This document shows, one piece after another, positions 1-64,000 of a stretch of 64,000 bases of DNA. The notes beneath the pieces were generated by a model, which was not told where the DNA came from, did no database searches, and saw only the letters and a list, made by a program, of their open reading frames with translations. This DNA comes from Acidobacteriaceae bacterium (GTDB taxonomy: Bacteria; Acidobacteriota; Terriglobia; Terriglobales; Acidobacteriaceae). Positions within the stretch are counted from its first letter, which is position 1. The number at the start of each line of letters is the position of its first letter. Location of the stretch: positions 1 through 64,000 of the forward strand of contig JAJPKO010000034.1 of the NCBI GenBank assembly GCA_021323655.1. Direction: 5' to 3'. Both the position numbers and the translations under genes were made by a program.

Positions 1-96
1 GCAGGCACTCTGACGGCGAAGGGGATTGGCAATGGCATTCCGCGTCCAGCAGGCACTCTGACGGCGAAGGGGATTGGCAATGGCATTCCGCGTCCA
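1..96 (+). repeat. 48-bp perfect tandem repeat, two copies
   Basis: Bases 1-48 and 49-96 are identical, and the first bases of a third copy follow from 97 before diverging. A 48-bp period is 16 codons, so gain or loss of a copy would keep the frame. The perfect identity points to recent expansion or strong homogenisation. More copies may lie upstream of the window. Confidence 0.9.
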
Positions 97-114
97 GCAG
101 GTACTGTGGCGTAA
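1..114 (+). CDS. C-terminal end of a repeat-containing protein (partial)
   Basis: An open frame runs from the window edge to a TAA at 112-114. It reads as two perfect copies of a 16-residue unit (AGTLTAKGIGNGIPRP) followed by the start of a third copy that ends in AGTVA. The frame is maintained through a 48-bp DNA repeat, which supports real coding. The unit is rich in Gly, Thr and Pro with no obvious membrane segment, as in flexible or extended tails. The rest of the gene is outside the window, so the function cannot be stated. Confidence 0.55.
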   Translation, partial: AGTLTAKGIGNGIPRPAGTLTAKGIGNGIPRPAGTVA

Positions 115-191
115 GAGACATGGAAGAAGAATCCATCTTCATAAGAAATAGTTTCTTCACATCGTTTAATTACGCGTAGTATGTCAGTTGT

Positions 192-968
192 ATGCAACTG
201 ACGTTGTTAGCTCGACTTTTATGGGCAACAACTTTTTGTGCGCAAGCTGCCCTCTTGCTCGTGTTATTGATGCGCGAGAGGTGGAGGGTTTTTCGTTTTT
301 TTACAGCTTGGATCGCATTTCAAGTAGTTGATAATATTGTCTTTTTCTATCTTGTCTATAATCATTCCACCGCTGGCCTATATAAGACCATCTATTGGAG
401 TGCAGAGGTCATAGATCTCGCGTTGCAGGTGTGTGTCGTCCTTGAGATGGCGCGCATTGTGCTTAAACCTACCGGCACCTGGGTTCGAGATGCTTTAAAG
501 AATTTTTTGCTTCTCGGACTGGCAGGCGTTCTGATTGCCGCTGTTCTTTCTTACGTAGCAAAACCACATAGCGCAAATTCTCTTAATGCATGGATCGAGC
601 GGGGCAGCCTGTTTTCTGCCATGCTTTCCCTTGAGCTTTTTGTTGCGATGGGAGCAGCCTCGACGAATTTGGGATTGGTTTGGCGAAACCATGTCATGGG
701 GCTGGCGGTGGGATGGTCCGTCTGGGCCATTGTGGATTTCTTTGTGGAGGGTGCTTATAGCTATTTAGGCCCAAATTGGCATGGAATTGACCTCGACCAG
801 GTCCGGATCATATCTCTTCAGTTGGTTACCATATATTGGGCCATTATTTTCTGGCTTCCGGAGCCGGAAGAGCGTATACTTTCTCCTGAAATGCGAAGGT
901 ACCTCGCTGCGCTGCATCAGGATGTACAATTAAACGCAAGCAGAACCGGCAGTTTAAATCATCGTTGA
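192..968 (+). CDS. Unknown multi-pass membrane protein
   Basis: A 258-residue protein with about six or seven hydrophobic segments. The first is at residues 4-26, and the rest are spread to about residue 220, followed by a short polar tail. The ATG at 192 is taken because the hydrophobic N-terminus begins at once. No catalytic motif or known family is recognised. It is followed after 8 bp by another unknown gene on the same strand that has one N-terminal membrane segment, so the two are probably co-transcribed and may form a membrane complex; that is inference only. Confidence 0.6.
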   Translation: MQLTLLARLLWATTFCAQAALLLVLLMRERWRVFRFFTAWIAFQVVDNIVFFYLVYNHSTAGLYKTIYWSAEVIDLALQVCVVLEMARIVLKPTGTWVRDALKNFLLLGLAGVLIAAVLSYVAKPHSANSLNAWIERGSLFSAMLSLELFVAMGAASTNLGLVWRNHVMGLAVGWSVWAIVDFFVEGAYSYLGPNWHGIDLDQVRIISLQLVTIYWAIIFWLPEPEERILSPEMRRYLAALHQDVQLNASRTGSLNHR

Positions 969-976
969 GCTGACAC

Positions 977-1504
977 ATGTGGATATTGACCTTCTTAGGT
1001 TTTGGGATGGCCTGTACTGTCTGGGTACTGTTTATCCAGACGCGCGCCCGTAAATTACGTTCTGGCAACTGGGACGACCTTGTCGCCCAGATCCAGCCTA
1101 TGCATATGCGCGGGCTGGAGATTGTTGCTCTGGATCACCTCAATCCTGGCCGGGACCAGTTGAAGCTGGAGCCAGCCGAAATATGGGCGTTGGTTGGCGG
1201 TACCGAAGGTCTGCGGCGTATGGAAGTGAATGCCGACCTGATGGTTTCTCTGGCTGCTTATGTTCGCCGCTGGAACTATGAGGAGGCGGTCATCGTAGCG
1301 GAGCGCATTCGCCACGATGCGGTACAGCTGAAGCAGGCCTTGCGCAAGCTTCGCCGAGCTTCTCTGTCGGCCAGCAATCAGATCAAGGCACCTTTCTATA
1401 TCCACCAGGCGGCAGCGGCTTACTACCTGATGACAAAGCGCCTGATAAACCTTTACAAGGCCAATCAATACATGCTCTATCCGCGACTGGCTGAAGTTCT
1501 GTAA
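977..1504 (+). CDS. Unknown protein with one N-terminal membrane anchor
   Basis: A 175-residue protein. Residues 2-21 form one hydrophobic helix; the rest is soluble, helical and rich in Arg, Leu and Ala, with a long basic stretch around residues 95-125. It looks like a cytoplasmic domain tethered to the inner membrane. It starts 8 bp after the preceding membrane-protein gene and is followed by a good intrinsic terminator, so the two genes form a transcription unit. No family is recognised. Confidence 0.6.
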   Translation: MWILTFLGFGMACTVWVLFIQTRARKLRSGNWDDLVAQIQPMHMRGLEIVALDHLNPGRDQLKLEPAEIWALVGGTEGLRRMEVNADLMVSLAAYVRRWNYEEAVIVAERIRHDAVQLKQALRKLRRASLSASNQIKAPFYIHQAAAAYYLMTKRLINLYKANQYMLYPRLAEVL

Positions 1505-1530
1505 TTCCCGTTTTTTCTTATCAGACGAGA

Positions 1531-1557
1531 GCCCGCCAGCTTTGGCGGGCTTTTTGC
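1531..1557 (+). terminator. Rho-independent terminator
   Basis: An 8-bp GC-rich stem (GCCCGCCA / TGGCGGGC) with a 4-base loop is followed by a run of T (1551-1555). It lies 27 bp after the stop of the gene ending at 1504 and closes that small operon ahead of thiE. Confidence 0.85.
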
Positions 1558-1584
1558 TTGGCATCTGTGGAGTTTTTTCGGAGA

Positions 1585-2262
1585 ATGATTTTCGAATTGC
1601 CTCGTCTTTACCCGATTTTCGACGCATCTTTTCTCCCAAGGGAAGATCGCCAGGAATTTCTGAGACAGATGATCACGGAACTGGCAGAGGCAGGCGTTTC
1701 TCTGCTGCAGTACCGGAACAAGCGGGGAACGGAAGCGGAGATATTGTCAGACGCTGCTGTGATGCGGCAAGCTGCCGGGAACCGGATCAAGCTCATCATG
1801 AACGATCGTCCTGATCTGGCTGTCCGCTCTGATTTTGATGGTGCCCATGTGGGGCAGGAGGATGTGTCTCCTGAGGAGGCGCGAAGAGTTCTGGGCGACG
1901 ACCGGATTCTTGGAATTTCCACGCACAATCGCGCACAGGTGGAGCTTGCAGATCAGCAGCCTGTGGACTATATCGCGACAGGCCCTGTCTTTGCTACTTC
2001 TTCCAAGGCGAATCCTGATCCGGTCATCGGGATCGAGGGCGTGCGGGAGACGCGCTCGCTTACGTCGAAGACACTGGTGGCCATTGGGGGGATTACTGTG
2101 GAAAATGCTCATGGTGTGCTTAAAGCTGGCGCGGACGCAGTTGCCGTGATTTCAGCTCTGTTTGCTCCTGGGAGGCGGGCTGGAGAAGCGGCGCGAGAGT
2201 TTTTAGAGACATTGAGATCGCGTCAGAAACTGACGCCTCCAAAAAAATTATTGCGCTGCTAA
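1585..2262 (+). CDS. thiE: Thiamine-phosphate synthase ThiE
   Basis: Couples the hydroxymethylpyrimidine and thiazole phosphates into thiamine phosphate in the cytoplasm. The protein is a (beta/alpha)8 barrel of about 225 residues, normal for ThiE. Family landmarks are the YPIFDASF-like first strand, QYRNK, the phosphate/pyrimidine-binding IMNDRPDLA, GAHVGQED, GISTHN, YIATGPVFATSSK and the final AIGGI and GADAVAVISA phosphate loops. The frame is open upstream to a TTG at 1558, but that start would sit directly on the preceding terminator's T-tract. The ATG at 1585 fits the family N-terminus better. No TPP riboswitch is seen upstream. thiD lies 18 kb away, so the thiamine genes are scattered. 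Confidence 0.93.
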   Translation: MIFELPRLYPIFDASFLPREDRQEFLRQMITELAEAGVSLLQYRNKRGTEAEILSDAAVMRQAAGNRIKLIMNDRPDLAVRSDFDGAHVGQEDVSPEEARRVLGDDRILGISTHNRAQVELADQQPVDYIATGPVFATSSKANPDPVIGIEGVRETRSLTSKTLVAIGGITVENAHGVLKAGADAVAVISALFAPGRRAGEAAREFLETLRSRQKLTPPKKLLRC

Positions 2263-2327
2263 CGAACGCATTCCATTGAATTTGCATCTTGTCTGGTATA
2301 AGCATCGAACTTAAAACCGGAACGTGC

Positions 2328-4322
2328 ATGGCAAAACCAAAGGACGGAAGAAAGCGCGTCGTCATTGAGCACGTCTCGCCAGAACTGGACGGCGGCAGAT
2401 TTCCTGTAAAGCGCATTGTTGGTGACACGGTCATGGTTGAAGCCGATGTCTTTGCCGATGGGCACGACCACGTCGCGTGCCGGGTCCTCTATCGCTTTGA
2501 AGATGAGAGCAGCTGGTCCAGCGTAAAGATGGAAACGTTGGGGAACGATCGCTGGCACGCTTCATTCCAGGTAACGAAAATGGGGCGCTATTTCTTTTCG
2601 ATTGCCGGGCGCATCGATCACTTTGATACATGGCGGAGCGATCTGGTGAAGCGCCTTGAAGCTGGTCAGGATGTAGCACTGGAACTCCAGACCGGAGCGC
2701 TCATGCTGGAGGAGGCGGCCGACCGTGCGTCCGGAAATGACGCCGCTCAACTAAAGCAACGTGCGCACGTTCTGAAAACGAAGAGTGGCAGCGAAGAGGC
2801 GCAACGGCTTGCGCTCGACCCAGCACTGGCTGCGATGATGGAGGCGTATGCGGACACTTCTCTTGAAACCATCTATGAGCGGGAACTGAACATTGTTGTA
2901 GACCGCGAACGGGCGCGGTTCTCAAGCTGGTATGAGTTGTTCCCGCGTTCGTGCTCACCTGTTGCCGGGAAGCATGGTACGTTCGCGGACGTGGAGGGCC
3001 GGCTCGATTATGTGTCGCGACTCGGGTTCGATGTTTTGTACCTGCCGCCGATCCATCCCATTGGCGTGAGTTTTCGGAAAGGCAAGAACAACACCACCAC
3101 CGCGCAGCCGGGGGATGTGGGGAGCCCGTGGGCGATTGGCGCAAAAGAAGGCGGGCATACGGCGATCCATCCAGAGCTGGGGACGCTGGAGGATTTTCGT
3201 CATCTTGTAAACAGGGCAAGAGAGCGCGGACTGGAGATTGCGCTTGATATTGCGTTTCAGTGTTCGCCGGACCACCCATGGGTCAAGGAACATCCTGAAT
3301 GGTTTCGCAAACGGGCTGACGGGTCTGTTCAGTATGCGGAGAATCCGCCCAAGAAATACCAGGATATTTATCCGCTGAATTTTGAAAGTGAAGACTGGCA
3401 GGGGCTATGGGACGGGCTGAAGGACGTTTTCCTGTTCTGGATTGAGCAGGGAGTACGCATTTTTCGCGTGGACAATCCACATACGAAAGCATTTGCTTTT
3501 TGGGAGTGGGTGATCGGCGAGATCAAGCGCGAGCACCGCGACGTGATTTTTCTTTCAGAAGCATTTACGCGGCCGCGTGTGATGGAGCGGCTGGCGAAGC
3601 TGGGATTTTCGCAATCGTATACGTACTTTACGTGGCGCAATACGAAGGAAGAGCTGACGGAATATTTCCGGCAACTGACGCAGTCGGAATCACGCGAGTT
3701 TCTTCGTGCGAACCTGTGGCCCAATACGCCGGACATTCTCCCGGAGTTACTGCAAACTGGCGGGAAAGCAGCGTTTATGGCACGGCTGGTGCTGGCTGCC
3801 ACACTGGGCACAAATTATGGCATTTATGGGCCAGCGTATGAGTTGCTGGAGCATGTTCCCATCAAGGCAGGAAGCGAAGAATACCTGAATTCGGAAAAGT
3901 ATGAGCTGCGCCAGTGGGACCTGAAGAGTCCTGACAGTATTGCGCCGCTAATTGAAAAAGTAAACCAGGCGAGGCGGCAGAATTCAGCATTGCATACCAG
4001 CCACAAGCTGATTTTTCATGAGACGGACAATCCGCATCTGATTTGCTATAGCAAACAGAGCGTGGATGGCACGAATACGGTGTTGGTTGCAGTGAATCTT
4101 GATCCATATTACGTTCAAGCCGGATGGGTGACGCTGAACATGGCAGAGCTTGGCCTGGAACTCCATGAGCCATTTCAGGTCCAGGATGAGCTCACAGGGC
4201 AACGCTACCTGTGGGAGGGCGCACGCAACTACATTGAACTGTCGCCTCATGCTGTGCCTGCGCACATCTTTCGCATTCAGCGGCATGTGCGATCTGAGAA
4301 GGACTTTGATTATTACTTATAG
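2328..4322 (+). CDS. glgE: Maltose-1-phosphate maltosyltransferase GlgE
   Basis: Transfers maltosyl units from alpha-maltose-1-phosphate to alpha-1,4-glucan (GH13_3), the polymerising step of the GlgE pathway. The ATG at 2328 gives 664 residues, the usual length; an in-frame TTG at 2289 is less likely. An N-terminal beta-sandwich (about residues 15-190) precedes the barrel. The probable nucleophile is D382 in FRVDNPHTK and the general acid E411 in FLSEAFTRP; the 29-residue spacing equals that of characterised GlgE enzymes. It is followed after 6 bp by the treS-maltokinase fusion, which would supply its substrate. No glgB branching enzyme is visible in the window. Confidence 0.96.
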   Translation: MAKPKDGRKRVVIEHVSPELDGGRFPVKRIVGDTVMVEADVFADGHDHVACRVLYRFEDESSWSSVKMETLGNDRWHASFQVTKMGRYFFSIAGRIDHFDTWRSDLVKRLEAGQDVALELQTGALMLEEAADRASGNDAAQLKQRAHVLKTKSGSEEAQRLALDPALAAMMEAYADTSLETIYERELNIVVDRERARFSSWYELFPRSCSPVAGKHGTFADVEGRLDYVSRLGFDVLYLPPIHPIGVSFRKGKNNTTTAQPGDVGSPWAIGAKEGGHTAIHPELGTLEDFRHLVNRARERGLEIALDIAFQCSPDHPWVKEHPEWFRKRADGSVQYAENPPKKYQDIYPLNFESEDWQGLWDGLKDVFLFWIEQGVRIFRVDNPHTKAFAFWEWVIGEIKREHRDVIFLSEAFTRPRVMERLAKLGFSQSYTYFTWRNTKEELTEYFRQLTQSESREFLRANLWPNTPDILPELLQTGGKAAFMARLVLAATLGTNYGIYGPAYELLEHVPIKAGSEEYLNSEKYELRQWDLKSPDSIAPLIEKVNQARRQNSALHTSHKLIFHETDNPHLICYSKQSVDGTNTVLVAVNLDPYYVQAGWVTLNMAELGLELHEPFQVQDELTGQRYLWEGARNYIELSPHAVPAHIFRIQRHVRSEKDFDYYL

Positions 4323-4328
4323 ACAAAA

Positions 4329-7300
4329 ATGAGCACGCCAACAGTCCAGCAAGCAAGAACGAAACGCTTAGGAAGCGCCACGGATCCGCTCTGGTACAAA
4401 GACGCGATCATCTACGAATTGCATGTGCGCGCCTTTCAGGACAGCAATAACGACGGGATCGGTGATTTTCCCGGTTTGATCGAGAAGCTGGATTACCTGC
4501 AGGATCTAGGCGTGACATGCCTGTGGCTTTTGCCGTTCTTTCCGTCTCCTCTTCGCGATGATGGCTATGACATTTCCGACTATCTGACCGTACATCCAAA
4601 CTACGGAACGCTGGATGATTTCAAGCGCTTTCTGCAGGAGACGCATGATCGCGGGATGCAGGTGATGATTGAGCTGGTCATCAATCACACATCTGACCAG
4701 CATCCCTGGTTCCAGCGCGCACGTCGTGCTCCGGCCGGCTCGCCAGAGCGCGATTTTTACGTCTGGAGTGACACGGACCAGAAATATAAAGAGGCCCGCA
4801 TCATCTTTACAGATACGGAAAAATCAAACTGGACCTGGGACCCGGTGGCGCAGGCCTACTACTGGCACCGCTTCTTTTCGCACCAGCCGGACCTGAACTA
4901 TGACAATCCGCTGGTCATGGAGGAGGTGCTGAAGATCCTTCGCTACTGGCTGGACATGGGTGTAGATGCGCTTCGGCTGGATGCGATTCCCTACATTGTG
5001 GAGCGGGAAGGCACAAATTGCGAGAACCTTCCTGAGACGCATGCAGCCATTAAAAAAATTCGCGCTGCAATGGATGAGGGTTATGCGAACCGCATGATTC
5101 TGGCGGAGGCGAACCAGTGGCCTACGGACGTACGGCCATATTTTGGCGATGGGGATGAATGCCACATGGCTTTTCACTTCCCGCTGATGCCGCGCATCTA
5201 TATGGCGCTGCGGCAGGAAGATCGTTTGCCGATTACGGAAATCATGGCGCAGACGCCGGAGATTCCGGAGAATTGCCAATGGGGTTTGTTTCTTCGGAAC
5301 CATGATGAGCTGACGCTCGAAATGGTGACGGACGATGAGCGCGACTATATGTACCTGGCCTACAGCGCCGACCCGCGGATGCGTATCAACATTGGCATTC
5401 GGCGCAGGTTGGCCCCGCTGGTAGACAACAATCGCCGCAGGATAGAGCTGCTCAACAGCATACTGTTTTCATTTCCGGGAACTCCCATCATCTACTACGG
5501 CGATGAAATTGGCATGGGAGACAATATCTATCTTGGCGACCGGAATGGCGTGCGGACCCCCATGCAGTGGACGGCTGACCGGAATGCCGGTTTTTCGCGG
5601 GCCAATCCTGCGCAGCTTTATAGCCCCGTGATTATGGATCCGGTATGGGGGTACCAGGCCATCAATGTAGAGGCGCAGCGCAGCGATGCATCTTCACTTT
5701 TGAACTGGATGCGCAACATGATTGCGTTGCGCAAGCTGTTTCCGGTTTTTGGGCGGGGCACGCTCAAGTTTCTTCCTTCGGCCAACCGTAAGGTGCTCTC
5801 TTATTTGCGCCAGAGTGACGGGCAGAGTGTATTATGTCTGGCCAATCTGTCACGTTTTCCGCAGCCAGTTCTTCTGGACTTGTCAGAGTTTGAAGGCATG
5901 GTGCCTGTAGAGATGCTGGGATATGTAGAGTTCCCGCCGATTACAAAGGCCCCCTATTCGCTGACGCTTGGCGCTTATGAATTTTTGTGGTTTGAGCTGC
6001 AATCTGCGCTGACGTCTCAGGACAGTGACGAAAGCGGCCCGGAGAATGCGCTGATTGAGATTGGAAACGAGAACGACTGGCATGCCATTCTGACTGGGAT
6101 GAACCTGGAAAAGCTGCGGTCTCTTGTCTTTCCGGAATTTATTGCAAGGCAGCGGTGGTTCGGCGGCAAGGCGAAACAAATACGTTCCGTCACAGTTACA
6201 GATTGGGCCATCTTTGACGAGGGCAGGTCTGCGTATCTGGTGACCGCAGTGAAATATGATTCGGGAGAAGAAGAGTCATATTTCGTTCCTCTGACCATGG
6301 TATTTGGTGAGGTGGCGGAGGCGGTCCGCACAACGCGCGAAATGGCAATTGTGGCCCCGATAAGAAGTGCGAGCCGCGAGGGACTCTTGTGTGATGCCTT
6401 TGTGAGCGAAAGCGCTTCTCAGGCATTACTCGATCTGATTCGTACAGGCGGCTCAGTACAGTCCGTCAGCGGTACTATTCGAGGTATTGCCAGCAGCATA
6501 CTGCCAACTATTCTTGCGGCAGGCGAGGCCACGCCTGCTGCGCATCCAAGTTTGGCTGAGCAGAGCAACTCGTCCATTATTTTTGGCGGCAGCATGATTA
6601 TGAAGTGCTTCCGCAGACATGAACCAGGCCCGAATCCTGACACGGAAATCTCCAGGTTCCTTACCGAACGCACGGGCTTCCGTTCCATCGCACCCTTTGG
6701 CGGCGCCATAGAATACGCACGGAACGATGAGGCGCCCTCTACGCTCGCTATGCTCCAGGGATTTGTGATGAATGATGGTGATGGTTGGAAGTGGACACTG
6801 GAGAAGCTGGACGGCTATTACAAATTTTGCGCAAACGAATCGAACGAAAGCGAAATCAGCAGATTCATTCGTGACGACTACTTTCCCGCATCGGCGGAAC
6901 TGGGACGAGTCACCGCTGAGATGCATCGCGCTCTGGCTTCCGGGAAGGACAATCCTGACTTTGCGCCAGAGACCATGCAGACGCAGGAGGTGGAAGAGCT
7001 ATGCAAAGGCCTTGCTGAGCACGCTGCACATACGCTCGAGATGCTGAAGGCAAATCTGGGACTGCTTCCTGAGGACGCACTGGAACTGGGAGGTGTCGTC
7101 GCCGGACGCAGACGCAGGATCCTGGGCCGTCTGCACAGTCTCATGTCCATCCAGTCGCCCATTACCAGAACGCGAATTCATGGCGATTATCATCTTGGAC
7201 AGGTGCTTCGCATTCAGGCGGGGTTTGTTGTGCTGGACTTTGAAGGTGAACCGGCACGGTCGCTTGCGGAACGCAGAAAGAAACAGCCTCCGCTGAAAGA

Positions 7301-7613
7301 TGTAGCGGGAATGCTGCGGTCGTTCAGTTACGCCGCATGGTCCGCGTTGTCGAGGTATGTTCTCCAAACCCATGCGGAAAACCAACAGATGGAGCAGTGG
7401 GCAAAACTCTGGATTCGTCTGGTTTCGGACGAATTCCTCAAGACCTATCTTGCAGAGATGAACTGCGACTCCCTGCTGCCAAAAAAAGACCTGAATTTGG
7501 TACTGGACGCATATCTTCTGGACAAGGCGCTTTATGAGTTGGGTTATGAGCTGAACAACCGTCCCGACTGGGTGCGTATTCCATTAATGGGCATCGTCTC
7601 GTTGTTGTCATAA
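4329..7613 (+). CDS. treS: Trehalose synthase / maltokinase fusion (TreS-Mak)
   Basis: One 1094-residue polypeptide carries two consecutive enzymes of the GlgE pathway. Residues 15-565 are a GH13 trehalose synthase that interconverts trehalose and maltose, with the catalytic triad visible as D218 (RLDAIPY), E260 (AEANQW) and D326 (RNHDE). From about residue 600 a maltokinase follows. It has the N-terminal cap ([14 protein letters not shown]) and the phosphotransferase core HGDYHLGQV ... VLDFEGEP at about 950-985, and it phosphorylates maltose to maltose-1-phosphate for GlgE. The fusion channels trehalose to the polymerase precursor. It sits between glgE and a glycosyltransferase-like gene, with gaps of only 6 and 4 bp. 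Confidence 0.95.
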
Positions 7614-7617
7614 AAGC

Positions 7618-8829
7618 ATGAAAGAAGAACAAATTCACGAGAATGAACAGGCTGCGGCGCCGGTAACCAGCCGCGCCACTGTGCTGCTGGGCGTGACTGG
7701 CACGGTGGATTCCGCGATAGTGCAACCGTGTCTTCAGGAAATAGGGCCAGTCTTGAACGCGCGTGTGATCGTTGCAGCGCCAAACCTGGCGGAAGCCACT
7801 GAAAATGATGTTCATTTTCGCAGCTATCCCCTCACGGCGGGTAGGCCGGAAAATCTACCGTGGGTGAATGCATCCTTTGCGCAACGCGCCATCTGCTCGC
7901 TTGCTGCGGAAGTGCAGGCAGATGTGTGTGTACTGCTGCATGGTGACTTGATTCTATTGAACGCCGATGTGCTTCCGTTGTTTATACAGCCTGTTCTGGA
8001 AAAGCGCTGTGATGTGGTGCTGCCTGTCTATGCGGCCGGAAAATTCGATGGCCTTCTGAACCACGGAATTCTCGCTCCTCTCGCGCGCGCTTTGTTTGGG
8101 CAGCGAGTCCGGTATCCGTTGCCACTGGATTTCAGTTGTTCTGCGGAAATGTGCGCGAAGTTTACAGCCCCGCATCCTGCGCATGATCCAAATGCAGATG
8201 AAATCCTGTGGCCGGCCACCATTGCGGCTGTGGCGGGCAAGCAGGTATGCCAGGTAAACGTGGATGCGAGCCACGGGCGCCAGACAGACGGCATTGAGTT
8301 GAGGACGGCGCTGGCCAGCCTGGTTGGATCTGCATTTATTGAAATGGAGAAGTATGCTTCCTTCTGGCAGCGCATTCGAGGTTCACGCGCAACACCCGTC
8401 ACTGGGCATGCGGTGAAGCAGGCAAGTGAGAGCGATGGAATAGACGTAAAGCCGCTCATTGATTCATTCCTTTTGGGTGCGCGTAATTTGCAGGAGATCT
8501 GGGGCCCTGTGCTGCCTCCGGTCACATTATTTGAATTGAAGAGGCTGTCGCGCGCGCCGCTGGAGGAATTTCGAATGCCGGATGAGCTTTGGGTGCGCAT
8601 CCTCTACGATTTCGCGCTGGCGCACCGATTGCGCAGCATCAGCAGAAGCCATTTGCTGGGTGCGCTTACTCCGCTGTATCTGGGATGGGTGGCATCCTAC
8701 GTCCAGGAAGCAGCAAACCTTTCTCCATTTGCAGCAGAGCAGCGTCTGGAGCAACTGGCCCGCGCTTATGAGGAAAATAAACCTTATCTCCTGCGCCGCT
8801 GGAGATGGCCTGACAGATTCAATCCATAG
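7618..8829 (+). CDS. GT-A glycosyltransferase-like protein in the GlgE operon
   Basis: 403 residues, starting 4 bp after treS-mak. The N-terminal 250 residues resemble the GT-A fold of glucosyl-3-phosphoglycerate/mannosylglycerate synthase-like enzymes: alternating strands, then a VVLPVY strand, a basic substrate segment and a PLxxDFSCSAEM-like segment where relatives have GGDFxxS. The position expected for the metal-binding DxD reads HGDLIL (about residues 110-116), so metal-dependent transfer is uncertain. The C-terminal 150 residues are helical, as in that group. The location suggests a role in making or modifying a compatible solute or glucan primer. The family placement is from remembered motifs and the substrate is unknown. 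Confidence 0.6.
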   Translation: MKEEQIHENEQAAAPVTSRATVLLGVTGTVDSAIVQPCLQEIGPVLNARVIVAAPNLAEATENDVHFRSYPLTAGRPENLPWVNASFAQRAICSLAAEVQADVCVLLHGDLILLNADVLPLFIQPVLEKRCDVVLPVYAAGKFDGLLNHGILAPLARALFGQRVRYPLPLDFSCSAEMCAKFTAPHPAHDPNADEILWPATIAAVAGKQVCQVNVDASHGRQTDGIELRTALASLVGSAFIEMEKYASFWQRIRGSRATPVTGHAVKQASESDGIDVKPLIDSFLLGARNLQEIWGPVLPPVTLFELKRLSRAPLEEFRMPDELWVRILYDFALAHRLRSISRSHLLGALTPLYLGWVASYVQEAANLSPFAAEQRLEQLARAYEENKPYLLRRWRWPDRFNP

Positions 8830-8844
8830 AGAGGAAAGCGAGAA

Positions 8845-9549
8845 ATGTGGCAGCAGGTTGAACAATCATTGCACGACTCAATGTGGCGCGTCTTTAACAA
8901 AGTCGCGCAGTTGTTGCCGGGAATACTTGCCTTCCTGGTGGCATTACTGATCTTTTTGCTGATTGCATGGGTTGCGGCTGTGATCACGCGACGCATTCTG
9001 AATGCTGTGGCATTCGATAAACGCACCATGCCGACCACCAATGCGCTCAGTGAGCTAGCTCCGCGGCAAACGCCGACGGTGCTTGCAACGCGCGTCGTCT
9101 TCTGGGTATTTGTGATCATCGGCGTTCTGGTGGGAGTCTCAGCATTTGAGGCGGCCTCGGCAGAGTCTGGCATCTCCGCGTATGTATTTGCGTATCTTCC
9201 ACACGTGATTGGCGCTGCTGTCCTGCTGTTTCTTGGGACGGTCATCGGGCGGTTCCTCTCACGCAGTGTTTTGATCACGGCCGTAAATCTTAATCTGCAA
9301 TATGCGCGCTTGCTGGCGACAGGAGTACGCTGGCTGATTTATGTGCTTACGGCAGCGATGGTGCTTGATCATCTCTCGATTGGGGGAGATATTGTTCCTC
9401 TCGCGTTCGGGATACTATTTGGCGGAATTGTGCTGGCTTTGGCGCTTGCCGTAGGATTGGGTTCGCGCGACCTTGTGAGCCGCTCTCTGGAGCGTGAGGC
9501 CGCAAGGCCCAGCGAGCCTCCTGTGGAAGAGAAGATCCACCATTTCTGA
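8845..9549 (+). CDS. Membrane protein with conserved TM-helix repeats (mechanosensitive-channel related)
   Basis: A 234-residue protein with five or so hydrophobic segments (about residues 22-45, 78-98, 110-132, 148-168, 178-200). It shows the paired conserved TM-helix repeat found in the CmpX/MscS-related small membrane proteins, including the ending ALALAVGLGSRDLV. It lacks the soluble MscS beta domain, so it is not a full mechanosensitive channel. It follows the GlgE-pathway genes by 15 bp on the same strand. A link to osmotic stress with trehalose/glucan metabolism is plausible but inferred. It meets glpF tail to tail with one base between. Confidence 0.7.
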   Translation: MWQQVEQSLHDSMWRVFNKVAQLLPGILAFLVALLIFLLIAWVAAVITRRILNAVAFDKRTMPTTNALSELAPRQTPTVLATRVVFWVFVIIGVLVGVSAFEAASAESGISAYVFAYLPHVIGAAVLLFLGTVIGRFLSRSVLITAVNLNLQYARLLATGVRWLIYVLTAAMVLDHLSIGGDIVPLAFGILFGGIVLALALAVGLGSRDLVSRSLEREAARPSEPPVEEKIHHF

Positions 9550-9550
9550 C

Positions 9551-10279
9551 TCACGCGCCAAGCAGGCGCAGCAACCATCCTGCAAGCATGCCTCCGATGC
9601 AGGGTCCAAGTATGGGAACCAATGCGTAGCCCCAGTCACTGGGCCCTTTTCCGGAGATTGGAAGAACGGAGTGTGCAACGCGGGGGCCCAGGTCGCGTGC
9701 GGGATTAATGGCGTATCCGGTGGTGCCGCCCAGCGAGAGTCCGATAGACCATACGATGCAGCCCACAAGATACGGTGAAAGGCCGGCTGCGGCCCCGGTG
9801 GAGAGTACAAGTTTCGAACTCACAGCCCCTACGACGAGCACGAGAACTGCGGTGCCGACGATTTCTGAAAAAAGATTTGCTGCAAAATTCCGCACGGCGG
9901 GAATGGTGCAGAAGGTGGCGCGCTTCGTGGCCGCATCCTCGGTCAGCTTCCAGTGCGGAAGGTAGTGCAGCCACACGAGAACCGCTCCGGCGAATGCTCC
10001 GAGAAGCTGTGCGCTGATGTAGGGAACGCATTTGCTGAAGCTGCCGGTCTGCACGGCCATGGCCAGAGTGATGGCAGGATTCAGGTGTGCGTCTGCACTG
10101 CCGCAGAGCACAGAGACAAAAACACCGCAGATGACGGCAAAGGCCCATCCTGTGGTGATGACCATCCACCCGCTGTTTTCCGCTTTCGATCGTTTCAGCA
10201 GGACCCCGGCAACGACCCCATTGCCAAGCAAAATGAGCACCAGTGTGCCCATAAATTCACCGAAGAATGGAGACCTCAT
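9551..10279 (-). CDS. glpF: Glycerol facilitator GlpF (aquaglyceroporin)
   Basis: A 242-residue inner-membrane channel with six hydrophobic helices. Both pore NPA boxes are present: HLNPAIT at 67-69 and INPARD at 192-194. The aspartate after the second NPA-Arg is the hallmark of glycerol-conducting members rather than water-only aquaporins. Its ATG overlaps the glpD stop by 4 bases (10276-10279), so it is translationally coupled as the last gene of glpK-glpD-glpF. It gives facilitated glycerol entry, with GlpK trapping the product. Confidence 0.93.
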   Translation of the reverse strand: MRSPFFGEFMGTLVLILLGNGVVAGVLLKRSKAENSGWMVITTGWAFAVICGVFVSVLCGSADAHLNPAITLAMAVQTGSFSKCVPYISAQLLGAFAGAVLVWLHYLPHWKLTEDAATKRATFCTIPAVRNFAANLFSEIVGTAVLVLVVGAVSSKLVLSTGAAAGLSPYLVGCIVWSIGLSLGGTTGYAINPARDLGPRVAHSVLPISGKGPSDWGYALVPILGPCIGGMLAGWLLRLLGA

Positions 10280-11856
10280 TCTGTTCTTTCACCGTCAAGA
10301 CTGTATTGTTTTACCAGCGCTTGAAACTCAGCCACTTGCTGCGTGACCCAACCCTTATCTCTGTGCAGTTCCTGTGCCATGATTTCCGCCACCGCTTGCG
10401 CCATTTCGCCGGCGGCCCGGGCGTTCAGAAGGAGAGCGCGCGTGCGGCGTGCAAGCGCATCTTCGACTGTTCGGGCCATTTCATGTCGTGCTGCCCATAC
10501 AATTTCTGCGCCGATGTAGGGAAGGGTAGGATGCAGGGGGGAGGCGAGTTCAGGATTCGCGGCGGCGATTTGTCGGATCGCTTCTGCATCAGAACCGTAA
10601 ACCCAAAGGCTGCCCAGGGCGCCAGTATTTTCTGCATAGCCGTGAATTTTGAGTGTCTTCGTGACGCATGGCTCTTCACGCAGGCGGCCCAGGGTGATGG
10701 CATGGTCTACGCAGTCTTCAGCCATGTGACGGTACGTGGTCCATTTACCTCCGGTGATGGTGAGCAGGCCGGAGTTGTCCACGTGGATTGTGTGGTCGCG
10801 CGAAAGTGCCGAGGTTTTGCCCGCAGCTCCAGTAGCTTTGACCAATGGGCGAATGCCTGCAAATACGCTGAGTACATCGCTGCGCCTGGGCGGACGGCTG
10901 AGGTATTGCGCTGCCGTATCGAGAATGAACTGAATCTCTTCCTCCAGTGCGCGCGGCTCGTAGGATGGTTCTTCAATCGGAGTGTCCGTTGTGCCGACCA
11001 GGGTGTGCTGGTGCCAGGGGATGGCAAACATCACGCGGCCATCGCTGGTGCGCGGAACCATGATGGCTGTGTCTCCGGAAAGGAACGACCGCTCGAAGAC
11101 GAGATGGATGCCCTGGCTTGGCTCGACCATGGAGGGCACTTCCGGGTCGGCCATGCGGCGGATTGTATCGGTGAATATTCCTGTAGCGTTGATGACCACG
11201 CGCGATGCGATGGTGTACTGCTGGCCGGTTTCAGCGTCGTGCGCGATGACCCCGTTTACATAGCCTTCATCATCTTTGGTGATTCCAGTGACCGGCATAT
11301 AATTGACGAGCACTGCGTTGTGGTCTGCGGCCGTCGCAGCGAGATGAATCAGCAAGCGCGAATCATCAAACTGGCCATCGTAGTAGATGACGCCGCCGCG
11401 CAGGCCTTCTTTCTGCAATGTTGGAAGGCGCTCAAGCACCTCTTCCGACGAAAGCAGGCGCGACTTGCCGAAGCCGTATTTGCCTGCAAGCATGTCATAG
11501 AGCTTCAACCCGATGCCGTAAAACGGAGCTTCCCACCAGGAATAATTGGGGACGACAAACGCTAGATCGCTGACCAGATGCGGTGCGTTCTGCCGCAGGA
11601 TGCCGCGCTCCTTCAGCGCTTCCATAACGAGCGAGATGTTTCCCTGCTCCAGATAACGCACGCCGCCGTGGACGAGCTTGGTGCTGCGGCTCGATGTTCC
11701 TTTACCGAAGTCTTTGGCTTCCAACAGCAGAACGTCGAAGCCGCGCGTAGCTGCGTCTACAGCAATACCCATGCCGGTGGCCCCGCCGCCAATGACGATG
11801 ATGTCCCATGGAGTTTCGCGCTGCGCAATCTGCGCGATCATCTGTTCGCGAATCAT
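10276..11856 (-). CDS. glpD: Aerobic glycerol-3-phosphate dehydrogenase GlpD
   Basis: FAD-dependent membrane-associated oxidation of sn-glycerol-3-phosphate to dihydroxyacetone phosphate, passing electrons to quinone. The dinucleotide-binding motif IIVIGGGATGMGIA lies near the N-terminus, followed by GTSSRSTKLVHGGVRYLE, which is diagnostic of GlpD. Later come VINATG, the substrate region and the GGKWTTYRHMAED motif. The frame extends to a TTG at 11877, but the ATG at 11856 overlaps the glpK stop as ATGA (11853-11856) and gives 526 residues, the normal length. The overlap indicates coupled translation. Confidence 0.95.
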   Translation of the reverse strand: MIREQMIAQIAQRETPWDIIVIGGGATGMGIAVDAATRGFDVLLLEAKDFGKGTSSRSTKLVHGGVRYLEQGNISLVMEALKERGILRQNAPHLVSDLAFVVPNYSWWEAPFYGIGLKLYDMLAGKYGFGKSRLLSSEEVLERLPTLQKEGLRGGVIYYDGQFDDSRLLIHLAATAADHNAVLVNYMPVTGITKDDEGYVNGVIAHDAETGQQYTIASRVVINATGIFTDTIRRMADPEVPSMVEPSQGIHLVFERSFLSGDTAIMVPRTSDGRVMFAIPWHQHTLVGTTDTPIEEPSYEPRALEEEIQFILDTAAQYLSRPPRRSDVLSVFAGIRPLVKATGAAGKTSALSRDHTIHVDNSGLLTITGGKWTTYRHMAEDCVDHAITLGRLREEPCVTKTLKIHGYAENTGALGSLWVYGSDAEAIRQIAAANPELASPLHPTLPYIGAEIVWAARHEMARTVEDALARRTRALLLNARAAGEMAQAVAEIMAQELHRDKGWVTQQVAEFQALVKQYSLDGERTE

Positions 11857-13352
11857 GCGGGACCATCCTGGGTCCAATGTTTGCTGCGCTCAACGGCGTT
11901 GCGCCAGCGGTCGCGCATGGCTGTAATCTCTTTGCGATTGCGATTGGGTTCAAACCGGGTATCGTTCTTCCGGCTTGACCAGATTTGTTGCGGGCTGTCC
12001 CAGAAGCCCACGGCAAGTCCCGCGAGATAAGCTGCGCCAAGTGCAGTCGTTTCCGTTACGGCGGGGCGCAAGACCGGAATCCCCAGGAGGTCGGCCTGAA
12101 ACTGCATCAGCATGTCGTTGACGGCGGCGCCGCCATCCACGCGCAGCTCAGAGAAGTTGCTGCCTGACTCCGAGTTCATCGCGTCTATGACATCTGCTAC
12201 CTGGAATGCGATGCTTTCGAGGGCCGCGCGCGCGATGTGTCCATGCTGAGTGCTGCGGCGCAGGCCGATGAGAAGCCCGCTCGCATGTGCGTCCCAATGC
12301 GGAGCGCCAAGGCCAACGAAGGCAGGAACCAGGACCACTCCATCTGAATCGGAAACAGTACTGGCCAGCGCTTCGACGTCGGAAGATTTCTGGATGATCT
12401 TCAAGTTGTCGCGCAACCATTGCACGACTGCGCCGCCAATAAAAATGCTGCCTTCGAAGGCATATTCAAGTTTGCGATTCAAACTGCAGATCAGCGTTGT
12501 AATCAGGCGATGTTTGGATGCGACAAACTTTTGCCCGATGTTTTGCAGCAGAAAACATCCAGTACCATAGGTGTTTTTTGCATCTCCTGGATTGAGACAT
12601 AACTGCCCGAAAAGGGCTGATTGCTGATCGCCTGCAATGCCGGCGATGGGAATGGTGCCGAGGCCAAGAGTGGTGGTGACTTCACCATTGGTTTCGCCCG
12701 ACCAGACGACTTCGGGCATCATTTGCCGAGGGACATTGAAAAGCTTCAACAGGTCGTCATCCCATGTGCCTTCGACGATGTTGAAGAGCATGGTGCGCGA
12801 AGCATTGGTGTAGTCGGTGACGTGCTTTTTGCCGCTGGTCAGGTTCCAGATGAGCCAGCTATCTACAGTGCCAAAGGCCAGCTTGCCGGCTTCAGCTTTT
12901 TTGCGCGCTCCGGGGACATTTTCGAGCAGCCAGGCGATCTTGGTTGCAGAAAAGTAGGGGTCAATCAGCAGGCCCGTTTTGTTGACGATCGTCTTCTCCA
13001 CTCCTTCATCTACAAATCGCTTGCATACTGCGGCGGTGCGGCGATCCTGCCAGACAATGGCATTGTGAATGGGCTTGCTGGTTTCACGGTCCCACACGAT
13101 GACGGTTTCCCGCTGGTTGGTGATGCCGAGCGCCGCCACATCCCGCGGGCGCGCTCCGGCGCGAGCGAGTGCTTCAATGGCAGAGCTGAGTTGCGTCGTC
13201 AGGATGTCGAATGGATCATGCTCGACCCATCCACTCTCGGGGTAAATCTGGCGGAATTCCTGTTGCGCCTGCGCGGCAATTTCGCCATTCTGTGTAAAAA
13301 GAATGGCGCGTGAGCTGGTTGTTCCCTGGTCCAGAGCAAGAATGTAACGCAT
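11853..13352 (-). CDS. glpK: Glycerol kinase GlpK
   Basis: ATP-dependent phosphorylation of glycerol to sn-glycerol-3-phosphate (FGGY kinase family). It starts with the phosphate-1 motif LALDQGTTSSRA at residues 5-16. The family landmarks GITNQRET, WQDRRT, the TNASRTML loop, IAGDQQSALFGQ and LRVDGGAAVNDMLMQ are all visible. The ATG at 13352 gives 499 residues, as expected; the open frame upstream to 13568 is not used. It is the first gene of the operon, divergent from hmgA across a 111-bp gap. Confidence 0.96.
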   Translation of the reverse strand: MRYILALDQGTTSSRAILFTQNGEIAAQAQQEFRQIYPESGWVEHDPFDILTTQLSSAIEALARAGARPRDVAALGITNQRETVIVWDRETSKPIHNAIVWQDRRTAAVCKRFVDEGVEKTIVNKTGLLIDPYFSATKIAWLLENVPGARKKAEAGKLAFGTVDSWLIWNLTSGKKHVTDYTNASRTMLFNIVEGTWDDDLLKLFNVPRQMMPEVVWSGETNGEVTTTLGLGTIPIAGIAGDQQSALFGQLCLNPGDAKNTYGTGCFLLQNIGQKFVASKHRLITTLICSLNRKLEYAFEGSIFIGGAVVQWLRDNLKIIQKSSDVEALASTVSDSDGVVLVPAFVGLGAPHWDAHASGLLIGLRRSTQHGHIARAALESIAFQVADVIDAMNSESGSNFSELRVDGGAAVNDMLMQFQADLLGIPVLRPAVTETTALGAAYLAGLAVGFWDSPQQIWSSRKNDTRFEPNRNRKEITAMRDRWRNAVERSKHWTQDGPA

Positions 13353-13463
13353 AAATTTTGCAAAGATGAGTAAACAATGTTCGCGGGCGAGTTGCAAGCT
13401 CCTGCCGAAGTTGCCAAACGACCTTGCCAGCAGATAGTTTATAGAGTTTTCACTGGAGGGGAC
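13353..13463. promoter_or_regulatory. Divergent promoter region between glpK and hmgA
   Basis: This 111-bp gap separates the first genes of two divergent operons and must hold both promoters. A strong ribosome-binding site (GGAGGGG, about 13455-13461) precedes the hmgA ATG at 13464. No convincing paired -35/-10 or clear palindrome could be picked out by eye. Confidence 0.45.
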
Positions 13464-14771
13464 ATGCCCGCTTCCGAATTGAAATACAACTCTGGATTTG
13501 GAAATGAGTTTGCGACCGAGGCCGTTCCCGGCGCGCTGCCGCAGGGGCAGAATGCTCCGCAGAAGCATCCGTTAGGGCTGTACACGGAGCAGTTCAGCGG
13601 AACCTCATTCACATCTCCGCGACATGTGAACCGGCGCACCTGGACCTATCGTATCCGGCCGTCGGTGACGCATAAGCCGTATGAAGAAGCGCCGGTGAAG
13701 CTCATTCGCAGCGGCCCGTTTACTGAGGTCTCGACACCGCCGAGCCAGTTGCGCTGGGACCCGGTACCGCTTCCGCAGGAGCCGACCGACTTTGTGAGCG
13801 GCATGATTACGATGGGCGGCAATGGCGATCCGGCGATACAGACAGGCGTTGCCATCCATGTGTACGCGATCAACCAATCCATGGAAGACCGCTTTTTCTA
13901 CAACGCGGACGGCGAAATGCTGGTTGTTCCGCAGGAGGGTGGGCTGCGTTTCCATACAGAGCTGGGTATTCTGGGCGTCGCTCCGGGAGAAATCTGCGTG
14001 CTGCCGCGCGGGCTGAAATTCCGAGTAGTACTGGAAGGCAAAGCCGCGCGCGGATACATCTGCGAGAATTATGGGCAGCAGTTCCGATTGCCGGAGCTTG
14101 GACCGATTGGGGCGAACGGGCTGGCGAATGCGCGCGATTTTCTTTATCCGCAGGCTGCGTATGAAGACCGCGAAGGCACATTCCACATTGTGAGCAAGTT
14201 TTTAGGAAAACTGTGGGTGGCGGAGATTGATCACTCGCCTCTCGACGTTGTGGGATGGCATGGGAATTATGCTCCATACAAATACGATTTGAAAAACTTT
14301 AACTGCATTAACTCCGTTTCGTTTGACCATCCGGACCCATCTATCTATACAGTGCTGACTTCACCGAGTGCAATTTCGGGAACTGCGAACGTGGATTTTG
14401 CCATCTTTCCTCCACGCTGGATGGTGGCCGAGCATACGTTTCGCCCGCCATGGTTCCACCGCAACATGATGAACGAGTTCATGGGGCTTGTGTTTGGGCA
14501 GTATGATGCGAAAGCGGAAGGCTTTGTTCCCGGCGGAGCGAGCCTGCACAATTGCATGGCAGGACATGGTCCGGATGCTGAGACCTTTGAGAAGGCAAGC
14601 GCTGCTGAATTGAAGCCGCAGTATCTGGGTAATACGCTGGCTTTTATGTTTGAGACACAACTCGCGGTGCGTCCGACAAAGTATGCTTTGGAGACGAAGG
14701 TCCTTCAGCACGAATACTTCGAATGCTGGCAGGGACTAAAGAAGTACTTCAAATCAGGAGCAAAAGGATGA
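13464..14771 (+). CDS. hmgA: Homogentisate 1,2-dioxygenase HmgA
   Basis: Opens the ring of homogentisate to 4-maleylacetoacetate in tyrosine/phenylalanine catabolism. The 435 residues match the family. The Fe(II) ligands are visible as H332 and E338 in [12 protein letters not shown] and H368 in MAGHGPD, with the same spacing as in the human enzyme (6 and 30 residues). The N-terminal [10 protein letters not shown] is typical. The start at 13464 is set by a strong GGAGGGG site; the frame upstream to 13377 is not needed. The stop overlaps the ATG of the next gene as ATGA. Confidence 0.96.
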
Positions 14772-15640
14772 CGGCCATCGAGGCGCTGCTTGGCGGATTA
14801 GTGGATTATGCCGGCCTGTTTCCGCCCGCGGAACTCGATATGCTGACCGCCGTAAAGAATTATGCCAGCTACCGTTCGGGCGACCACGCGTGGATGCTTG
14901 GGCGCTTTATTGTTCCGGCACCCAGGCTGACGGAGTTCACCAGAGCATTCAATGAGGCGTGCTGCGATGAGCAAGGGACCCCATGGCTCTTAAGCGTGAT
15001 CAGCAGCGGCGACGCGAATGAAGATGCGCGTCTGATGGAGAATTTCAGCGAAGGCGCCGCGTTTCTTCAGTCTGCGGAGTGCAAGGTGGAAAATACAGCG
15101 CAGTGCGAGCAGATGGTATTGGCTGCTCCGGCAGAACTTGCCGTTTACGCCGAGTTTTCGCCGGCAGAGTGCGATGCGATGCTTCCTGTTCTGAAACGGC
15201 TGGATGCGCGCGCCAAGATACGCACGGGTGGTATTCGTTCCAATGCCTTTCCCAGCGCGGAGCGGGTTGCTCATTTTCTCGTCTCCTGTGCTGCGGCGAA
15301 GGTCGGCTTCAAGGCCACGGCTGGGCTGCATCATCCGCTGCGTTCTGTGCATAAGCTGACGTATGAGGCGGAGAGCGGTTCGACGCTGATGCACGGTTTC
15401 ATCAACGTATTTGTAGCTGCGATGGTTGCGTATTATGGAGCATCGCAGGAAGACGTGCTGATGGTACTGCTGGAAGACAGTCCCGAGTCCTTTGAATGGG
15501 ACAAACATGCGCTTGCCTGGCGCAACCAGAAATTTTCTGTGGAGCAGATCAGGGACGCGCGGGAGAATTTTGCCACCAGTTTCGGGTCGTGCTCATTTAC
15601 TGAGCCTGTCGAAGGCCTGCGCGCTTTAGGATGGCTCTGA
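14768..15640 (+). CDS. Conserved unknown protein of the homogentisate operon
   Basis: A 290-residue protein whose ATG overlaps the hmgA stop and whose stop overlaps the fahA start region, so it is translationally coupled on both sides. It has no signal peptide and no membrane segment. The most distinctive stretch is [14 protein letters not shown] (about residues 152-165) and [13 protein letters not shown] (about 181-193), which looks like a barrel-type phosphate- or carboxylate-binding site with a conserved Lys, a His pair and an Arg. It is not a glutathione-S-transferase-fold protein. HmgA produces maleylacetoacetate and FahA consumes fumarylacetoacetate, and no MaiA-type isomerase is present here. 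A role at the isomerase step is therefore an attractive but unproven inference. Confidence 0.75.
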
Positions 15641-16926
15641 TGCAGAAAAGCTGGATTGACTCTGCCAATGATGGCAGCACTGATTTTCCTTTACAGAACC
15701 TGCCGTTTGGAGTTTTCTCTGTTGCAGGGGACGGGCCGCGGATCGGCATTGCCATTGGAAATCGTGTGCTGGATCTGCGGGCGTGTGCCGAAAATGGGCT
15801 GCTTGATACGCTAGATAGACCGGTCCAGGATGCGTGCTGTACTCCTGTATTGAATGAATTGATGGCCCTCGGACGCTCTGCTGCTTCAGCTGTCAGAAGG
15901 CGCGTGATGGAATTGCTGGCCGAAGATGCTCCGGCAAACTTACGCGGAAGAATGGAGCCGTTATTGCATGTGGCGGAGCAGGTTACTATGCATTTGCCTG
16001 CTGCGATCGGTGACTACACGGATTTTTATGCCTCGGTGTATCACGCGACGAACGTTGGCAGGCTCTTCCGTCCGGACAATCCGCTGCTTCCGAACTACAA
16101 ATATGTGCCAATCGGTTATCACGGGCGGGCATCATCTATTGTGGTCAGCGACACGGGTGTGAAGCGTCCCAGCGGTCAGATCAAGCCGGCTGATGCGGCT
16201 GTTCCGACCTTCGCACCGACGCGGCTGCTCGACTATGAACTGGAAATGGGCTGCTTTGTCGCAGACGGCAATGATCTGGGGCAGCCTGTTCCAATCCATG
16301 AGGCGGAAGAATATATCTTTGGCCTTTGTCTGCTGAATGACTGGTCGGCGCGCGATATGCAGGCATGGGAGTATCAGCCGCTCGGACCATTTCTGTCCAA
16401 GAATTTTGCGACGAGTATTTCGCCGTGGGTTGTGACTCTGGATGCGCTTCAACCTTTTCGAGTGCCTGCTTTTCAGCGCGAAGCCGGAGATCCTGATCCG
16501 TTGCCATATCTTAATTCGGCGGATGACCGGCTGCGCGGTGGCTTTGACGTGGTGCTGGAGGCCTGGCTTTCTTCAAAATTGATGCGCGATGAAAAGCTCG
16601 CTCCCATCATGCTAAGCCGCGGAAACATGCGCGACCTTTACTGGACGCTTGCGCAGATGCTTACACATCACGCGAGCAATGGCTGCAATCTTCGTCCCGG
16701 GGACCTGCTGGGAACCGGGACTGTTTCCGGACCGGGTAAAGACTCAGCAGGCTGCCTGCTCGAGATGACTCGGCGGGGAACTGAGCCGATTTCGTTGCCT
16801 ACGGGTGAGCAGCGCAAATTTCTGGAGGACGGCGATGAGGTCGTCTTCCGTGGATACTGCATCCGGGAAGGTCATCCGCGAATTGGTTTCGGGGAGTGCC
16901 GTGGAGTGGTGCTTCCGCCGGAATAG
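15631..16926 (+). CDS. fahA: Fumarylacetoacetase FahA
   Basis: Hydrolyses fumarylacetoacetate to fumarate and acetoacetate, the last step of the homogentisate pathway. It is 431 residues with the eukaryotic-type N-terminal SH3-like domain (about 20-120). The catalytic domain shows DYTDFYASVYHATNVG, DYELEMGCFV, LLNDWSARDMQAWEY, GPFLSKNFATSISPW and GTGTVSGP, which cover the metal and substrate residues. The start at 15631 overlaps the upstream gene by 10 bases; an alternative ATG at 15640 sits in a TGATG stop-start junction and has an equally good AGGA site. Confidence 0.95.
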   Translation: MALMQKSWIDSANDGSTDFPLQNLPFGVFSVAGDGPRIGIAIGNRVLDLRACAENGLLDTLDRPVQDACCTPVLNELMALGRSAASAVRRRVMELLAEDAPANLRGRMEPLLHVAEQVTMHLPAAIGDYTDFYASVYHATNVGRLFRPDNPLLPNYKYVPIGYHGRASSIVVSDTGVKRPSGQIKPADAAVPTFAPTRLLDYELEMGCFVADGNDLGQPVPIHEAEEYIFGLCLLNDWSARDMQAWEYQPLGPFLSKNFATSISPWVVTLDALQPFRVPAFQREAGDPDPLPYLNSADDRLRGGFDVVLEAWLSSKLMRDEKLAPIMLSRGNMRDLYWTLAQMLTHHASNGCNLRPGDLLGTGTVSGPGKDSAGCLLEMTRRGTEPISLPTGEQRKFLEDGDEVVFRGYCIREGHPRIGFGECRGVVLPPE

Positions 16927-17131
16927 GCCCCTACTTTGTTTGTAAAGTCTTCTTGGGAAATGGGTTATGGAATCTTTCCGGGAATGTCATTCAATATGGA
17001 AGACCTCTTTAGCATGAAGGCAGACGCTTGCAGCTTGAACTACCTCAAAATTTTGTTCCTGTTTCTCTATGGGTAGAGCACAAATACCCGGACAGTGAGG
17101 CGGACGATATTTTCGCTTTAGAATCAGTCGC

Positions 17132-17896
17132 TTACGTGAGGAGAGGCCAGGGCAAGCTCTTGACAAGCTCGGCGACTCGGCGCACATCGCTCTCCGGGGT
17201 GGCGAAGCGGAGATACTCGCGGCTTTCGACGCCGCCCATGGGGATTTCGGTCTTGCGGAACTGCATGGGGCTGGGGAGTTCCTGGTCGAGCGCAATGTGG
17301 ACTTCGCGCGCACCCGTGGTTTCGATGATGGAACGAATGTTGTCCTGGGTGATGCCGCATCCGGGCATGATAATGATGCGGTTACCGGCGGCCTTGATCA
17401 TTTCGGCGACCTTTGGCGCTCCGGCGACGACGGAAGGCTGACCGCCGGAGGTGAGTATGCGGGCTGCTCCGGTGGAAATCACGGCCTCGAGCGCTTCGAG
17501 CAGGTCTCGAGAGACGTCGATGGCGCGATGGAAGGTGACGGGGAGGGGCGCGGCGAGCTCAACGAGCTGGCGGGTCCGTTCGACATCTACTGTACCGTCG
17601 GAGCGGAGCAGTCCGAGCACGATACCATTTGCGCCGAGTTCTTTGGCGGTGCGGATGTCGTGCTGCATGGAGGCAAATTCGGTTTCGGTATAGAGGAAGT
17701 CTCCGCCGCGCGGACGAACCATGACGTTGATGGCGATGCCGGAGCGTTCGCGTGCGGTGCGGATGGTCCCAGCGCTGGGGGTGGTTCCGCCTTCAAGAAG
17801 GTTGGCGCAGAGTTCGACCCGGTCAGCACCGCCGCGCTCGGAGGCGATGACGGCGTCCACGGATTCGAGGCAGATTTCGAGGGCGATGTTTTTCAT
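17132..17896 (-). CDS. cutC: CutC family protein
   Basis: A 254-residue TIM barrel of the CutC family, historically called copper homeostasis proteins; the biochemical role is still unsettled. The start at 17896 gives the typical N-terminus (ALEICLESVDAVIASERGGADRVELCANLLEGG-type, with the conserved Glu and Cys). Further family motifs are VMVRPRGGDFLY, GIVLGLL, TFHRAIDV, ILTSGG and IIIMPGCGI. The frame extends upstream to 18052, but those residues have no family counterpart. It appears monocistronic. Confidence 0.9.
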   Translation of the reverse strand: MKNIALEICLESVDAVIASERGGADRVELCANLLEGGTTPSAGTIRTARERSGIAINVMVRPRGGDFLYTETEFASMQHDIRTAKELGANGIVLGLLRSDGTVDVERTRQLVELAAPLPVTFHRAIDVSRDLLEALEAVISTGAARILTSGGQPSVVAGAPKVAEMIKAAGNRIIIMPGCGITQDNIRSIIETTGAREVHIALDQELPSPMQFRKTEIPMGGVESREYLRFATPESDVRRVAELVKSLPWPLLT

Positions 17897-18112
17897 GGTC
17901 CTTTTTGAGCCTATATCCTGTTGGAGGAATTCTTCGCCTGCTGCCTGGAAGGCCTGCAAAGGGATGGATGATGCTAAGGTCAGGCGCGGTTCGACTCTGT
18001 TCCCCTGCAGCTGCTGCCCCGATTCAGCTTTTTCGTGGTCTGTAAACTCCACACCCGCTGGCCATTGTTTGCGTAAGGTGTATCCCTTTGGATGAGGATG
18101 CAGAGCAGCCGT

Positions 18113-18622
18113 TTATTTTGCGCGGGAGAAGACTACGTAATTGCGGCCGAAATAGAGACGATAGTGGTCACCGTCGGCATCAAGTTGCAGCGGTGTGGGG
18201 CGCTTGATGGCCGTGTCGTGAACGGTGGGGACGGTGAAGAGGTCGTTTGCAGCGATGTCCATGACCAGGAACTTGCCGTTTACAATACCTGTGCCGTAGG
18301 CGCCGGGATGCAGGGTATGTCCGCTGAAATCGAGTGGGACTTCGGTGATGAAGTAAGCTTGGTATTTCTGCTGGATCCCGGTGGAGTACCCGGAATTGTC
18401 TACCAGTGTGGCCAGTGTATACATGCCATCAGGGAAATGGATGCCTGCGGAGTTTCGCGTCTGCACCGGAGCGGACTGGCCGCGGAAGAAGACGGCTTCC
18501 GGGAGAAGTTTTGTTGTTTCGGCGGGGTGGAGGATGACCGGTGCTGAGGACTGGGCGGAAGCGAGAAGGGGCACGAACAGAAGAACTGTCAGCGCGGCGA
18601 GAGAAGCGCGGTGTAATTTCAT
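18113..18622 (-). CDS. Small secreted protein of unknown function
   Basis: The start at 18622 gives 169 residues beginning with a classic signal peptide (MKLHRAS followed by a Leu/Ala-rich core and ASAQ), so export is likely. The mature part is a beta-rich single domain without cysteines. It resembles the small secreted proteins common in acidobacteria that have a transthyretin-like or lipocalin-size fold, but no named family is recognised. Upstream in-frame codons to 18697 lack a ribosome site. Confidence 0.7.
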   Translation of the reverse strand: MKLHRASLAALTVLLFVPLLASAQSSAPVILHPAETTKLLPEAVFFRGQSAPVQTRNSAGIHFPDGMYTLATLVDNSGYSTGIQQKYQAYFITEVPLDFSGHTLHPGAYGTGIVNGKFLVMDIAANDLFTVPTVHDTAIKRPTPLQLDADGDHYRLYFGRNYVVFSRAK

Positions 18623-18874
18623 GACTTCCTTTGTATCAGGAAGGAATAGGGGTGATACAGATTTTTGTCGCGTGCTCTGGTAAATCGGCTCTGGCATTTA
18701 ACAGAAGAACCGCCGATCATGGGTGACGCGCTATTGGGCAACTGCCACGGCCGCTTTTGGAGCTTACTGGAGCTGGCGCGCCTGTGCGCAGAGTTTTTTT
18801 GAACTTTCCTTCTCTCGACTCTTCGCTATAAACGCCACTCCCCACCTTCACCATTGCGAACCTAAAGTTATGAG

Positions 18875-19639
18875 TTATGCGAGGGCGGTGGAAATTTCTG
18901 CAAGGATGGCGCTGGCGGTGGCGGCTGGGTCGGGGGACTGGGTGATGGGACGGCCTACGACGAGGTAGTCGGCCCCGGCGGCGAGGGCGGCAGAGGGAGT
19001 GGCGATGCGTTTCTGGTCGCCGATGTCAGCGCCTGCAGGGCGGATGCCGGGTGTGACCAGGATGGAGCCGGGGAGTTCACGGCGCATGCGGGCAGCTTCT
19101 TCCGGGCTGCAGACGAGTCCGAGGATTCCGGCAGAATGGGCGGCCTTTGCCAGCCGGAGGGCCTGTTCTGCGGGAGAGGTGGAGATGCCAGTGGCGGAAA
19201 GCTGGGCTGCGTCCATGCTGGTAAGAACGGTGACGGCGAGCAGGCGCGGGGCGTGGGGCTGGGAGGCTACGGCTTCGGCTGCGGCCTGGAGCATGGCCGG
19301 GCCTCCGGATGCGTGTACGGTGAGCAGGTCAGCACCGAGCGCGGAAACAGAGCGGACGGCCCCGGCGACGGTGTTGGGAATGTCGTGCAGCTTAAGGTCG
19401 AGAAAGACGGAGAAGCCCTGCTGCCGGAGCTGTTCGACAATGGCGTTGCCGGCAGACAGATAGAGTTCGAGGCCTACTTTAAACCAGCGGCAGAGGCCTT
19501 CGAGCTTCGAGACAAAGGCCAGGGCCTTTTCCGCGGAGGGGAAGTCGAGAGCGACGATGAGCTTGTCCTGGGGCGTGCGGCCCTGCGCGGAAGGCAGATC
19601 ACGCGCAGGGATGTCCTGAGGGTTTTGCGAAGCGGCCAT
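18875..19639 (-). CDS. pyrF: Orotidine 5'-phosphate decarboxylase PyrF
   Basis: Decarboxylates OMP to UMP, the last step of pyrimidine synthesis. A 254-residue barrel with LIVALDFPS, FKVGLELY, the catalytic FLDLKLHDIPNT (Lys/Asp tetrad), LTVHASGG, VTVLTSMD, TPGIRPAGAD and the phosphate-binding YLVVGRPIT. The first 24 residues are a short non-family extension. It lies just downstream of the RlpA-like gene with a 13-bp gap, so the two are probably co-transcribed. Confidence 0.95.
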   Translation of the reverse strand: MAASQNPQDIPARDLPSAQGRTPQDKLIVALDFPSAEKALAFVSKLEGLCRWFKVGLELYLSAGNAIVEQLRQQGFSVFLDLKLHDIPNTVAGAVRSVSALGADLLTVHASGGPAMLQAAAEAVASQPHAPRLLAVTVLTSMDAAQLSATGISTSPAEQALRLAKAAHSAGILGLVCSPEEAARMRRELPGSILVTPGIRPAGADIGDQKRIATPSAALAAGADYLVVGRPITQSPDPAATASAILAEISTALA

Positions 19640-19652
19640 CTCGAAGACAATT

Positions 19653-20186
19653 TTACGGCTTAACCGTAACGGGCGACAGCGGGTACTGGAGCTGTGCCAG
19701 ATTGGTCTTCGGATTTACCAGGTCAATACGGACCGGGGCCGTACCTCTATTGCTGAAACCAAGGAAGCGCGCGGCGGCGTAAGAGAGGTCCACGATACGG
19801 TTCTGCGGCATAGGGCCGCGGTCATTCACGCGGACGACGACGGACTTGTGATTGTTAAGGTTGGTGACGCGGACGATGGAGCCTAAGGGCAGGCTGCGGT
19901 GCGCGCAGGTGAGCTTGTTCATGTCGTAGTCTTCACCGCTGGCGGTCTGCTGGCCCTGAAAGTCCTCGCCATACCAGGAGGCGCGCCCGATTTGATACCA
20001 ATGGCGCTTTTTGGGGGCCTTTTTAGTTTCGGGGCCTTGGTCGGGGACCGCAGATGGCTGCGGGTTGGTTGCTGCCGGGAGTCCGGCCTTGACACTGAAG
20101 AGGCCGACAACGGCCGTCAGCAACACTCCAGCGTAGGTCGAGAGTTTTGGATTTCGTCTGCTCGTATCAGTTGCGATAGCGGTCAT
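19653..20186 (-). CDS. rlpA: RlpA-like septal-ring/DPBB protein
   Basis: 177 residues. An N-terminal hydrophobic segment (about 15-38) exports or anchors the protein. A Lys-rich linker follows and then a double-psi beta-barrel domain: RASWYGEDFQGQQTASGE, LTCAHRSLPLGS, VRVNDRGP and IVDLSYAAARFLGF are the RlpA core, including the Asp used by lytic members. There is no C-terminal SPOR domain and no obvious lipobox, so it is a short RlpA-like protein rather than full RlpA. It probably acts on peptidoglycan in the periplasm. Confidence 0.88.
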   Translation of the reverse strand: MTAIATDTSRRNPKLSTYAGVLLTAVVGLFSVKAGLPAATNPQPSAVPDQGPETKKAPKKRHWYQIGRASWYGEDFQGQQTASGEDYDMNKLTCAHRSLPLGSIVRVTNLNNHKSVVVRVNDRGPMPQNRIVDLSYAAARFLGFSNRGTAPVRIDLVNPKTNLAQLQYPLSPVTVKP

Positions 20187-20362
20187 ATTCCTCCTTTAAG
20201 GATTGTAGGTAGGCAGATGACCTAAGTCAAACAAAAATCGAGGCTTGCAGAATTTTTTACTTGCAAAACCATCCTGCCTGTGGTAGGAGGGGCTGACTGC
20301 TGTGGCCCATCTCAGGCGGCTTTTATGTGAGCATCTGAGCTTGACCTTATGATGTAAGGGCG

Positions 20363-21199
20363 ATGAATGAGGCTGCCCTTCCAGCTTGCGAAAGAGACGT
20401 TTGGCCCATAGCGCTGACGATTGCGGGTTTTGATCCGTCGTCGGGTGCGGGCATTTCGGCGGACCTGAAGGTGTTTGCGGCGCACCGGGTGTATGGGATG
20501 GCGTGCATTACGGCGCTGACGGTGCAGTCCACTTTGGGGGTGAGGCGAGTTGAGCCGGTAGAGGCGGCGACGGTGCGGGAGATGCTCGCATGTTTGCGGG
20601 AGGACGCGGTCCCTGCCGGGGTGAAGATTGGAATGCTGGCCACGGCCGGAATAGTGGACGAGGTGGCGGAGTTTCTGGCGTTTGGCGGAGTTGTGCGGGA
20701 GAGGGTGGTGCTGGATCCAGTGGTGCGGTCGAGTTCAGGACGGGAGCTGCTGGACCGGGAGGGAGTGGTCCGGCTGCGGGCCGAGTTGCTGGGGCGTGTG
20801 GGATGGGTGACTCCCAATGTAGATGAGCTGGCGGTGCTGGTTGGGGCGGCGCCTTTGGAGCGGGAGGATGTGCCACGGGCGGCGGCAGAGCTGGGGCGGG
20901 CGTATCCGGGACTGCATGTGCTGGTGACGGGTGGGGAGATGGAGCGGCCGGATGACTTTCTGCTTCTGCCTTCGGGCGAGAGCGTATGGCTGGAGGGGAG
21001 CCGGGTGGAGACGACTTCGACGCATGGGACGGGATGTGCGTTGTCATCTGCGCTACTGTGTGAGTTGATTGCGGGTAAGGGGCCGGAAGCGGCAGCGCGG
21101 GATGCGAAGGAGTATGTTACGAAGGCGCTGAGGGCGGCTTATGCGGTGGGGCGGGGACGAGGGCCGATGGACCATCTGTTTGGAATGTGCATGGGTTGA
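20363..21199 (+). CDS. thiD: Hydroxymethylpyrimidine/phosphomethylpyrimidine kinase ThiD
   Basis: Phosphorylates HMP and HMP-phosphate to HMP-diphosphate for thiamine synthesis. A 278-residue ribokinase-like fold with IAGFDPSSGAGISADLK, ITALTVQST, the conserved Met-Ala pocket, LDPVVRSSSGRELLD, TPNVDELAVLVG and the anion hole THGTGCALSSAL. Third codon positions are extremely G-rich, which creates long shadow frames on the other strand. It is not linked to thiE here. Confidence 0.94.
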   Translation: MNEAALPACERDVWPIALTIAGFDPSSGAGISADLKVFAAHRVYGMACITALTVQSTLGVRRVEPVEAATVREMLACLREDAVPAGVKIGMLATAGIVDEVAEFLAFGGVVRERVVLDPVVRSSSGRELLDREGVVRLRAELLGRVGWVTPNVDELAVLVGAAPLEREDVPRAAAELGRAYPGLHVLVTGGEMERPDDFLLLPSGESVWLEGSRVETTSTHGTGCALSSALLCELIAGKGPEAAARDAKEYVTKALRAAYAVGRGRGPMDHLFGMCMG

Positions 21200-21254
21200 A
21201 TCAAGGCTGTCTCGTTGCGCATCTGTATCTCAGTACAATTGATACAGCGCGTCT

Positions 21255-23201
21255 ATGGCCGAGCAGGAGAAGCCGAAATCCGCACAAATGCAAGAAGATG
21301 ACGTTGTCGGCAAGGCGTATGACAGCCGGCTGATGCGGCGCCTTATCCGTTATCTCTACCCCTACAAGTGGGCAGCTCTCACGTCGCTGGTGGCGGTGTT
21401 GCTGAAGGCAGCGCTGGACGTTCTTGGGCCATACCTGACCAAAGTAGCTGTGGATCGCTACATGACGGCGCAGCCTGCGACGAAGCAGTCGTGGCTGGCG
21501 CACCATTTGAGTGCGAATGCGGTGACGGGGATTACGCAACTGGCCATACTCTACCTGGGCGCGCTGGTGCTGAGTTATTTTCTGGAATTTGTGCAGACCT
21601 ACCTGATGCAGTGGACCGGGCAGAAGGTGATGTTTGACATGCGCAGTCAGATTTTCCGGCACCTGCAATACATGCACGTGGGATTTTTTGACCGCAACCC
21701 GGTGGGGAGGCTAGTGACGAGGCTGACCAGCGATGTGGACGCGCTGAATGAGATGTTCACATCGGGCGTGTTCGCCATTTTTGAAGACATTTTTGTGCTC
21801 ACCGGCATCGTGATTGTGATGCTGCGGATGAGCTGGTGGCTGGCGCTGCTGGCCTTTGCAGTGCTGCCGCTCATTCTGCTGGTGACGCGGGTCTTCCGGA
21901 AGCATGTGCGCGATTCGTATCGGCGTATACGGACGGCGATTGCGAAGATCAACTCGTATACGCAGGAGCACATCAGCGGGATGACCGTGGTGCAGCTCTT
22001 TAATCGGCAGAAGCGGTCATTTGAGCAGTTCTCGAAGGTCAACCGGCAGCACATGGATGCGTTCAAGGACGCGATTCTGGCGTATGCGCTGTACTATCCG
22101 GCGGTAGAGCTGCTGAGCTCGATTGCGATTGCGATTGTAATCTGGCGTGGCGGTTATGGGGTGCTGCATGCGACGGTTTCGCTGGGCGTGCTGGTGGCCT
22201 TTATGCAGTATGCGCAGCGGTTCTTCCGGCCGATCCAGGACCTGAGCGAGAAATACAACATTCTGCAGGCGGCGATGGCGGCGAGCGAGCGCATCTTTAA
22301 GCTGCTGGACACGCAGCCGGAGATTGTTTCGCCAGAGCAGACGAAAGAGGGCGACGGGTCAGGGCGCATCGAGTTTCGCGATGTGTGGTTTACGTACCAG
22401 AAGCTGACGGATGAGCAAAGGCTGCGCATAGCCGCCGCTGACGCGGCTGGGCTGGCAACGATGGAAGACGTGGAGTGGACCCTGCGCGACGTCTCGTTTG
22501 TGATTGAGCCGGACCAGACAGCGGCCATAGTTGGCCATACCGGGGCGGGCAAGACGACGATCATTAGCCTGATGATGCGGTTTTATGATATTCAGCACGG
22601 AAGTATTCTGATAGATGGCCTGGATGTTCGCCAGCATGATTTGAAGCGGCTGCGGCAGCGCTTTGGCGTGGTGCTGCAGGACCCGTTCCTGTTTACCGGG
22701 ACGATTGCGGAGAACATTCGGCTGGGTTCGTGTTGGATCACAGACCAGCGTATGGAAGAGGCCGCCGATGAGGTCAACGTCTGTGACTTCATCCACTCGC
22801 TTCCGGGAGGCTTTTCGGAACCGCTTCATGAGCGTGGCAATGGCCTCTCGACCGGACAGAAACAGCTCATCAACTTTGCCCGCGCCCTGGCCCACGATCC
22901 CCGCATTCTGATTCTTGATGAAGCCACTTCTAGCGTAGATACCGAAACGGAGATGCGCGTAAGGCTGGCACTGGAGCGTATGGTAGAGGGCCGGACTTCG
23001 GTGATTATTGCGCACAGGCTTTCGACGGTGCAGCGGGCGGATGTGATTCTGGTGATGCACAAGGGCAAGCTGCGGGAGATGGGGACACATCAGGAGCTGC
23101 TGGCGCAGCGCGGGCTCTATTGGAAGCTGTACCAGCTCCAGTACAAGGACCAGGAATTTGGGGACATCGCCTTGCAACCAGGGCTGGTGGTAGGGGACTA
23201 G
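21255..23201 (+). CDS. ABC exporter, fused permease-ATPase (MsbA/LmrA type)
   Basis: A 648-residue half-transporter. Six hydrophobic helices lie between residues 35 and 325, and an ATPase domain follows from about 370. The ATPase shows Walker A (GHTGAGKTT, about 427-435), Q-loop (VVLQDPFLF), signature (LSTGQKQLINFA), Walker B (ILILDEATS) and the H-loop (IIAHRLST). It should act as a homodimer in the inner membrane. An insertion between permease and Walker A (around QKLTDEQRLRIAAADAAG) is unusual. With lpxB 300 bp downstream a lipid or glycolipid substrate is possible, but the sequence does not fix it. Confidence 0.93.
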   Translation: MAEQEKPKSAQMQEDDVVGKAYDSRLMRRLIRYLYPYKWAALTSLVAVLLKAALDVLGPYLTKVAVDRYMTAQPATKQSWLAHHLSANAVTGITQLAILYLGALVLSYFLEFVQTYLMQWTGQKVMFDMRSQIFRHLQYMHVGFFDRNPVGRLVTRLTSDVDALNEMFTSGVFAIFEDIFVLTGIVIVMLRMSWWLALLAFAVLPLILLVTRVFRKHVRDSYRRIRTAIAKINSYTQEHISGMTVVQLFNRQKRSFEQFSKVNRQHMDAFKDAILAYALYYPAVELLSSIAIAIVIWRGGYGVLHATVSLGVLVAFMQYAQRFFRPIQDLSEKYNILQAAMAASERIFKLLDTQPEIVSPEQTKEGDGSGRIEFRDVWFTYQKLTDEQRLRIAAADAAGLATMEDVEWTLRDVSFVIEPDQTAAIVGHTGAGKTTIISLMMRFYDIQHGSILIDGLDVRQHDLKRLRQRFGVVLQDPFLFTGTIAENIRLGSCWITDQRMEEAADEVNVCDFIHSLPGGFSEPLHERGNGLSTGQKQLINFARALAHDPRILILDEATSSVDTETEMRVRLALERMVEGRTSVIIAHRLSTVQRADVILVMHKGKLREMGTHQELLAQRGLYWKLYQLQYKDQEFGDIALQPGLVVGD

Positions 23202-23221
23202 CGGTACGGTATATTGGGTCT

Positions 23222-23509
23222 ATGAGCGTTGTGGATGATGTGCGGAAGGTGCTTCAGGATTTCCCCGCTCCGGAACAGCGGGCGATCTCGGTGTGCCTGG
23301 GTGCGACTGAAGCCAGAATGAGTGATCAGTTCGCGCATGTTGACCCGCGCTTTACCGCCATGGACCAAAGGCTTACGCAATTGGAGTTACAACTCCAGCA
23401 AGGTAAGCAGGACATTTTTCGGGCGATCAACGCTCTTGCCGACTACAAAACGCCTTCCGAACGTGTGACACGCATCGAGTCAAAGGAAGCTCAAACCCAT
23501 TCGCTTTGA
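23222..23509 (+). CDS. Small unknown coiled-coil protein
   Basis: A 95-residue protein starting 20 bp after the ABC exporter. The middle (residues 35-70) has heptad-like spacing of Met, Leu and Ile with Gln-rich flanks, as in a short coiled coil. No membrane segment or motif is seen. It lies between the exporter and lpxB on the same strand, 10 bp before lpxB, and so may be part of their transcript. It could also be a spurious frame, but its codon use matches the neighbours. Confidence 0.5.
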   Translation: MSVVDDVRKVLQDFPAPEQRAISVCLGATEARMSDQFAHVDPRFTAMDQRLTQLELQLQQGKQDIFRAINALADYKTPSERVTRIESKEAQTHSL

Positions 23510-23519
23510 TGGGGCCAAC

Positions 23520-24674
23520 TTGCAACTCCATACCCAGTCCAGAATTTTTTTGTCCGCTGGAGAAGCCAGCGGCGAGAATTATGCCGCGCAATTGATTCCT
23601 GCGATCCGGCAACTTGCACCTCAGGCGGAGTTTTTTGGGCTGGGCGGACGACGGATGGAGGCGCTGGGTTTCCGGCGCATTGTGCGGGCGGAAGATGTGG
23701 CAGTGATGGGCATTACTGAGATCATCCGGCATATCCCGCACATTTATGCGGAGTACCGCAAGCTCAGGGCGAGCATTGCCGCTGAGCGGCCGGATGCTGC
23801 CATTCTGATTGATTTTCCTGATGTGAACCTGTCACTGGCGCGGACATTGCACCGGCTGAAGATTCCGGTGATTTATTTTGTAAGCCCGCAGCTCTGGGCG
23901 TGGAAGAAGTACCGCATCCGGAAGGTGCAGCGTTATGTGGACCGGATGCTGGTCATCTTTCCCTTTGAAGAAAGCTTTTACCGGGAGCATAACGTAGAGG
24001 CGCGATTTGTGGGGCACCCGCTGGTTGAAGTGCCGCTGCCTTCGATCTCACGTAACGAGTTTGCTGCCCAGCATGGGCTCGACCCGTCCAAAGAATGGGT
24101 AGGGCTGCTGCCTGGCAGCCGCTTCAAGGAGCTCCGCCTCAACCTTCCGGAAATGATTGAAGCCGCGCGACAGATCGGTGGGGACTATGAATATCTGCTG
24201 CCGGTTGCGCCGACGCTGACTCCGGAACAGGTGGGGCACGTTCGGAGCATGCTTCACCAGGCGAATCCTCGAATTGTTATCACCCATGATGCGCGGGCGG
24301 TGCTGCACCACTCGCGCGCGAGTATGGTGGCCAGTGGAACAGCCACCGTCGAGGCAGCCCTGATTGGCAATCCGTTTATTGTGGTCTACCGCGTCTCCAG
24401 ATTGACGTATGCTGTTGCCAGGCGGGTGGTCAAGGTGCCGCATGTGGCCATGGTAAATTTGATTGCCGGGCGCGAGGTGGTCCCTGAGCTCATCCAGAAC
24501 GACTTTACTGCCGCGAATGCCGTCTCACACTTGCGTCCTTTGCTGGAAGATGAGGCGGCGCGGAGCAGGATGAAGCAGGACCTGGCTACGGTGGCCGCAT
24601 TGCTGCACACAGAAAAAAGCCCGATTGAACAAGTGGCGCGCATCACAATAGAGTTGGCGAGTTCAGCACGATGA
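23520..24674 (+). CDS. lpxB: Lipid-A-disaccharide synthase LpxB
   Basis: Condenses UDP-2,3-diacylglucosamine and lipid X to the disaccharide of lipid A at the inner membrane (GT19). 384 residues with LSAGEASGENYAAQL, FGLGGRRMEALGF, VAVMGITEI, IDFPDVNLSL, YFVSPQLWAWK, FEESFYREHNVEARFVGHPLVE, LLPGSRFKEL and ASGTATVEAAL, which are all family landmarks. The start is a TTG at 23520; no better ATG precedes the conserved FLSAGE strand. It establishes that the organism makes lipopolysaccharide. Its stop overlaps the next gene's ATG. Confidence 0.95.
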   Translation: MQLHTQSRIFLSAGEASGENYAAQLIPAIRQLAPQAEFFGLGGRRMEALGFRRIVRAEDVAVMGITEIIRHIPHIYAEYRKLRASIAAERPDAAILIDFPDVNLSLARTLHRLKIPVIYFVSPQLWAWKKYRIRKVQRYVDRMLVIFPFEESFYREHNVEARFVGHPLVEVPLPSISRNEFAAQHGLDPSKEWVGLLPGSRFKELRLNLPEMIEAARQIGGDYEYLLPVAPTLTPEQVGHVRSMLHQANPRIVITHDARAVLHHSRASMVASGTATVEAALIGNPFIVVYRVSRLTYAVARRVVKVPHVAMVNLIAGREVVPELIQNDFTAANAVSHLRPLLEDEAARSRMKQDLATVAALLHTEKSPIEQVARITIELASSAR

Positions 24675-26665
24675 AGACACTGATATCTGACAACAGCCCC
24701 GTCCCTGGAATTTTTTCGCGCTTACTTCTGAGGCGACCTGAAGCGTTTTTAGTGCTTCTGCTTGTGTTTTCTGCGCCGTTGTTCGCCCAACAGAAGCCGC
24801 TGATTGACATTACCGGATATACGATTGATGCGCAGCTTTCGCCTTCGGACCATAGGCTTTCCGCCACAGCGCGCGTGACTTTTACAGCGCTGGACAACTC
24901 TGACAACGCGATCTTTGAACTCCATGGCGCCCTGAAGGTGGAGAAAGTTGCCGATACTTCCGGCAAGGCGCTCACGGGCGAGCGTGGTCAGAATGCGACG
25001 GTCATCGTGACGCCGCCATCACCTTTGGTGAAAGGACAACAATATACATGGGCGTTTACCTACGGCGGGGTGCTAGACGATGGGTCAGGCAGCCCGGTAG
25101 AGGGGCTGAAACTCGCGCATGTGGGTGACCCTATCAGCTATCTGCTGTATCCGGGACGCTGGTTTCCGATGACTGGGTTCCTGACGGACCGGTTTACGGC
25201 GGACATTCACGTGAAAGTTCCCGCGGGATATCACGTGATCGGGAGCGGCGCGACCACTTCTGCGAGTGGGGAATATGACTTCCACTGGGCGAAGTCCGGA
25301 TTTCCGGGAACGATTATCGCCGGCAAGTTCGCGCCTCCGGTTTCGGCCGCACCCAACATCCATATCTATACGACGGATGCGCACAAGCAGGCTGCGCAGG
25401 ATTACGGACAGGCTGCGCTGCGCGAATTCGCTTACTTCACCAGCACGTTTGGCGTGCCGGACTCGACGCAGTTGAATGTGGTCGAGCTGCCGGACGATAC
25501 CGTGCATGTATGGTGGGCGCCGGAGATTGCTGCGGTTGCGGGTTCCTATATCGGCAGCAACATCAACAGCTACCGGCTGCTCGCGAATACGATTGCGCAC
25601 CAGTGGTGGGGAAACCAGGTGAGTCCGGCGACGCTGAATGATGCGTGGCTTGAGAATGGCATGTCTCGCTACGCGGAGCTGATGTATCTGGAGGACCAGG
25701 CAGGGCGTAATGCGCTGAATTCTGCGATTCAGGACGTTTCTGCCAGCGCGCTTGCCTATGACACGATTCCGCTGACCAGCGCCGGGCGGCTCGCGCCGTT
25801 CTCGCCGCAGTTCCAGGCGATGACACTGGACAAAGGCGGCATGGTCTTTCACATGCTGCGCTGGGAAGTGGGCGAGGACAGCTTTTTAAAGGTCCTTCGC
25901 GCAGTCCTGACGCAGTACAAAGATCAGCCGGTGAAGACCAGTGATTTTGAAAAGCTGGCCGAGGCGCAGTCGCAGCAGCAGCTTACTCCATTTTTTGCGC
26001 AGTGGCTGGATGGCACGGGTGCGCCGCAGTTCACAAACAAGTATGCCGTCTACCGGCTTGGGAACAATAAAGGCTTCCGCACGATTGGCGAGATCCAGCA
26101 GGACCTTGATCTTTTCAACATGCCGGTGGAACTGCGCATTGAGACGGACGGAAAGACCGAGGAGCGCCGCATTGATGTGGTGGGGTCGGACTCGCAGTTT
26201 GTGGTGGACACCTTCGGGCGGCCGCGACATATCACGATTGATCCGGACAACTGGATCCTGAAGAACTCGCCTGACATGCAGGTGCGCGTGCATATCCTGC
26301 GAGGGCAGAACCTGGTTTCGGCAGGAGATCTGACGGGGGCACTGGCTGAATATCAGAATGCGCTGAAGGCCAATCCGAACAGCTCACTGGCGAGCTACCG
26401 TATTGGCGAAGTGCTCTTTACGATGCGGAACTATCAGGCCTCGATCAATGCGTATCGCGATGCGCTGCGCGGAGATGATGATCCAAAGTGGACCGAGGTC
26501 TGGAGTCATATTCAGATTGGCAAAATCTTTGATGTAACCGGACAGCGCGACCGCGCAATTCCGGAATACCGCCAGGCATTGCAGACCAATGACAACACGG
26601 GCGGCGCTTTAAATGAGGCGCGAAAGTATCTGCAGACGCCGTACAAGAGGCCGGACAACGAGTAG
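24671..26665 (+). CDS. M1-family peptidase homologue with disrupted zinc site, C-terminal TPR
   Basis: 664 residues. A signal-type hydrophobic segment (about 22-40, ending LFAQQ) points to export. Residues 45-210 are the M1 N-terminal beta domain and 210-480 the thermolysin-like domain. The canonical HExxH(Q)WxG zinc/catalytic motif reads NTIAHQWWGN at residues 306-315: the first His and the catalytic Glu are replaced, while the second His (H310) and the downstream Glu of WLENG are kept. The GxMEN exopeptidase motif is also not recognisable. Two TPR-like repeats lie at about 548-655. It is probably an inactive binding protein. The ATG overlaps the lpxB stop as ATGA. Confidence 0.8.
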   Translation: MKTLISDNSPVPGIFSRLLLRRPEAFLVLLLVFSAPLFAQQKPLIDITGYTIDAQLSPSDHRLSATARVTFTALDNSDNAIFELHGALKVEKVADTSGKALTGERGQNATVIVTPPSPLVKGQQYTWAFTYGGVLDDGSGSPVEGLKLAHVGDPISYLLYPGRWFPMTGFLTDRFTADIHVKVPAGYHVIGSGATTSASGEYDFHWAKSGFPGTIIAGKFAPPVSAAPNIHIYTTDAHKQAAQDYGQAALREFAYFTSTFGVPDSTQLNVVELPDDTVHVWWAPEIAAVAGSYIGSNINSYRLLANTIAHQWWGNQVSPATLNDAWLENGMSRYAELMYLEDQAGRNALNSAIQDVSASALAYDTIPLTSAGRLAPFSPQFQAMTLDKGGMVFHMLRWEVGEDSFLKVLRAVLTQYKDQPVKTSDFEKLAEAQSQQQLTPFFAQWLDGTGAPQFTNKYAVYRLGNNKGFRTIGEIQQDLDLFNMPVELRIETDGKTEERRIDVVGSDSQFVVDTFGRPRHITIDPDNWILKNSPDMQVRVHILRGQNLVSAGDLTGALAEYQNALKANPNSSLASYRIGEVLFTMRNYQASINAYRDALRGDDDPKWTEVWSHIQIGKIFDVTGQRDRAIPEYRQALQTNDNTGGALNEARKYLQTPYKRPDNE

Positions 26666-26675
26666 AGTGCCTGCC

Positions 26676-26703
26676 CACAGCCCATACAGACCTATGGCCT
26701 GTG
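26676..26703 (+). terminator. Hairpin after the M1-like gene (possible terminator)
   Basis: An 11-bp stem with one mismatch (CACAGCCCATA / TATGGCCTGTG) and a 6-base loop begins 10 bp after the stop at 26665. There is no T-tract, so it would be an atypical terminator or an mRNA 3' stabiliser. Confidence 0.45.
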
Positions 26704-26764
26704 CGGCATGATGGGTCGAGATAATTACCTCCGATGACCGCCCTGGGATACAATGGGTTTCCTG

Positions 26765-27139
26765 ATGGCGCGGACCCATTTTCAATCCGTGGATGAGTAC
26801 ATTGCATTGCAGCCTGAATCTTCGCGTGCTGTGCTGGAGCAGGTGCGTCATGCCATTCGCAGGGCATTACCGAAGGCTGAAGAGACGATCTCGTACCAGA
26901 TTCCTGCGTACAAATTGAACGACGCGGTGGTGATTTATTTTGCCGGGTGGAAGAAGCACTATTCGATCTATCCGGCCTCTGGTTTGCTGATCGAGGAGTT
27001 TGGGGATGAGCTTGCGCAGTATGAGATCAGCAAGGGGACGATCCGGTTTCCTCTGGGGGAGAGTGTTCCGGTGAAGTTGATTGAGCGGATTGCGAAGTTT
27101 CGGGCGAAAGAGGCTCGTGAGCGCAAAGAGAAGGTGTGA
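26765..27139 (+). CDS. DUF1801 / YdhG-type small protein
   Basis: 124 residues from the ATG at 26765 (an in-frame ATG at 26753 adds four residues). The family features are FQSVDEYIALQPE at the start, then VRHAIRRALPKAEETISYQIPAYKL, KKHYSIYP and GTIRFPLGESVP, followed by a Lys/Arg-rich tail. Members resemble frataxin-like iron chaperones structurally, but the function is not firmly known. It appears to be a single-gene unit. Confidence 0.82.
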   Translation: MARTHFQSVDEYIALQPESSRAVLEQVRHAIRRALPKAEETISYQIPAYKLNDAVVIYFAGWKKHYSIYPASGLLIEEFGDELAQYEISKGTIRFPLGESVPVKLIERIAKFRAKEARERKEKV

Positions 27140-27189
27140 AGGGGTTTCCTTTCGGCGGTCAAGGGCGCATGAACTGAAAGTCCATGCGG

Positions 27190-27327
27190 GCTTTCGGCTG
27201 CGCCTCAGGATGGGCGCCGGGGGTGTTCTGCTTTCTGCATCCTGCAGAGGTTGTTGTTTGCGCAACAACTCGCATCGCCCGGGTGTGCAGGTCCCTCGGC
27301 TTCGCTGCGCTCCACGCAGGATGACGA
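27190..27327. repeat. Two degenerate copies of a GC-rich intergenic repeat
   Basis: The gap between the DUF1801 gene and the SDR gene contains two related stretches, about 27190-27212 and 27293-27327. Both follow the pattern CGGCTxCGCTxCxCAGGATG, with an inverted TTGTTG...CAACAA element between them (about 27251-27268). This pattern looks like the small dispersed intergenic repeats I associate with acidobacterial genomes, but only this locus can be seen here. Confidence 0.4.
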
Positions 27328-27337
27328 AACTACGTGC

Positions 27338-28381
27338 TTATGCGGCTTTTGCGATTTTGCGCGCTTCTGTCATGCGCGGCTTCTTTTTCTGGAGGGACTT
27401 CCAGGCGATTCCGGTAAGGGCCAGGGCTGCACCTGCGAGCAGCCATTTGACATACATTTCTGCTTCCAGCTCAAGGCTGGAGGTTTTTGCTCGTGCATCG
27501 AAGCTGCCGTGTGCTCCGTGGTCGCCGGGTACGGGTTCCCAGAGGTTATCGGGCCGTGAGGAGTCTTCTGGTTCGCTGGTCTGCTGCGAACCATAGCCTG
27601 ACTTCGCGAGATAGTGATCGGCGTAAGAGGGCACAAGCTTGTTCCCGACGATGGCTTTGACCACAGACCATGCAGTGTAGTATTCGCGCTTTTCGGGATG
27701 ATGCGCGGCGTGGTAGATGGCACGTGCGGCGACCTCTGGCTGGTATATGGGCGGAACGGGCTGCGCTTTGCGGGGCAGGCGGCTTTTGACCCATCCGAAC
27801 TGCGGCGTGTTGAGCGCTGGCATTTGCACCATAACGGTGCGGACGCCGCTGTGGTCGTGCATCAGCTCTGTGCGGAGCGAGGCAAAGAAGCCGAGGATGG
27901 CGTGCTTGGATGCGCAGTATGCTGCCTGAAGCGGAATGCTGCGGTAGGCGAGAGCGGAGCCGACATGCACGATTACTCCGCGATCACGGGGCAGCATGTA
28001 TTTGAGGGCGGCGAGAGTGCCGTTCACAAAGCCAAGATAGTTGACTTCAGTGACGCGGCGAAATTCTTCAGCGGTCATTTCGCGGATGGGAGAAAAAACC
28101 GACGTCATGGCGTTATTGACCCATATGTCTATAGGGCCAAGCTCGCTTTCCACTCGCGCGGCGGCTTCCTGGATTTGCTGTGGCTGAGAAACGTCGGCGG
28201 GAAGGACGAGCGCTCTGCCTCCCATTTCTTCGATTTCCCGCTTGGCTGCTTCAAGACCATCGCGGCCCCTGGCGATCAGCCCGACGGATGCGCCGCGTCG
28301 AGCGAACTCCCGGGCCGTGGCACGGCCTGCTCCGGCTGATGCTCCTGTGATGACCACGACTTCTGGCTGAGGCATTTCCAT
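27338..28381 (-). CDS. SDR-family oxidoreductase with C-terminal membrane anchor
   Basis: 347 residues. An N-terminal Rossmann fold has the classical short-chain dehydrogenase motif TGASAGAGRATA (residues 12-23), DVSQP, the NNA strand signature and the active-site Ser followed by YCASK (Tyr-x-x-x-Lys). After about residue 255 comes a charged linker, then a single hydrophobic helix (about 308-326) and a basic tail, suggesting tethering to the inner membrane. The substrate is unknown. Confidence 0.88.
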   Translation of the reverse strand: MEMPQPEVVVITGASAGAGRATAREFARRGASVGLIARGRDGLEAAKREIEEMGGRALVLPADVSQPQQIQEAAARVESELGPIDIWVNNAMTSVFSPIREMTAEEFRRVTEVNYLGFVNGTLAALKYMLPRDRGVIVHVGSALAYRSIPLQAAYCASKHAILGFFASLRTELMHDHSGVRTVMVQMPALNTPQFGWVKSRLPRKAQPVPPIYQPEVAARAIYHAAHHPEKREYYTAWSVVKAIVGNKLVPSYADHYLAKSGYGSQQTSEPEDSSRPDNLWEPVPGDHGAHGSFDARAKTSSLELEAEMYVKWLLAGAALALTGIAWKSLQKKKPRMTEARKIAKAA

Positions 28382-28511
28382 CTCCGCTTCCGCGAAGTTG
28401 GATGCGGGATGAATTTGATGGAGATGCGCGGGACGGGCGCTTGCGAAATGCTAAAGTTGTGCGCAGACCCTCGACCCAGGTCATGGATGACAGGTCAAAA
28501 GCGGGTTGTTT

Positions 28512-29339
28512 TTATGAGGGGAATTGCGCTTGCAGCCATGCTTCAAGCTGAGCTGCCGGAATTCTGATGCCCAGGAAAAACTGGCCGAAGAGGGCGTAGA
28601 CGGCGCTGACGCGGTCGAAGCGCATTTCGTAGATCAGCTTTTTAAAGACGAGGGCGTCTTCAGCGAAGAGGTCCACGCCCCATTCCCAATCATCGAAGCC
28701 GATGGAGCCGGTGATGATCTGGCGTACCTGGCCCGCATAACGGCGACCAATCATGCCATGTTCGTGCATCATCTGCTGGCGGTCTGCCATGGGCTCGGTG
28801 TACCAGTTGACCTGCTCGCCGCGTTTGCGGTCCATGGGGTAGAAGCAGATGTATTTTGTCTCCGGGATGGCAGGGTAGAGGCGCTGGGCCATGGCTTTCG
28901 ACTGGCGCTCGACGACTTCGCGAATACCGGCATCCCACTCTGGAGTACCGGGTTCTAGACCTTGTTCGGCCAGGGCTGTGTAGGTTTTGGCGGAAGACTC
29001 GTACAGACCCAATTCGACTACCGAGAGGTAAGAATGCGAAGGCCGGAGAAAGTCATGCAGGCGCGCCCGGGCAAGCTGAAGCTGGACGCGGTCCAAAGCT
29101 GCGAATGAGTTGCGGAAATGGACGAAGAGGATGTCTCCCTTGTGGCCAAGAAGCGAGAAGATGGCGGACTGGCTGGGAGCGTCCTGCTCCCAAAGCGCAA
29201 GAAGGTTTGTGGCTTCATGGATGCAGGTTTGCTTTTCGCCGGAAGGGAGTTTCTTCCAGGCAGTCCAGTCGAAGTGAAACATCTGATGTAAGACGCTTGA
29301 GCCTTCAAGCGTAATGGGGACGCTGGGTAATTCGGGCAA
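28512..29339 (-). CDS. hemQ: Coproheme decarboxylase HemQ (chlorite-dismutase family)
   Basis: Oxidatively decarboxylates coproheme III to haem b in the coproporphyrin-dependent pathway. 275 residues, a chlorite-dismutase-like fold. The signature YICFYPMDRKRGE ... NWY ... MMHEHGMIGRRY contains the proximal His and the substrate Tyr region, followed by GSIGFDDWEWGVDLFAED and FGQFFLG. This form is found in actinobacteria, firmicutes and acidobacteria, which supports the taxonomic reading. No other haem gene is nearby; ssb is 23 bp upstream on the same strand and may share its transcript. Confidence 0.92.
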   Translation of the reverse strand: MPELPSVPITLEGSSVLHQMFHFDWTAWKKLPSGEKQTCIHEATNLLALWEQDAPSQSAIFSLLGHKGDILFVHFRNSFAALDRVQLQLARARLHDFLRPSHSYLSVVELGLYESSAKTYTALAEQGLEPGTPEWDAGIREVVERQSKAMAQRLYPAIPETKYICFYPMDRKRGEQVNWYTEPMADRQQMMHEHGMIGRRYAGQVRQIITGSIGFDDWEWGVDLFAEDALVFKKLIYEMRFDRVSAVYALFGQFFLGIRIPAAQLEAWLQAQFPS

Positions 29340-29362
29340 TGCGGACCTCCGACAAATGGTGT

Positions 29363-29821
29363 TCAGAAGGGGATGTCGTCGTCGCTGATTTCAGCAGACT
29401 GGCTGAGATCGTCTTGCGCAGTGGAGCTCTGATTGTATGATGAGGCCCCGGAGGAGCGCGAGTAGCCGCCGGATTCACCTTCACCGCGACCGCTTAACAG
29501 AGAAAGGTCGTTGACGATGATTTCTGTGCGGTATTTTTTCTCCCCGGTGTTCTTGTCATCCCAGGAGCGGGTCTGGATTTTGCCCTCGACATAGAGTTTC
29601 GAACCTTTTTTGACATAGTCGCGAATGATTTCAGCGGTGCGCTGAAAGGCGACGAGGTTGTGCCACTCGGTCTTGTCAGTCCAGTTCCCGGCCTGGTCTT
29701 TGGTGCGGTCTGTGGTGGCAAGAGAAAAGCTGGCGATGATGGCACCATTCGGGGTTGCCCGGATTTCGGGATCTTTGCCTACATTTCCCAGAAGAATGAC
29801 TTTATTGACGCTCTTTGCCAT
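29363..29821 (-). CDS. ssb: Single-stranded DNA-binding protein Ssb
   Basis: 152 residues. The OB fold occupies residues 1-108 (NKVILLGNVGKDPEIR, FSLATTD, TEWHNLVAF, KGSKLYVEGKIQTRSW). A Gly/Ser-rich flexible linker follows and the protein ends in the acidic DDDIPF tail that recruits replication and repair partners. It acts as a tetramer on single-stranded DNA. hemQ follows immediately downstream. Confidence 0.96.
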   Translation of the reverse strand: MAKSVNKVILLGNVGKDPEIRATPNGAIIASFSLATTDRTKDQAGNWTDKTEWHNLVAFQRTAEIIRDYVKKGSKLYVEGKIQTRSWDDKNTGEKKYRTEIIVNDLSLLSGRGEGESGGYSRSSGASSYNQSSTAQDDLSQSAEISDDDIPF

Positions 29822-29953
29822 AAATCCTTCGCTTTGTTGTCCTGTTATTCCTGAGGGGTAATTCTGCCAGGCACGATTGCATGATCCTGTCAGTTTTTCT
29901 GGTCAGTCATGCCAATCCTACTACATCCGTGCGGCCGGATTCGAGACACCTGA

Positions 29954-30085
29954 GATCGCGGCCTGACATGCATTGGGGGCTGGCACTATGATCGTGGACT
30001 CGATGAGAAGCCTGGCGAATCCGGCGGGTATCCGCCGCCGCGCGATGTGATTCACTGGATGAGGGAGTCTGGATTGTTCTCTTAG
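29954..30085 (+). pseudogene. Remnant of a protein C-terminus (unidentified)
   Basis: After an in-frame TGA (29951-29953) the frame stays open to a TAG at 30083-30085 and reads as a plausible protein end: GWHYDRGLDEKPGES, then GGYPPPRDVIHWMRESGLFS. The composition is unlike random sequence, and no start codon or ribosome site precedes it. It is interpreted as the tail of a lost gene. The rest of the 343-bp gap between ssb and the RbsD-like gene shows only a 23-codon minus-strand frame (30082-30153) and no clear signal. Confidence 0.4.
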
Positions 30086-30164
30086 AACCAGATACCGTAG
30101 ACTTGATGCTCGTATTCAGACCAGATGCGCTTGGCCTGCTGTGCAGGGTGCATGAAGAAGAATC

Positions 30165-30554
30165 ATGCTGAACCGTGGAATTCTGAACCCTCATATCAAC
30201 TCGCTACTGGCGCGTGTGCGCCATACGAACACGCTTGTGATTGCGGACCGCGGGTTTCCGTACTGGCCCATGATTGAGACGGTGGACATCTCGCTGGTGG
30301 ATGATGTGCCTCGCGTGCTGGAGGTGCTGCGGGCGATTCGCGACAACTACAGCATCAGCCGGATTTTTATGGCGGAGGAGTTCCGCCAGCAGAACACTTC
30401 TTCTGTGGTGCTGGAGTTTACCGAGGCAATGAAGGGCGTGGAGGTGCAGTTTGAGCCGCATGTGGCCCTTAAAACGCGCGTGCCCCAGGCGATTGGGCTG
30501 ATTCGTACAGCAGACACCATTCAGTATGCCAACATGATTGTAGAGTCGGGTTGA
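30165..30554 (+). CDS. RbsD/FucU-family sugar mutarotase or pyranase
   Basis: A 129-residue protein of the RbsD/FucU transport-protein family, which interconverts pyranose/furanose forms or anomers of free sugars. The N-terminal LNRGILNPHINSLLARVRHTNTLVIADRGFP carries the conserved His and Asp of the RbsD type. The C-terminal YANMIVESG is the substrate-binding end. It faces, tail to tail, a dehydrogenase and a lactonase that would act on such sugars. Ribose or a 6-deoxyhexose are both possible. Confidence 0.85.
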   Translation: MLNRGILNPHINSLLARVRHTNTLVIADRGFPYWPMIETVDISLVDDVPRVLEVLRAIRDNYSISRIFMAEEFRQQNTSSVVLEFTEAMKGVEVQFEPHVALKTRVPQAIGLIRTADTIQYANMIVESG

Positions 30555-30569
30555 GCTACAGACGAACCG

Positions 30570-31595
30570 TCACCCCATTTGCTCGTTGAGGGAAACCATG
30601 ATCTTTGTAAATTGCCCGGGATTTCGGTCCCACTCCGCCAGGATTTCTGGAGCTTGTTGCAAAGGAACAACTGTGCTGATGGCTGACTCTACCGGGAAGC
30701 GCTTCTGTTCAAGCATGGCGATGACTTCCTGAAAGTCGCGGGGCAGCGCATTGCGCGCGCCCATGATGTCGAGTTCTTTCTGCACAAAGAGACGGGTTTC
30801 GTACGTCACCGGTTCTTTTGCATAGCCTATGTAGACAACTCGCCCTGTAAATGCAACAAGATCTACGGCAGCGCGGAAGGTCTCGGGCCTTCCAACGGCT
30901 TCTATCACGACCTGCGGACCGAGGCTGCCGGTGAGTTCTTTCAGTGTTGTTTCGACATTTTGTTGCTTCGAGTTGATGGTGTGCGCAGCGCCGGCTTTTT
31001 TCGCAATTTCAAGCTTGCCGTCATCCACATCTATGGCAATAGTCTTTGCTCCACGGAAAGACGAGGCGGCGATCGCGCCGAGGCCGACTCCTCCACAGCC
31101 GAAGATGGCAACGGTGTCTGCATCGTTGATGTGGGCGCGCGCGACGGCGTGGCAGCCAATGGTCAGCGGCTCGACGATGGACAGCTCGCGCAGGTCCAAC
31201 TGCGCCGCATAGAGTTTCTCCAAAGGAACAGAGATGTATTCACGCAGCGCGCCGTCACGCTGGACGCCCAGGGTCTGATTGAACTGGCATGCGTTGTTTC
31301 TGTGATTCCGGCAGGCGGCACAGGTTCCGCAGCTTGTGTAGGGGGACAGTGTTACATCCATGCCTGCGCGGAGGCCATGGTCGTTTGCGTCCACTTCTTC
31401 AATGGTGGCGGCAATTTCATGACCGGGAATGCGCGGGTAGGAGACGAGAGGATTGAGGCCACGATACGAATTGAGGTCGCTGCCGCACAGACCGACATAG
31501 CGCACGCGAAGCAGCGCCTCTCCCGGCTTGCGGACGGGCGCCGGAACATCTTCGATTTGAAGTAGGCCAGGGGCGCGCAGCACCAAAGCCTTCAT
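30570..31595 (-). CDS. Zinc-dependent sugar/polyol dehydrogenase (MDR family)
   Basis: A 341-residue medium-chain dehydrogenase from the ATG at 31595. Catalytic zinc ligands appear in CGSDLNSY and GHE; the structural zinc lobe has four Cys in CGTCAACxxxxxxxC. The NAD(P)-binding motif is FGCGGVGLGAIAAS at about 165-178. Similar proteins oxidise polyols or L-fucose/L-galactose-type sugars. The ATG overlaps the upstream lactonase stop by 4 bases (31592-31595), so the two are a coupled pair; a dehydrogenase-lactonase pair fits oxidation of a sugar to its aldonate. Confidence 0.88.
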   Translation of the reverse strand: MKALVLRAPGLLQIEDVPAPVRKPGEALLRVRYVGLCGSDLNSYRGLNPLVSYPRIPGHEIAATIEEVDANDHGLRAGMDVTLSPYTSCGTCAACRNHRNNACQFNQTLGVQRDGALREYISVPLEKLYAAQLDLRELSIVEPLTIGCHAVARAHINDADTVAIFGCGGVGLGAIAASSFRGAKTIAIDVDDGKLEIAKKAGAAHTINSKQQNVETTLKELTGSLGPQVVIEAVGRPETFRAAVDLVAFTGRVVYIGYAKEPVTYETRLFVQKELDIMGARNALPRDFQEVIAMLEQKRFPVESAISTVVPLQQAPEILAEWDRNPGQFTKIMVSLNEQMG

Positions 31596-32440
31596 GCGTT
31601 GGGCCCTTTCAGGCCATACACTCGAATTGCATTGCCGCCCAAAATGGCTTCCTGTTCCGCCACTGAAAGATGGGAAAGCAGCGTGGTGAGGGTCTGCCAC
31701 CACTGCTGATATCCAGAGGCGACGGTGCACACGGGCCAGTCAGAACCGGCGAGCAGGCGGTAGGGGCCGAACGCCTCCAGCGCAACTTCGACATAAGGCC
31801 GCAGGTCCCCGATGGTCCAGCGCTGCCAGTCTGCTTCCGTAATAAGGCCGCTGAGTTTGCAACTCACGTGCGGGCGGCGGGCAAGCTCGCGGAGGTGCTC
31901 CCGCCAGGGCGAGAGTTCAGCCGCGCGTATGTTTGGTTTTGCCAGATGGTCCAGAACAAATGGCTGATTGGGGTGAAGGTCCACAAACTGCGTCGTGATA
32001 GGCAGGTGACGGGCATAGATCAGAACGTCGTAGACAAGATTTCTGTCTTTGAGCAGGCGGATTCCGCGATTGAAATCATCGCGCAGCATGTAGCGATCGT
32101 CGGGTTCATCCTGAAGGACGTGCCGCAGACCGCACAGCTTTGGATGGGAACCGAGATTTTCAAGTTGGGCAGGGAAGTCCGGGCTGCTGAGGGGTGCCCA
32201 GCCGACTACACCCGCAATATAAGGGTGTTCGTCAGCCATTTTCAGAAGCCACTGTGTTTCTTCCATTGTCTGGCGTGCCTGCACAGCAATGGAGGCATCA
32301 ACGCCTGCCGTCGTGATTTCACCTGCGAGGTGCGCGGGTAAAAAATCGCGCCGGAGTACCTGCATCTTTTCGTTGATCCAGGAATATTCGTCCGGGGTAT
32401 ATCTCCAGAAGTGCTGGTGAGCATCTACACGTTTAAACAT
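31592..32440 (-). CDS. COG3618 amidohydrolase, probable sugar lactonase (fuconolactonase-like)
   Basis: 282 residues from the ATG at 32440, which gives the standard N-terminus FKRVDAHQHFWRY with the metal-binding HxH. Other landmarks are VQARQTMEET, GVVGWAPLS, GLRHVLQDEPD, VLDHLAKP and GSDWPVC (metal Asp). This family includes L-fuconolactonase and L-rhamnono-gamma-lactonase. With the downstream Zn dehydrogenase and the RbsD-like protein it suggests non-phosphorylative oxidation of a deoxysugar. The exact sugar cannot be read from sequence. Confidence 0.88.
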   Translation of the reverse strand: MFKRVDAHQHFWRYTPDEYSWINEKMQVLRRDFLPAHLAGEITTAGVDASIAVQARQTMEETQWLLKMADEHPYIAGVVGWAPLSSPDFPAQLENLGSHPKLCGLRHVLQDEPDDRYMLRDDFNRGIRLLKDRNLVYDVLIYARHLPITTQFVDLHPNQPFVLDHLAKPNIRAAELSPWREHLRELARRPHVSCKLSGLITEADWQRWTIGDLRPYVEVALEAFGPYRLLAGSDWPVCTVASGYQQWWQTLTTLLSHLSVAEQEAILGGNAIRVYGLKGPNA

Positions 32441-32600
32441 GGTTTTCGGATTTTCCGGAAAGCCAGACGTTATTTGCAACAGGTGCAAGGATGGAATGTA
32501 CTCTGGCCATAATTTTTGCGTCTACCGATGTGCGTAAGGTATGCAGGTTGTATTGTACACATGCCGACAAGCGTGCTGGCAATCAAAGAGCACCAGTGCG

Positions 32601-32736
32601 ATGAGGCTGTTCCCAACACTGAGGCATGCCATTGCGCTTGGTCCGGCACAGCCGGAAGCTTATTACCTGTTGGGGCGAGCGTATGAAGCAATGGGGAATA
32701 AGGCTGAGGCCCATAAGCAGTTCGCGATACACATAA
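32601..32736 (+). pseudogene. TPR-protein remnant
   Basis: In one frame, 32601-32736 reads TLRHAIALGPAQPEAYYLLG followed by RAYEAMGNKAEAHKQFAI, a textbook tetratricopeptide unit. The frame outside it is meaningless and runs into the tRNA gene. No proper start or full-length protein exists, so this is the debris of a TPR gene just upstream of tRNA-Asp. The rest of the gap 32441-32939 shows nothing else I can support. Confidence 0.55.
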
Positions 32737-32939
32737 CTTGCAGAAAGGCCAGTTGGACAAACTGGCCCCCAAATGCCGCGCCAGGCCGCACCTCCCGCGC
32801 AATGATTCTGTTACAATTGGAGGGATATCACGAAGACAGGTTTGATGATGCAGGCGAGTCTTTGTGGCAGAAAGGTAGAAGTTTCCTCTTCCTGACTGTG
32901 CCATGGCGCGCGAAATCATTTATAGTTAGAAGAGCAAAA

Positions 32940-33016
32940 GGGGACGTAGTTCAGTTGGTTAGAATGCTGCCCTGTCACGGCAGAGGTCGCGGGTTCGAGC
33001 CCCGTCGTCCCCGCCA
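32940..33016 (+). tRNA. tRNA-Asp (GUC)
   Basis: A complete 77-nt cloverleaf with encoded CCA. Acceptor arms are GGGGACG / CGTCCCC with discriminator G, the D-stem is GTTC/GAAT, the anticodon arm is CTGCC-CTGTCAC-GGCAG with anticodon GTC, and the T-arm is GCGGG-TTCGAGC-CCCGT. A TATAGT box ends 14 bp upstream. The downstream operon and recombinase remnant suggest that this tRNA served as an integration site. Confidence 0.97.
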
Positions 33017-33148
33017 TAGATTCTAAAAGACTTAGAAGCTATGGCACACCACAGGTGACAAACAAATCCGGGTCCAATAAAGGTCCATTAAGCCAACCTG
33101 AGCTTCCTGCGGGTCTATCGTAGTTGGATGCCGTTTCTAACAAGGCAA

Positions 33149-34165
33149 TTACCAGCTTGATCTTGCCCAGGCGATGATGAAGGTGGCTATAATGAGAACA
33201 CCGGATCCGGCGATCATCTGATAGAAATTGGCCCGTGGCCGCTCTCGCCATTCGCCCAAGGATACTCCCCACCCATTGGAGGCGATCACGATGAGGCCGA
33301 TAAAGACAGGCCAGCCAACGCTGGTTCCCACCGAACCTAGACTTGTCGCACCGCGTGCATAGAGAAAGATGCTGATCATCCAAATAACAGCCATCCCCGA
33401 TACGAAGATTGCATCGCGGCCCGACCCTTCCCTCTGGAACAGGGCCGCCTGGTGCGTGACTACGAGGCGATAGAAGCACCAACCGGCTTGCGATACGGCG
33501 CCGGCAGAAAGCAGGATGGCCCATGCAAGCCATGGCACAAGAGTGTCAGTGCGGGTGAACCGAGGCATGAGAGATGTGCCGTACTGAATTCCCAAATTCA
33601 ATAATGGAGAACCCAGTCCCCCGAGCGCTGCAATGATTAACCCCTTTCGGAATTTTGCCCGCTCTGCATCGGTAGATCGGGCCGCGGTCCCCGCGCCTCT
33701 GGAAACTGTGCCGGCAGTTGCGCACAGGGTGACCCCAACCACCATCGTGATGACGCCTAGCAGGAATACCCAATCGGAGATCGTACGGAAGGCAATCCCG
33801 CGCACGATCGCGAATGGAACAAGCGCACCTACTACGATGGAAAGACCGAGTTGAATTGAAATGCCCAGGGCAATACCGAGCAGATCAATCGCCAAGCCGT
33901 AAAGCAGCGAAGCTACGCCCCATATCAAGCCCAAGGCAACCAAAGCCGCGAGTCTGTGCAATGGAATGGCTGCGATGAGTCCTTTCCATTCCGGGACCGC
34001 GATCAAGATGGCGCTCCACGGGATGACAACCATGGCGAGAATGGAAAAGAGGCCCCAGATATGTTCGAACCTCCATACGCGGGCCCTTTTCATAGGAACG
34101 GCAAAGCTGCCGTTCAATGCGCCTCCGATTACAATCCCCAGCCAACTGCCCAGGCCATCTACCAC
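33149..34165 (-). CDS. RhaT-like sugar/proton symporter
   Basis: 338 residues with about ten hydrophobic helices, of the L-rhamnose-proton symporter (RhaT) family within the drug/metabolite transporter superfamily. The N-terminal GGALNGSFAVPMKRARVWRFEHIW and GIQYGT...GGLGSPLLNLG-type segments are characteristic. The GTG start at 34165 overlaps the stop of the upstream enolase-superfamily gene by 7 bases, making it the last gene of the five-gene operon. It would import the sugar or sugar acid that the operon's enzymes process; rhamnose itself is not assured. Confidence 0.85.
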   Translation of the reverse strand: MVDGLGSWLGIVIGGALNGSFAVPMKRARVWRFEHIWGLFSILAMVVIPWSAILIAVPEWKGLIAAIPLHRLAALVALGLIWGVASLLYGLAIDLLGIALGISIQLGLSIVVGALVPFAIVRGIAFRTISDWVFLLGVITMVVGVTLCATAGTVSRGAGTAARSTDAERAKFRKGLIIAALGGLGSPLLNLGIQYGTSLMPRFTRTDTLVPWLAWAILLSAGAVSQAGWCFYRLVVTHQAALFQREGSGRDAIFVSGMAVIWMISIFLYARGATSLGSVGTSVGWPVFIGLIVIASNGWGVSLGEWRERPRANFYQMIAGSGVLIIATFIIAWARSSW

Positions 34166-35328
34166 GCGAGGCGCACTCCGAATCTGGCCATTGAATCCTC
34201 ACGAAGAGTTGTCCCAGCGCCAGGCATCACGGGACTCACAAATTGCCCATCAGTGATCGTAGCCGGCTCCACAAAGCAGTCGCGTGTCCATGGGATGTAT
34301 TCCAAAATTGAGCAGGAGGCGTGTGCTAACGCAAGGTGGAGATGGATCTGCATCATGTCTCCGATGTGCGGCGCGACGGGCAGTCGATGCGCCCGAGCCA
34401 GATCCGCCACCTGCCACCACTCGGTAATGCCGCCCAGCCGTGTCGCGTCGGGCTGGACGTAGTGGGTTGCGTTAGCCCGAGTAAATGCGGCAAACGCATC
34501 CAGGGAATAGAGCTGCTCCCCAATGGCGATCGGTGTTCGCATGGATTGGGCCAGTCGTTGGTGGCCTTCCACATCGTCATACCAAAGCGGTTCTTCGAAC
34601 CACGTCACATCGAGGTCATCGAAATGTCGTCCCAACTCGAGAGCGGCGGGAAGATCGCACCGTCCGTTCGCATCCACCATGATTCGGATGTCACTACCCA
34701 CCGCGTGCCGAATCGCCTCGACGCGTGCGATGTCCCGGCGGGGATCGGGCAGACCCACTTTGACCTTTACCGCCTTGAAGCCGTGCTCCTCGACAGACCG
34801 CCGGCAATTTGCGACTAAATCTTCCAGACTCAGATTCAACCAGCCCGCATCGGTGTTATAGGCGGCGATGCCCTGGGGCGAACTCCCGCCTAACAACCGC
34901 CACAATGGCAGGCCGGCCGCCTTGGCTTTGAGATCCCAGAGAGCGATGTCGACGGCGGCCAGTGCCAGCTGCGTGATTCCGGCCCGGCCGACCCACTGAC
35001 TGGGAGGAAAGTGGTAGAGCTTCCTCCACACAAAGTTCACATGATGAATCGACTCGCCGAGCAGCAGCGGCGCATAGACACGAGCGATGCAATCCGTGAT
35101 GAGCAGGTCGGAACCTAAGTGGCCATGCGTACCTGTGTAACCATACCCACATAATCCGCCATCGGTCCGAAGCACCACCCCGGCGACACCCCAATGCGTC
35201 AAGTGATGCATGCTGTCCGCGACAGAGTTTCCAGTTACCGGCACGTGCAACAAAAAAGGCTCGACTGCCGTGATCTTCAATGGTTGAATCGGCGTTTCAG
35301 CAAGCCCAGGTTGCAGTTGAATTATCAC
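34159..35328 (-). CDS. Enolase-superfamily acid-sugar dehydratase (mandelate racemase group)
   Basis: 389 residues from a GTG at 35328 that has a good GGTGAG site; the ATG at 35394 would overlap the upstream gene by nearly 60 bp. The capping domain occupies about residues 15-130. The barrel carries K188-x-K190 (KVKVG), metal ligands D219 (MVDANG), E245 (WFEEPL) and E271 (IGEQ), and H321 (APHIGD). This Lys/His pair is that of mandelate-racemase-type enzymes, many of which dehydrate aldonates such as rhamnonate, fuconate or galactonate. The product would be a 2-keto-3-deoxy acid. Confidence 0.88.
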   Translation of the reverse strand: MIIQLQPGLAETPIQPLKITAVEPFLLHVPVTGNSVADSMHHLTHWGVAGVVLRTDGGLCGYGYTGTHGHLGSDLLITDCIARVYAPLLLGESIHHVNFVWRKLYHFPPSQWVGRAGITQLALAAVDIALWDLKAKAAGLPLWRLLGGSSPQGIAAYNTDAGWLNLSLEDLVANCRRSVEEHGFKAVKVKVGLPDPRRDIARVEAIRHAVGSDIRIMVDANGRCDLPAALELGRHFDDLDVTWFEEPLWYDDVEGHQRLAQSMRTPIAIGEQLYSLDAFAAFTRANATHYVQPDATRLGGITEWWQVADLARAHRLPVAPHIGDMMQIHLHLALAHASCSILEYIPWTRDCFVEPATITDGQFVSPVMPGAGTTLREDSMARFGVRLAW

Positions 35329-35335
35329 AGTTATC

Positions 35336-36367
35336 TCACCTTTCCACGCAGGATTCATAGAGACGGAGCAATACGTCCAGCGTGGCCAGCCCATCAGCGG
35401 CCGTCACGCGCGGTTTCGCACCGGTATCAAGACAATCGAGAAAATGGCTAAGCGCGGCCTGGAAGCTGTACATGTAAGACTCAGCCGGCTGATGCGTGAG
35501 CCAACCCTGCCATTCAAGCGGCATCGCCTCAGCCACTTCCGAAAAGTACTCCACCCTCGGATTGGGGCTGATTTCGTAACGAATGGACCCCTTATCACCG
35601 GAGATTTCCAGCGAATTCAGGTATCCCAGCGGCCAGTCGTGCTGATACCCGGGCAGTTTGTGCCCATAGCTCACAAAAAGTTGTGCCAGCGCGCCAGAAC
35701 GGTACCGCAAAGTCGCGGCTGCATGATCTTCGCCTTCCATCTCGGGTCGGCATAGATTGGCAGTGTATCCGTTTACCGATTGGACCTCTCCGAAGATAGC
35801 GCGCAAGCAGTACACCAAGTGTGCGCCGGCATCCACCCAGCAGCCGCCGCCGGTCTTTTCACGGCTCAGACGAAAATCCCAGGGCCTGAAAGTCAGCCAG
35901 CCGGCTGAACTGCCTTTGGCGAAGAGAGGACGGCCGAGCCAGCCCTTTCCAACGAATTCGAGGATGCGTTCGAAGGCAGGGTGAAACAGTCCTGTATGAG
36001 CGATCAACAGCGGGATTCCAGTTTTCTCCACAACATCCACAATTCCCTGCGCATGTTCCCGTGTAGCGGCGATGGGTTTTTCCATAAACACCGGTTTGCC
36101 GGCCTTGGCCGCCGCAGTTACATACTCCAGATGAATGTGGTGTGGCAGGAATAAACAAACCGCATCCGGATTGACTTCCTTGATCATTGGCTCGAAAGAA
36201 TCGAAGGCGGGCACACCCCACTCTGCGGTCCGCAGTCTTCGTGCCTCCGCGCGGCTGTCGCAAACGGCCACGAGTCTGGCCCTCTCCTGCATTTGTTGGA
36301 TCGAGTTATAATGCACATCGGCTATCCGGCCAGCACCGACGAAGGCAAGTTGATGTTGCTTCATCAT
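35336..36367 (-). CDS. Gfo/Idh/MocA-family NAD(P)-dependent oxidoreductase
   Basis: 343 residues. An N-terminal Rossmann fold (AFVGAGRIADVHYNSI), CDSRAEA and the family EKP motif (GKPVFMEKPIA, about residues 92-102) are followed by the alpha/beta domain with the active-site segment DAGAHLVYCLRAIFG, whose His is catalytic in many members. Typical substrates are the hydroxyl groups of sugars or cyclitols. It starts within the stop of the upstream creatininase-like gene (ATGA, 36364-36367) and precedes the dehydratase by 8 bp. Confidence 0.9.
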   Translation of the reverse strand: MMKQHQLAFVGAGRIADVHYNSIQQMQERARLVAVCDSRAEARRLRTAEWGVPAFDSFEPMIKEVNPDAVCLFLPHHIHLEYVTAAAKAGKPVFMEKPIAATREHAQGIVDVVEKTGIPLLIAHTGLFHPAFERILEFVGKGWLGRPLFAKGSSAGWLTFRPWDFRLSREKTGGGCWVDAGAHLVYCLRAIFGEVQSVNGYTANLCRPEMEGEDHAAATLRYRSGALAQLFVSYGHKLPGYQHDWPLGYLNSLEISGDKGSIRYEISPNPRVEYFSEVAEAMPLEWQGWLTHQPAESYMYSFQAALSHFLDCLDTGAKPRVTAADGLATLDVLLRLYESCVER

Positions 36368-37161
36368 CGGCTCCTTTGTGCAACCCGTTCCCGGGCTTGC
36401 TTCACTTCGTTCACGAGATACTCCGCCAATGTATTCAGGTAGAATTCGCCTCGCCTGGCATCCCCAGCTCGCTGGTCTCCTAAGACACCATTTGGCGAAA
36501 CCCGGTCGATCCCCTCTTGCATCACTTTCTCCACAATCGCGTCGAATGGGGCAACGTTGCCGGCCTCGGCCGAGTCCATTCGCACGAGATCTGGGCGGGC
36601 GGCGAGCATCATCGAGGTCTCGAACTCGCCGGCATGAGAGCCGGAGATCGAAAGCGGAATGCCCTTTTCAACAGGGATTCTGTTCCATGTGGTCGAAACA
36701 TATCCGGCCAGGTCTCGCAGACCGGTCACATAACAACCGGGCCACTTAAGTTCCAGTTGGGGAAGAATATCCTGAAGCACCGCATGGTTGCCGCCATGCG
36801 CAATCCAGAAATACACCATGCGAAAGCCCGTTCGCGCATGACTCTCAGCAATGTCGTGCAGCATTCCTGCCAACGTCGCTTTGGAAACCGAAACCGTCCC
36901 CGCAAATGCAGTATGTTCCTGTGAATATCCCAGAGTCACAACCGGGCCGACGAGCGTCTTTCCCAGAAGCCGTGCGGCACGGATGGCAGTCTGCAATCCA
37001 TGCTCGTTATCGACGAGCAACGGCAATGCCGGACCGTGCTGTTCAGTCGCTCCGAGCGGCACGATTACGTCATGCCAGCCCCCGACGATCAGCTCACGGA
37101 CTTGAAACGTGGTTAATTCGTCGAGAAGAAGCGAATGCTTCTCCCGCTCCGGTTCGATCAT
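36364..37161 (-). CDS. Creatininase-family metal-dependent amidohydrolase or isomerase
   Basis: 265 residues from the ATG at 37161, which overlaps the GH2 stop as ATGA. The metal motif is E40-x-H42 (GATEQHGPALPLLVD) with D51, and the second half gives AHGGNHAVLQ and GSHAGEFETSMML, where a metal ligand Glu is expected. These match creatininase/MftE/ArfB-fold enzymes. In sugar operons such proteins are recurrent but usually uncharacterised. Here the gene is embedded between a glycosidase and an oxidoreductase, suggesting hydrolysis or isomerisation of a sugar-derived intermediate. Confidence 0.85.
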   Translation of the reverse strand: MIEPEREKHSLLLDELTTFQVRELIVGGWHDVIVPLGATEQHGPALPLLVDNEHGLQTAIRAARLLGKTLVGPVVTLGYSQEHTAFAGTVSVSKATLAGMLHDIAESHARTGFRMVYFWIAHGGNHAVLQDILPQLELKWPGCYVTGLRDLAGYVSTTWNRIPVEKGIPLSISGSHAGEFETSMMLAARPDLVRMDSAEAGNVAPFDAIVEKVMQEGIDRVSPNGVLGDQRAGDARRGEFYLNTLAEYLVNEVKQARERVAQRSR

Positions 37162-39368
37162 GGTGCCACCGTCACTCTCCGGCGGCTCACTACGGGGCAC
37201 CATGACCTGTCACACGTCGCAGAAGCCTTCAACTCACTCGCGCCCTGGGTTGTGGGAATCGCCAAATCGAGCTCATATTTATGCTGGCCCAGAGCCGGCA
37301 CAACGAACGACGTTTCGGCGTGTGCTAGCTTGCCTCGATTGGTGCGCGATTCCAACGTAAGGGTCAGCTTGCCGGTCAAAGCCTCATTGGTGTCATTCGT
37401 CAGCATGATCGTGAACCTGTGCCGGCTGTCTGGCTGGAGTTTTGGCTGCCAGAAATCCAGGTTTACTCCTAGAGGCTTGAAAGCCTGCCCCATGTAATCC
37501 TCAAAATAGGGTTGAAACTCCAGGGTCTGCACATTCCTGAAGTTGTCGTCCGTAAAAGTATGCGGTCCGTCCGCATCCAGGTAGGCAAGATACATGACGG
37601 CAGCAAATTGCCGGGTTGCCCGCCAGTGTTCGGTCAATCCAGCCAGAAGATAGGCGTCCTGGAAGAATCTTTCATCAGATGTTGCATTTGGTCCCACGAG
37701 GTGGTCATAAATAGGCTTGGTGATTACGGTAGGCCGTCCATCGCGATGCAACCAGAGCCAGTCATACTCGTTGATGATGATCGCATGGCCGGGAAACTGC
37801 GCCTTATAGCCCGGTCTATTTTCGAGATCGGACATTTCAAACAACGGGTGGCTCTTTGGAGAAGTCCAATACTTTTGAAAGAAGTAGCCTTTGAATTTAT
37901 ACGGATGAATCTCGTATGGATCATTCGGTCCCTGCGGGCCGTTGTAGCCGTTCTCCCACGGCCGGTTCGATAAATCCATCTTTCGGACTACCGGAATCAC
38001 CTTGTTGCCGAGGAAGGGCCATCGCGTCTCGTTGGATGCATCCCACAGAACCACGCTGGGGTGGTTCCAGTTATCGCGAACAAACTCTTTGTACTCCGTC
38101 AATACCTCGTTTTTGTTCCACAGCTTGTGACGAAACGGTTCGCGGTCGTCCCACACCGGGTACTCATATTCCAGCAGAATTCCATCTTCATCGGCCACAT
38201 CGAGCCAGTGTTGCGGAGGAGGGCCGATGCAGAGACGAAATGCATTCCAGTGCATCTTCTTGGGAATCTCCACGAGGAACTTGTGGACCCATGCGTCGTC
38301 CCACGGCAATTGACCGGAGTTGGGATCTGTGAAAAAGCGGTGCAGCGTGATGCTGGCCCCGCGCCAGTAAATCACCTTGCCATTCAGGATGGCTTTGCTG
38401 CCTTCGAAGTGCAACTCACGCATCCCAAAGCGTGTCGTAATACTGTCGCTTTCACTCGAAGTATTGAGCACATAGAGGAACGGATTATCCGGAGACCAGA
38501 GTTTCTCGTTCGGTATCGATACGGTTTGGCGCACGAACTTGTGCTCTCCGGCAGCGAGAGACACCTGTTCGCTGACATCTTTGCCCACCATTGCGCCGCT
38601 CTTCCAAGCCTTCACTCTTTGAGTCAGGTTGATCGTACGTGCATGACCATAATTGGTGAGCTCAGTCTCGACCAGAATTTCTGATGACTGAATACGCGGC
38701 GCCACCTGGACACTGTCGATCACCAGGTCCCCGGAGAGGAGCACAGAGACGCTGTCATAGATGCCCGGAGTCCAGAATTCCTTTTCGCCATCCCCGCCCG
38801 TCATCACCCAGTCGGGAACCGCCCCGGGGTGGGCTCCGATGCGAATCAGAAGGCGGTTTTCTCCCGTCCAGTTGATCGCGCTTGTCAGGTCAAAATGACC
38901 TGCGGTGAAGCTGCCCATGTGTTCCCCTATCTTTTTGCCGTTCAACCACACAGCTGTCCCAAACTGGGCCTTATTGACCACCAGGCGTGCACGCTGCATC
39001 CGAACCGGGGTCGTGAAAGTCCGCATATACCAGAAATAATTGCGCTTCTGTACGGTGCTGCCAAGTCCTTCCACAAACTCAGAGGCCGGAACTACGTGGT
39101 AGAGTTTTGCAAACGTATAGCCCCACTCGTGGGTGTGGTATTCATCTACGTCCGGAAACCTGGGCACAGCGGAATGTGTCAGTCCGGGAACGGGTCCCGT
39201 GTGAGTGAACGAAATTGGAATTGCATCAGGTCCTGTGCTTTCCCCAATCGACCAGGTACCATCCAACGGTATGGTAATCCGCTGAGCATGAAGATCGACC
39301 GAGAATGTCATGGCGACCAGAAAGATGCAGACTGCTACCTGCCGAGCAGTACTCCTGAACGATCTCAT
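37158..39368 (-). CDS. Secreted glycoside hydrolase family 2 enzyme
   Basis: 736 residues from the ATG at 39368. It begins with a signal peptide (MRSFRSTAR, hydrophobic core, DLHAQ). The GH2 order is clear: sugar-binding domain (about 40-215), immunoglobulin-like domain (about 220-320), then a TIM barrel. The probable acid/base is E447 in WDASNETRW and the nucleophile E534 in IIINEYDW. A beta-sandwich end follows from about 640. Family members are beta-galactosidases, glucuronidases, mannosidases and others; specificity cannot be read. It heads the operon, so it probably releases the sugar used by the four downstream proteins. Confidence 0.9.
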   Translation of the reverse strand: MRSFRSTARQVAVCIFLVAMTFSVDLHAQRITIPLDGTWSIGESTGPDAIPISFTHTGPVPGLTHSAVPRFPDVDEYHTHEWGYTFAKLYHVVPASEFVEGLGSTVQKRNYFWYMRTFTTPVRMQRARLVVNKAQFGTAVWLNGKKIGEHMGSFTAGHFDLTSAINWTGENRLLIRIGAHPGAVPDWVMTGGDGEKEFWTPGIYDSVSVLLSGDLVIDSVQVAPRIQSSEILVETELTNYGHARTINLTQRVKAWKSGAMVGKDVSEQVSLAAGEHKFVRQTVSIPNEKLWSPDNPFLYVLNTSSESDSITTRFGMRELHFEGSKAILNGKVIYWRGASITLHRFFTDPNSGQLPWDDAWVHKFLVEIPKKMHWNAFRLCIGPPPQHWLDVADEDGILLEYEYPVWDDREPFRHKLWNKNEVLTEYKEFVRDNWNHPSVVLWDASNETRWPFLGNKVIPVVRKMDLSNRPWENGYNGPQGPNDPYEIHPYKFKGYFFQKYWTSPKSHPLFEMSDLENRPGYKAQFPGHAIIINEYDWLWLHRDGRPTVITKPIYDHLVGPNATSDERFFQDAYLLAGLTEHWRATRQFAAVMYLAYLDADGPHTFTDDNFRNVQTLEFQPYFEDYMGQAFKPLGVNLDFWQPKLQPDSRHRFTIMLTNDTNEALTGKLTLTLESRTNRGKLAHAETSFVVPALGQHKYELDLAIPTTQGASELKASATCDRSWCPVVSRRRVTVAP

Positions 39369-39440
39369 CGATTTCCACCCATCCCTTTGTTCTTGCGGAA
39401 AAACGCAAGGTTCCACGGTCCAATGGGGCCGAGACGAAAA

Positions 39441-39457
39441 GATTTATTAAGTAAATC
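39441..39457. promoter_or_regulatory. Palindrome upstream of the GH2 operon (candidate operator)
   Basis: GATTTATTAAGTAAATC is a 17-bp near-perfect palindrome with arms GATTTA/TAAATC. It lies 73 bp upstream of the GH2 start in an AT-rich stretch, a position suited to a repressor or activator site. No local regulator gene is present to match it. The function is inferred from position and symmetry only. Confidence 0.5.
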
Positions 39458-39771
39458 GCAAAACATCGTCCCCACGCTGCTGTGCGTTAGCTCTCTTGTT
39501 TGTCTGTGGTAGTTACCTGGCGCTTGCCTTAAACCAGCCCACTAACAAACAGGCACATTCCGCTTCCAACTGGTCAAGATGGCCTTTTTCTACCGGCTGT
39601 CACATTCCCCCCTCCATCTATTCATGCGTTCCGCGTGAAAACCTCCCCAACGGGAACCGTGCCCAACTTATAGGCAAGAGAACAGCGCCAGTCAAAGCAA
39701 TTTCCTAAAGTTCCAGTATGTTTGCAATGCGAACAGAGCGGCCGACGCCGGTAGCCGAACCTAACCGCAGT

Positions 39772-39802
39772 ATCTCTAGAGATCGACGGAAATCTCCGTC
39801 GA
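39772..39802. repeat. Two adjacent palindromes in a 490-bp gene-free stretch
   Basis: ATCTCTAGAGAT (39772-39783) is a perfect 12-bp palindrome. It is directly followed by the inverted repeat TCGACGGA-AATC-TCCGTCGA (39783-39802). They lie between the GH2 promoter and the broken integrase. They could be recombinase- or regulator-binding sites. Apart from these and the GH2 upstream palindrome, 39369-39859 shows no gene. Confidence 0.45.
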
Positions 39803-39859
39803 CTCTTATAGACCTCTCCGATCAAGATTGTTTACATTGCAATCGGCCTGACTGGAGTG

Positions 39860-40380
39860 TCAGGCAACTTTGTACCACAAGTTGGGGAACAGACTGGTAA
39901 TCTCACCCGCGTTCTGACCGACATCAGGAATCATCATTCTTACAACCTTGCTCTGTGCGGCTGGCCTATTCGAGGTCACAGCCTGCGTGTACACCTCAAG
40001 CGTGATTCTGCTGTTCGCGTGTCGTAGAAGCTCCTGTACAGTCTTCACATCTTCTCCGTTGGCCTTCAGCAGCATGCCGAAGGTGTGGCGGAAGGTGTGC
40101 AACCGATGTTCTTGTAGATGCCGTTCGCCCTGGCGACCGGCTTGATATACCGCTTCATCAGATTGTCCGGCCAGTAGGGTTGTTCACCCTTCATGGTCTC
40201 GCTGACAAAGATGTAGTCGTCGGTTGGATGAGCGCTCAGGCCTACACCAACGCCGCAGATCGTTTTTTGCGATGACGAATGCGAATCGGCCAAGTAGCCG
40301 ATGTGAGGCCAAATTCCCGCTCTTATGATTCTCGCCGTTCGCTTCTTCCTGGTGAAATGGAGCATTCGGGAACGAATGGT
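39860..40380 (-). pseudogene. Tyrosine recombinase (phage-type integrase), frameshifted C-terminal half
   Basis: On the minus strand two frames together spell the catalytic half of a tyrosine recombinase. The first (about 40365-40090) contains FVSETMKGEQPYWPDNLMKR and ends RANGIYKNIG. The second (40102-39860) continues HTFRHTFGMLLKANGEDVKT, then VQELLRHANSRITLEVYTQA. The HxxR box and the nucleophile Tyr are intact in the second piece, but a frameshift near 40095 separates them and the N-terminal DNA-binding part is absent. This is a decayed integrase at the distal end of the operon that begins next to tRNA-Asp. Confidence 0.88.
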
Positions 40381-40418
40381 GGGATCGAAGCAACGTGTAC
40401 TTCGATGACGAGGATGGG

Positions 40419-42608
40419 ATGAAAACCGAAATTAAACACATTCGCAGGGCGACGATTCTTCAATTCAGGAATACATCGCACAACCTATTTATTGTTTTCC
40501 TATTTGTCGCAACTCTGTTCAGCCGAAGCAGTATGGCAATAGCGCAGTCTGCATCTCCAGACGGCACGGTCATACCCTCCGCATCAGAAATCATAGATAC
40601 ACAAGGTAATGTGTGGACACTTTCGCAAGGAGCGGTTTTGAAGAACAACGCATACGCAGGCTATACGGCAAATGTTGTGAAGCTTGCCTATGTTAACGGG
40701 ATGATTTATCACGAAAATAGCCAAGGCTCATGGTACTGCTTCACCGGTACCGGAACAACGCAATGGGCCGAGTCGACGTACTCTCCCTTTCCCATCTCGC
40801 CGAATGGAATGACTATCCCTGCAAATGCATATATAACCGACTCGCAAGGTAATGTATGGACACTTACGTCTCAGACAGTGTTAGAGAATAGTGTCCCAGC
40901 AGGCTATACAGCGAATGTCATGCTGGTGGCGGTCGTTGGCGGAACAATCTATCAGGAAAACACACAAAACCAATGGTTCTTTTGGAATGGATCAGGATGG
41001 ACAGGAGCGACCAATCCCCTTGCCGCATCAGCCAGTGGTGCCACGATTCCCTCAGCCCCCTACCTGATCGATACGCAAGGAAGCTTGTGGACTCTGTCGG
41101 CCCAGCAGACCGTTCTAAGAAACGGGACCGAGGCTGGCTATACCGCGAACGCGATTCAAATGTCCTATGTCAACGGAATGATCTATCACAAAAATGCTCA
41201 GAATCAGTGGTTCGGATGGAACGGGAATGGTTGGACCTATACCGGGACGAATCCACGCCCCGCGACGGTCTATTGGGGGGCAGACGGCCACCGCGATAAG
41301 GCGGATCAAACCGGCCAGGACAACCCCTACCAGGATGTTCCATTGAGCCAGCAGATCGCGGACCTCAAGAACATCTTCGGCAATACGCCCAACACGATCT
41401 TCTACAGAGCATGGGATAGCATCATTGGACATGAAAGTGACGTAACTGAATTGCAGGCTGCGGGAATTATCCCCATTATCTCGATGATCACATATCCAGA
41501 TTGGTACAGCTTCTCCAGTGAGTCGGACGCTTATAATTGGGCGTACTCACAGGCCACAGAAGCAGTCAAGGCCGCGCCGACTGCGACGTACTGGATAGTT
41601 GGAAATGAATGGACGGATCAGCCGCCCATCAGCGGCGAGATCACAACAACGGCTGGCTCAGTTGCATCAGATTGGACGAATTTGAAGTCTTATCCCTTAT
41701 ACCGCGGTGCGGCTGCAGGAGCAATCGCAGCAATTCGGGATAATATTCCGAACGCGCAAATCATTGGAGGAGCAAGCACGGATTTTTACCGTGCGGGATT
41801 TGCCGATGCGCTGGCGAAGGATCTAGAGAACTATGGAGGGCGCAATTTAACGTGGGACTACACGAGTCTTCATTGGTACGTGGACGTGGCATCCGTGCAT
41901 CCTAACGGCTCCGATGGAGGCAATTTGGGAATGCCGGACGACTACTATAACAACTACGACGCTTACACTCTTCTTAATCCAACTGGAAAGCCTCTGTTCG
42001 TAGATGAACTTGGTTCGAGCGACGGGGGCATTACATTTAACGACGCGGCTGCCGGAAATGCGATTACTGGGTTGATGCAGAATTTTCTGGCCAATGCAGT
42101 TCCATCCTCTTCAGCGCAAGGCATTGTGGGAGGGACGATTTATCAACTCTATCAGTATGCGCCGAGTCAGCAGTCATTTCTTTACTACCATGTTCCCGGA
42201 GAATCGACCACAACACTTGCTCCGCAGGGTGCAGCGGTGAAGAACTGGGCCAGCGCCAATGCAAATCCAAGCACGAATAGTGGTCCGGAATTCTCTCTGT
42301 CGGGTAGCGATTTTTCGGTGGGAGCGCCGGGACAAGCCACAATCACAGTTACAGTGACTCCATTGAATGGATTCACAGGGCAGGTTGGAATTGCCTGTAG
42401 TGCACAGAGTGTTCCGTGGGCAGGCGGTCCCGGAACGCCGACTTGCACTGTATCTTCCGTGCCTCCGATCACCGGGGATTTTCCGGTGTCGGCGACTGTG
42501 ACTGTAGTCACGAGTTCTTCGACCCAACAGGGAGGATGGGTGCTAACGATAACTGGTACTGGAGGCGGTGCCAGCACTGATACCAATCTTAACTTTTCGG
42601 TGAACTAA
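40419..42608 (+). CDS. Secreted clan-A-like glycosidase with three N-terminal repeats
   Basis: 729 residues from the ATG at 40419. A signal peptide ends near SMAIAQ (about 43). Three repeats of about 78 residues follow, each with the pattern TIPSA, DxQGNVWTL, VLxN, AGYTAN, VNGxIYxEN, QNQWFxW. The catalytic domain starts at YWGADGHRD; E397 in VGNEW and E530 in FVDELGSS fit the acid/base and nucleophile of a GH-A barrel. An Ig-like domain of about 105 residues ends the protein. The exact GH family is not identified. A paralogue without the repeats lies at 58446-60023. The repeats are probably a carbohydrate- or surface-binding module. Confidence 0.8.
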   Translation: MKTEIKHIRRATILQFRNTSHNLFIVFLFVATLFSRSSMAIAQSASPDGTVIPSASEIIDTQGNVWTLSQGAVLKNNAYAGYTANVVKLAYVNGMIYHENSQGSWYCFTGTGTTQWAESTYSPFPISPNGMTIPANAYITDSQGNVWTLTSQTVLENSVPAGYTANVMLVAVVGGTIYQENTQNQWFFWNGSGWTGATNPLAASASGATIPSAPYLIDTQGSLWTLSAQQTVLRNGTEAGYTANAIQMSYVNGMIYHKNAQNQWFGWNGNGWTYTGTNPRPATVYWGADGHRDKADQTGQDNPYQDVPLSQQIADLKNIFGNTPNTIFYRAWDSIIGHESDVTELQAAGIIPIISMITYPDWYSFSSESDAYNWAYSQATEAVKAAPTATYWIVGNEWTDQPPISGEITTTAGSVASDWTNLKSYPLYRGAAAGAIAAIRDNIPNAQIIGGASTDFYRAGFADALAKDLENYGGRNLTWDYTSLHWYVDVASVHPNGSDGGNLGMPDDYYNNYDAYTLLNPTGKPLFVDELGSSDGGITFNDAAAGNAITGLMQNFLANAVPSSSAQGIVGGTIYQLYQYAPSQQSFLYYHVPGESTTTLAPQGAAVKNWASANANPSTNSGPEFSLSGSDFSVGAPGQATITVTVTPLNGFTGQVGIACSAQSVPWAGGPGTPTCTVSSVPPITGDFPVSATVTVVTSSSTQQGGWVLTITGTGGGASTDTNLNFSVN
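41328..41612 (+). repeat. 285-bp tract nearly identical to 59484-59768 (inverted)
   Basis: Within the catalytic domain, this tract matches the reverse complement of 59484-59768 with about 11 substitutions and no gaps in 285 bases (about 96 %). Outside it the two genes drop to roughly 70 % or less. It runs from the YQDVPLSQQ codons to the VGNEW catalytic codons. Confidence 0.9.
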
Positions 42609-42625
42609 AGCATGCACTGAATGAA

Positions 42626-42656
42626 GCAGCGGCCAGCCATCCGGACCGGCCGCTGC
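42626..42656 (+). terminator. GC-rich hairpin after the glycosidase gene
   Basis: The 9-bp arms GCAGCGGCC (42626-42634) and GGCCGCTGC (42648-42656) enclose a 13-base loop, starting 17 bp after the stop at 42608. There is no T-run, so it may be a Rho-assisted terminator or mRNA end structure. Confidence 0.5.
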
Positions 42657-42900
42657 CATCTCGAAACGAGTGTGGGAGGATTATTTGCGGGGCATTGGTG
42701 GCATCTGAAGCGCATTTACGAAGCGGAAAAGATTTATCTGACCACTTCCCATAGTTGCCCTCCAAAATCTTTGGAACTCGCCAATGATTCGGTTATTTCA
42801 GCATCCGCCGTGTGGCCGATGCGTGGTTTATGTTGTGCATCGCCACAATATACGCTGGCCACAACGTTTGCGGCCAGAATAGTTTTGTGAGGGTACATCG

Positions 42901-43830
42901 TTGTCACGTTCCTGTGCAGGTTGGATGATCTGTCTTTTTGTCGCAGTTTTCTGCCCAAGCCATACCGCGGTACTCGGCCAGTCGCGTCCGCAACAAGGTT
43001 TTCAGTTTGCAGGTGTATCAGAGCGCGAAGCAAAACCGACTGCGCAGTCAAGTTCAAACGGAACAGGAAGAAGCATCGAACTCCGTGCAAGGGTTCTCCT
43101 CGAACGGGCCTTAACGGAGCCGAAGAAACAAATCGCTATCAGCGCATTGCGGTTGAGAAATCGCGCTTGTACATTCCGTTGTTGCTCGGCTCGGACATCA
43201 TTCACGGCGATCGCACCATTTTCCCTGTTGGGAAGCTGCCAGTTTCTTTTCCCCGTTCCGTGGGGCAGGAGCCGCTAAGCTACATGCAGTTTCCTACTGG
43301 CCGTCCGTGGACAAATGTGGATCTGTCACATCCTCCTGCAACTGGCCGGGAAAAGGATGTTTCGCGTTACATCGATGAGGACAATGCCCCTCTGTTTCCA
43401 TTCGGTTGGGGGCTTAGTTATTCTAAATTTTCGTTTCGAGACCCAGTTGTAAGCAGGTCGATAGTATCGCTCAGCGAACTTGTGTCGGATTCTTCAACAA
43501 CGCAGCAACCACAGCAGGCTGGCGTGGATGTTCACAACGATGGATCAATGGAGGCAATCGAGACGGTTCAGTTGTATATTGGCAAACGCTCGAGCAGTGT
43601 GGAGCAACCCATGGCGAGTTGAAGGGATTTGCGCGTGTGAAGCTGGCGCCCGGCGAAACACGGCGCGTGGAGCTACCATTAGGTTTCGAGCAACTGTCCT
43701 TCATCAATGCCAAACAGGAGCGAGTCGTGGAACCGACCGTAGTCGATGTATGGGTTGGCGAGAATTCCTGGCGAAGCAGCATACGTCGTTCACGATCACT
43801 CCCTAGTAGGGAAGAACCTCTGCGCAGATT
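42901..43830 (+). pseudogene. GH3 beta-glucosidase pseudogene with large internal deletion
   Basis: A TTG at 42901 opens a signal peptide (SRSCAGWMICLFVAVF ... VLGQ). After a frame change near 43080-43120, the typical GH3 N-terminal block appears (GAEETNRYQRIAVEKSRLYI, PLLLGSDIIHGDRTIFP). At about 43225 it jumps directly to the C-terminal region (VGKLPVSFPRSVGQEP, FPFGWGLSYSKFSF). That omits roughly 450 residues including the catalytic Asp. A second frame change near 43615 leads to the FnIII-like end (LKGFARVKLAPGETRRVELP, about 43619-43790). No functional enzyme can be made. Confidence 0.88.
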
Positions 43831-43932
43831 ACTGAATTGACGATGCGAAGCACTCCCGAGCGCCCGCGCTTCTGCCCCCTTCCATTCGAATGCCTCTGGC
43901 CTTCATTGGAAACCTGCGAAAGGAAAGGTTGA

Positions 43933-44925
43933 ATGTATCAACCGGAGATCTACGGAATTGTACTGTCGTTCATGATCATCAGCATGTTCTGTTGGGGGTC
44001 CTGGGCAAACACTCTTAAGCTTTGTCCCAAATTCAGGTTTCAACTCTACTATTGGGACTACGTGATTGGCCTTCTGCTCGGGGCCTGCATCTGGGGCTTG
44101 ACTCTCGGCAGCTTCGGCAGCACCGGACAGCGATTTCTGGTCGATATCGCTTCAGCCAGTTCTCGCACCTTCCTGCTTGCCTTCATGGGTGGCGTGGTCT
44201 TCAATGTGGCCAATCTCCTTCTTGTAGCTGCCATTGACATTGCGGGCCTGGCCGTCGCTTTTCCCATCGGCATCGGGCTGGCTCTCGTCGTTGGCGCTGT
44301 GAGCAGCTATTTGATCACGCCCAAGGGAAATCCTCTTCTTCTCTTTGGCGGCATCGCTCTTGTGGTGGCCGCAATTGCCTTCGACGCCATAGCCTATCGC
44401 ATCCGCGAAGCAAACAAGGCAGCCATGAGCCGCCGCGGAATCGTGATCAGCCTGATTGCTGGTGTTCTGATGGGATGCTTCTATCCCTGCGTCTCCGCGG
44501 CCATGACTGGCGCAGATCCCGTTGGTCCTTATGCGGCTGTCTTGTTTTTAGCCCTTGGCGTTCTGGTCTGCGCCATTCCGTTTAACTGGCTGTTGATGCG
44601 CAAGCCGCTCGATGGCGGCCGCGCCACTTCGATAGGCGAGTACTTTCAGGCCCCCGTCTCTTTCCATTTCTGGGGAGTGCTGGGCGGAGCCATCTGGTGC
44701 ACAGGAACCGTTTTGAACTTTGTCTCCTCCCAAGCCCATATCGTTGGCCCCGCCGTCTCCTATTCCATTGGGCAGGGCGCGACCATGATCTCGGCTTGCT
44801 GGGGGGTCTTTGTGTGGCGCGAGTTCGCCACTGCTCCTTCTCCATCCAGGATCTTTTTGGCATGGATGTTTGTTCTGTTCCTGAGTGGTCTCACGGCAGT
44901 TGCTGTGGCTCCGCTCTTTTCCTGA
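43933..44925 (+). CDS. GRP-type sugar permease (RbsU/GlcU-like, DMT superfamily)
   Basis: 330 residues with about ten hydrophobic helices. The N-terminal FCWGSWANTLKL and later YSIGQGATMISACWGVFVWREF segments resemble the glucose/ribose uptake (GRP) permeases of the drug/metabolite transporter superfamily. An AAAGGAAAGG ribosome site lies 5 bp before the ATG. It stands in front of ribokinase on the same strand, so a ribose- or ribonucleoside-derived substrate is likely, although related permeases carry other sugars. Confidence 0.82.
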   Translation: MYQPEIYGIVLSFMIISMFCWGSWANTLKLCPKFRFQLYYWDYVIGLLLGACIWGLTLGSFGSTGQRFLVDIASASSRTFLLAFMGGVVFNVANLLLVAAIDIAGLAVAFPIGIGLALVVGAVSSYLITPKGNPLLLFGGIALVVAAIAFDAIAYRIREANKAAMSRRGIVISLIAGVLMGCFYPCVSAAMTGADPVGPYAAVLFLALGVLVCAIPFNWLLMRKPLDGGRATSIGEYFQAPVSFHFWGVLGGAIWCTGTVLNFVSSQAHIVGPAVSYSIGQGATMISACWGVFVWREFATAPSPSRIFLAWMFVLFLSGLTAVAVAPLFS

Positions 44926-45081
44926 GCTCCTGAATGGTCGCGATAGCAGGCCACTGCGGCTCAGTTGGTGCTCGTCTGAAGCAGCGCTAATTCCGCCCGC
45001 AGTGCACGATATCGAAAACGCCCAATCAGGAACAATGCTCAGTTTTTATCGGTTTAATGTTCGTGATACAGGAGAGACAAA

Positions 45082-46014
45082 TTGCCCGGCAAAAAACCCA
45101 TCATTGTTGTAGGCAGCATCAACCTCGATCTCGTCGCCGTCACTGAAAGGATCCCGGCCGTAGGCGAAACGGTGCTCGGATTGGATTTTCAAATCCATCC
45201 TGGAGGCAAAGGTGCAAATCAGGCCGTAGCCGTTGCACGCCTCGGATATCCAGTTTGCATGATCGGCCGCCTGGGAAATGATGCCTTTGGTTCTCAGTTG
45301 AGGACCCATCTCCAGAGCGTCGGCGTCGATCTCAGCGGAGTCGCCACCAGTCCCGGCGCTTCCGGAGTCGCCGTCATTGAAGTTTCCAGCAAAGGTGAAA
45401 ACAGCATCATTGTTGCTCCTGGTGCCAATGCCAAAGTTACGCCTCAGGATGTCACCGACAACCTCGGAATCATTCGTCAGGCGGGCATGGTCCTCACCCA
45501 GCTCGAAATCCCCCTCGAAACTGTCGAACATCTCGCTTCCGTCTGCGCGCGGGAGAACGTACCGCTGATTCTCGATCCAGCTCCCGCGCGCGAACTTCCC
45601 AAGGCAATCCTAGAGAAGACGCAGTGGCTCACCCCAAACGAACTCGAAGCGGCGTTCTATTCTTCTGGCCACAGCTTGCCATCTGCTCAGATTGCCCAGT
45701 CCATTCTTGCCAATGGTTGTCGCGGCGTCATCCTCAAGCTCGGTTCGCAGGGCGTGTACCTTACTTCGCGCGATGGCGTCGATGAGTTTGTCCCCGCGTT
45801 TCGCGTGAAAGCGGTTGATACGACCGCTGCGGGTGATGCCTTTAATGGCGCCTTTGCTGTCGGTCTCATGCTGGGCAAGTCACCTCAACAAAGCGCTGTC
45901 TTTGGGGCCGCTGTAGCCGCAATCTCCGTAACCCGCGTCGGGGCGCAACCCGCGATGCCCACCATGGCCGAAGTGGCATCGTTCTTGCATGAAAACTCAA
46001 CCATTTGTCTTTAG
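45082..46014 (+). CDS. rbsK: Ribokinase RbsK
   Basis: PfkB-family kinase that phosphorylates ribose or a related sugar at O5. 310 residues: VVGSINLDL, the substrate motif HPGGKGANQAVAVARLG, the second signature DTTAAGDAFNGAFAVGL (catalytic Asp and anion hole), and TPNELEA. The start is TTG with an AGGAGAG site at about 45070-45076. It lies 156 bp after the sugar permease and 100 bp before the FGE-like fusion. Other carbohydrate kinases of this family are possible. Confidence 0.9.
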   Translation: MPGKKPIIVVGSINLDLVAVTERIPAVGETVLGLDFQIHPGGKGANQAVAVARLGYPVCMIGRLGNDAFGSQLRTHLQSVGVDLSGVATSPGASGVAVIEVSSKGENSIIVAPGANAKVTPQDVTDNLGIIRQAGMVLTQLEIPLETVEHLASVCARENVPLILDPAPARELPKAILEKTQWLTPNELEAAFYSSGHSLPSAQIAQSILANGCRGVILKLGSQGVYLTSRDGVDEFVPAFRVKAVDTTAAGDAFNGAFAVGLMLGKSPQQSAVFGAAVAAISVTRVGAQPAMPTMAEVASFLHENSTICL

Positions 46015-46114
46015 TGCACTTCGCATGAACCTCAGTCCGGCGATGATTTCGGTCTAAACGGCCGGACAAAACAGAGACGAATTGAAGTCCTTTGCATGAA
46101 CTGGAGAACCCGCA

Positions 46115-48364
46115 TTGAAAAGTACTCGCCCAAGTCTTCGGTGGTGCCCGGCACTCTCACTCTGTGTTGCACTCTTAGTGACATTGGCCAGGGCTCAGGA
46201 TTCACATTACGTTCCTTCGCCTGCCGTCCAGCTGATCACCTCTCCTCCCTGCCTCACTCTGCCCAATGCATGGGAAGGTGAAAGGTTTCCCTGCACTCCG
46301 TTCGCTCATCGTGAATGGCTGACAGATCTCAATCATTGGCGCACTGAGCGTCGTATTCGCGTCGGCTACGATCCTACCCGCTATTCCGTCCCGGCCCTCA
46401 AATGGGCGCAATCCAGTTTCATCCAGCCGCAAATGATGGTCAGCGACCGCTTCTTCTACGACCCCGTACAGGGCAAGTACACGGTCGACAAGTATCTCGA
46501 CGACCTCCAGAAGCGTTACGGCGGCATCGACAGCGTGCTTATTTGGGCGACTTATCCAAACCTGGGCATTGACGATCGCAACCAGCAGGACATGGTTCGC
46601 TCCATGCCTGGCGGTATCGAAGGCCTCAAGCAGATGGTCGCCGATTTTCATCGTCGTGGCGTTCGCGTGCTCTTCCCCATGATGATGTGGGATCAGGGCA
46701 CCCGCGATCCCGGCAAGCCCTGGCCTGATGCCGTCGCCGAGTTCATGAAGCAGCTTGATGCCGATGGCGTCAATGGCGACACACAGGATGGCGTGCCTTT
46801 GGCTTTCTCCCTTGCCGCCGAAAAGATCGACCATCCTCTTGCTTTCGAACCGGAACTCGGCGAAAGTGACGAAGCTGTCGCATGGAACGTGCTCTCCTGG
46901 GGATACTACTCTGATTTCAAATTCGTGCCCCAGGTCGATCGCTATCGCTGGTTTGAGCCGCGTCACATGGTTCACGTTTGTGATCGCTGGAGCAGGTCGA
47001 AGACCGACAATCTCCAGTTCGCTTTCTTCAACGGAGAAGGCTGGGAGAGTTGGGAAAATATCTGGGGCATCTGGAACGGCATCACCCCGCGCGACAGCGA
47101 AGCCACCCGCCGCGTCGCCACCATGGAGCGCGCATTTGCTCCGTTCCTTATCAGCGCGGAGTGGGAGCCGTTCTATCCCATGCACCTCTACGGTGTATTC
47201 GCCAGCCGCTGGCCGCTCGGGGACCAGACCCTCTGGACCATCGTCAATCGCAACGAATATGACGTCTCCGGCCGCCAGATCACGGTCCCATACAAATCCG
47301 GCATGCGCTACTTTGACGTCTACCACGGCGTTGAACTAAAGCCCGCCATTGAAGCCGATCAGGCCGTGCTTTCCTTCCCCATCGAAGCACGCGGATACGG
47401 AGCCATTTTCGCCACTCCGTCCGAGCCCGATGCCACAATCCGCCAGACTCTCGACAAGATGAAGGAACTCACCGCCAAACCTCTGTCGAGTTTCTCCAAT
47501 GAATGGCAGAAGACTCTTCAGAGGATTGTCGATATACCCGCCACCAAACCTGCCCGGACTGCACCCGATGGCATGGTCCGCATCGATGGGAGTGACTATC
47601 TCTTCATCGTTCGTGGTATGGAGATCGAGGGCGACAACGACGTCGATGTCGATGTCCAGTATCCATGGGAAAACAGCCCTCGCCGTTACCACGAACATCG
47701 CATCGAGATCAAACCCTTCTACATGGACAAGTACCCCGTCACCAATGCCGAGTTTAAGAAATTTCTCGATGCCACGCATTACCGTCCTAAAGACGATCTG
47801 AACTTCCTCAAAGACTGGCAGGGCGGCACATATCCTGAAGGGTCTGCCAATCGGCCCGTTACCTGGGTTTCGATCGAAGATGCCCGCGAGTACGCCAAGT
47901 GGGCCGGCAAGCGTCTCCCGCACGAGTGGGAGTGGCAATACGCCGCGCAGGGCAATGACCAGCGCCATTACCCATGGGGTAACTGTGATTGGACCCTTCC
48001 ACCCACTGTCCCCAATCCACTGGCATGCCCCGTGCCCGCTGATCCCAAGGACACGGTGGCGCCCATCCCGGACAGAGGACGCACCATGCTTGCCGCCAGC
48101 GATGTCAATGCGCACCCCCGGGGAGCAAGCCCCTTCGGTGTGATGGATATGGTGGGCAACGTCTGGCAGTGGACCGACGAGTATGTCGACGAGCACACCC
48201 GCGCCGCCATCCTCCGTGGTGGAAGCCACTACCAGCCCCAGGGCTCTATGTGGTATTTTCCTCAGGCCTACCAGAATGGCGAACACGCCAAGCTGCTTCT
48301 CATGGCGCCAAGTTACGATCGCTCTGGAGCTGTAGGCTTCCGCTGCGTCAAAGATGCCGAATAG
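46115..48364 (+). CDS. Secreted TIM-barrel hydrolase-like / FGE-like domain fusion
   Basis: 749 residues from a TTG with GGAG upstream. A signal peptide occupies residues 1-28. Residues 65-420 look like a glycosidase barrel: IDSVLIWATYPNLGI, VLFPMMMWDQGT and DGVNGDTQDG strands, then a beta domain. From about 487 to the end is a formylglycine-generating-enzyme/sulfatase-modifying-factor domain: FYMDKYPVTNAEFKKFL, RPVTWVSIEDAREYAKWAG, LPHEWEWQYAAQG, GNVWQWT, ILRGGSH and VGFRC. The SYxCHxSYC cysteine pair of true sulfatase activators is absent. The domain may act in binding rather than oxidation. The barrel's family is not identified. Confidence 0.78.
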   Translation: MKSTRPSLRWCPALSLCVALLVTLARAQDSHYVPSPAVQLITSPPCLTLPNAWEGERFPCTPFAHREWLTDLNHWRTERRIRVGYDPTRYSVPALKWAQSSFIQPQMMVSDRFFYDPVQGKYTVDKYLDDLQKRYGGIDSVLIWATYPNLGIDDRNQQDMVRSMPGGIEGLKQMVADFHRRGVRVLFPMMMWDQGTRDPGKPWPDAVAEFMKQLDADGVNGDTQDGVPLAFSLAAEKIDHPLAFEPELGESDEAVAWNVLSWGYYSDFKFVPQVDRYRWFEPRHMVHVCDRWSRSKTDNLQFAFFNGEGWESWENIWGIWNGITPRDSEATRRVATMERAFAPFLISAEWEPFYPMHLYGVFASRWPLGDQTLWTIVNRNEYDVSGRQITVPYKSGMRYFDVYHGVELKPAIEADQAVLSFPIEARGYGAIFATPSEPDATIRQTLDKMKELTAKPLSSFSNEWQKTLQRIVDIPATKPARTAPDGMVRIDGSDYLFIVRGMEIEGDNDVDVDVQYPWENSPRRYHEHRIEIKPFYMDKYPVTNAEFKKFLDATHYRPKDDLNFLKDWQGGTYPEGSANRPVTWVSIEDAREYAKWAGKRLPHEWEWQYAAQGNDQRHYPWGNCDWTLPPTVPNPLACPVPADPKDTVAPIPDRGRTMLAASDVNAHPRGASPFGVMDMVGNVWQWTDEYVDEHTRAAILRGGSHYQPQGSMWYFPQAYQNGEHAKLLLMAPSYDRSGAVGFRCVKDAE

Positions 48365-48447
48365 GCTGCGCAAAGAACACGGCAGAACTCATGCGCTCGA
48401 GGGGCATTTTCCTCAGAGGTGTTCAAACATTACCTTACGCTCAAGGG

Positions 48448-48493
48448 GTGACTGACCTGGAAACCGCATCAACCCGGGTTCCAGGCCGGTCAC
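48448..48493. other. Long imperfect hairpin between the FGE-like fusion and the sensor kinase
   Basis: GTGACTGACCTGGAAACC pairs with GGTTCCAGGCCGGTCAC with one mismatch, a G-T pair and one bulge around a short loop. It lies 84 bp after the stop at 48364 and 237 bp before the kinase. There is no T-run. It may end the upstream transcript or act as an RNA structure. The remainder of 48365-48729 is gene-free except for the direct repeat described separately. Confidence 0.5.
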
Positions 48494-48660
48494 TCGGCGT
48501 GCTCGGGCGGGCTCAAGCAAAGGCCGATGATGCCGGCCGCCTTGGTCTACGTTGACGAAAAGACCGCATCCAAGCGCTTGACCGGCTCGATCCGGGCTAA
48601 TTGGGATAGCAGTGGACTGAACCAGATCCCAAACCTAAAATCATTCCGACGAAGAACGGG

Positions 48661-48711
48661 GATGTTCTTTCGTACCAGCACTAAGATGTTCTTCTTTCGT
48701 ACTAACACTAA
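48661..48711 (+). promoter_or_regulatory. Tandem direct repeat before the sensor kinase gene
   Basis: Two abutting copies, GATGTTCTTTCGTACCAGCA-CTAA (48661-48684) and GATGTTCTTCTTTCGTACTAA-CACTAA (48685-48711), differ by one substitution and a 3-base insertion. The second ends 18 bp before the kinase ATG, overlapping the promoter/leader region. Adjacent direct repeats of this size are typical of activator or response-regulator sites; autoregulation is an inference. Confidence 0.55.
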
Positions 48712-48729
48712 ATGGAGTAGCTGAACTGG

Positions 48730-51700
48730 ATGCAAAATCCGAGAAGAGCTATTCGAAGGGCTCAGGACAAACTTAACGAAGCACGAGCGCGTTTCACATC
48801 AAGCGCTCGGTACAGATGGGTTTCTGCTCTTCGGGTCAGCTTGGGCTGTGCTTTAATGTTTTTCCTCGCTGCCCATTTCGTCTTTGCAAACGACCAACAC
48901 TCAAATCCCTCATCCATGTCGGGGTATACCCGGCAACTCTGGCAGACTCAGGATGGCTTGCCTGAAGGAATTGTGCAAGCTATAGCCCAAACGGACGATG
49001 GTTACCTCTGGATAGGAACAAGTGGCGGCCTGGTCCGCTTCGATGGTTCACGATTTACGCTCTTCACACACACAAACACACCAGCATTTCGTGCCGACAG
49101 CGTCTTCTGTCTCGCGCGGGCAAGTAACGGCACTCTGTGGATCGGTACCGAAGGAGGCGGTCTCATTCGCTATCGTCACGGCCAGTTCCGCCTATTTTCG
49201 AAGCTTGATGGACTCACTGATGATTTTGTGCGGACCATATTGGTGGATCATCAAGGCCGAATTTGGGTAGGAACAGACCATGGACTATTCCGTGTGAGAG
49301 GCGACCTTGTGACCGCCATTCATCCTCCTGATGCCAAAGATCTTGGATCGATCCATGCCTTGGCTGAAGGCAGCGATGGAGGAATATGGGTTGGTGGCTC
49401 AAAACTCTTCAGGCTCATCGATGGTCGGGCGACTGAATATCCATTGGCAGGTGCGCCAGGATGGCTGGGTATCAAATCCTTTTTGCCACTGCGCGATGGA
49501 AGCCTCCTGGTTGGGACTATTTCGGCCTTGATGCGGCTGCAGATTGCCAGAGGCCACGGGGTGTGGGCCAAAGTAGATGGTGTTGTCGGCACCGTACGAA
49601 CGTTACACGAAATGAAAGATGGTTCGGTTTGGATCGGAACTATCGGCCATGGCCTCTTTGTAATGCGCGACAATCGCTTTAGCCACTATGCGGCGCCCGA
49701 GGTATTGCCCAGCAACATTGTTCTTGGGATCTACGAAGATAGCTATGGAGACATCTGGCTCGGCACACAGGCCGGAATGCTACGGCTCAGAAAGGCAGAA
49801 ATTACGACAGTTGAGGTCCCTGGCATGGCCGATTCTGATTTTGGCAGCATTTATCAGGACCGGCATGGAACCCTTTGGGTGGCCTCCTCTCGACTTCACC
49901 AGATTCGTGCGGGCAAAATAACAGAGTTTCATGTGCCAGGAACTCACGACCTGAAGATTAGGACTGTACTGGAAGATAGCGAAGGAGCATATTGGTTTGG
50001 AACTGAAGGGCAAGGTATTTACCGGATGCGTGGAACGCGTGTCTCCCATTTCACCAGCCAATCTGGCGGATTGGCAAACGACTTCGTTCGGGGATTTCTC
50101 CAGTCTCGGGACCGGAGTGTCTGGATTGCAACGGACGGCGGAATAAGTCACTGGGTAAATGGAAAATGGCAATCGTTCGATCAGCAGAATGGACTTGCCT
50201 ATGGAAGTGGAAGGGCTCTGCTGGAAGATGCTAAAGGCGATCTCTGGATTGGAACAGATGGCGGATTGAGTCACCGGCATCTGGATAAATTCGTCAACGA
50301 TGAAATCACACGTGCACTCGCGACAAAGAAAGTGTGGTCGCTTCATCAAGATGTCGAAGGTGGGTTATGGTTTGGGACACGAGGGGACGGACTGTATCGC
50401 TGGTGGCTCGGGCGGATGTCCCATTTCACCATCTCAGACGGATTGGCATCCGATAGTGTTTACTCCGTCGTCGAAGACACTTCCGGGCAAGTCTGGCTGA
50501 GCAGTCCGAACGCCGTAACTATGGTAGCGCGAAAGGAAATCGATCAAGCGGCAGAGGATCCCTCCTTCCATCCCCATTTCAGACTTTACGGAGCTTCCGA
50601 AGGGTTGCAGATAACACAGATGTTCGGCGGCATTCAGCCCGCAGGAATCCTGGCTTCCGACGGTAAGATTTGGTTTGCAAGTGCGGCTGGACCAGTCCGA
50701 ATCCATCCCGGCAACCGGAACATCAGCAGGAATATGCCAAGGGTTGTTCTTGATGACCTGGACATTGATGGCAGCTCTGTGACAACGGCTAATGGGGCGG
50801 ATCTCGGCACTGGAGGATCAAGGATCGAGTTTCATTTTCATGCCATTCAACTCACTGCCCACAATCGCATACGATTTCGATACCGTCTTGACGGCTTCGA
50901 CAAAACCTGGAATTCCACGCTGCAAGGCAGTGCCTCCTATACGAATCTTCCTCCCGGGAGATACACCTTTCGAGTGGACGCATTTGATGCCAATACCCCG
51001 GATGACCTCACCGAAGCATCCATTGCTGTAACGCGGCGGCCCCATTTCTACCGGACGTGGTGGTTCGCACTATTCTGTCTTATGCTGAGCGTGGGCGTCA
51101 TATGGGGGATCCAGTGGCGCAGAACGCGAAGCCTTAAAGAGAAGTTCGCTGCTGTAATGAAGGAGCGGAGCCGGGTGGCGGGGGAAATCCACGACACGAT
51201 CATTCAAGGTTGCGCTAGTGTGTCGGGGCTCCTGGAGGCACATAGAATTCTGACCGATCAGGGGATCGCCCAGGGCGATCAGTTGCTGAATACCGCTTCG
51301 TTACAAATTCGATCCACAATCGACGAAGCACGGCAGGCTATCTGGGGCCTCCGTACGGGCGACATTGCGGAAGTCAATATTGCCGAAGAGCTTCGAGTGA
51401 TCGCGGCACAACTAAATGCGGAGTTTCAGCTGCCCATCCTATGCAAAATCAAAGGAAGGGGAAAGCCGGTTCAGCGCACAGTCGCCCATGAGATTATGAT
51501 GGTCACACGCGAAGGTCTCTATAATGCAGCGCGCCATGGGCGCCCGAAAAGCGTTGAACTGCTTGTGCAGTTTGACCCTTCGTTGCTTCGAATTATTATC
51601 TACGATGATGGAAAGGGGTTCGATGTAAACCATCCTGGAGTGTCCAAGGACCAGCATTTTGGCCTGGAAGTGATGCGAGAACGAATCCAGCGAATTGGCG

Positions 51701-51795
51701 GGGAGTTTGGAATCGAGACCGCGGAAGGGCAGGGAACGCGTTTGACAATCTCCCTTAAGAACACAAGCCTATACGCATCGCGAGCACAACTATGA
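48730..51795 (+). CDS. Sensor histidine kinase with two seven-bladed propellers and Y_Y_Y domain
   Basis: 1021 residues. A membrane segment or uncleaved signal (about 37-55) puts the following region in the periplasm. About 13-14 'two-component regulator propeller' blades (pattern DGxLWIGTxGGL) span residues 75-640, then a Y_Y_Y Ig-like domain (about 700-770), a transmembrane helix (about 778-800) and a cytoplasmic HisKA_3/HATPase core. The phosphoacceptor is H821 in AGEIHDT, and the N and G boxes are GLYNAARHGR and DDGKGF/GLEVMRERI. This architecture senses extracellular carbohydrate in related systems. Its stop overlaps the response-regulator ATG. Confidence 0.93.
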   Translation: MQNPRRAIRRAQDKLNEARARFTSSARYRWVSALRVSLGCALMFFLAAHFVFANDQHSNPSSMSGYTRQLWQTQDGLPEGIVQAIAQTDDGYLWIGTSGGLVRFDGSRFTLFTHTNTPAFRADSVFCLARASNGTLWIGTEGGGLIRYRHGQFRLFSKLDGLTDDFVRTILVDHQGRIWVGTDHGLFRVRGDLVTAIHPPDAKDLGSIHALAEGSDGGIWVGGSKLFRLIDGRATEYPLAGAPGWLGIKSFLPLRDGSLLVGTISALMRLQIARGHGVWAKVDGVVGTVRTLHEMKDGSVWIGTIGHGLFVMRDNRFSHYAAPEVLPSNIVLGIYEDSYGDIWLGTQAGMLRLRKAEITTVEVPGMADSDFGSIYQDRHGTLWVASSRLHQIRAGKITEFHVPGTHDLKIRTVLEDSEGAYWFGTEGQGIYRMRGTRVSHFTSQSGGLANDFVRGFLQSRDRSVWIATDGGISHWVNGKWQSFDQQNGLAYGSGRALLEDAKGDLWIGTDGGLSHRHLDKFVNDEITRALATKKVWSLHQDVEGGLWFGTRGDGLYRWWLGRMSHFTISDGLASDSVYSVVEDTSGQVWLSSPNAVTMVARKEIDQAAEDPSFHPHFRLYGASEGLQITQMFGGIQPAGILASDGKIWFASAAGPVRIHPGNRNISRNMPRVVLDDLDIDGSSVTTANGADLGTGGSRIEFHFHAIQLTAHNRIRFRYRLDGFDKTWNSTLQGSASYTNLPPGRYTFRVDAFDANTPDDLTEASIAVTRRPHFYRTWWFALFCLMLSVGVIWGIQWRRTRSLKEKFAAVMKERSRVAGEIHDTIIQGCASVSGLLEAHRILTDQGIAQGDQLLNTASLQIRSTIDEARQAIWGLRTGDIAEVNIAEELRVIAAQLNAEFQLPILCKIKGRGKPVQRTVAHEIMMVTREGLYNAARHGRPKSVELLVQFDPSLLRIIIYDDGKGFDVNHPGVSKDQHFGLEVMRERIQRIGGEFGIETAEGQGTRLTISLKNTSLYASRAQL

Positions 51796-52424
51796 CTGAG
51801 ATAGCCAGGAAGATCACTGTTCTGATTGTTGACGATCATCCCTTGATGCGAGTTGGAATTGCGACGATCATCAATGCGCATCCGGACTTTGAGGTGATTG
51901 GTCAAGCCTCCAGAAGCAAGGATGCTGTTGAACTCTTCTTGCAATGCCGGCCCGATGTGACACTAATGGACTTGAGGCTTCCTGATGGAAGTGGTGCAGA
52001 CGCAATCCGAATGATTCGTGAGGTCGAACCGAGGGCGCGGATTGTTGTGGTAACCACTTATGAAGGTGACGAGGACATCCATCAGGCAATTGCGTCGGGT
52101 GCTCAGGGTTACGTCATTAAAGGTATGCCGTATGAGATGCTTGTGAGCGCAATTAAGAAGGTCCACCGCGGAGGACGTTTCCTACCTCCCCCTGTCGCAA
52201 GGGTTCTCGCCCAACGCAACCCCAGACAAGGGCTTACCGCACGGGAAAAGGAAGTGTTGGCCCTGATGATTGAAGGCAAGACCAATCCCGAAATCGCCGA
52301 CGCACTTAGGATTGCCAGAGCGACTGTAAAGGCGCATGTGGAGCACATCCTTTCCCGGCTCGATGTGACCGATCGAACGCGAGCGGTTGTGGTTGCTCTG
52401 CAACGTGGAATCGCACACCTCTAG
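51792..52424 (+). CDS. NarL/FixJ-family response regulator
   Basis: 210 residues. The receiver domain has DDH at 14-16 and the phosphoacceptor D60 (LMDLRLPDG), with the conserved Thr and Lys (VVVTTYEG, YVIKG). The LuxR-type HTH covers about 145-210 (LTAREKEVLALMIEGKTNPE, ATVKAHVEHILSRLDV). It is coupled to the HisKA_3 kinase by ATGA overlap, the usual partner class. It would activate carbohydrate genes nearby, perhaps through the repeats found upstream of the TonB-dependent receptor and glycosidases. Confidence 0.94.
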   Translation: MTEIARKITVLIVDDHPLMRVGIATIINAHPDFEVIGQASRSKDAVELFLQCRPDVTLMDLRLPDGSGADAIRMIREVEPRARIVVVTTYEGDEDIHQAIASGAQGYVIKGMPYEMLVSAIKKVHRGGRFLPPPVARVLAQRNPRQGLTAREKEVLALMIEGKTNPEIADALRIARATVKAHVEHILSRLDVTDRTRAVVVALQRGIAHL

Positions 52425-52580
52425 GAGCATCTCTCAACGAAGATTTTCGTAAGCGCAAATTCACATGTTCACGATCTCAGTTTCCCAGAAGCGCCTCCGT
52501 ACCGCCTCGGGGTCTCGCTCCCCTGCTTGTACCTCACAAGTACTCGATCGGTCGATGTGCCGACGCAGCGCGGCTCGGTC

Positions 52581-53765
52581 CTATTGAATACCCTTAGCGT
52601 CATCTTCGGATTCATGTTGACGGGAGAGGACGCGCATGCTGTCAAAGATTTTGCCGAGATTGTCTCTCATTTGCTTGTACTTTAGACACAAGGCAACCTG
52701 CTCTTTCGCCTCATTCAACTTGCCGCTCTGGCGGTACAAACCCGCCAATCGGTAATGTGCTACATAATCCGATGGATCAATTTGAATCGCACGTTCGAAC
52801 ATCTGCTGTGCTCGCTCTCGCTGATTTAAGAGGACAAGCACCTCACCCAACTCAGTGCAGGCATCGCTATCATTTGGGTCCAGTGCTAAAGCATGCGAAT
52901 AGGCAGTAGATGCGGCTTGCAAGTTCCCGCGTTTCTCTGCGATTTTCCCTAACATAAGTAGTGCTTTTTCATCCTCAGGATTGGCTGCCAAGGCCGCTTT
53001 AAACTCGGCCTCCGCCTCGGCCTGGAGCTTCTCATCGGAGGAGTGATAGAGAACGTCCCCCAATTCGGTATGCAGTCCCGGAAGGGTAGGGTCACTCTTT
53101 ATTGCCTTTCGATAATTTTCGATGGCAAGAGCGCCCTCGTTATGCCGCGCCAATTCACGCGCCATTACCATATACATCTGCGCACTACCCGGAGCCGTCA
53201 TGGCCAATGTCAACATGGCTTTGCCGGCAAGATCCGAGTAGAGCCGATAGGCACTGAAGAGCAGTACCGTGTTGGTTGGCTGCAATGCCAACAGGGACGA
53301 CACAGTTGTTGCCGCCTTTTCCAGATCGCCAGTTGCCGTGTAGTTCTGGATCAAAGCCTCGCCCACCTCGGTGTAAACTTTCTCATCCTTGAGCTTTGGA
53401 AAGACAGCTTCGAGATCCTTGCGACTGCCTGTCTGGTCACCGGTCCGGCCCTCCGCCAGCCCAAGTAGTGCCTGAATTTTCGACAAATCGGGCTGCAATT
53501 TAACGGCTGCGCGAAGTTGGGGGACAGCTTCCTTGTAGTCGCCGCGAAAAAATAGGAGGACGCCAAGATTTGCATGCGCGTCGACAGCGCCTGGATCGAG
53601 AGCAACGATTTTCTCGAACTCAGGAATCGCAAGATCCGGGCGACCCTCCCGCAGATACCTCTCCGCGTTATGCGAATGCTGGGAGATCTGATCCTTTACT
53701 GCCGCCGGACTCTGGCACGGTGATGGAATAGTGACAGCCATCAGAAGTGCCACAAGGAAATGCAT
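52581..53765 (-). CDS. Secreted TPR-repeat protein
   Basis: 394 residues from the ATG at 53765, giving a clean signal peptide (MHFLVALLMAVTIPSPCQS). Up to about nine tetratricopeptide units follow (for example AIPEFEKIVALDPGAVDAHA, AQQMFERAIQIDPSDYVAHY). It is probably periplasmic or membrane-attached; the Cys near the cleavage region could be a lipobox-like site. It lies directly downstream of the TonB-dependent receptor gene, gap 208 bp, and is common beside such receptors in acidobacteria. The frame upstream to 53885 lacks signal character. Confidence 0.82.
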   Translation of the reverse strand: MHFLVALLMAVTIPSPCQSPAAVKDQISQHSHNAERYLREGRPDLAIPEFEKIVALDPGAVDAHANLGVLLFFRGDYKEAVPQLRAAVKLQPDLSKIQALLGLAEGRTGDQTGSRKDLEAVFPKLKDEKVYTEVGEALIQNYTATGDLEKAATTVSSLLALQPTNTVLLFSAYRLYSDLAGKAMLTLAMTAPGSAQMYMVMARELARHNEGALAIENYRKAIKSDPTLPGLHTELGDVLYHSSDEKLQAEAEAEFKAALAANPEDEKALLMLGKIAEKRGNLQAASTAYSHALALDPNDSDACTELGEVLVLLNQRERAQQMFERAIQIDPSDYVAHYRLAGLYRQSGKLNEAKEQVALCLKYKQMRDNLGKIFDSMRVLSRQHESEDDAKGIQ

Positions 53766-53973
53766 CTTGATTTTAGAGAGCGAACATAAAGGGTTGCGCG
53801 GCTGTCCGCGGCCACCAATGGGGTGTGACTCGTGCCGCTCCCTCTCGCCGCGATTGATCGCAGGAATGTATGTTCTGTGGTTCATTCCTAAACACCAGAA
53901 GATAGCCTGCTGTCCGGTCGCGGAGTTCGCGGCCGACCCGTGCGCACTTGCGGGCCGGCCCGCGTCAACATAA

Positions 53974-56900
53974 TCAGAAGCTCAGCCGTGTGCTGATCTG
54001 CATCTTACGCCCACCATTCGTAAGGTTCCTGTCATAAGTTACGTTTGTGCTTGGACATGCCGCACCCAGGGTTGGACAATACAAACTGTAATTCGGATCG
54101 CCAAAGCTCGGATGATTGAACACATTGGTGGCGTCTCCGCGAATCTCCCACTTGATCCCTTCGGCGAGAGCAAATGTTTTTCCGAGGCTCATATCAACAT
54201 CAGTTAAGCCAGGCCCGTAAACGCTGTTGCGATGTGCGTTTCCGAATGTGCCTGCTTGCGGAGCAGCGAAAGCCGTCGGATTGAACCACCCCGTATGGAT
54301 GCTGGGATGTGACAATTTCGGGTTCCCGATGACATTCGGATACCAAAAGCCATCTTGTGCAAAGGACTGGTTATTACTAACTATTGGGGTGAAAGGATTA
54401 CCGCTCTGGGCCCGAACTATTGCCGAGACGTTCCATCCCCCAACAACCGAATCAAGAATTCGAGCATTCAGTCCGCTTCCGCCCAGGTATCGTCTACCTA
54501 TTCCGAAAGGCATCTCATAGGTCACATACCCTTTGAATGCGTTTCGCACGTCAAAACTTGATGGTCCGTAGTTGGCAGAGGGTTTAAATGCGTTTTGCCA
54601 AATTATAGACGGGGCCTGCCATGCGGCGGAATCCTGGTCGTTAAGAAAGTGCGACCAGACGTAATTGAAACTGAAGCTGAGGCCTGAGGTAGAGCGTTGC
54701 GTAATCGACGCCTGGAATGCATTGTAATTTGACACAGCATTATAGTTTCCGCCCCAGGAAATCATATTCTGGAACTGTGGATAAGGCCTGCCGGAAGGAT
54801 TGTCTTGGGGGCCAAGCTTACTTTCGGGCACCTGATTGATATCCGACTGAAACGGAAGGTTGTAGCCATGACTTGCCACGTATGCGATCTCGGCGACAAT
54901 ATTGGGAGTCAACATACGCTGCACATCCAAAGTCCATTGTTCTATTTTGGTGTCGGGCGCATGGTACTCTTGGTACCATGGTCCCTGACCGTTCAGGGCG
55001 TCTGGAGTGTTTGGAATGGGCCCGTAGGGCAGCTGGGATGCCGTATAGGTGGCACTGACCGCACCATTCCCGTTCACCGTGCTCGTTCCGGACAAGTTCA
55101 CCACCGGTGTGATGCCGTTGGTCAAGTCTGATGCGCTTCCAGTTGATTGCAACGCGCCACCCATGGCAAGCCCCCTGCTATTTAGGGTGTAATTGTAGTT
55201 GTAAAGTCCCCAACCTCCCCGCACCGTCGTGTTGGGTAATGGCTCCCAAGCGAACCCAACCCGGGGTAGAACACTGCTCCAGATATTCGCTTCCAGAGAA
55301 GTACGCCCATTTGCGTGGGTTGTGCCGTACCACATCGCTCCAAGCGTGCCCGTCGCCGGATTCAGAATCGTGGGATCGAAGGAGGCTTCATTACCCTTAA
55401 CCTCATTCCATCCATGTTGGATTACGTAGCGGACGCCCAAATTGAGAGTGAGGTTGGGTTTCAGCTTAATGTCGTCTTGCGCAAACATCTGGGGTGTCTT
55501 GTAGCGCCCACCGTATTCGGGAACGACATAAGCGCTCCAATAATTCGAATCGCCCAAGAGAAAGTCAGCATAACCTGCACCGGTAGAACCCGACCCTACA
55601 TATGCGGACGTGTAGTTGCCGGAGAAAGTGAAGGTCCCGCTATTGGTGTTGCCCCACGCAGTTGCATTGTCCTGGTAGATAAGAAATTCCCCGCCGAAGT
55701 GAAGAATGTGCTTGCCTGTGACCAAGGTCACCACATCGGAAGGAGCAAAAGTAAACTGTTTCAGAATTGCATTTGAGGCTGGTGCTATCGAGGCATAGCC
55801 TCCGGTGATATTGAAAGCTGGAAGTGCATCGGCTTTGGCATAACTGAGCCCAAGTTGTTCCGGATAACCCTTCCCAATCGTTTTATCCGCAAAAAAGTCC
55901 AGTTCGTCTGTAAACCCAAATCTTGCCTCGTTGATCAAACGCGGACTGATTGTCCACACGTCTGAAATCTGAGCGTTGTTGTTTTCACCGTCCTGATTTT
56001 GCCACCCGACAGGGGCAGCAAAGATACTTGGACCCAGCGCTGGTGCATCCTGTTCGCTGTCAGAAATCGTGATGCGGTGTTGCGCGGTGACATCGTAATC
56101 GAGGCGGCCAAAATATTTTGTCGTCCAGGATGCTGTTGCCAACGAATAGTAGTAATTGTTCGCCGTTGTGCCATTCGGCTCGAGTACACCAGGGATGAAG
56201 AAACCTGACGAAGGGTGGTTCGTTGCGGTCGGGAAAAGGGATTGTATCTTCAAAGCGACTGGATTGATCAAGGATTGTGGAATCTTGTTTCCGTTGCCAT
56301 ATTCTGACGCGAATGAATGCCTTATCACGCAGGGGGCAGGCTGCGTCGTACCATCGTCTTCAAGGCAGGTGCCCGTCTGCTTTACTACCTGGGTTGTAGG
56401 GTCATAGATTGTTGGGAACCCTGTAAAGTCTCCATTCATCACCTCCTTCGTTGGGAGTGTCGCAAACCCTGTATTCGCGCCGCTATTGTTGTAAGTCCGA
56501 TCATAATTGAAGTAGAAGAACAGCTTATTCTTCAGAATCGGCCCCCCAATAGCCCCCCCGAAGTTATCGAAACGGAGAAATGGGACTTTCACGGGTGCGC
56601 CGAAACCGTAGTTTGCTGCATTTAATGCGTCGTTTTGTAAGTATTCATACACTGCTCCGTGAAATTTATTTGTGCCTCCTTTGCTGATCTGGTTGTACTG
56701 TACTCCACCGATTCCTTGTTCCGCTGAAAAGGTAGAGGCCTGTATCTGTACCTCTTTGATGTCTTCTAAGGGTATGACCACATTGTTTCCTGAGTTGACG
56801 AGGAGAACAGTCGAGCCATCCAATGTAACGTTATAGTAGGGAAGATTTCCGTTGACCGCAGCGCCTGTTTCTTGGGGGTTACTCGAATTTGAGTACGCGC

Positions 56901-57480
56901 CTGAGGCCGAAGCTGCGCCAGTTGCGCCTGGGGTCAGAATGACAAAGTTCTCCCAGGTAGGACCGGAACCTACTCCTACTTCCGGCATCTGCTCCATGGC
57001 CTGCGCTTCCAGCGTAATGGACTGCTCTGCCGTCTCTGTGCTCAAAAGAGGGACATTGTGCGCGTCAACAACAACATTCGCGGTCTCCGACCCAACTTTT
57101 AGCTGTGCGCTCACTGTCGTGTAGCCTGCCCTCACCGTAACTGGTCCGCGGACCAATTTTTGAAAGCCTTGTTTCGAAAAGGTGACCATGTAGTTGCCGA
57201 GTACGATAGACGAAGTGTCGTACACGCCTGCAGCGTTGGTGGTGACGTTTATAGACACGCCGGTATCGATGTTTACGACAGTTACGGTTGCAGCGGGAAT
57301 TAGTGCACCCGTGCTGTCGGTTACCGTACCTCGGATGTCGCCAGAGCCTGTGGTCTGCGAGAAGCCGGCAAGGCTCGAGCCTACGACCAGAAACAATATC
57401 AAACCCGAAAGGTACACCCTCATTAGCATTGCATCCTTGAGCTTTTTCTGAAGGTAGCCGTGTCTTTTCATTACGTTCAT
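53974..57480 (-). CDS. TonB-dependent receptor with N-terminal carboxypeptidase-regulatory-like domain
   Basis: 1168 residues, start supported by GAGAGGA upstream. A signal peptide (to about FSQ-42) is followed by an Ig-like CarboxypepD_reg domain (about 47-135: GDIRGTVTDSTGALIPAATV), the plug (about 150-300, with IPLEDIKEVQIQAST-like strands) and a large 22-strand-type barrel that ends in the outer-membrane signature ...STRLSF. This Oar-like architecture is strongly expanded in acidobacteria. In the present setting the likely cargo is an oligosaccharide for the neighbouring glycosidases. No TonB, ExbB or ExbD gene is nearby. Confidence 0.93.
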   Translation of the reverse strand: MNVMKRHGYLQKKLKDAMLMRVYLSGLILFLVVGSSLAGFSQTTGSGDIRGTVTDSTGALIPAATVTVVNIDTGVSINVTTNAAGVYDTSSIVLGNYMVTFSKQGFQKLVRGPVTVRAGYTTVSAQLKVGSETANVVVDAHNVPLLSTETAEQSITLEAQAMEQMPEVGVGSGPTWENFVILTPGATGAASASGAYSNSSNPQETGAAVNGNLPYYNVTLDGSTVLLVNSGNNVVIPLEDIKEVQIQASTFSAEQGIGGVQYNQISKGGTNKFHGAVYEYLQNDALNAANYGFGAPVKVPFLRFDNFGGAIGGPILKNKLFFYFNYDRTYNNSGANTGFATLPTKEVMNGDFTGFPTIYDPTTQVVKQTGTCLEDDGTTQPAPCVIRHSFASEYGNGNKIPQSLINPVALKIQSLFPTATNHPSSGFFIPGVLEPNGTTANNYYYSLATASWTTKYFGRLDYDVTAQHRITISDSEQDAPALGPSIFAAPVGWQNQDGENNNAQISDVWTISPRLINEARFGFTDELDFFADKTIGKGYPEQLGLSYAKADALPAFNITGGYASIAPASNAILKQFTFAPSDVVTLVTGKHILHFGGEFLIYQDNATAWGNTNSGTFTFSGNYTSAYVGSGSTGAGYADFLLGDSNYWSAYVVPEYGGRYKTPQMFAQDDIKLKPNLTLNLGVRYVIQHGWNEVKGNEASFDPTILNPATGTLGAMWYGTTHANGRTSLEANIWSSVLPRVGFAWEPLPNTTVRGGWGLYNYNYTLNSRGLAMGGALQSTGSASDLTNGITPVVNLSGTSTVNGNGAVSATYTASQLPYGPIPNTPDALNGQGPWYQEYHAPDTKIEQWTLDVQRMLTPNIVAEIAYVASHGYNLPFQSDINQVPESKLGPQDNPSGRPYPQFQNMISWGGNYNAVSNYNAFQASITQRSTSGLSFSFNYVWSHFLNDQDSAAWQAPSIIWQNAFKPSANYGPSSFDVRNAFKGYVTYEMPFGIGRRYLGGSGLNARILDSVVGGWNVSAIVRAQSGNPFTPIVSNNQSFAQDGFWYPNVIGNPKLSHPSIHTGWFNPTAFAAPQAGTFGNAHRNSVYGPGLTDVDMSLGKTFALAEGIKWEIRGDATNVFNHPSFGDPNYSLYCPTLGAACPSTNVTYDRNLTNGGRKMQISTRLSF

Positions 57481-57484
57481 CTCT

Positions 57485-57790
57485 GTCCTCTCTGAATTCG
57501 GTGGGATCCCTATAATTTTGTTCGTTTTATCGTCGAATGGTCTGCGCTATAGCCTTACAACAAAATGCGCGCCACAGTTGCGACGAATGAATATCCTTCG
57601 GTGAATCCATGGAACCTGCATTGATGGTTTCCGGAAGGTAATCGCAGCAATCGTAGGTACTCTGATAAACGCCTGACATCCGCCACATGGCCTATGGCAA
57701 TGCAGGCGTTCACCTGGGTGGATACCTTTTCTTTTCGTCGCCTGATATCGCCTAAAGTAATGCCTGACAGAGTGAGGGAGCGAGTGCGGG
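57485..57790 (+). repeat. Upstream repeat, copy A (before the TonB-dependent receptor)
   Basis: Copy A aligns along its length with 60424-60740 at very roughly 75-80 % by eye, in the same orientation. Highly conserved blocks are ACAACAAAATGCGCG, TGAATATCCTTCGGT, CCATGGAACCTGCAT and CATCCGCCACATGGCCTATG. It directly abuts the receptor gene's start region and so covers its promoter. On the minus strand both copies keep an open frame (AIGHVADxRRxSxYL), so a decayed coding origin is possible. Confidence 0.8.
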
Positions 57791-58445
57791 GCGCGTCGTG
57801 ATCGTACCGCATTGCAGATGCAGATGAGGTTTGCTTCGCGATGCGGCTCATCTCCTCCGCGCTGTAAGTCGCTGTTTCTTCAGGGCCGCGCGTGCATAAA
57901 TTTTCTATGCGCAATTGCCAATCAGCCCGTCAGCGCCGTGGTCGCCACGCGCGCCGAGCCTCCGGCATTTGGGCCAATGTTTCGCAACCGGGTCATCAGG
58001 CGGTCGAAGAGGCCCTGCTCCTGAGAATGATCACTATCGGATGCGCTTCATGATTTCCACTGTGGCCGTGTTCTCGCGATGAAAAGATCTGCAGCCAGCA
58101 AGTCAGGTCGGGTTAGCATGGAGACCGATCTGGATCGCATAAGCCCTGATTGTGAGGAGTAGAAGTGGAAATGCATAGACCATTGCAGTGCACATTCTGC
58201 AGGTTGCCTGGCAAAATTCCAGACGTGCCCTACATCTTTTAGCTGTTGAAGATATTTGCTCATCAATGTGCATGGCCACATAGCGGCGGGAGAGCGCCAA
58301 TGCAGCATTGCTGTTTCATGGGTGATCCACAGTGCGTCATTAGATTCTATTTGTTCATCAAACCTGCGGCGTGGTTCGATGGCTACGCCGCAGGTCTGCG
58401 TTATCTCGATCTCGCCTTCACAGGTAGCAAAGGTCAGAGGTTGAA
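57791..58445. other. Gene-free stretch between upstream repeat A and the glycosidase gene
   Basis: Short frames on both strands are present but none has a ribosome site, recognisable motif or matching codon use. The composition is mixed, consistent with decayed DNA. No transposase, RNA or clear palindrome was found by eye. Confidence 0.5.
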
Positions 58446-60023
58446 TCAATTCACGATGAAAATGACATTGGTATCAGCCGTGATATCCCTGCCGGTCGCG
58501 ACCACCGTCAAGTCATAAAAATAGCCAGAGGTCGCTGGGTCGGCTGAGATTGTGATCGTAGCGGTTACTGGAGCACTGCCCTGTAACGAAACAGGCCCTG
58601 GAACCGCACAAGTCGGAGTGTCGGGTGCACCCGCGTACTGCAGGCTTTGAACGCTGCAGGTCAGGACTATATCCCCGTGATACTCCTTGATAGGCGTCAA
58701 TGTGATCGTCGCAGTCGCTGTTGTCCCTGGCGAGAGCGTGGGTCCTGTGCCACCAGACAAAGAGAAAGTCGGTTTATTGTTGTAAGTTGGGTCGTTGTGG
58801 CGGGCGATCCACTCCTTCACTGCTTTGCCTTGTGGCGCGATCGTAACCGGCCCGCCAGCAGGATAGTTATAGAGGAAATAGCCAGTTTCAACTTGATCAT
58901 TAGGCTCTTTTGGATCAAAAGGCATTTGATAGAGTTGGTAGATTGTTGCTCCTACAACTCCACGCTCAGTTGACGACGGGTTTGTGTGTGACAGAACATT
59001 GTCCATTAGGTTGGTCAACCTGACCCCAGCTTCAACATCGTTTGCCGGAACATTCCCATCACTTGAGCCTAACTCGTCTATGAATAACGGCTTCATCGCC
59101 GGATAAAGCAGAGAATATGCATTGAGTGTAGAGAAAGGGGACCAATTGGCGACAAAGTATGAATCGGGTACCCCCAGATCTCCCGAATCACCCTGTGTAC
59201 CGTCGGAAGCTACATCCATGTACCAATGCAGGTTCGTGAAATCCCACAACAGATCGCGGCCATTATAATCGACAAGATCCGCCGCGAGCGCATCGGCGAA
59301 GCCTAAGGGTGTCCATCCGGTAATCGCCCCTGCGATGATTTTTGCATGCGGATTGTTGTCGCGAATGGCCGCAATTGCGCCCGCCGCGGCCCCTCTATAG
59401 ATGGGATAATGGGGAGCGGTGTTCCAGTCTGACGCCAACTCGCCGAATTTGAGTTTCTCATTTGCAATCGGCCATTGCGAATTCCATTCATTTCCAACTT
59501 TCCAGTACATCGCGGTCGGCGCGGCCTTGACTGCCTCTGTGGCCTGTGAGTACGCCCAATTATAAGCGTCCGACTCACTGGAGAAGCTGTACCAATCTGG
59601 ATATGTGATCACCGAGACAATGGGGATAATTCCCGCAGCCTGCAACTCAGTTACGTCACTTTCATGCCCAATGATGCTATCCCATGCGCTGTAGAAGATT
59701 GTGTTGGGCGTATTGCCGAAGATGTTCTTGAGATCCGCGATCTGCTGGCTCAATGGAACATCCTGGTAGACTCCCGGTTTGTCTCTGTGGCCGTCAGCGC
59801 CCCAGTAGATCGTGCCGGTCCGCAAACACTTCTTTTCGCCATGGCCGGCTTCATTCCCGGGAAAGCAATTGCCGGACCGTGACGATGCGGTGACGGTTTG
59901 TCCGATCGCGCATTCCGCGGCAGTCGCCAAAATAAGAATCCCAAACAGCATTTTCCATGTTCGCGAAAATCGGCTTCTGGCCCCAGCGCGCACTTTTTCT
60001 TCTTTTGAATGCCTAAAATCCAT
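58446..60023 (-). CDS. Secreted clan-A-like glycosidase (paralogue of 40419-42608)
   Basis: 525 residues from the ATG at 60023. A basic N-terminus and hydrophobic segment (about 26-42, ending AIGQ) act as signal peptide. The catalytic domain begins at IYWGADGHRDK and has E179 (VGNEW) and E317 (FIDELGSS) as probable acid/base and nucleophile, followed by an Ig-like domain of about 105 residues. It shares architecture with the enzyme at 40419-42608 but lacks the three N-terminal repeats. Overall protein identity is moderate, except for the 285-bp tract that is nearly identical. Confidence 0.8.
   Translation of the reverse strand: MDFRHSKEEKVRAGARSRFSRTWKMLFGILILATAAECAIGQTVTASSRSGNCFPGNEAGHGEKKCLRTGTIYWGADGHRDKPGVYQDVPLSQQIADLKNIFGNTPNTIFYSAWDSIIGHESDVTELQAAGIIPIVSVITYPDWYSFSSESDAYNWAYSQATEAVKAAPTAMYWKVGNEWNSQWPIANEKLKFGELASDWNTAPHYPIYRGAAAGAIAAIRDNNPHAKIIAGAITGWTPLGFADALAADLVDYNGRDLLWDFTNLHWYMDVASDGTQGDSGDLGVPDSYFVANWSPFSTLNAYSLLYPAMKPLFIDELGSSDGNVPANDVEAGVRLTNLMDNVLSHTNPSSTERGVVGATIYQLYQMPFDPKEPNDQVETGYFLYNYPAGGPVTIAPQGKAVKEWIARHNDPTYNNKPTFSLSGGTGPTLSPGTTATATITLTPIKEYHGDIVLTCSVQSLQYAGAPDTPTCAVPGPVSLQGSAPVTATITISADPATSGYFYDLTVVATGRDITADTNVIFIVN
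59484..59768 (-). repeat. 285-bp tract nearly identical to 41328-41612 (inverted copy)
   Basis: The minus-strand partner of the tract in the other glycosidase gene. The 11 differences are mostly third-position or conservative. The pair forms an inverted repeat 18 kb apart, able in principle to mediate inversion of the intervening DNA. Confidence 0.9.
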
Positions 60024-60423
60024 TGTTGTGTGGGTATTACTCGATGCCGTATGCACACTTCACCTCCAAGGGGATTTGTGATGATTGGGAGTACTGGAAA
60101 CCGCACACAGGTGAAATCCATGGGCACGCCCAGTACGGAGTGGTTGAAGAGAGGAATTTGCTACCATGAGAACCTGGCGTCGAACTGCACGCCAAGTTGT
60201 TCCCATGAAAATTGGAAAAGAGGTTGCCGCTTGCGCCGAAGCCAGTATTTGTTGTCCCCAAAATGTGCGTCCAGGACTTAATTAGTAAGGTGCCATAGGC
60301 GCCATCGTAGACCTCCTTCGTATATGTGATTTCGATTTCGGATTGGAATGTCCCCGTCGTCAGGTTGCGACAACCCAGTATGAACGCCCCTAGGCTGCAC
60401 GTGAATGTCCCAGAACCACTCGA
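60024..60423 (-). other. Gene-free region with an open but start-less minus-strand frame
   Basis: From about 60420 down to a stop at 60037 one minus-strand frame stays open for about 125 codons with a protein-like composition (SGSGTFTCSLGAFILG, later FSNFHGNNLACSSTPGSHGS). It has no ATG and only TTG/GTG candidates without a ribosome site. It may be the remnant of a gene that once followed upstream repeat B. The promoter of the glycosidase gene at 60023 must also lie here. Confidence 0.4.
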
Positions 60424-60740
60424 CTCCTCTCTAGGGATTCAGTAGGCCCCTATGTTTTTTGGCCTTAGCTTCCAATTGTTCGCGCTATTGCTTTACAACA
60501 AAATGCGCGTCACATGTTGCCACGACTGAATATCCTTCGGTAAAACCATGGAACCTGCATGGGAGGTCTCTGGAAGGAAATCGCGACAATGGTAGGTACC
60601 CTGAGAAACGCCTGGCATCCGCCACATGGCCTATGGCAATCCGGTTGCGCACTTGGCGGACACGTTTCCTTTTAGCCCCTTGGTATCACGTGAATTATGC
60701 AAGCAGGAGCGTGTGAGCGCGGAGCCGCGTCGTAATCCTC
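60424..60740 (+). repeat. Upstream repeat, copy B
   Basis: Diverged direct copy of 57485-57790, about 2.9 kb away, upstream of the minus-strand glycosidase gene. The shared core CGCCACATGGCCTAT is at 60620-60634; copy A has it at 57681-57695. Even the leader close to the receptor's ribosome site (TCCTCTCT) is preserved, so B once stood in front of a similar gene. Confidence 0.8.
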
Positions 60741-60963
60741 GATGGTTTTGCGGTAATGGAAGCTGGAATTGTCGCGAGCGTAAACATGCTTCGTGCCTGT
60801 GGAGAGACTGCCTGCAATCACGTCCAGGTGTGCGGCGATCCCACGGGCGCGGGAACGAGCTGTCCCTCCGGCGGCTTCAGCAGATGGGGGCAGTTCGTGG
60901 CCATGCTCCTATCAGTTAGACGGCGGCCAGGCGGTGAGCGAAGTCAAGTTATGGCATTTGGGC

Positions 60964-62069
60964 TTACCGCAAGCGCCGCCGCGTCGTGCCGCTCCAAGTG
61001 CCCGCCTTGACATCAATCGACCAATTTGCTTGCCCCAAGATTGTTGGCCATCCATCATGGTCGTTATCAAAGACCACAGGGAAAAACTCGTTTTGACCAA
61101 TTCCTGAACTACCGCCCATGTCTGTCCATCGATCTCCGATGTACACATAGGTAGTGCTCCGACTGCCTGCGACGGGCAAAATCAAAAGGTTTTGCGTATC
61201 GAAGGTATTTGCGCTTTGAGGCACGGTGCTTACGTAGCGGCCCCAATTCCACGGTCCGGCCAGTTGACGTGCTGTCCAAACTGTGGTTTCGCTCGACTTC
61301 CAACCGTCTGTATCTGACGCGAATAAGAAATACCGGGACCCGATCCTGACCAGATCTGAGGCCTCCTTATTGCTCGGCGAGGCTGCATAGTTCCGAGGAA
61401 GAATCCTGGACACCACAGAATCAATCGCAAGAAAAGATCTCTTGAGCGGGCGATGCAGATTGAACCATTAATTTCCGGGCTATCGTTTGTCAAAGACAGA
61501 TACGCTTGAGTATTTTCGACCAGAATTGACCCAAGATCGCCCATCGAAGATCCGCATGGATATGGATCTTCGGCTTGATATCGAAACGGCCCATAAGGCG
61601 AGTCACTCGTAAAGAATGTCAGCTTGTTTCGCCCAGTTCCGTCGTTATTGTTGTGCTCGGTAAAGAGGACATACTTTCGGGTCGTCTTGTTATAAGCAAC
61701 TTTTGGACGTCCGATCCAGTCATTCTTGTTATATGCAGGCACATCCAATAGGTTCACCACGTTGCCGTGGGAGGTCCAAGTGATTAAATCGGTTGATGTG
61801 TACAGATTCACCTTATTGTTTACGGGACCGGACCAATCCATCCCATACCAATAGAAGACAGAGGCCCACCGCACAATCGTACCGCCCTGCGCTCTAATCG
61901 GCTGCCCTGCCGTATCTAACCAGACGCTATTGTTCACGATCTGTGAGTTATGTTCTCGGGCCAAAACGGAGACAGCGGAATTCGATGTGGTTAGTATTAC
62001 GGAGACAGCGGCAATCACAATTGCGTGCTTTATCGTACAGTGTGGAAATGTAAACATGTGTTTCGTCAA
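60964..62069 (-). pseudogene. GH43-like (galactan 1,3-beta-galactosidase-type) gene, frameshifted
   Basis: A signal peptide (TIKHAIVIAAVSVI ... SVLA) is followed by five-bladed-propeller motifs: AQGGTIVRWASVFYWYGMDW, NLYTSTDLITWTSHG, RPKVAYNKTTRKYVLFTEHN and SMGDLGSILVENTQAYL. Near 61412-61450 the frame shifts; the second frame continues with SRILPRNYAASPSNKEASDL, FLFASDTDGWKSSETTVWTA and GPWNWGR, ending at 60964. Both halves are needed for the fold, so the gene is probably inactive unless the shift is a sequencing error or programmed. The FYWYG segment resembles exo-beta-1,3-galactanases. Confidence 0.8.
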
Positions 62070-62531
62070 ATCACCTTAAATGATGGATATTTCCCGCAGA
62101 GAACGCTGTTTCATACTTTGCGCTTGCGAAAGCCTGCAAGCTATAGTTGCAGGAAAGATGAACCGAGCAGAATTTTAGCCGGCGCAAAACACGACATGCA
62201 TACGCCACATGGCCTATCCTCCTGGAGCTTGTAGTGAAGGAGAGTTATGGTATGGTAGCCGCGGATGTAGCGGTTGCGGCATGTCGCCGCCTTGGATTTG
62301 CTCGCGTGACCGAGGATATGCGGGCGACTGTGGAAGAGCAACGAGACAAGCTCGTTAAAGTGGGCAGGTTGGAATTGAGGGGTGAGACCCTAATGCTGAA
62401 TCAAGATGTCCCTGTGCGTTAAATCTTCTGATGCCAGATCGACCGATTCACCGCTCAACCCAAGATTGTCGAAGTCCACATCTGCCCACCGGATACCTAA
62501 TTAATCCTCTGATTTCCATTAAGATTGGGAA
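62070..62531. other. Gene-poor region with copy C of the 15-bp core
   Basis: CGCCACATGGCCTAT at 62203-62217 is identical to the core in upstream repeats A and B; flanking bases ACATGCATA resemble the ACATC of copy A. It lies 134 bp before the GH43-like start on the minus strand. A small frame at 62234-62422 is listed separately. Nothing else is recognised. Confidence 0.5.
62234..62422 (+). pseudogene. Short frame, possible C-terminal remnant of a large helicase-type protein
   Basis: 62 codons from a GTG with GGAG-like context. VAVAACRRLGFARVTEDMRA and LVKVGRLELRGETLMLN resemble the winged-helix-like end of DUF3320-containing helicase/nuclease proteins, but this is from memory of motif style and weak. 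It could equally be a chance frame. Confidence 0.3.
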
Positions 62532-63209
62532 GTGCTTTCGAAGAACTACCCCAAATTCACCCTGATGCAACGGATTGCGATGGCGGTGATTCCGCGGCTC
62601 ACAGCGTTGGTTCTGGCGGTGATCGGGGCCACGTTACGATTTGAAGTCATCGCCGAGCCGGGTGCAGTTCCCGCTACGCCTCCGGCAAAGGGCATCTTCT
62701 GCTTCTGGCACCAGTGCACGCTGCCCTGTGCGTGGTACTTTCGCAAATTTCGCTGCTCCATTCTCATAAGCCGCAGCTTCGATGGCGAGCTGATTGCGCG
62801 CACTCTTGCCCTGCTGGGGTTTTCGAGCGTGCGTGGCTCCAGCTCCCGAGGAGGTGCGGCGGGTCTTCTCGCGTTGGAGCAGGTGGTTCGACAAGGAATG
62901 CCGGTGGTCTTTACGGCGGATGGGCCTCGAGGGCCGATTTACCAGACCAAAATGGGCCCGGTGAAACTGGCGCAGATGACACAGCAGGAAATCGGCAGTT
63001 TTTATCTTCTTCCTGAGTGGGCCTGGAAATTGCGTTCGTGGGACAGCTTTCTTGTTCCCAAGCCGTTTTCCCGCGTTGCCGTGAGCTGGGCGCGTCCGGT
63101 TGCGCCCCCAGCGCCGGATGCTGACGCTGCCACGCTGGAGTTGAAACGCCAGGACCTGAATGATGCTCTGGAGCGCGCCCGGCAGAATGCCGAGCGCCAC
63201 TTTGAGTAG
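62532..63209 (+). CDS. DUF374 / lysophospholipid acyltransferase-like protein
   Basis: 225 residues from a GTG. The DUF374 family relates to LpxL/PlsC-type acyltransferases: an N-terminal hydrophobic helix (about 15-35), FCFWHQCTLPCA with the H-x4-like site, ISRSFDGELIARTLALLGF, GSSSRGGAAGLLAL and the FTADGPRGPIYQTKMGPVKLA motif are characteristic. It is probably membrane-associated and acylates lipid A or another lipid. It stands alone after the accessory region and marks the return to core genes. Confidence 0.88.
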   Translation: MLSKNYPKFTLMQRIAMAVIPRLTALVLAVIGATLRFEVIAEPGAVPATPPAKGIFCFWHQCTLPCAWYFRKFRCSILISRSFDGELIARTLALLGFSSVRGSSSRGGAAGLLALEQVVRQGMPVVFTADGPRGPIYQTKMGPVKLAQMTQQEIGSFYLLPEWAWKLRSWDSFLVPKPFSRVAVSWARPVAPPAPDADAATLELKRQDLNDALERARQNAERHFE

Positions 63210-63329
63210 CTGGTTGAAAGCGAAACAAACTCAGTAGAAGTTACTTCCGGTTGATGAGAATGCCCTATTGCCTCCAGAAGAAGGTGCTACTTTGTCTGCC
63301 TCAAGGAGACGAGAAAGGTCCTAGTCGGT

Positions 63330-63581
63330 CTACTTTTTGATTTGTTTTTTTCGCTCAGCCCACCGTTGTTTCATGGCTGCTGAAATGCGACGCCGGGCTG
63401 CCGCGCTCATTTTTGTTCCGCGGGTGCGTCCTGGTGCAGAGCCTTTTCTGCGCCGCTCTGTGCCGGTGCCTGTCAGCAGTTCACGTGCTTCCCTCAGACG
63501 TTTGATCTCTTTGTCCAAGGCAGCAATAATGTCTTTTACTTCCACAGTTCCTCCATCTGGCTCGTCATAGCCTATCGGCAT
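63330..63581 (-). CDS. Small, very basic protein with C-terminal Arg/Lys box
   Basis: 83 residues. Residues 12-40 form an amphipathic helix or coiled coil (VKDIIAALDKEIKRLREARE). A flexible Gly/Thr/Arg linker containing an RKGSAPGRTRGTK stretch follows, and the end KMSAAARRRISAAMKQRWAERKK resembles the NUMOD/Myb-like basic helix 'MSxAARxxISxAMKxRWA'. This kind of tail suggests nucleic-acid binding. The function is unknown. The 353 bp upstream is unusually AT-rich and carries its promoter. Confidence 0.65.
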   Translation of the reverse strand: MPIGYDEPDGGTVEVKDIIAALDKEIKRLREARELLTGTGTERRRKGSAPGRTRGTKMSAAARRRISAAMKQRWAERKKQIKK

Positions 63582-63934
63582 TAAAGAAAAGGCAAGAAAA
63601 TTAAAGTTATTTCTGCCGGCTTGTATAGCTGGAACTAACAGGAATTAGTGTATCCGTACTTATCAAAGATGGACAAATATTTAAATCCGATAAATCGCCA
63701 CAAAATAATATTCAAACCATCTTCAGACTTAATCGAGGTCCTCGGTTAGCTGTATAAGCTACCCAAGTTTATAAGACGTTGCATGGGAACATCAGGTTTT
63801 ACGACACACAAAAAATTAAATGGCGGTGCGGTATTTGTGATTTGAGTATGCCATCATCCGCACTGTCTTTCTGGGTGAAAGCAGTCTAAAGAGCAGGGAA
63901 CCGCCTCCATACAATTTGCGTACTTCCGGTAAGC
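63582..63934. other. AT-rich intergenic stretch
   Basis: 353 bases, clearly richer in A and T than the surrounding genes, between two divergent genes. It must contain the promoters of the small basic-protein gene (minus) and the permease gene (plus). No open frame of note, no clear palindrome and no RNA gene was seen. Confidence 0.6.
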
Positions 63935-64000
63935 GATGCAGAGTGCAAGCGACATCTTTGGGCAGGTCTTTCGCGCCATCTGGGCCAACAAGCTGCGGTC
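63935..64000 (+). CDS. MacB/FtsX-type ABC transporter permease, N-terminus only (partial)
   Basis: An ATG at 63935 opens a frame that continues to the window edge and reads MQSASDIFGQVFRAIWANKL. This is the typical cytoplasmic start of MacB-like permeases (D-I-x-x-Q-x-x-R-A-x-x-A-N-K-L-R), just ahead of the first transmembrane helix. Acidobacteria carry many such proteins, often called ABC transporter permease or acidobacterial ADOP. The rest lies outside. Confidence 0.7.

Follow-up and report, generated by a model that had tools for sequence, protein, structure and literature searches.

A duplicated region of about 315 bases upstream of a TonB-dependent receptor gene in a sugar-degradation locus of an Acidobacteriaceae bacterium, with a possible operator common to three genes

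Why is the DNA in front of a TonB-dependent receptor gene present twice in one gene cluster, and could it be control DNA shared by several genes? We addressed these questions in a sugar-degradation locus of an Acidobacteriaceae bacterium, using a window of 64,000 nucleotides (the whole stretch analysed, from contig JAJPKO010000034.1) and the genome to which it belongs. The following features define the problem:

57486-57803, minus strand: copy T of the duplicated element, adjoining the TonB-dependent receptor gene on its upstream side (blastn, 77% identical to copy G)
60425-60737, minus strand: copy G of the duplicated element (blastn)
53974-57480, minus strand: TonB-dependent receptor with CarboxypepD_reg and OMP_b-brl_4 domains (Pfam)
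58446-60056, minus strand: putative glycosidase (named from GNEW and DELG motifs seen by eye; no family match)
60964-62069, minus strand: GH43-like gene, split over two frames (ORFs and Pfam)

The original prediction had named diverged direct copies of about 300 bp, and these are present. Copies T and G are direct copies on the minus strand, about 315 bases long and about 3 kb apart in the same gene cluster; blastn against the whole 4.59-Mb genome aligned them with 76.7% identity over 322 columns (E 5.5e-56) and found the full element in these two copies only. The duplicated upstream region is real. In minus-strand order, the cluster comprises the GH43-like gene (62069-60964), copy G (60737-60425), a gap of 368 bp, the putative glycosidase (60056-58446), copy T (57803-57486), the receptor (57480-53974) and a TPR protein. 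The three genes face the same way, as predicted, and all copies and cores lie upstream of minus-strand genes. The copies had also been said to cover the upstream regions of the receptor and the glycosidase: this holds for copy T, which abuts the receptor gene, but copy G does not adjoin the glycosidase, whose GTG start at 60056 lies 368 bp beyond the downstream end of the copy. Both copies are placed upstream of genes in the direction of transcription, as in a duplicated cis-regulatory region, for copy G with this gap.

The downstream ends of the two copies, and the DNA that adjoins them, involve three further features:

57486-57493, minus strand: Shine-Dalgarno-like AGAGAGGA, separated by 5 nt from the ATG at 57480 (sequence)
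60390-60419, minus strand: 9-codon ORF opening with GTG, positioned behind copy G as the receptor start codon is behind copy T (sequence)
60037-60438, minus strand: 133-codon open frame that lacks a usual start codon near its beginning, situated between copy G and the start of the glycosidase (ORF scan and homology searches)

Copy T ends with AGAGAGGA, and the receptor ATG follows after 5 nt. In copy G, AGAGAGGA stands at the same spacing and is followed, again after 5 nt, by the GTG of the 9-codon ORF (60419-60390), which is probably a remnant; the homology between the copies stops there. The 133-codon frame showed no convincing relatives among 61 genomes (after its own match, the best E was 0.008, with E of 1 or less in 22 of the 61) and no family match in Pfam or NCBIfam. 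Such ends would be the expected look of a copied promoter/5'-leader that has been joined to other DNA.

Within the copies, similarity is not uniform, and a better conserved block was delimited:

57544-57701, minus strand: better conserved block of copy T (maximal-segment permutation test)
60482-60640, minus strand: better conserved block of copy G (alignment with copy T)

The block spans 159 columns with 87% identity between T and G, while 99 of the 163 columns outside it are identical (61%), and none of 10000 permutations in the maximal-segment test gave a segment as good. It begins 6 bp before the 15-bp core described below, which thus lies near its upstream edge. The 20 mismatches are distributed evenly over the block (longest run of identity 25, P 0.48); on the evidence of these two copies, the core does not stand out.

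A higher identity of this kind need not mean constraint, since gene conversion has likely acted within the locus, to judge from the DNA of two glycosidase paralogues (58446-60056 and 40395-42608). These are 92-100% identical over about 250 bp (59736 to approximately 59487); in the rest of the aligned part the identity is 64-80% just before the tract and 44-70% after it. Synonymous differences amount to 0.11 per site over residues 107-190 and to about 0.8 thereafter, and because they are so low in the tract, protein constraint does not explain it. The better conserved block of T and G could likewise be an older conversion tract instead of constrained sequence. It is this conversion tract that makes us take seriously, as a tentative alternative, a neutral segmental duplication: in a locus undergoing decay, and perhaps acquired laterally, partial conversion would have kept a functionless copy alike over 159 bp, and the third 15-mer would have arisen by chance or be all that remains of another copy. 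The even spread of mismatches within the block, the 9-codon ORF and the open frame without relatives behind copy G, and the broken genes of the locus (the frameshifted GH43-like gene, a GH3 C-terminal fragment and an integrase remnant) are consistent with it. However, conversion between the glycosidase paralogues is no proof of conversion in the T/G block, and the third core, in the same orientation upstream of the next gene, speaks against this alternative (0 of 1214 local segments, see below).

The two glycosidase paralogues themselves gave no convincing Pfam or NCBIfam match. The protein encoded at 58446-60056 had no hit in Pfam at E 0.001 or in NCBIfam at E 1, nor one in the PDB better than E 0.17, and its name consequently rests on the motifs read by eye; its predicted structure (mean pLDDT 41.6) was too poor to serve as a search query. 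Its catalytic part had no match in 395 other genomes of the phylum, while the C-terminal repeat-like part alone was matched in 39 of 199 other family genomes, among the matches listed. Since neither this catalytic part nor the duplicated element has convincing relatives in the genomes searched, the sugar-degradation locus may be strongly diverged or have been acquired laterally. At one edge of the locus lies a tRNA-Asp gene (32940-33016), of which no att-like repeat was found: no word of at least 14 bp from the tRNA and the bases just after it recurs in the window and the next 11 kb. A fragment resembling the C-terminal part of GH3 proteins (E 0.0004, below the Pfam cut-off) is located at 42921-43622. 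Upstream of the glycosidase paralogue, at 39840-40360, lies the C-terminal remnant of a tyrosine recombinase, with a PF00589 match on the minus strand (39980-40156). A weak similarity to the element in the same upstream region (40285-40340, E 3.4) was rejected.

What sets the core apart is the third upstream region, in which it recurs:

57681-57695, minus strand: core ATAGGCCATGTGGCG, copy 1 (exact match)
60620-60634, minus strand: core, copy 2 (exact match)
62203-62217, minus strand: core, copy 3, upstream of the GH43-like gene at a distance of about 130 bp, flanks not homologous (exact match)

The exact-match search bore out the predicted third occurrence at 62203-62217: CGCCACATGGCCTAT is found at 57681, 60620 and 62203, three times and on the same strand. 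No further place in the window contains the core with up to two mismatches, and none of 100 shuffles reached three occurrences. The longest word common to T, G and the third upstream region is 15 bp, and it is this three-way word that gives the core its special status. In controls, such a word did not exceed 11 bp in 1214 window segments (607 places, both strands) or 13 bp in 5000 Markov sequences; the third occurrence exceeds local chance (0 of 1214 segments). Genome-wide, one mismatch allowed a single extra place, inside an ORF read by eye as a flagellar hook protein, and a reversed control pattern of the 15-mer was also found at one place. The inner 12-mer of the core has two other places in the genome, both inside ORFs (the flagellar-hook-like one and one further ORF). 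In public genome contigs, at least 120 stretches with the core were scattered over many phyla, which is uninformative, as such scatter is expected for a 15-mer. The palindrome within the core, GCCANNTGGC, occurs 4 times in the window against 2.0 expected by chance.

No extended copy of the element was found at the third site, the shared sequence being essentially the 15-mer alone. The blastn match covers 20 bp only (E 0.195 genome-wide, 0.005-0.019 in the window plus 11 kb), and global alignment against shuffles and genomic segments showed no homology beyond the core on either side: after the core, 109 shuffles and 85 genomic segments out of 1000 each aligned at least as well, and before it 980 and 875 did. 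The original prediction had placed this core upstream of a GH43-like gene, which is correct as to position (about 130 bp) but not as to an intact gene. The frames 61230-62069 and 60964-61416 match different parts of PF04616, each below the Pfam cut-off, and with this split the third gene looks broken, apparently because of a frameshift or an error in sequencing.

In Bacteroidota, capsule or SusC shuffling proceeds via site-specific recombination, and an exact short core that stands between diverged flanks at the starts of three genes, together with a tyrosine recombinase remnant in the window (39980-40156), might suggest that the core is a similar recombination site which shuffles or inverts promoters. 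We consider this very improbable: the remnant is a C-terminal part only, the cores are direct and not inverted, and contig C64 has no other match to PF00589, the tyrosine recombinase family that the search covered. A decayed mobile element, proposed originally, found no support either. No inverted repeats with arms at both copy ends were detected (at least 8 nt, no distance limit), the element has only two copies, and neither a plasmid match for copy T nor a phage match for copy G was obtained; the copies thus lack the marks of an insertion sequence or MITE.

The prediction had also offered a leader RNA, and a structured leader (riboswitch or attenuator) or a small RNA gene duplicated in the locus appears improbable. 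A stretch of 71 nt around the core folds better than shuffles in both T (z -3.77, 0 of 200) and G (z -2.30, 3 of 200), but these windows were picked after the fold had been seen and the two hairpins differ, the outer left arm of the strong core hairpin of T being absent in G. The full copies fold on the minus strand like shuffles (z 0.04 and -0.80; 49 and 20 of 100 shuffles fold as well), as do the 150-nt blocks on both strands (minus-strand z 0.36 and -0.50), and Rfam yielded nothing at or near the copies up to E 1. Changes on both sides of a consensus pair, which would favor a structured RNA, affect 4 of 66 pairs, although two sequences provide no real covariation test. A terminator-like hairpin is present in copy T (57585-57570), yet none is listed in copy G, and the number of terminator-like sites in the region (5) is at the level of shuffles (4.8).

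Least probable of all the explanations considered is a decayed coding sequence, be it the 5' part of an old gene or a small ORF. Both copies have a minus-strand reading frame that stays open across the main block (57555-57929 and 60485-60685), and the lowest pN/pS of the longest ungapped block is 0.62; nevertheless, mismatches in that block are distributed over the three codon positions as 9, 8 and 7, and pN/pS over the six frames ranges from 0.62 to 1.23 there and from 0.49 to 1.89 in the next block, with few differences in each. Moreover, the better conserved block contains a one-base indel, and the open frame of copy T has no Pfam or NCBIfam match. Promoter prediction revealed no sigma-70-like site on the minus strand between 57300 and 62700 (the scan covered this consensus, which may not apply to the organism); the only such site in this region is on the other strand and outside the copies.

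The prediction had also proposed a genome-wide search for the element and its core, with their position relative to receptor genes. In the 4.59-Mb genome, OMP_b-brl_4 has 68 matches, corresponding to approximately 65 receptor genes after joining of fragments; 64 loci were examined, i.e., the receptor itself and 63 others (one gene at the edge of contig C35 was dropped), with the first ATG of each frame taken as the start codon. The element was not found upstream of any of the 63 (best E 1.3 with blastn and 2.8 with nhmmer; for L139, L205 and L207 certain upstream DNA is scarce or absent, and for L162 and L212 the upstream DNA is shorter than 450 bp), and none of these other regions matches the 15-mer with fewer than 4 mismatches. 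The upstream regions of 29 receptor homologues from other genomes (49-58% identity; the chosen ATG is internal in some, e.g., L234 and L252) gave best E-values of 0.32 (blastn) and 5 (nhmmer), and the element was not found in the one other genome of the genus.

The search was extended to 398 genomes of the family, 256 of which are at least 90% complete. Blastn produced matches in 3 of them, the bacterium's own and two short ones (E 0.008 and 0.001), rejected as chance, that lie inside ORFs, one LarE-like by eye. A sequence model of the block gave, at E of 0.1 or less, matches in 12 of the 398 genomes, i.e., its own and 11 weak ones (E 0.012-0.096), in a search in which about 40 matches are expected by chance but stricter filters lose weak matches. 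When nhmmer was applied to the 11 preselected loci, L274 and L278 reached E 1.5e-5 and 2.8e-4, values valid for about 33 kb only and of about 1 or more once scaled to the genomes searched. The match in L274 is intergenic, and the ORF that begins about 270 bp downstream of it is not receptor-like by eye; in most of the other weak loci the match falls inside ORFs, also read by eye. All 11 were rejected as chance, L274 with the least certainty. No convincing relative was thus detected in the 397 other genomes of the family, and the element appears so far to be present in this bacterium only. Accordingly, its conservation rests on two paralogous copies, and what might point beyond the history of the duplication is the block (87% identity against 61% in its flanks, with conversion possible) and the third core. 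Nothing on this duplicated element was found in the literature at the level of titles and the openings of abstracts.

A shared regulatory region, also put forward in the original prediction, is the best remaining reading, the leader RNA, coding and mobile-element alternatives being unsupported. We estimate at roughly 0.5 the probability that the element is the promoter/5'-leader of the receptor gene, duplicated and carrying a possible operator common to three genes. The promoter/5'-leader of the TonB-dependent receptor would have been copied once within the locus, copy T presumably being the older, and a second transcription unit, at present that of the putative glycosidase, would as a result start behind the same control DNA. 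The core would most likely be an operator for a locus regulator, and the lone core upstream of the GH43-like gene would let the receptor and the enzymes be induced together. This reading is favored by the 77% identity of the copies with their 87% block, by the end of T at AGAGAGGA before the ATG with the same spacing in G, by the three cores upstream of same-strand genes while the other inner 12-mers fall in ORFs, and by the negative coding and RNA tests. Against it stand the absence of a minus-strand sigma-70-like site and of a relative outside the genome, the conversion that could explain the 87% block, the 368 bp between G and the glycosidase start, the broken GH43-like gene and the 4 occurrences of the palindrome against 2.0 expected by chance.

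The nearest candidate regulator, by its position, is a two-component pair:

48730-52424, plus strand: Reg_prop/Y_Y_Y sensor kinase and NarL/LuxR-type response regulator, the latter at 51792-52424 (Pfam)

A more specific form of the copied control region, in which the core is the operator of this pair as an undescribed glycan-responsive two-component regulator and was spread by copying of the receptor promoter, giving a laterally acquired cluster its own local three-gene regulon, is unlikely but merits mention.

Most likely, the element is an ordinary kind of shared control region. In catabolic regulons, co-regulated genes have duplicated promoter/operator regions; the locus described here resembles them in having same-orientation copies upstream of genes of one pathway and a short palindrome-like core, but differs in that the promoter/operator role and the regulator are putative and one copy is 368 bp from its gene. 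The SusCD-type polysaccharide utilization loci of Bacteroidota, with their hybrid or two-component sensors, similarly combine a TonB-dependent receptor, glycoside hydrolases and a Reg_prop/Y_Y_Y sensor in one locus. Unlike these, the present locus has no SusD-like protein among the ORFs scanned, its receptor is of the CarboxypepD_reg plus OMP_b-brl_4 type, and the kinase and the NarL-type regulator are separate proteins.

Should the copied control region prove to be the wrong reading, the locus would illustrate, on a small scale, how duplication and gene conversion act while a sugar-degradation cluster decays. If it is right, the core would supply a Reg_prop/NarL-type system with a defined operator candidate, in a host whose genome carries about 65 such receptor genes with regulation that is hard to predict from sequence.
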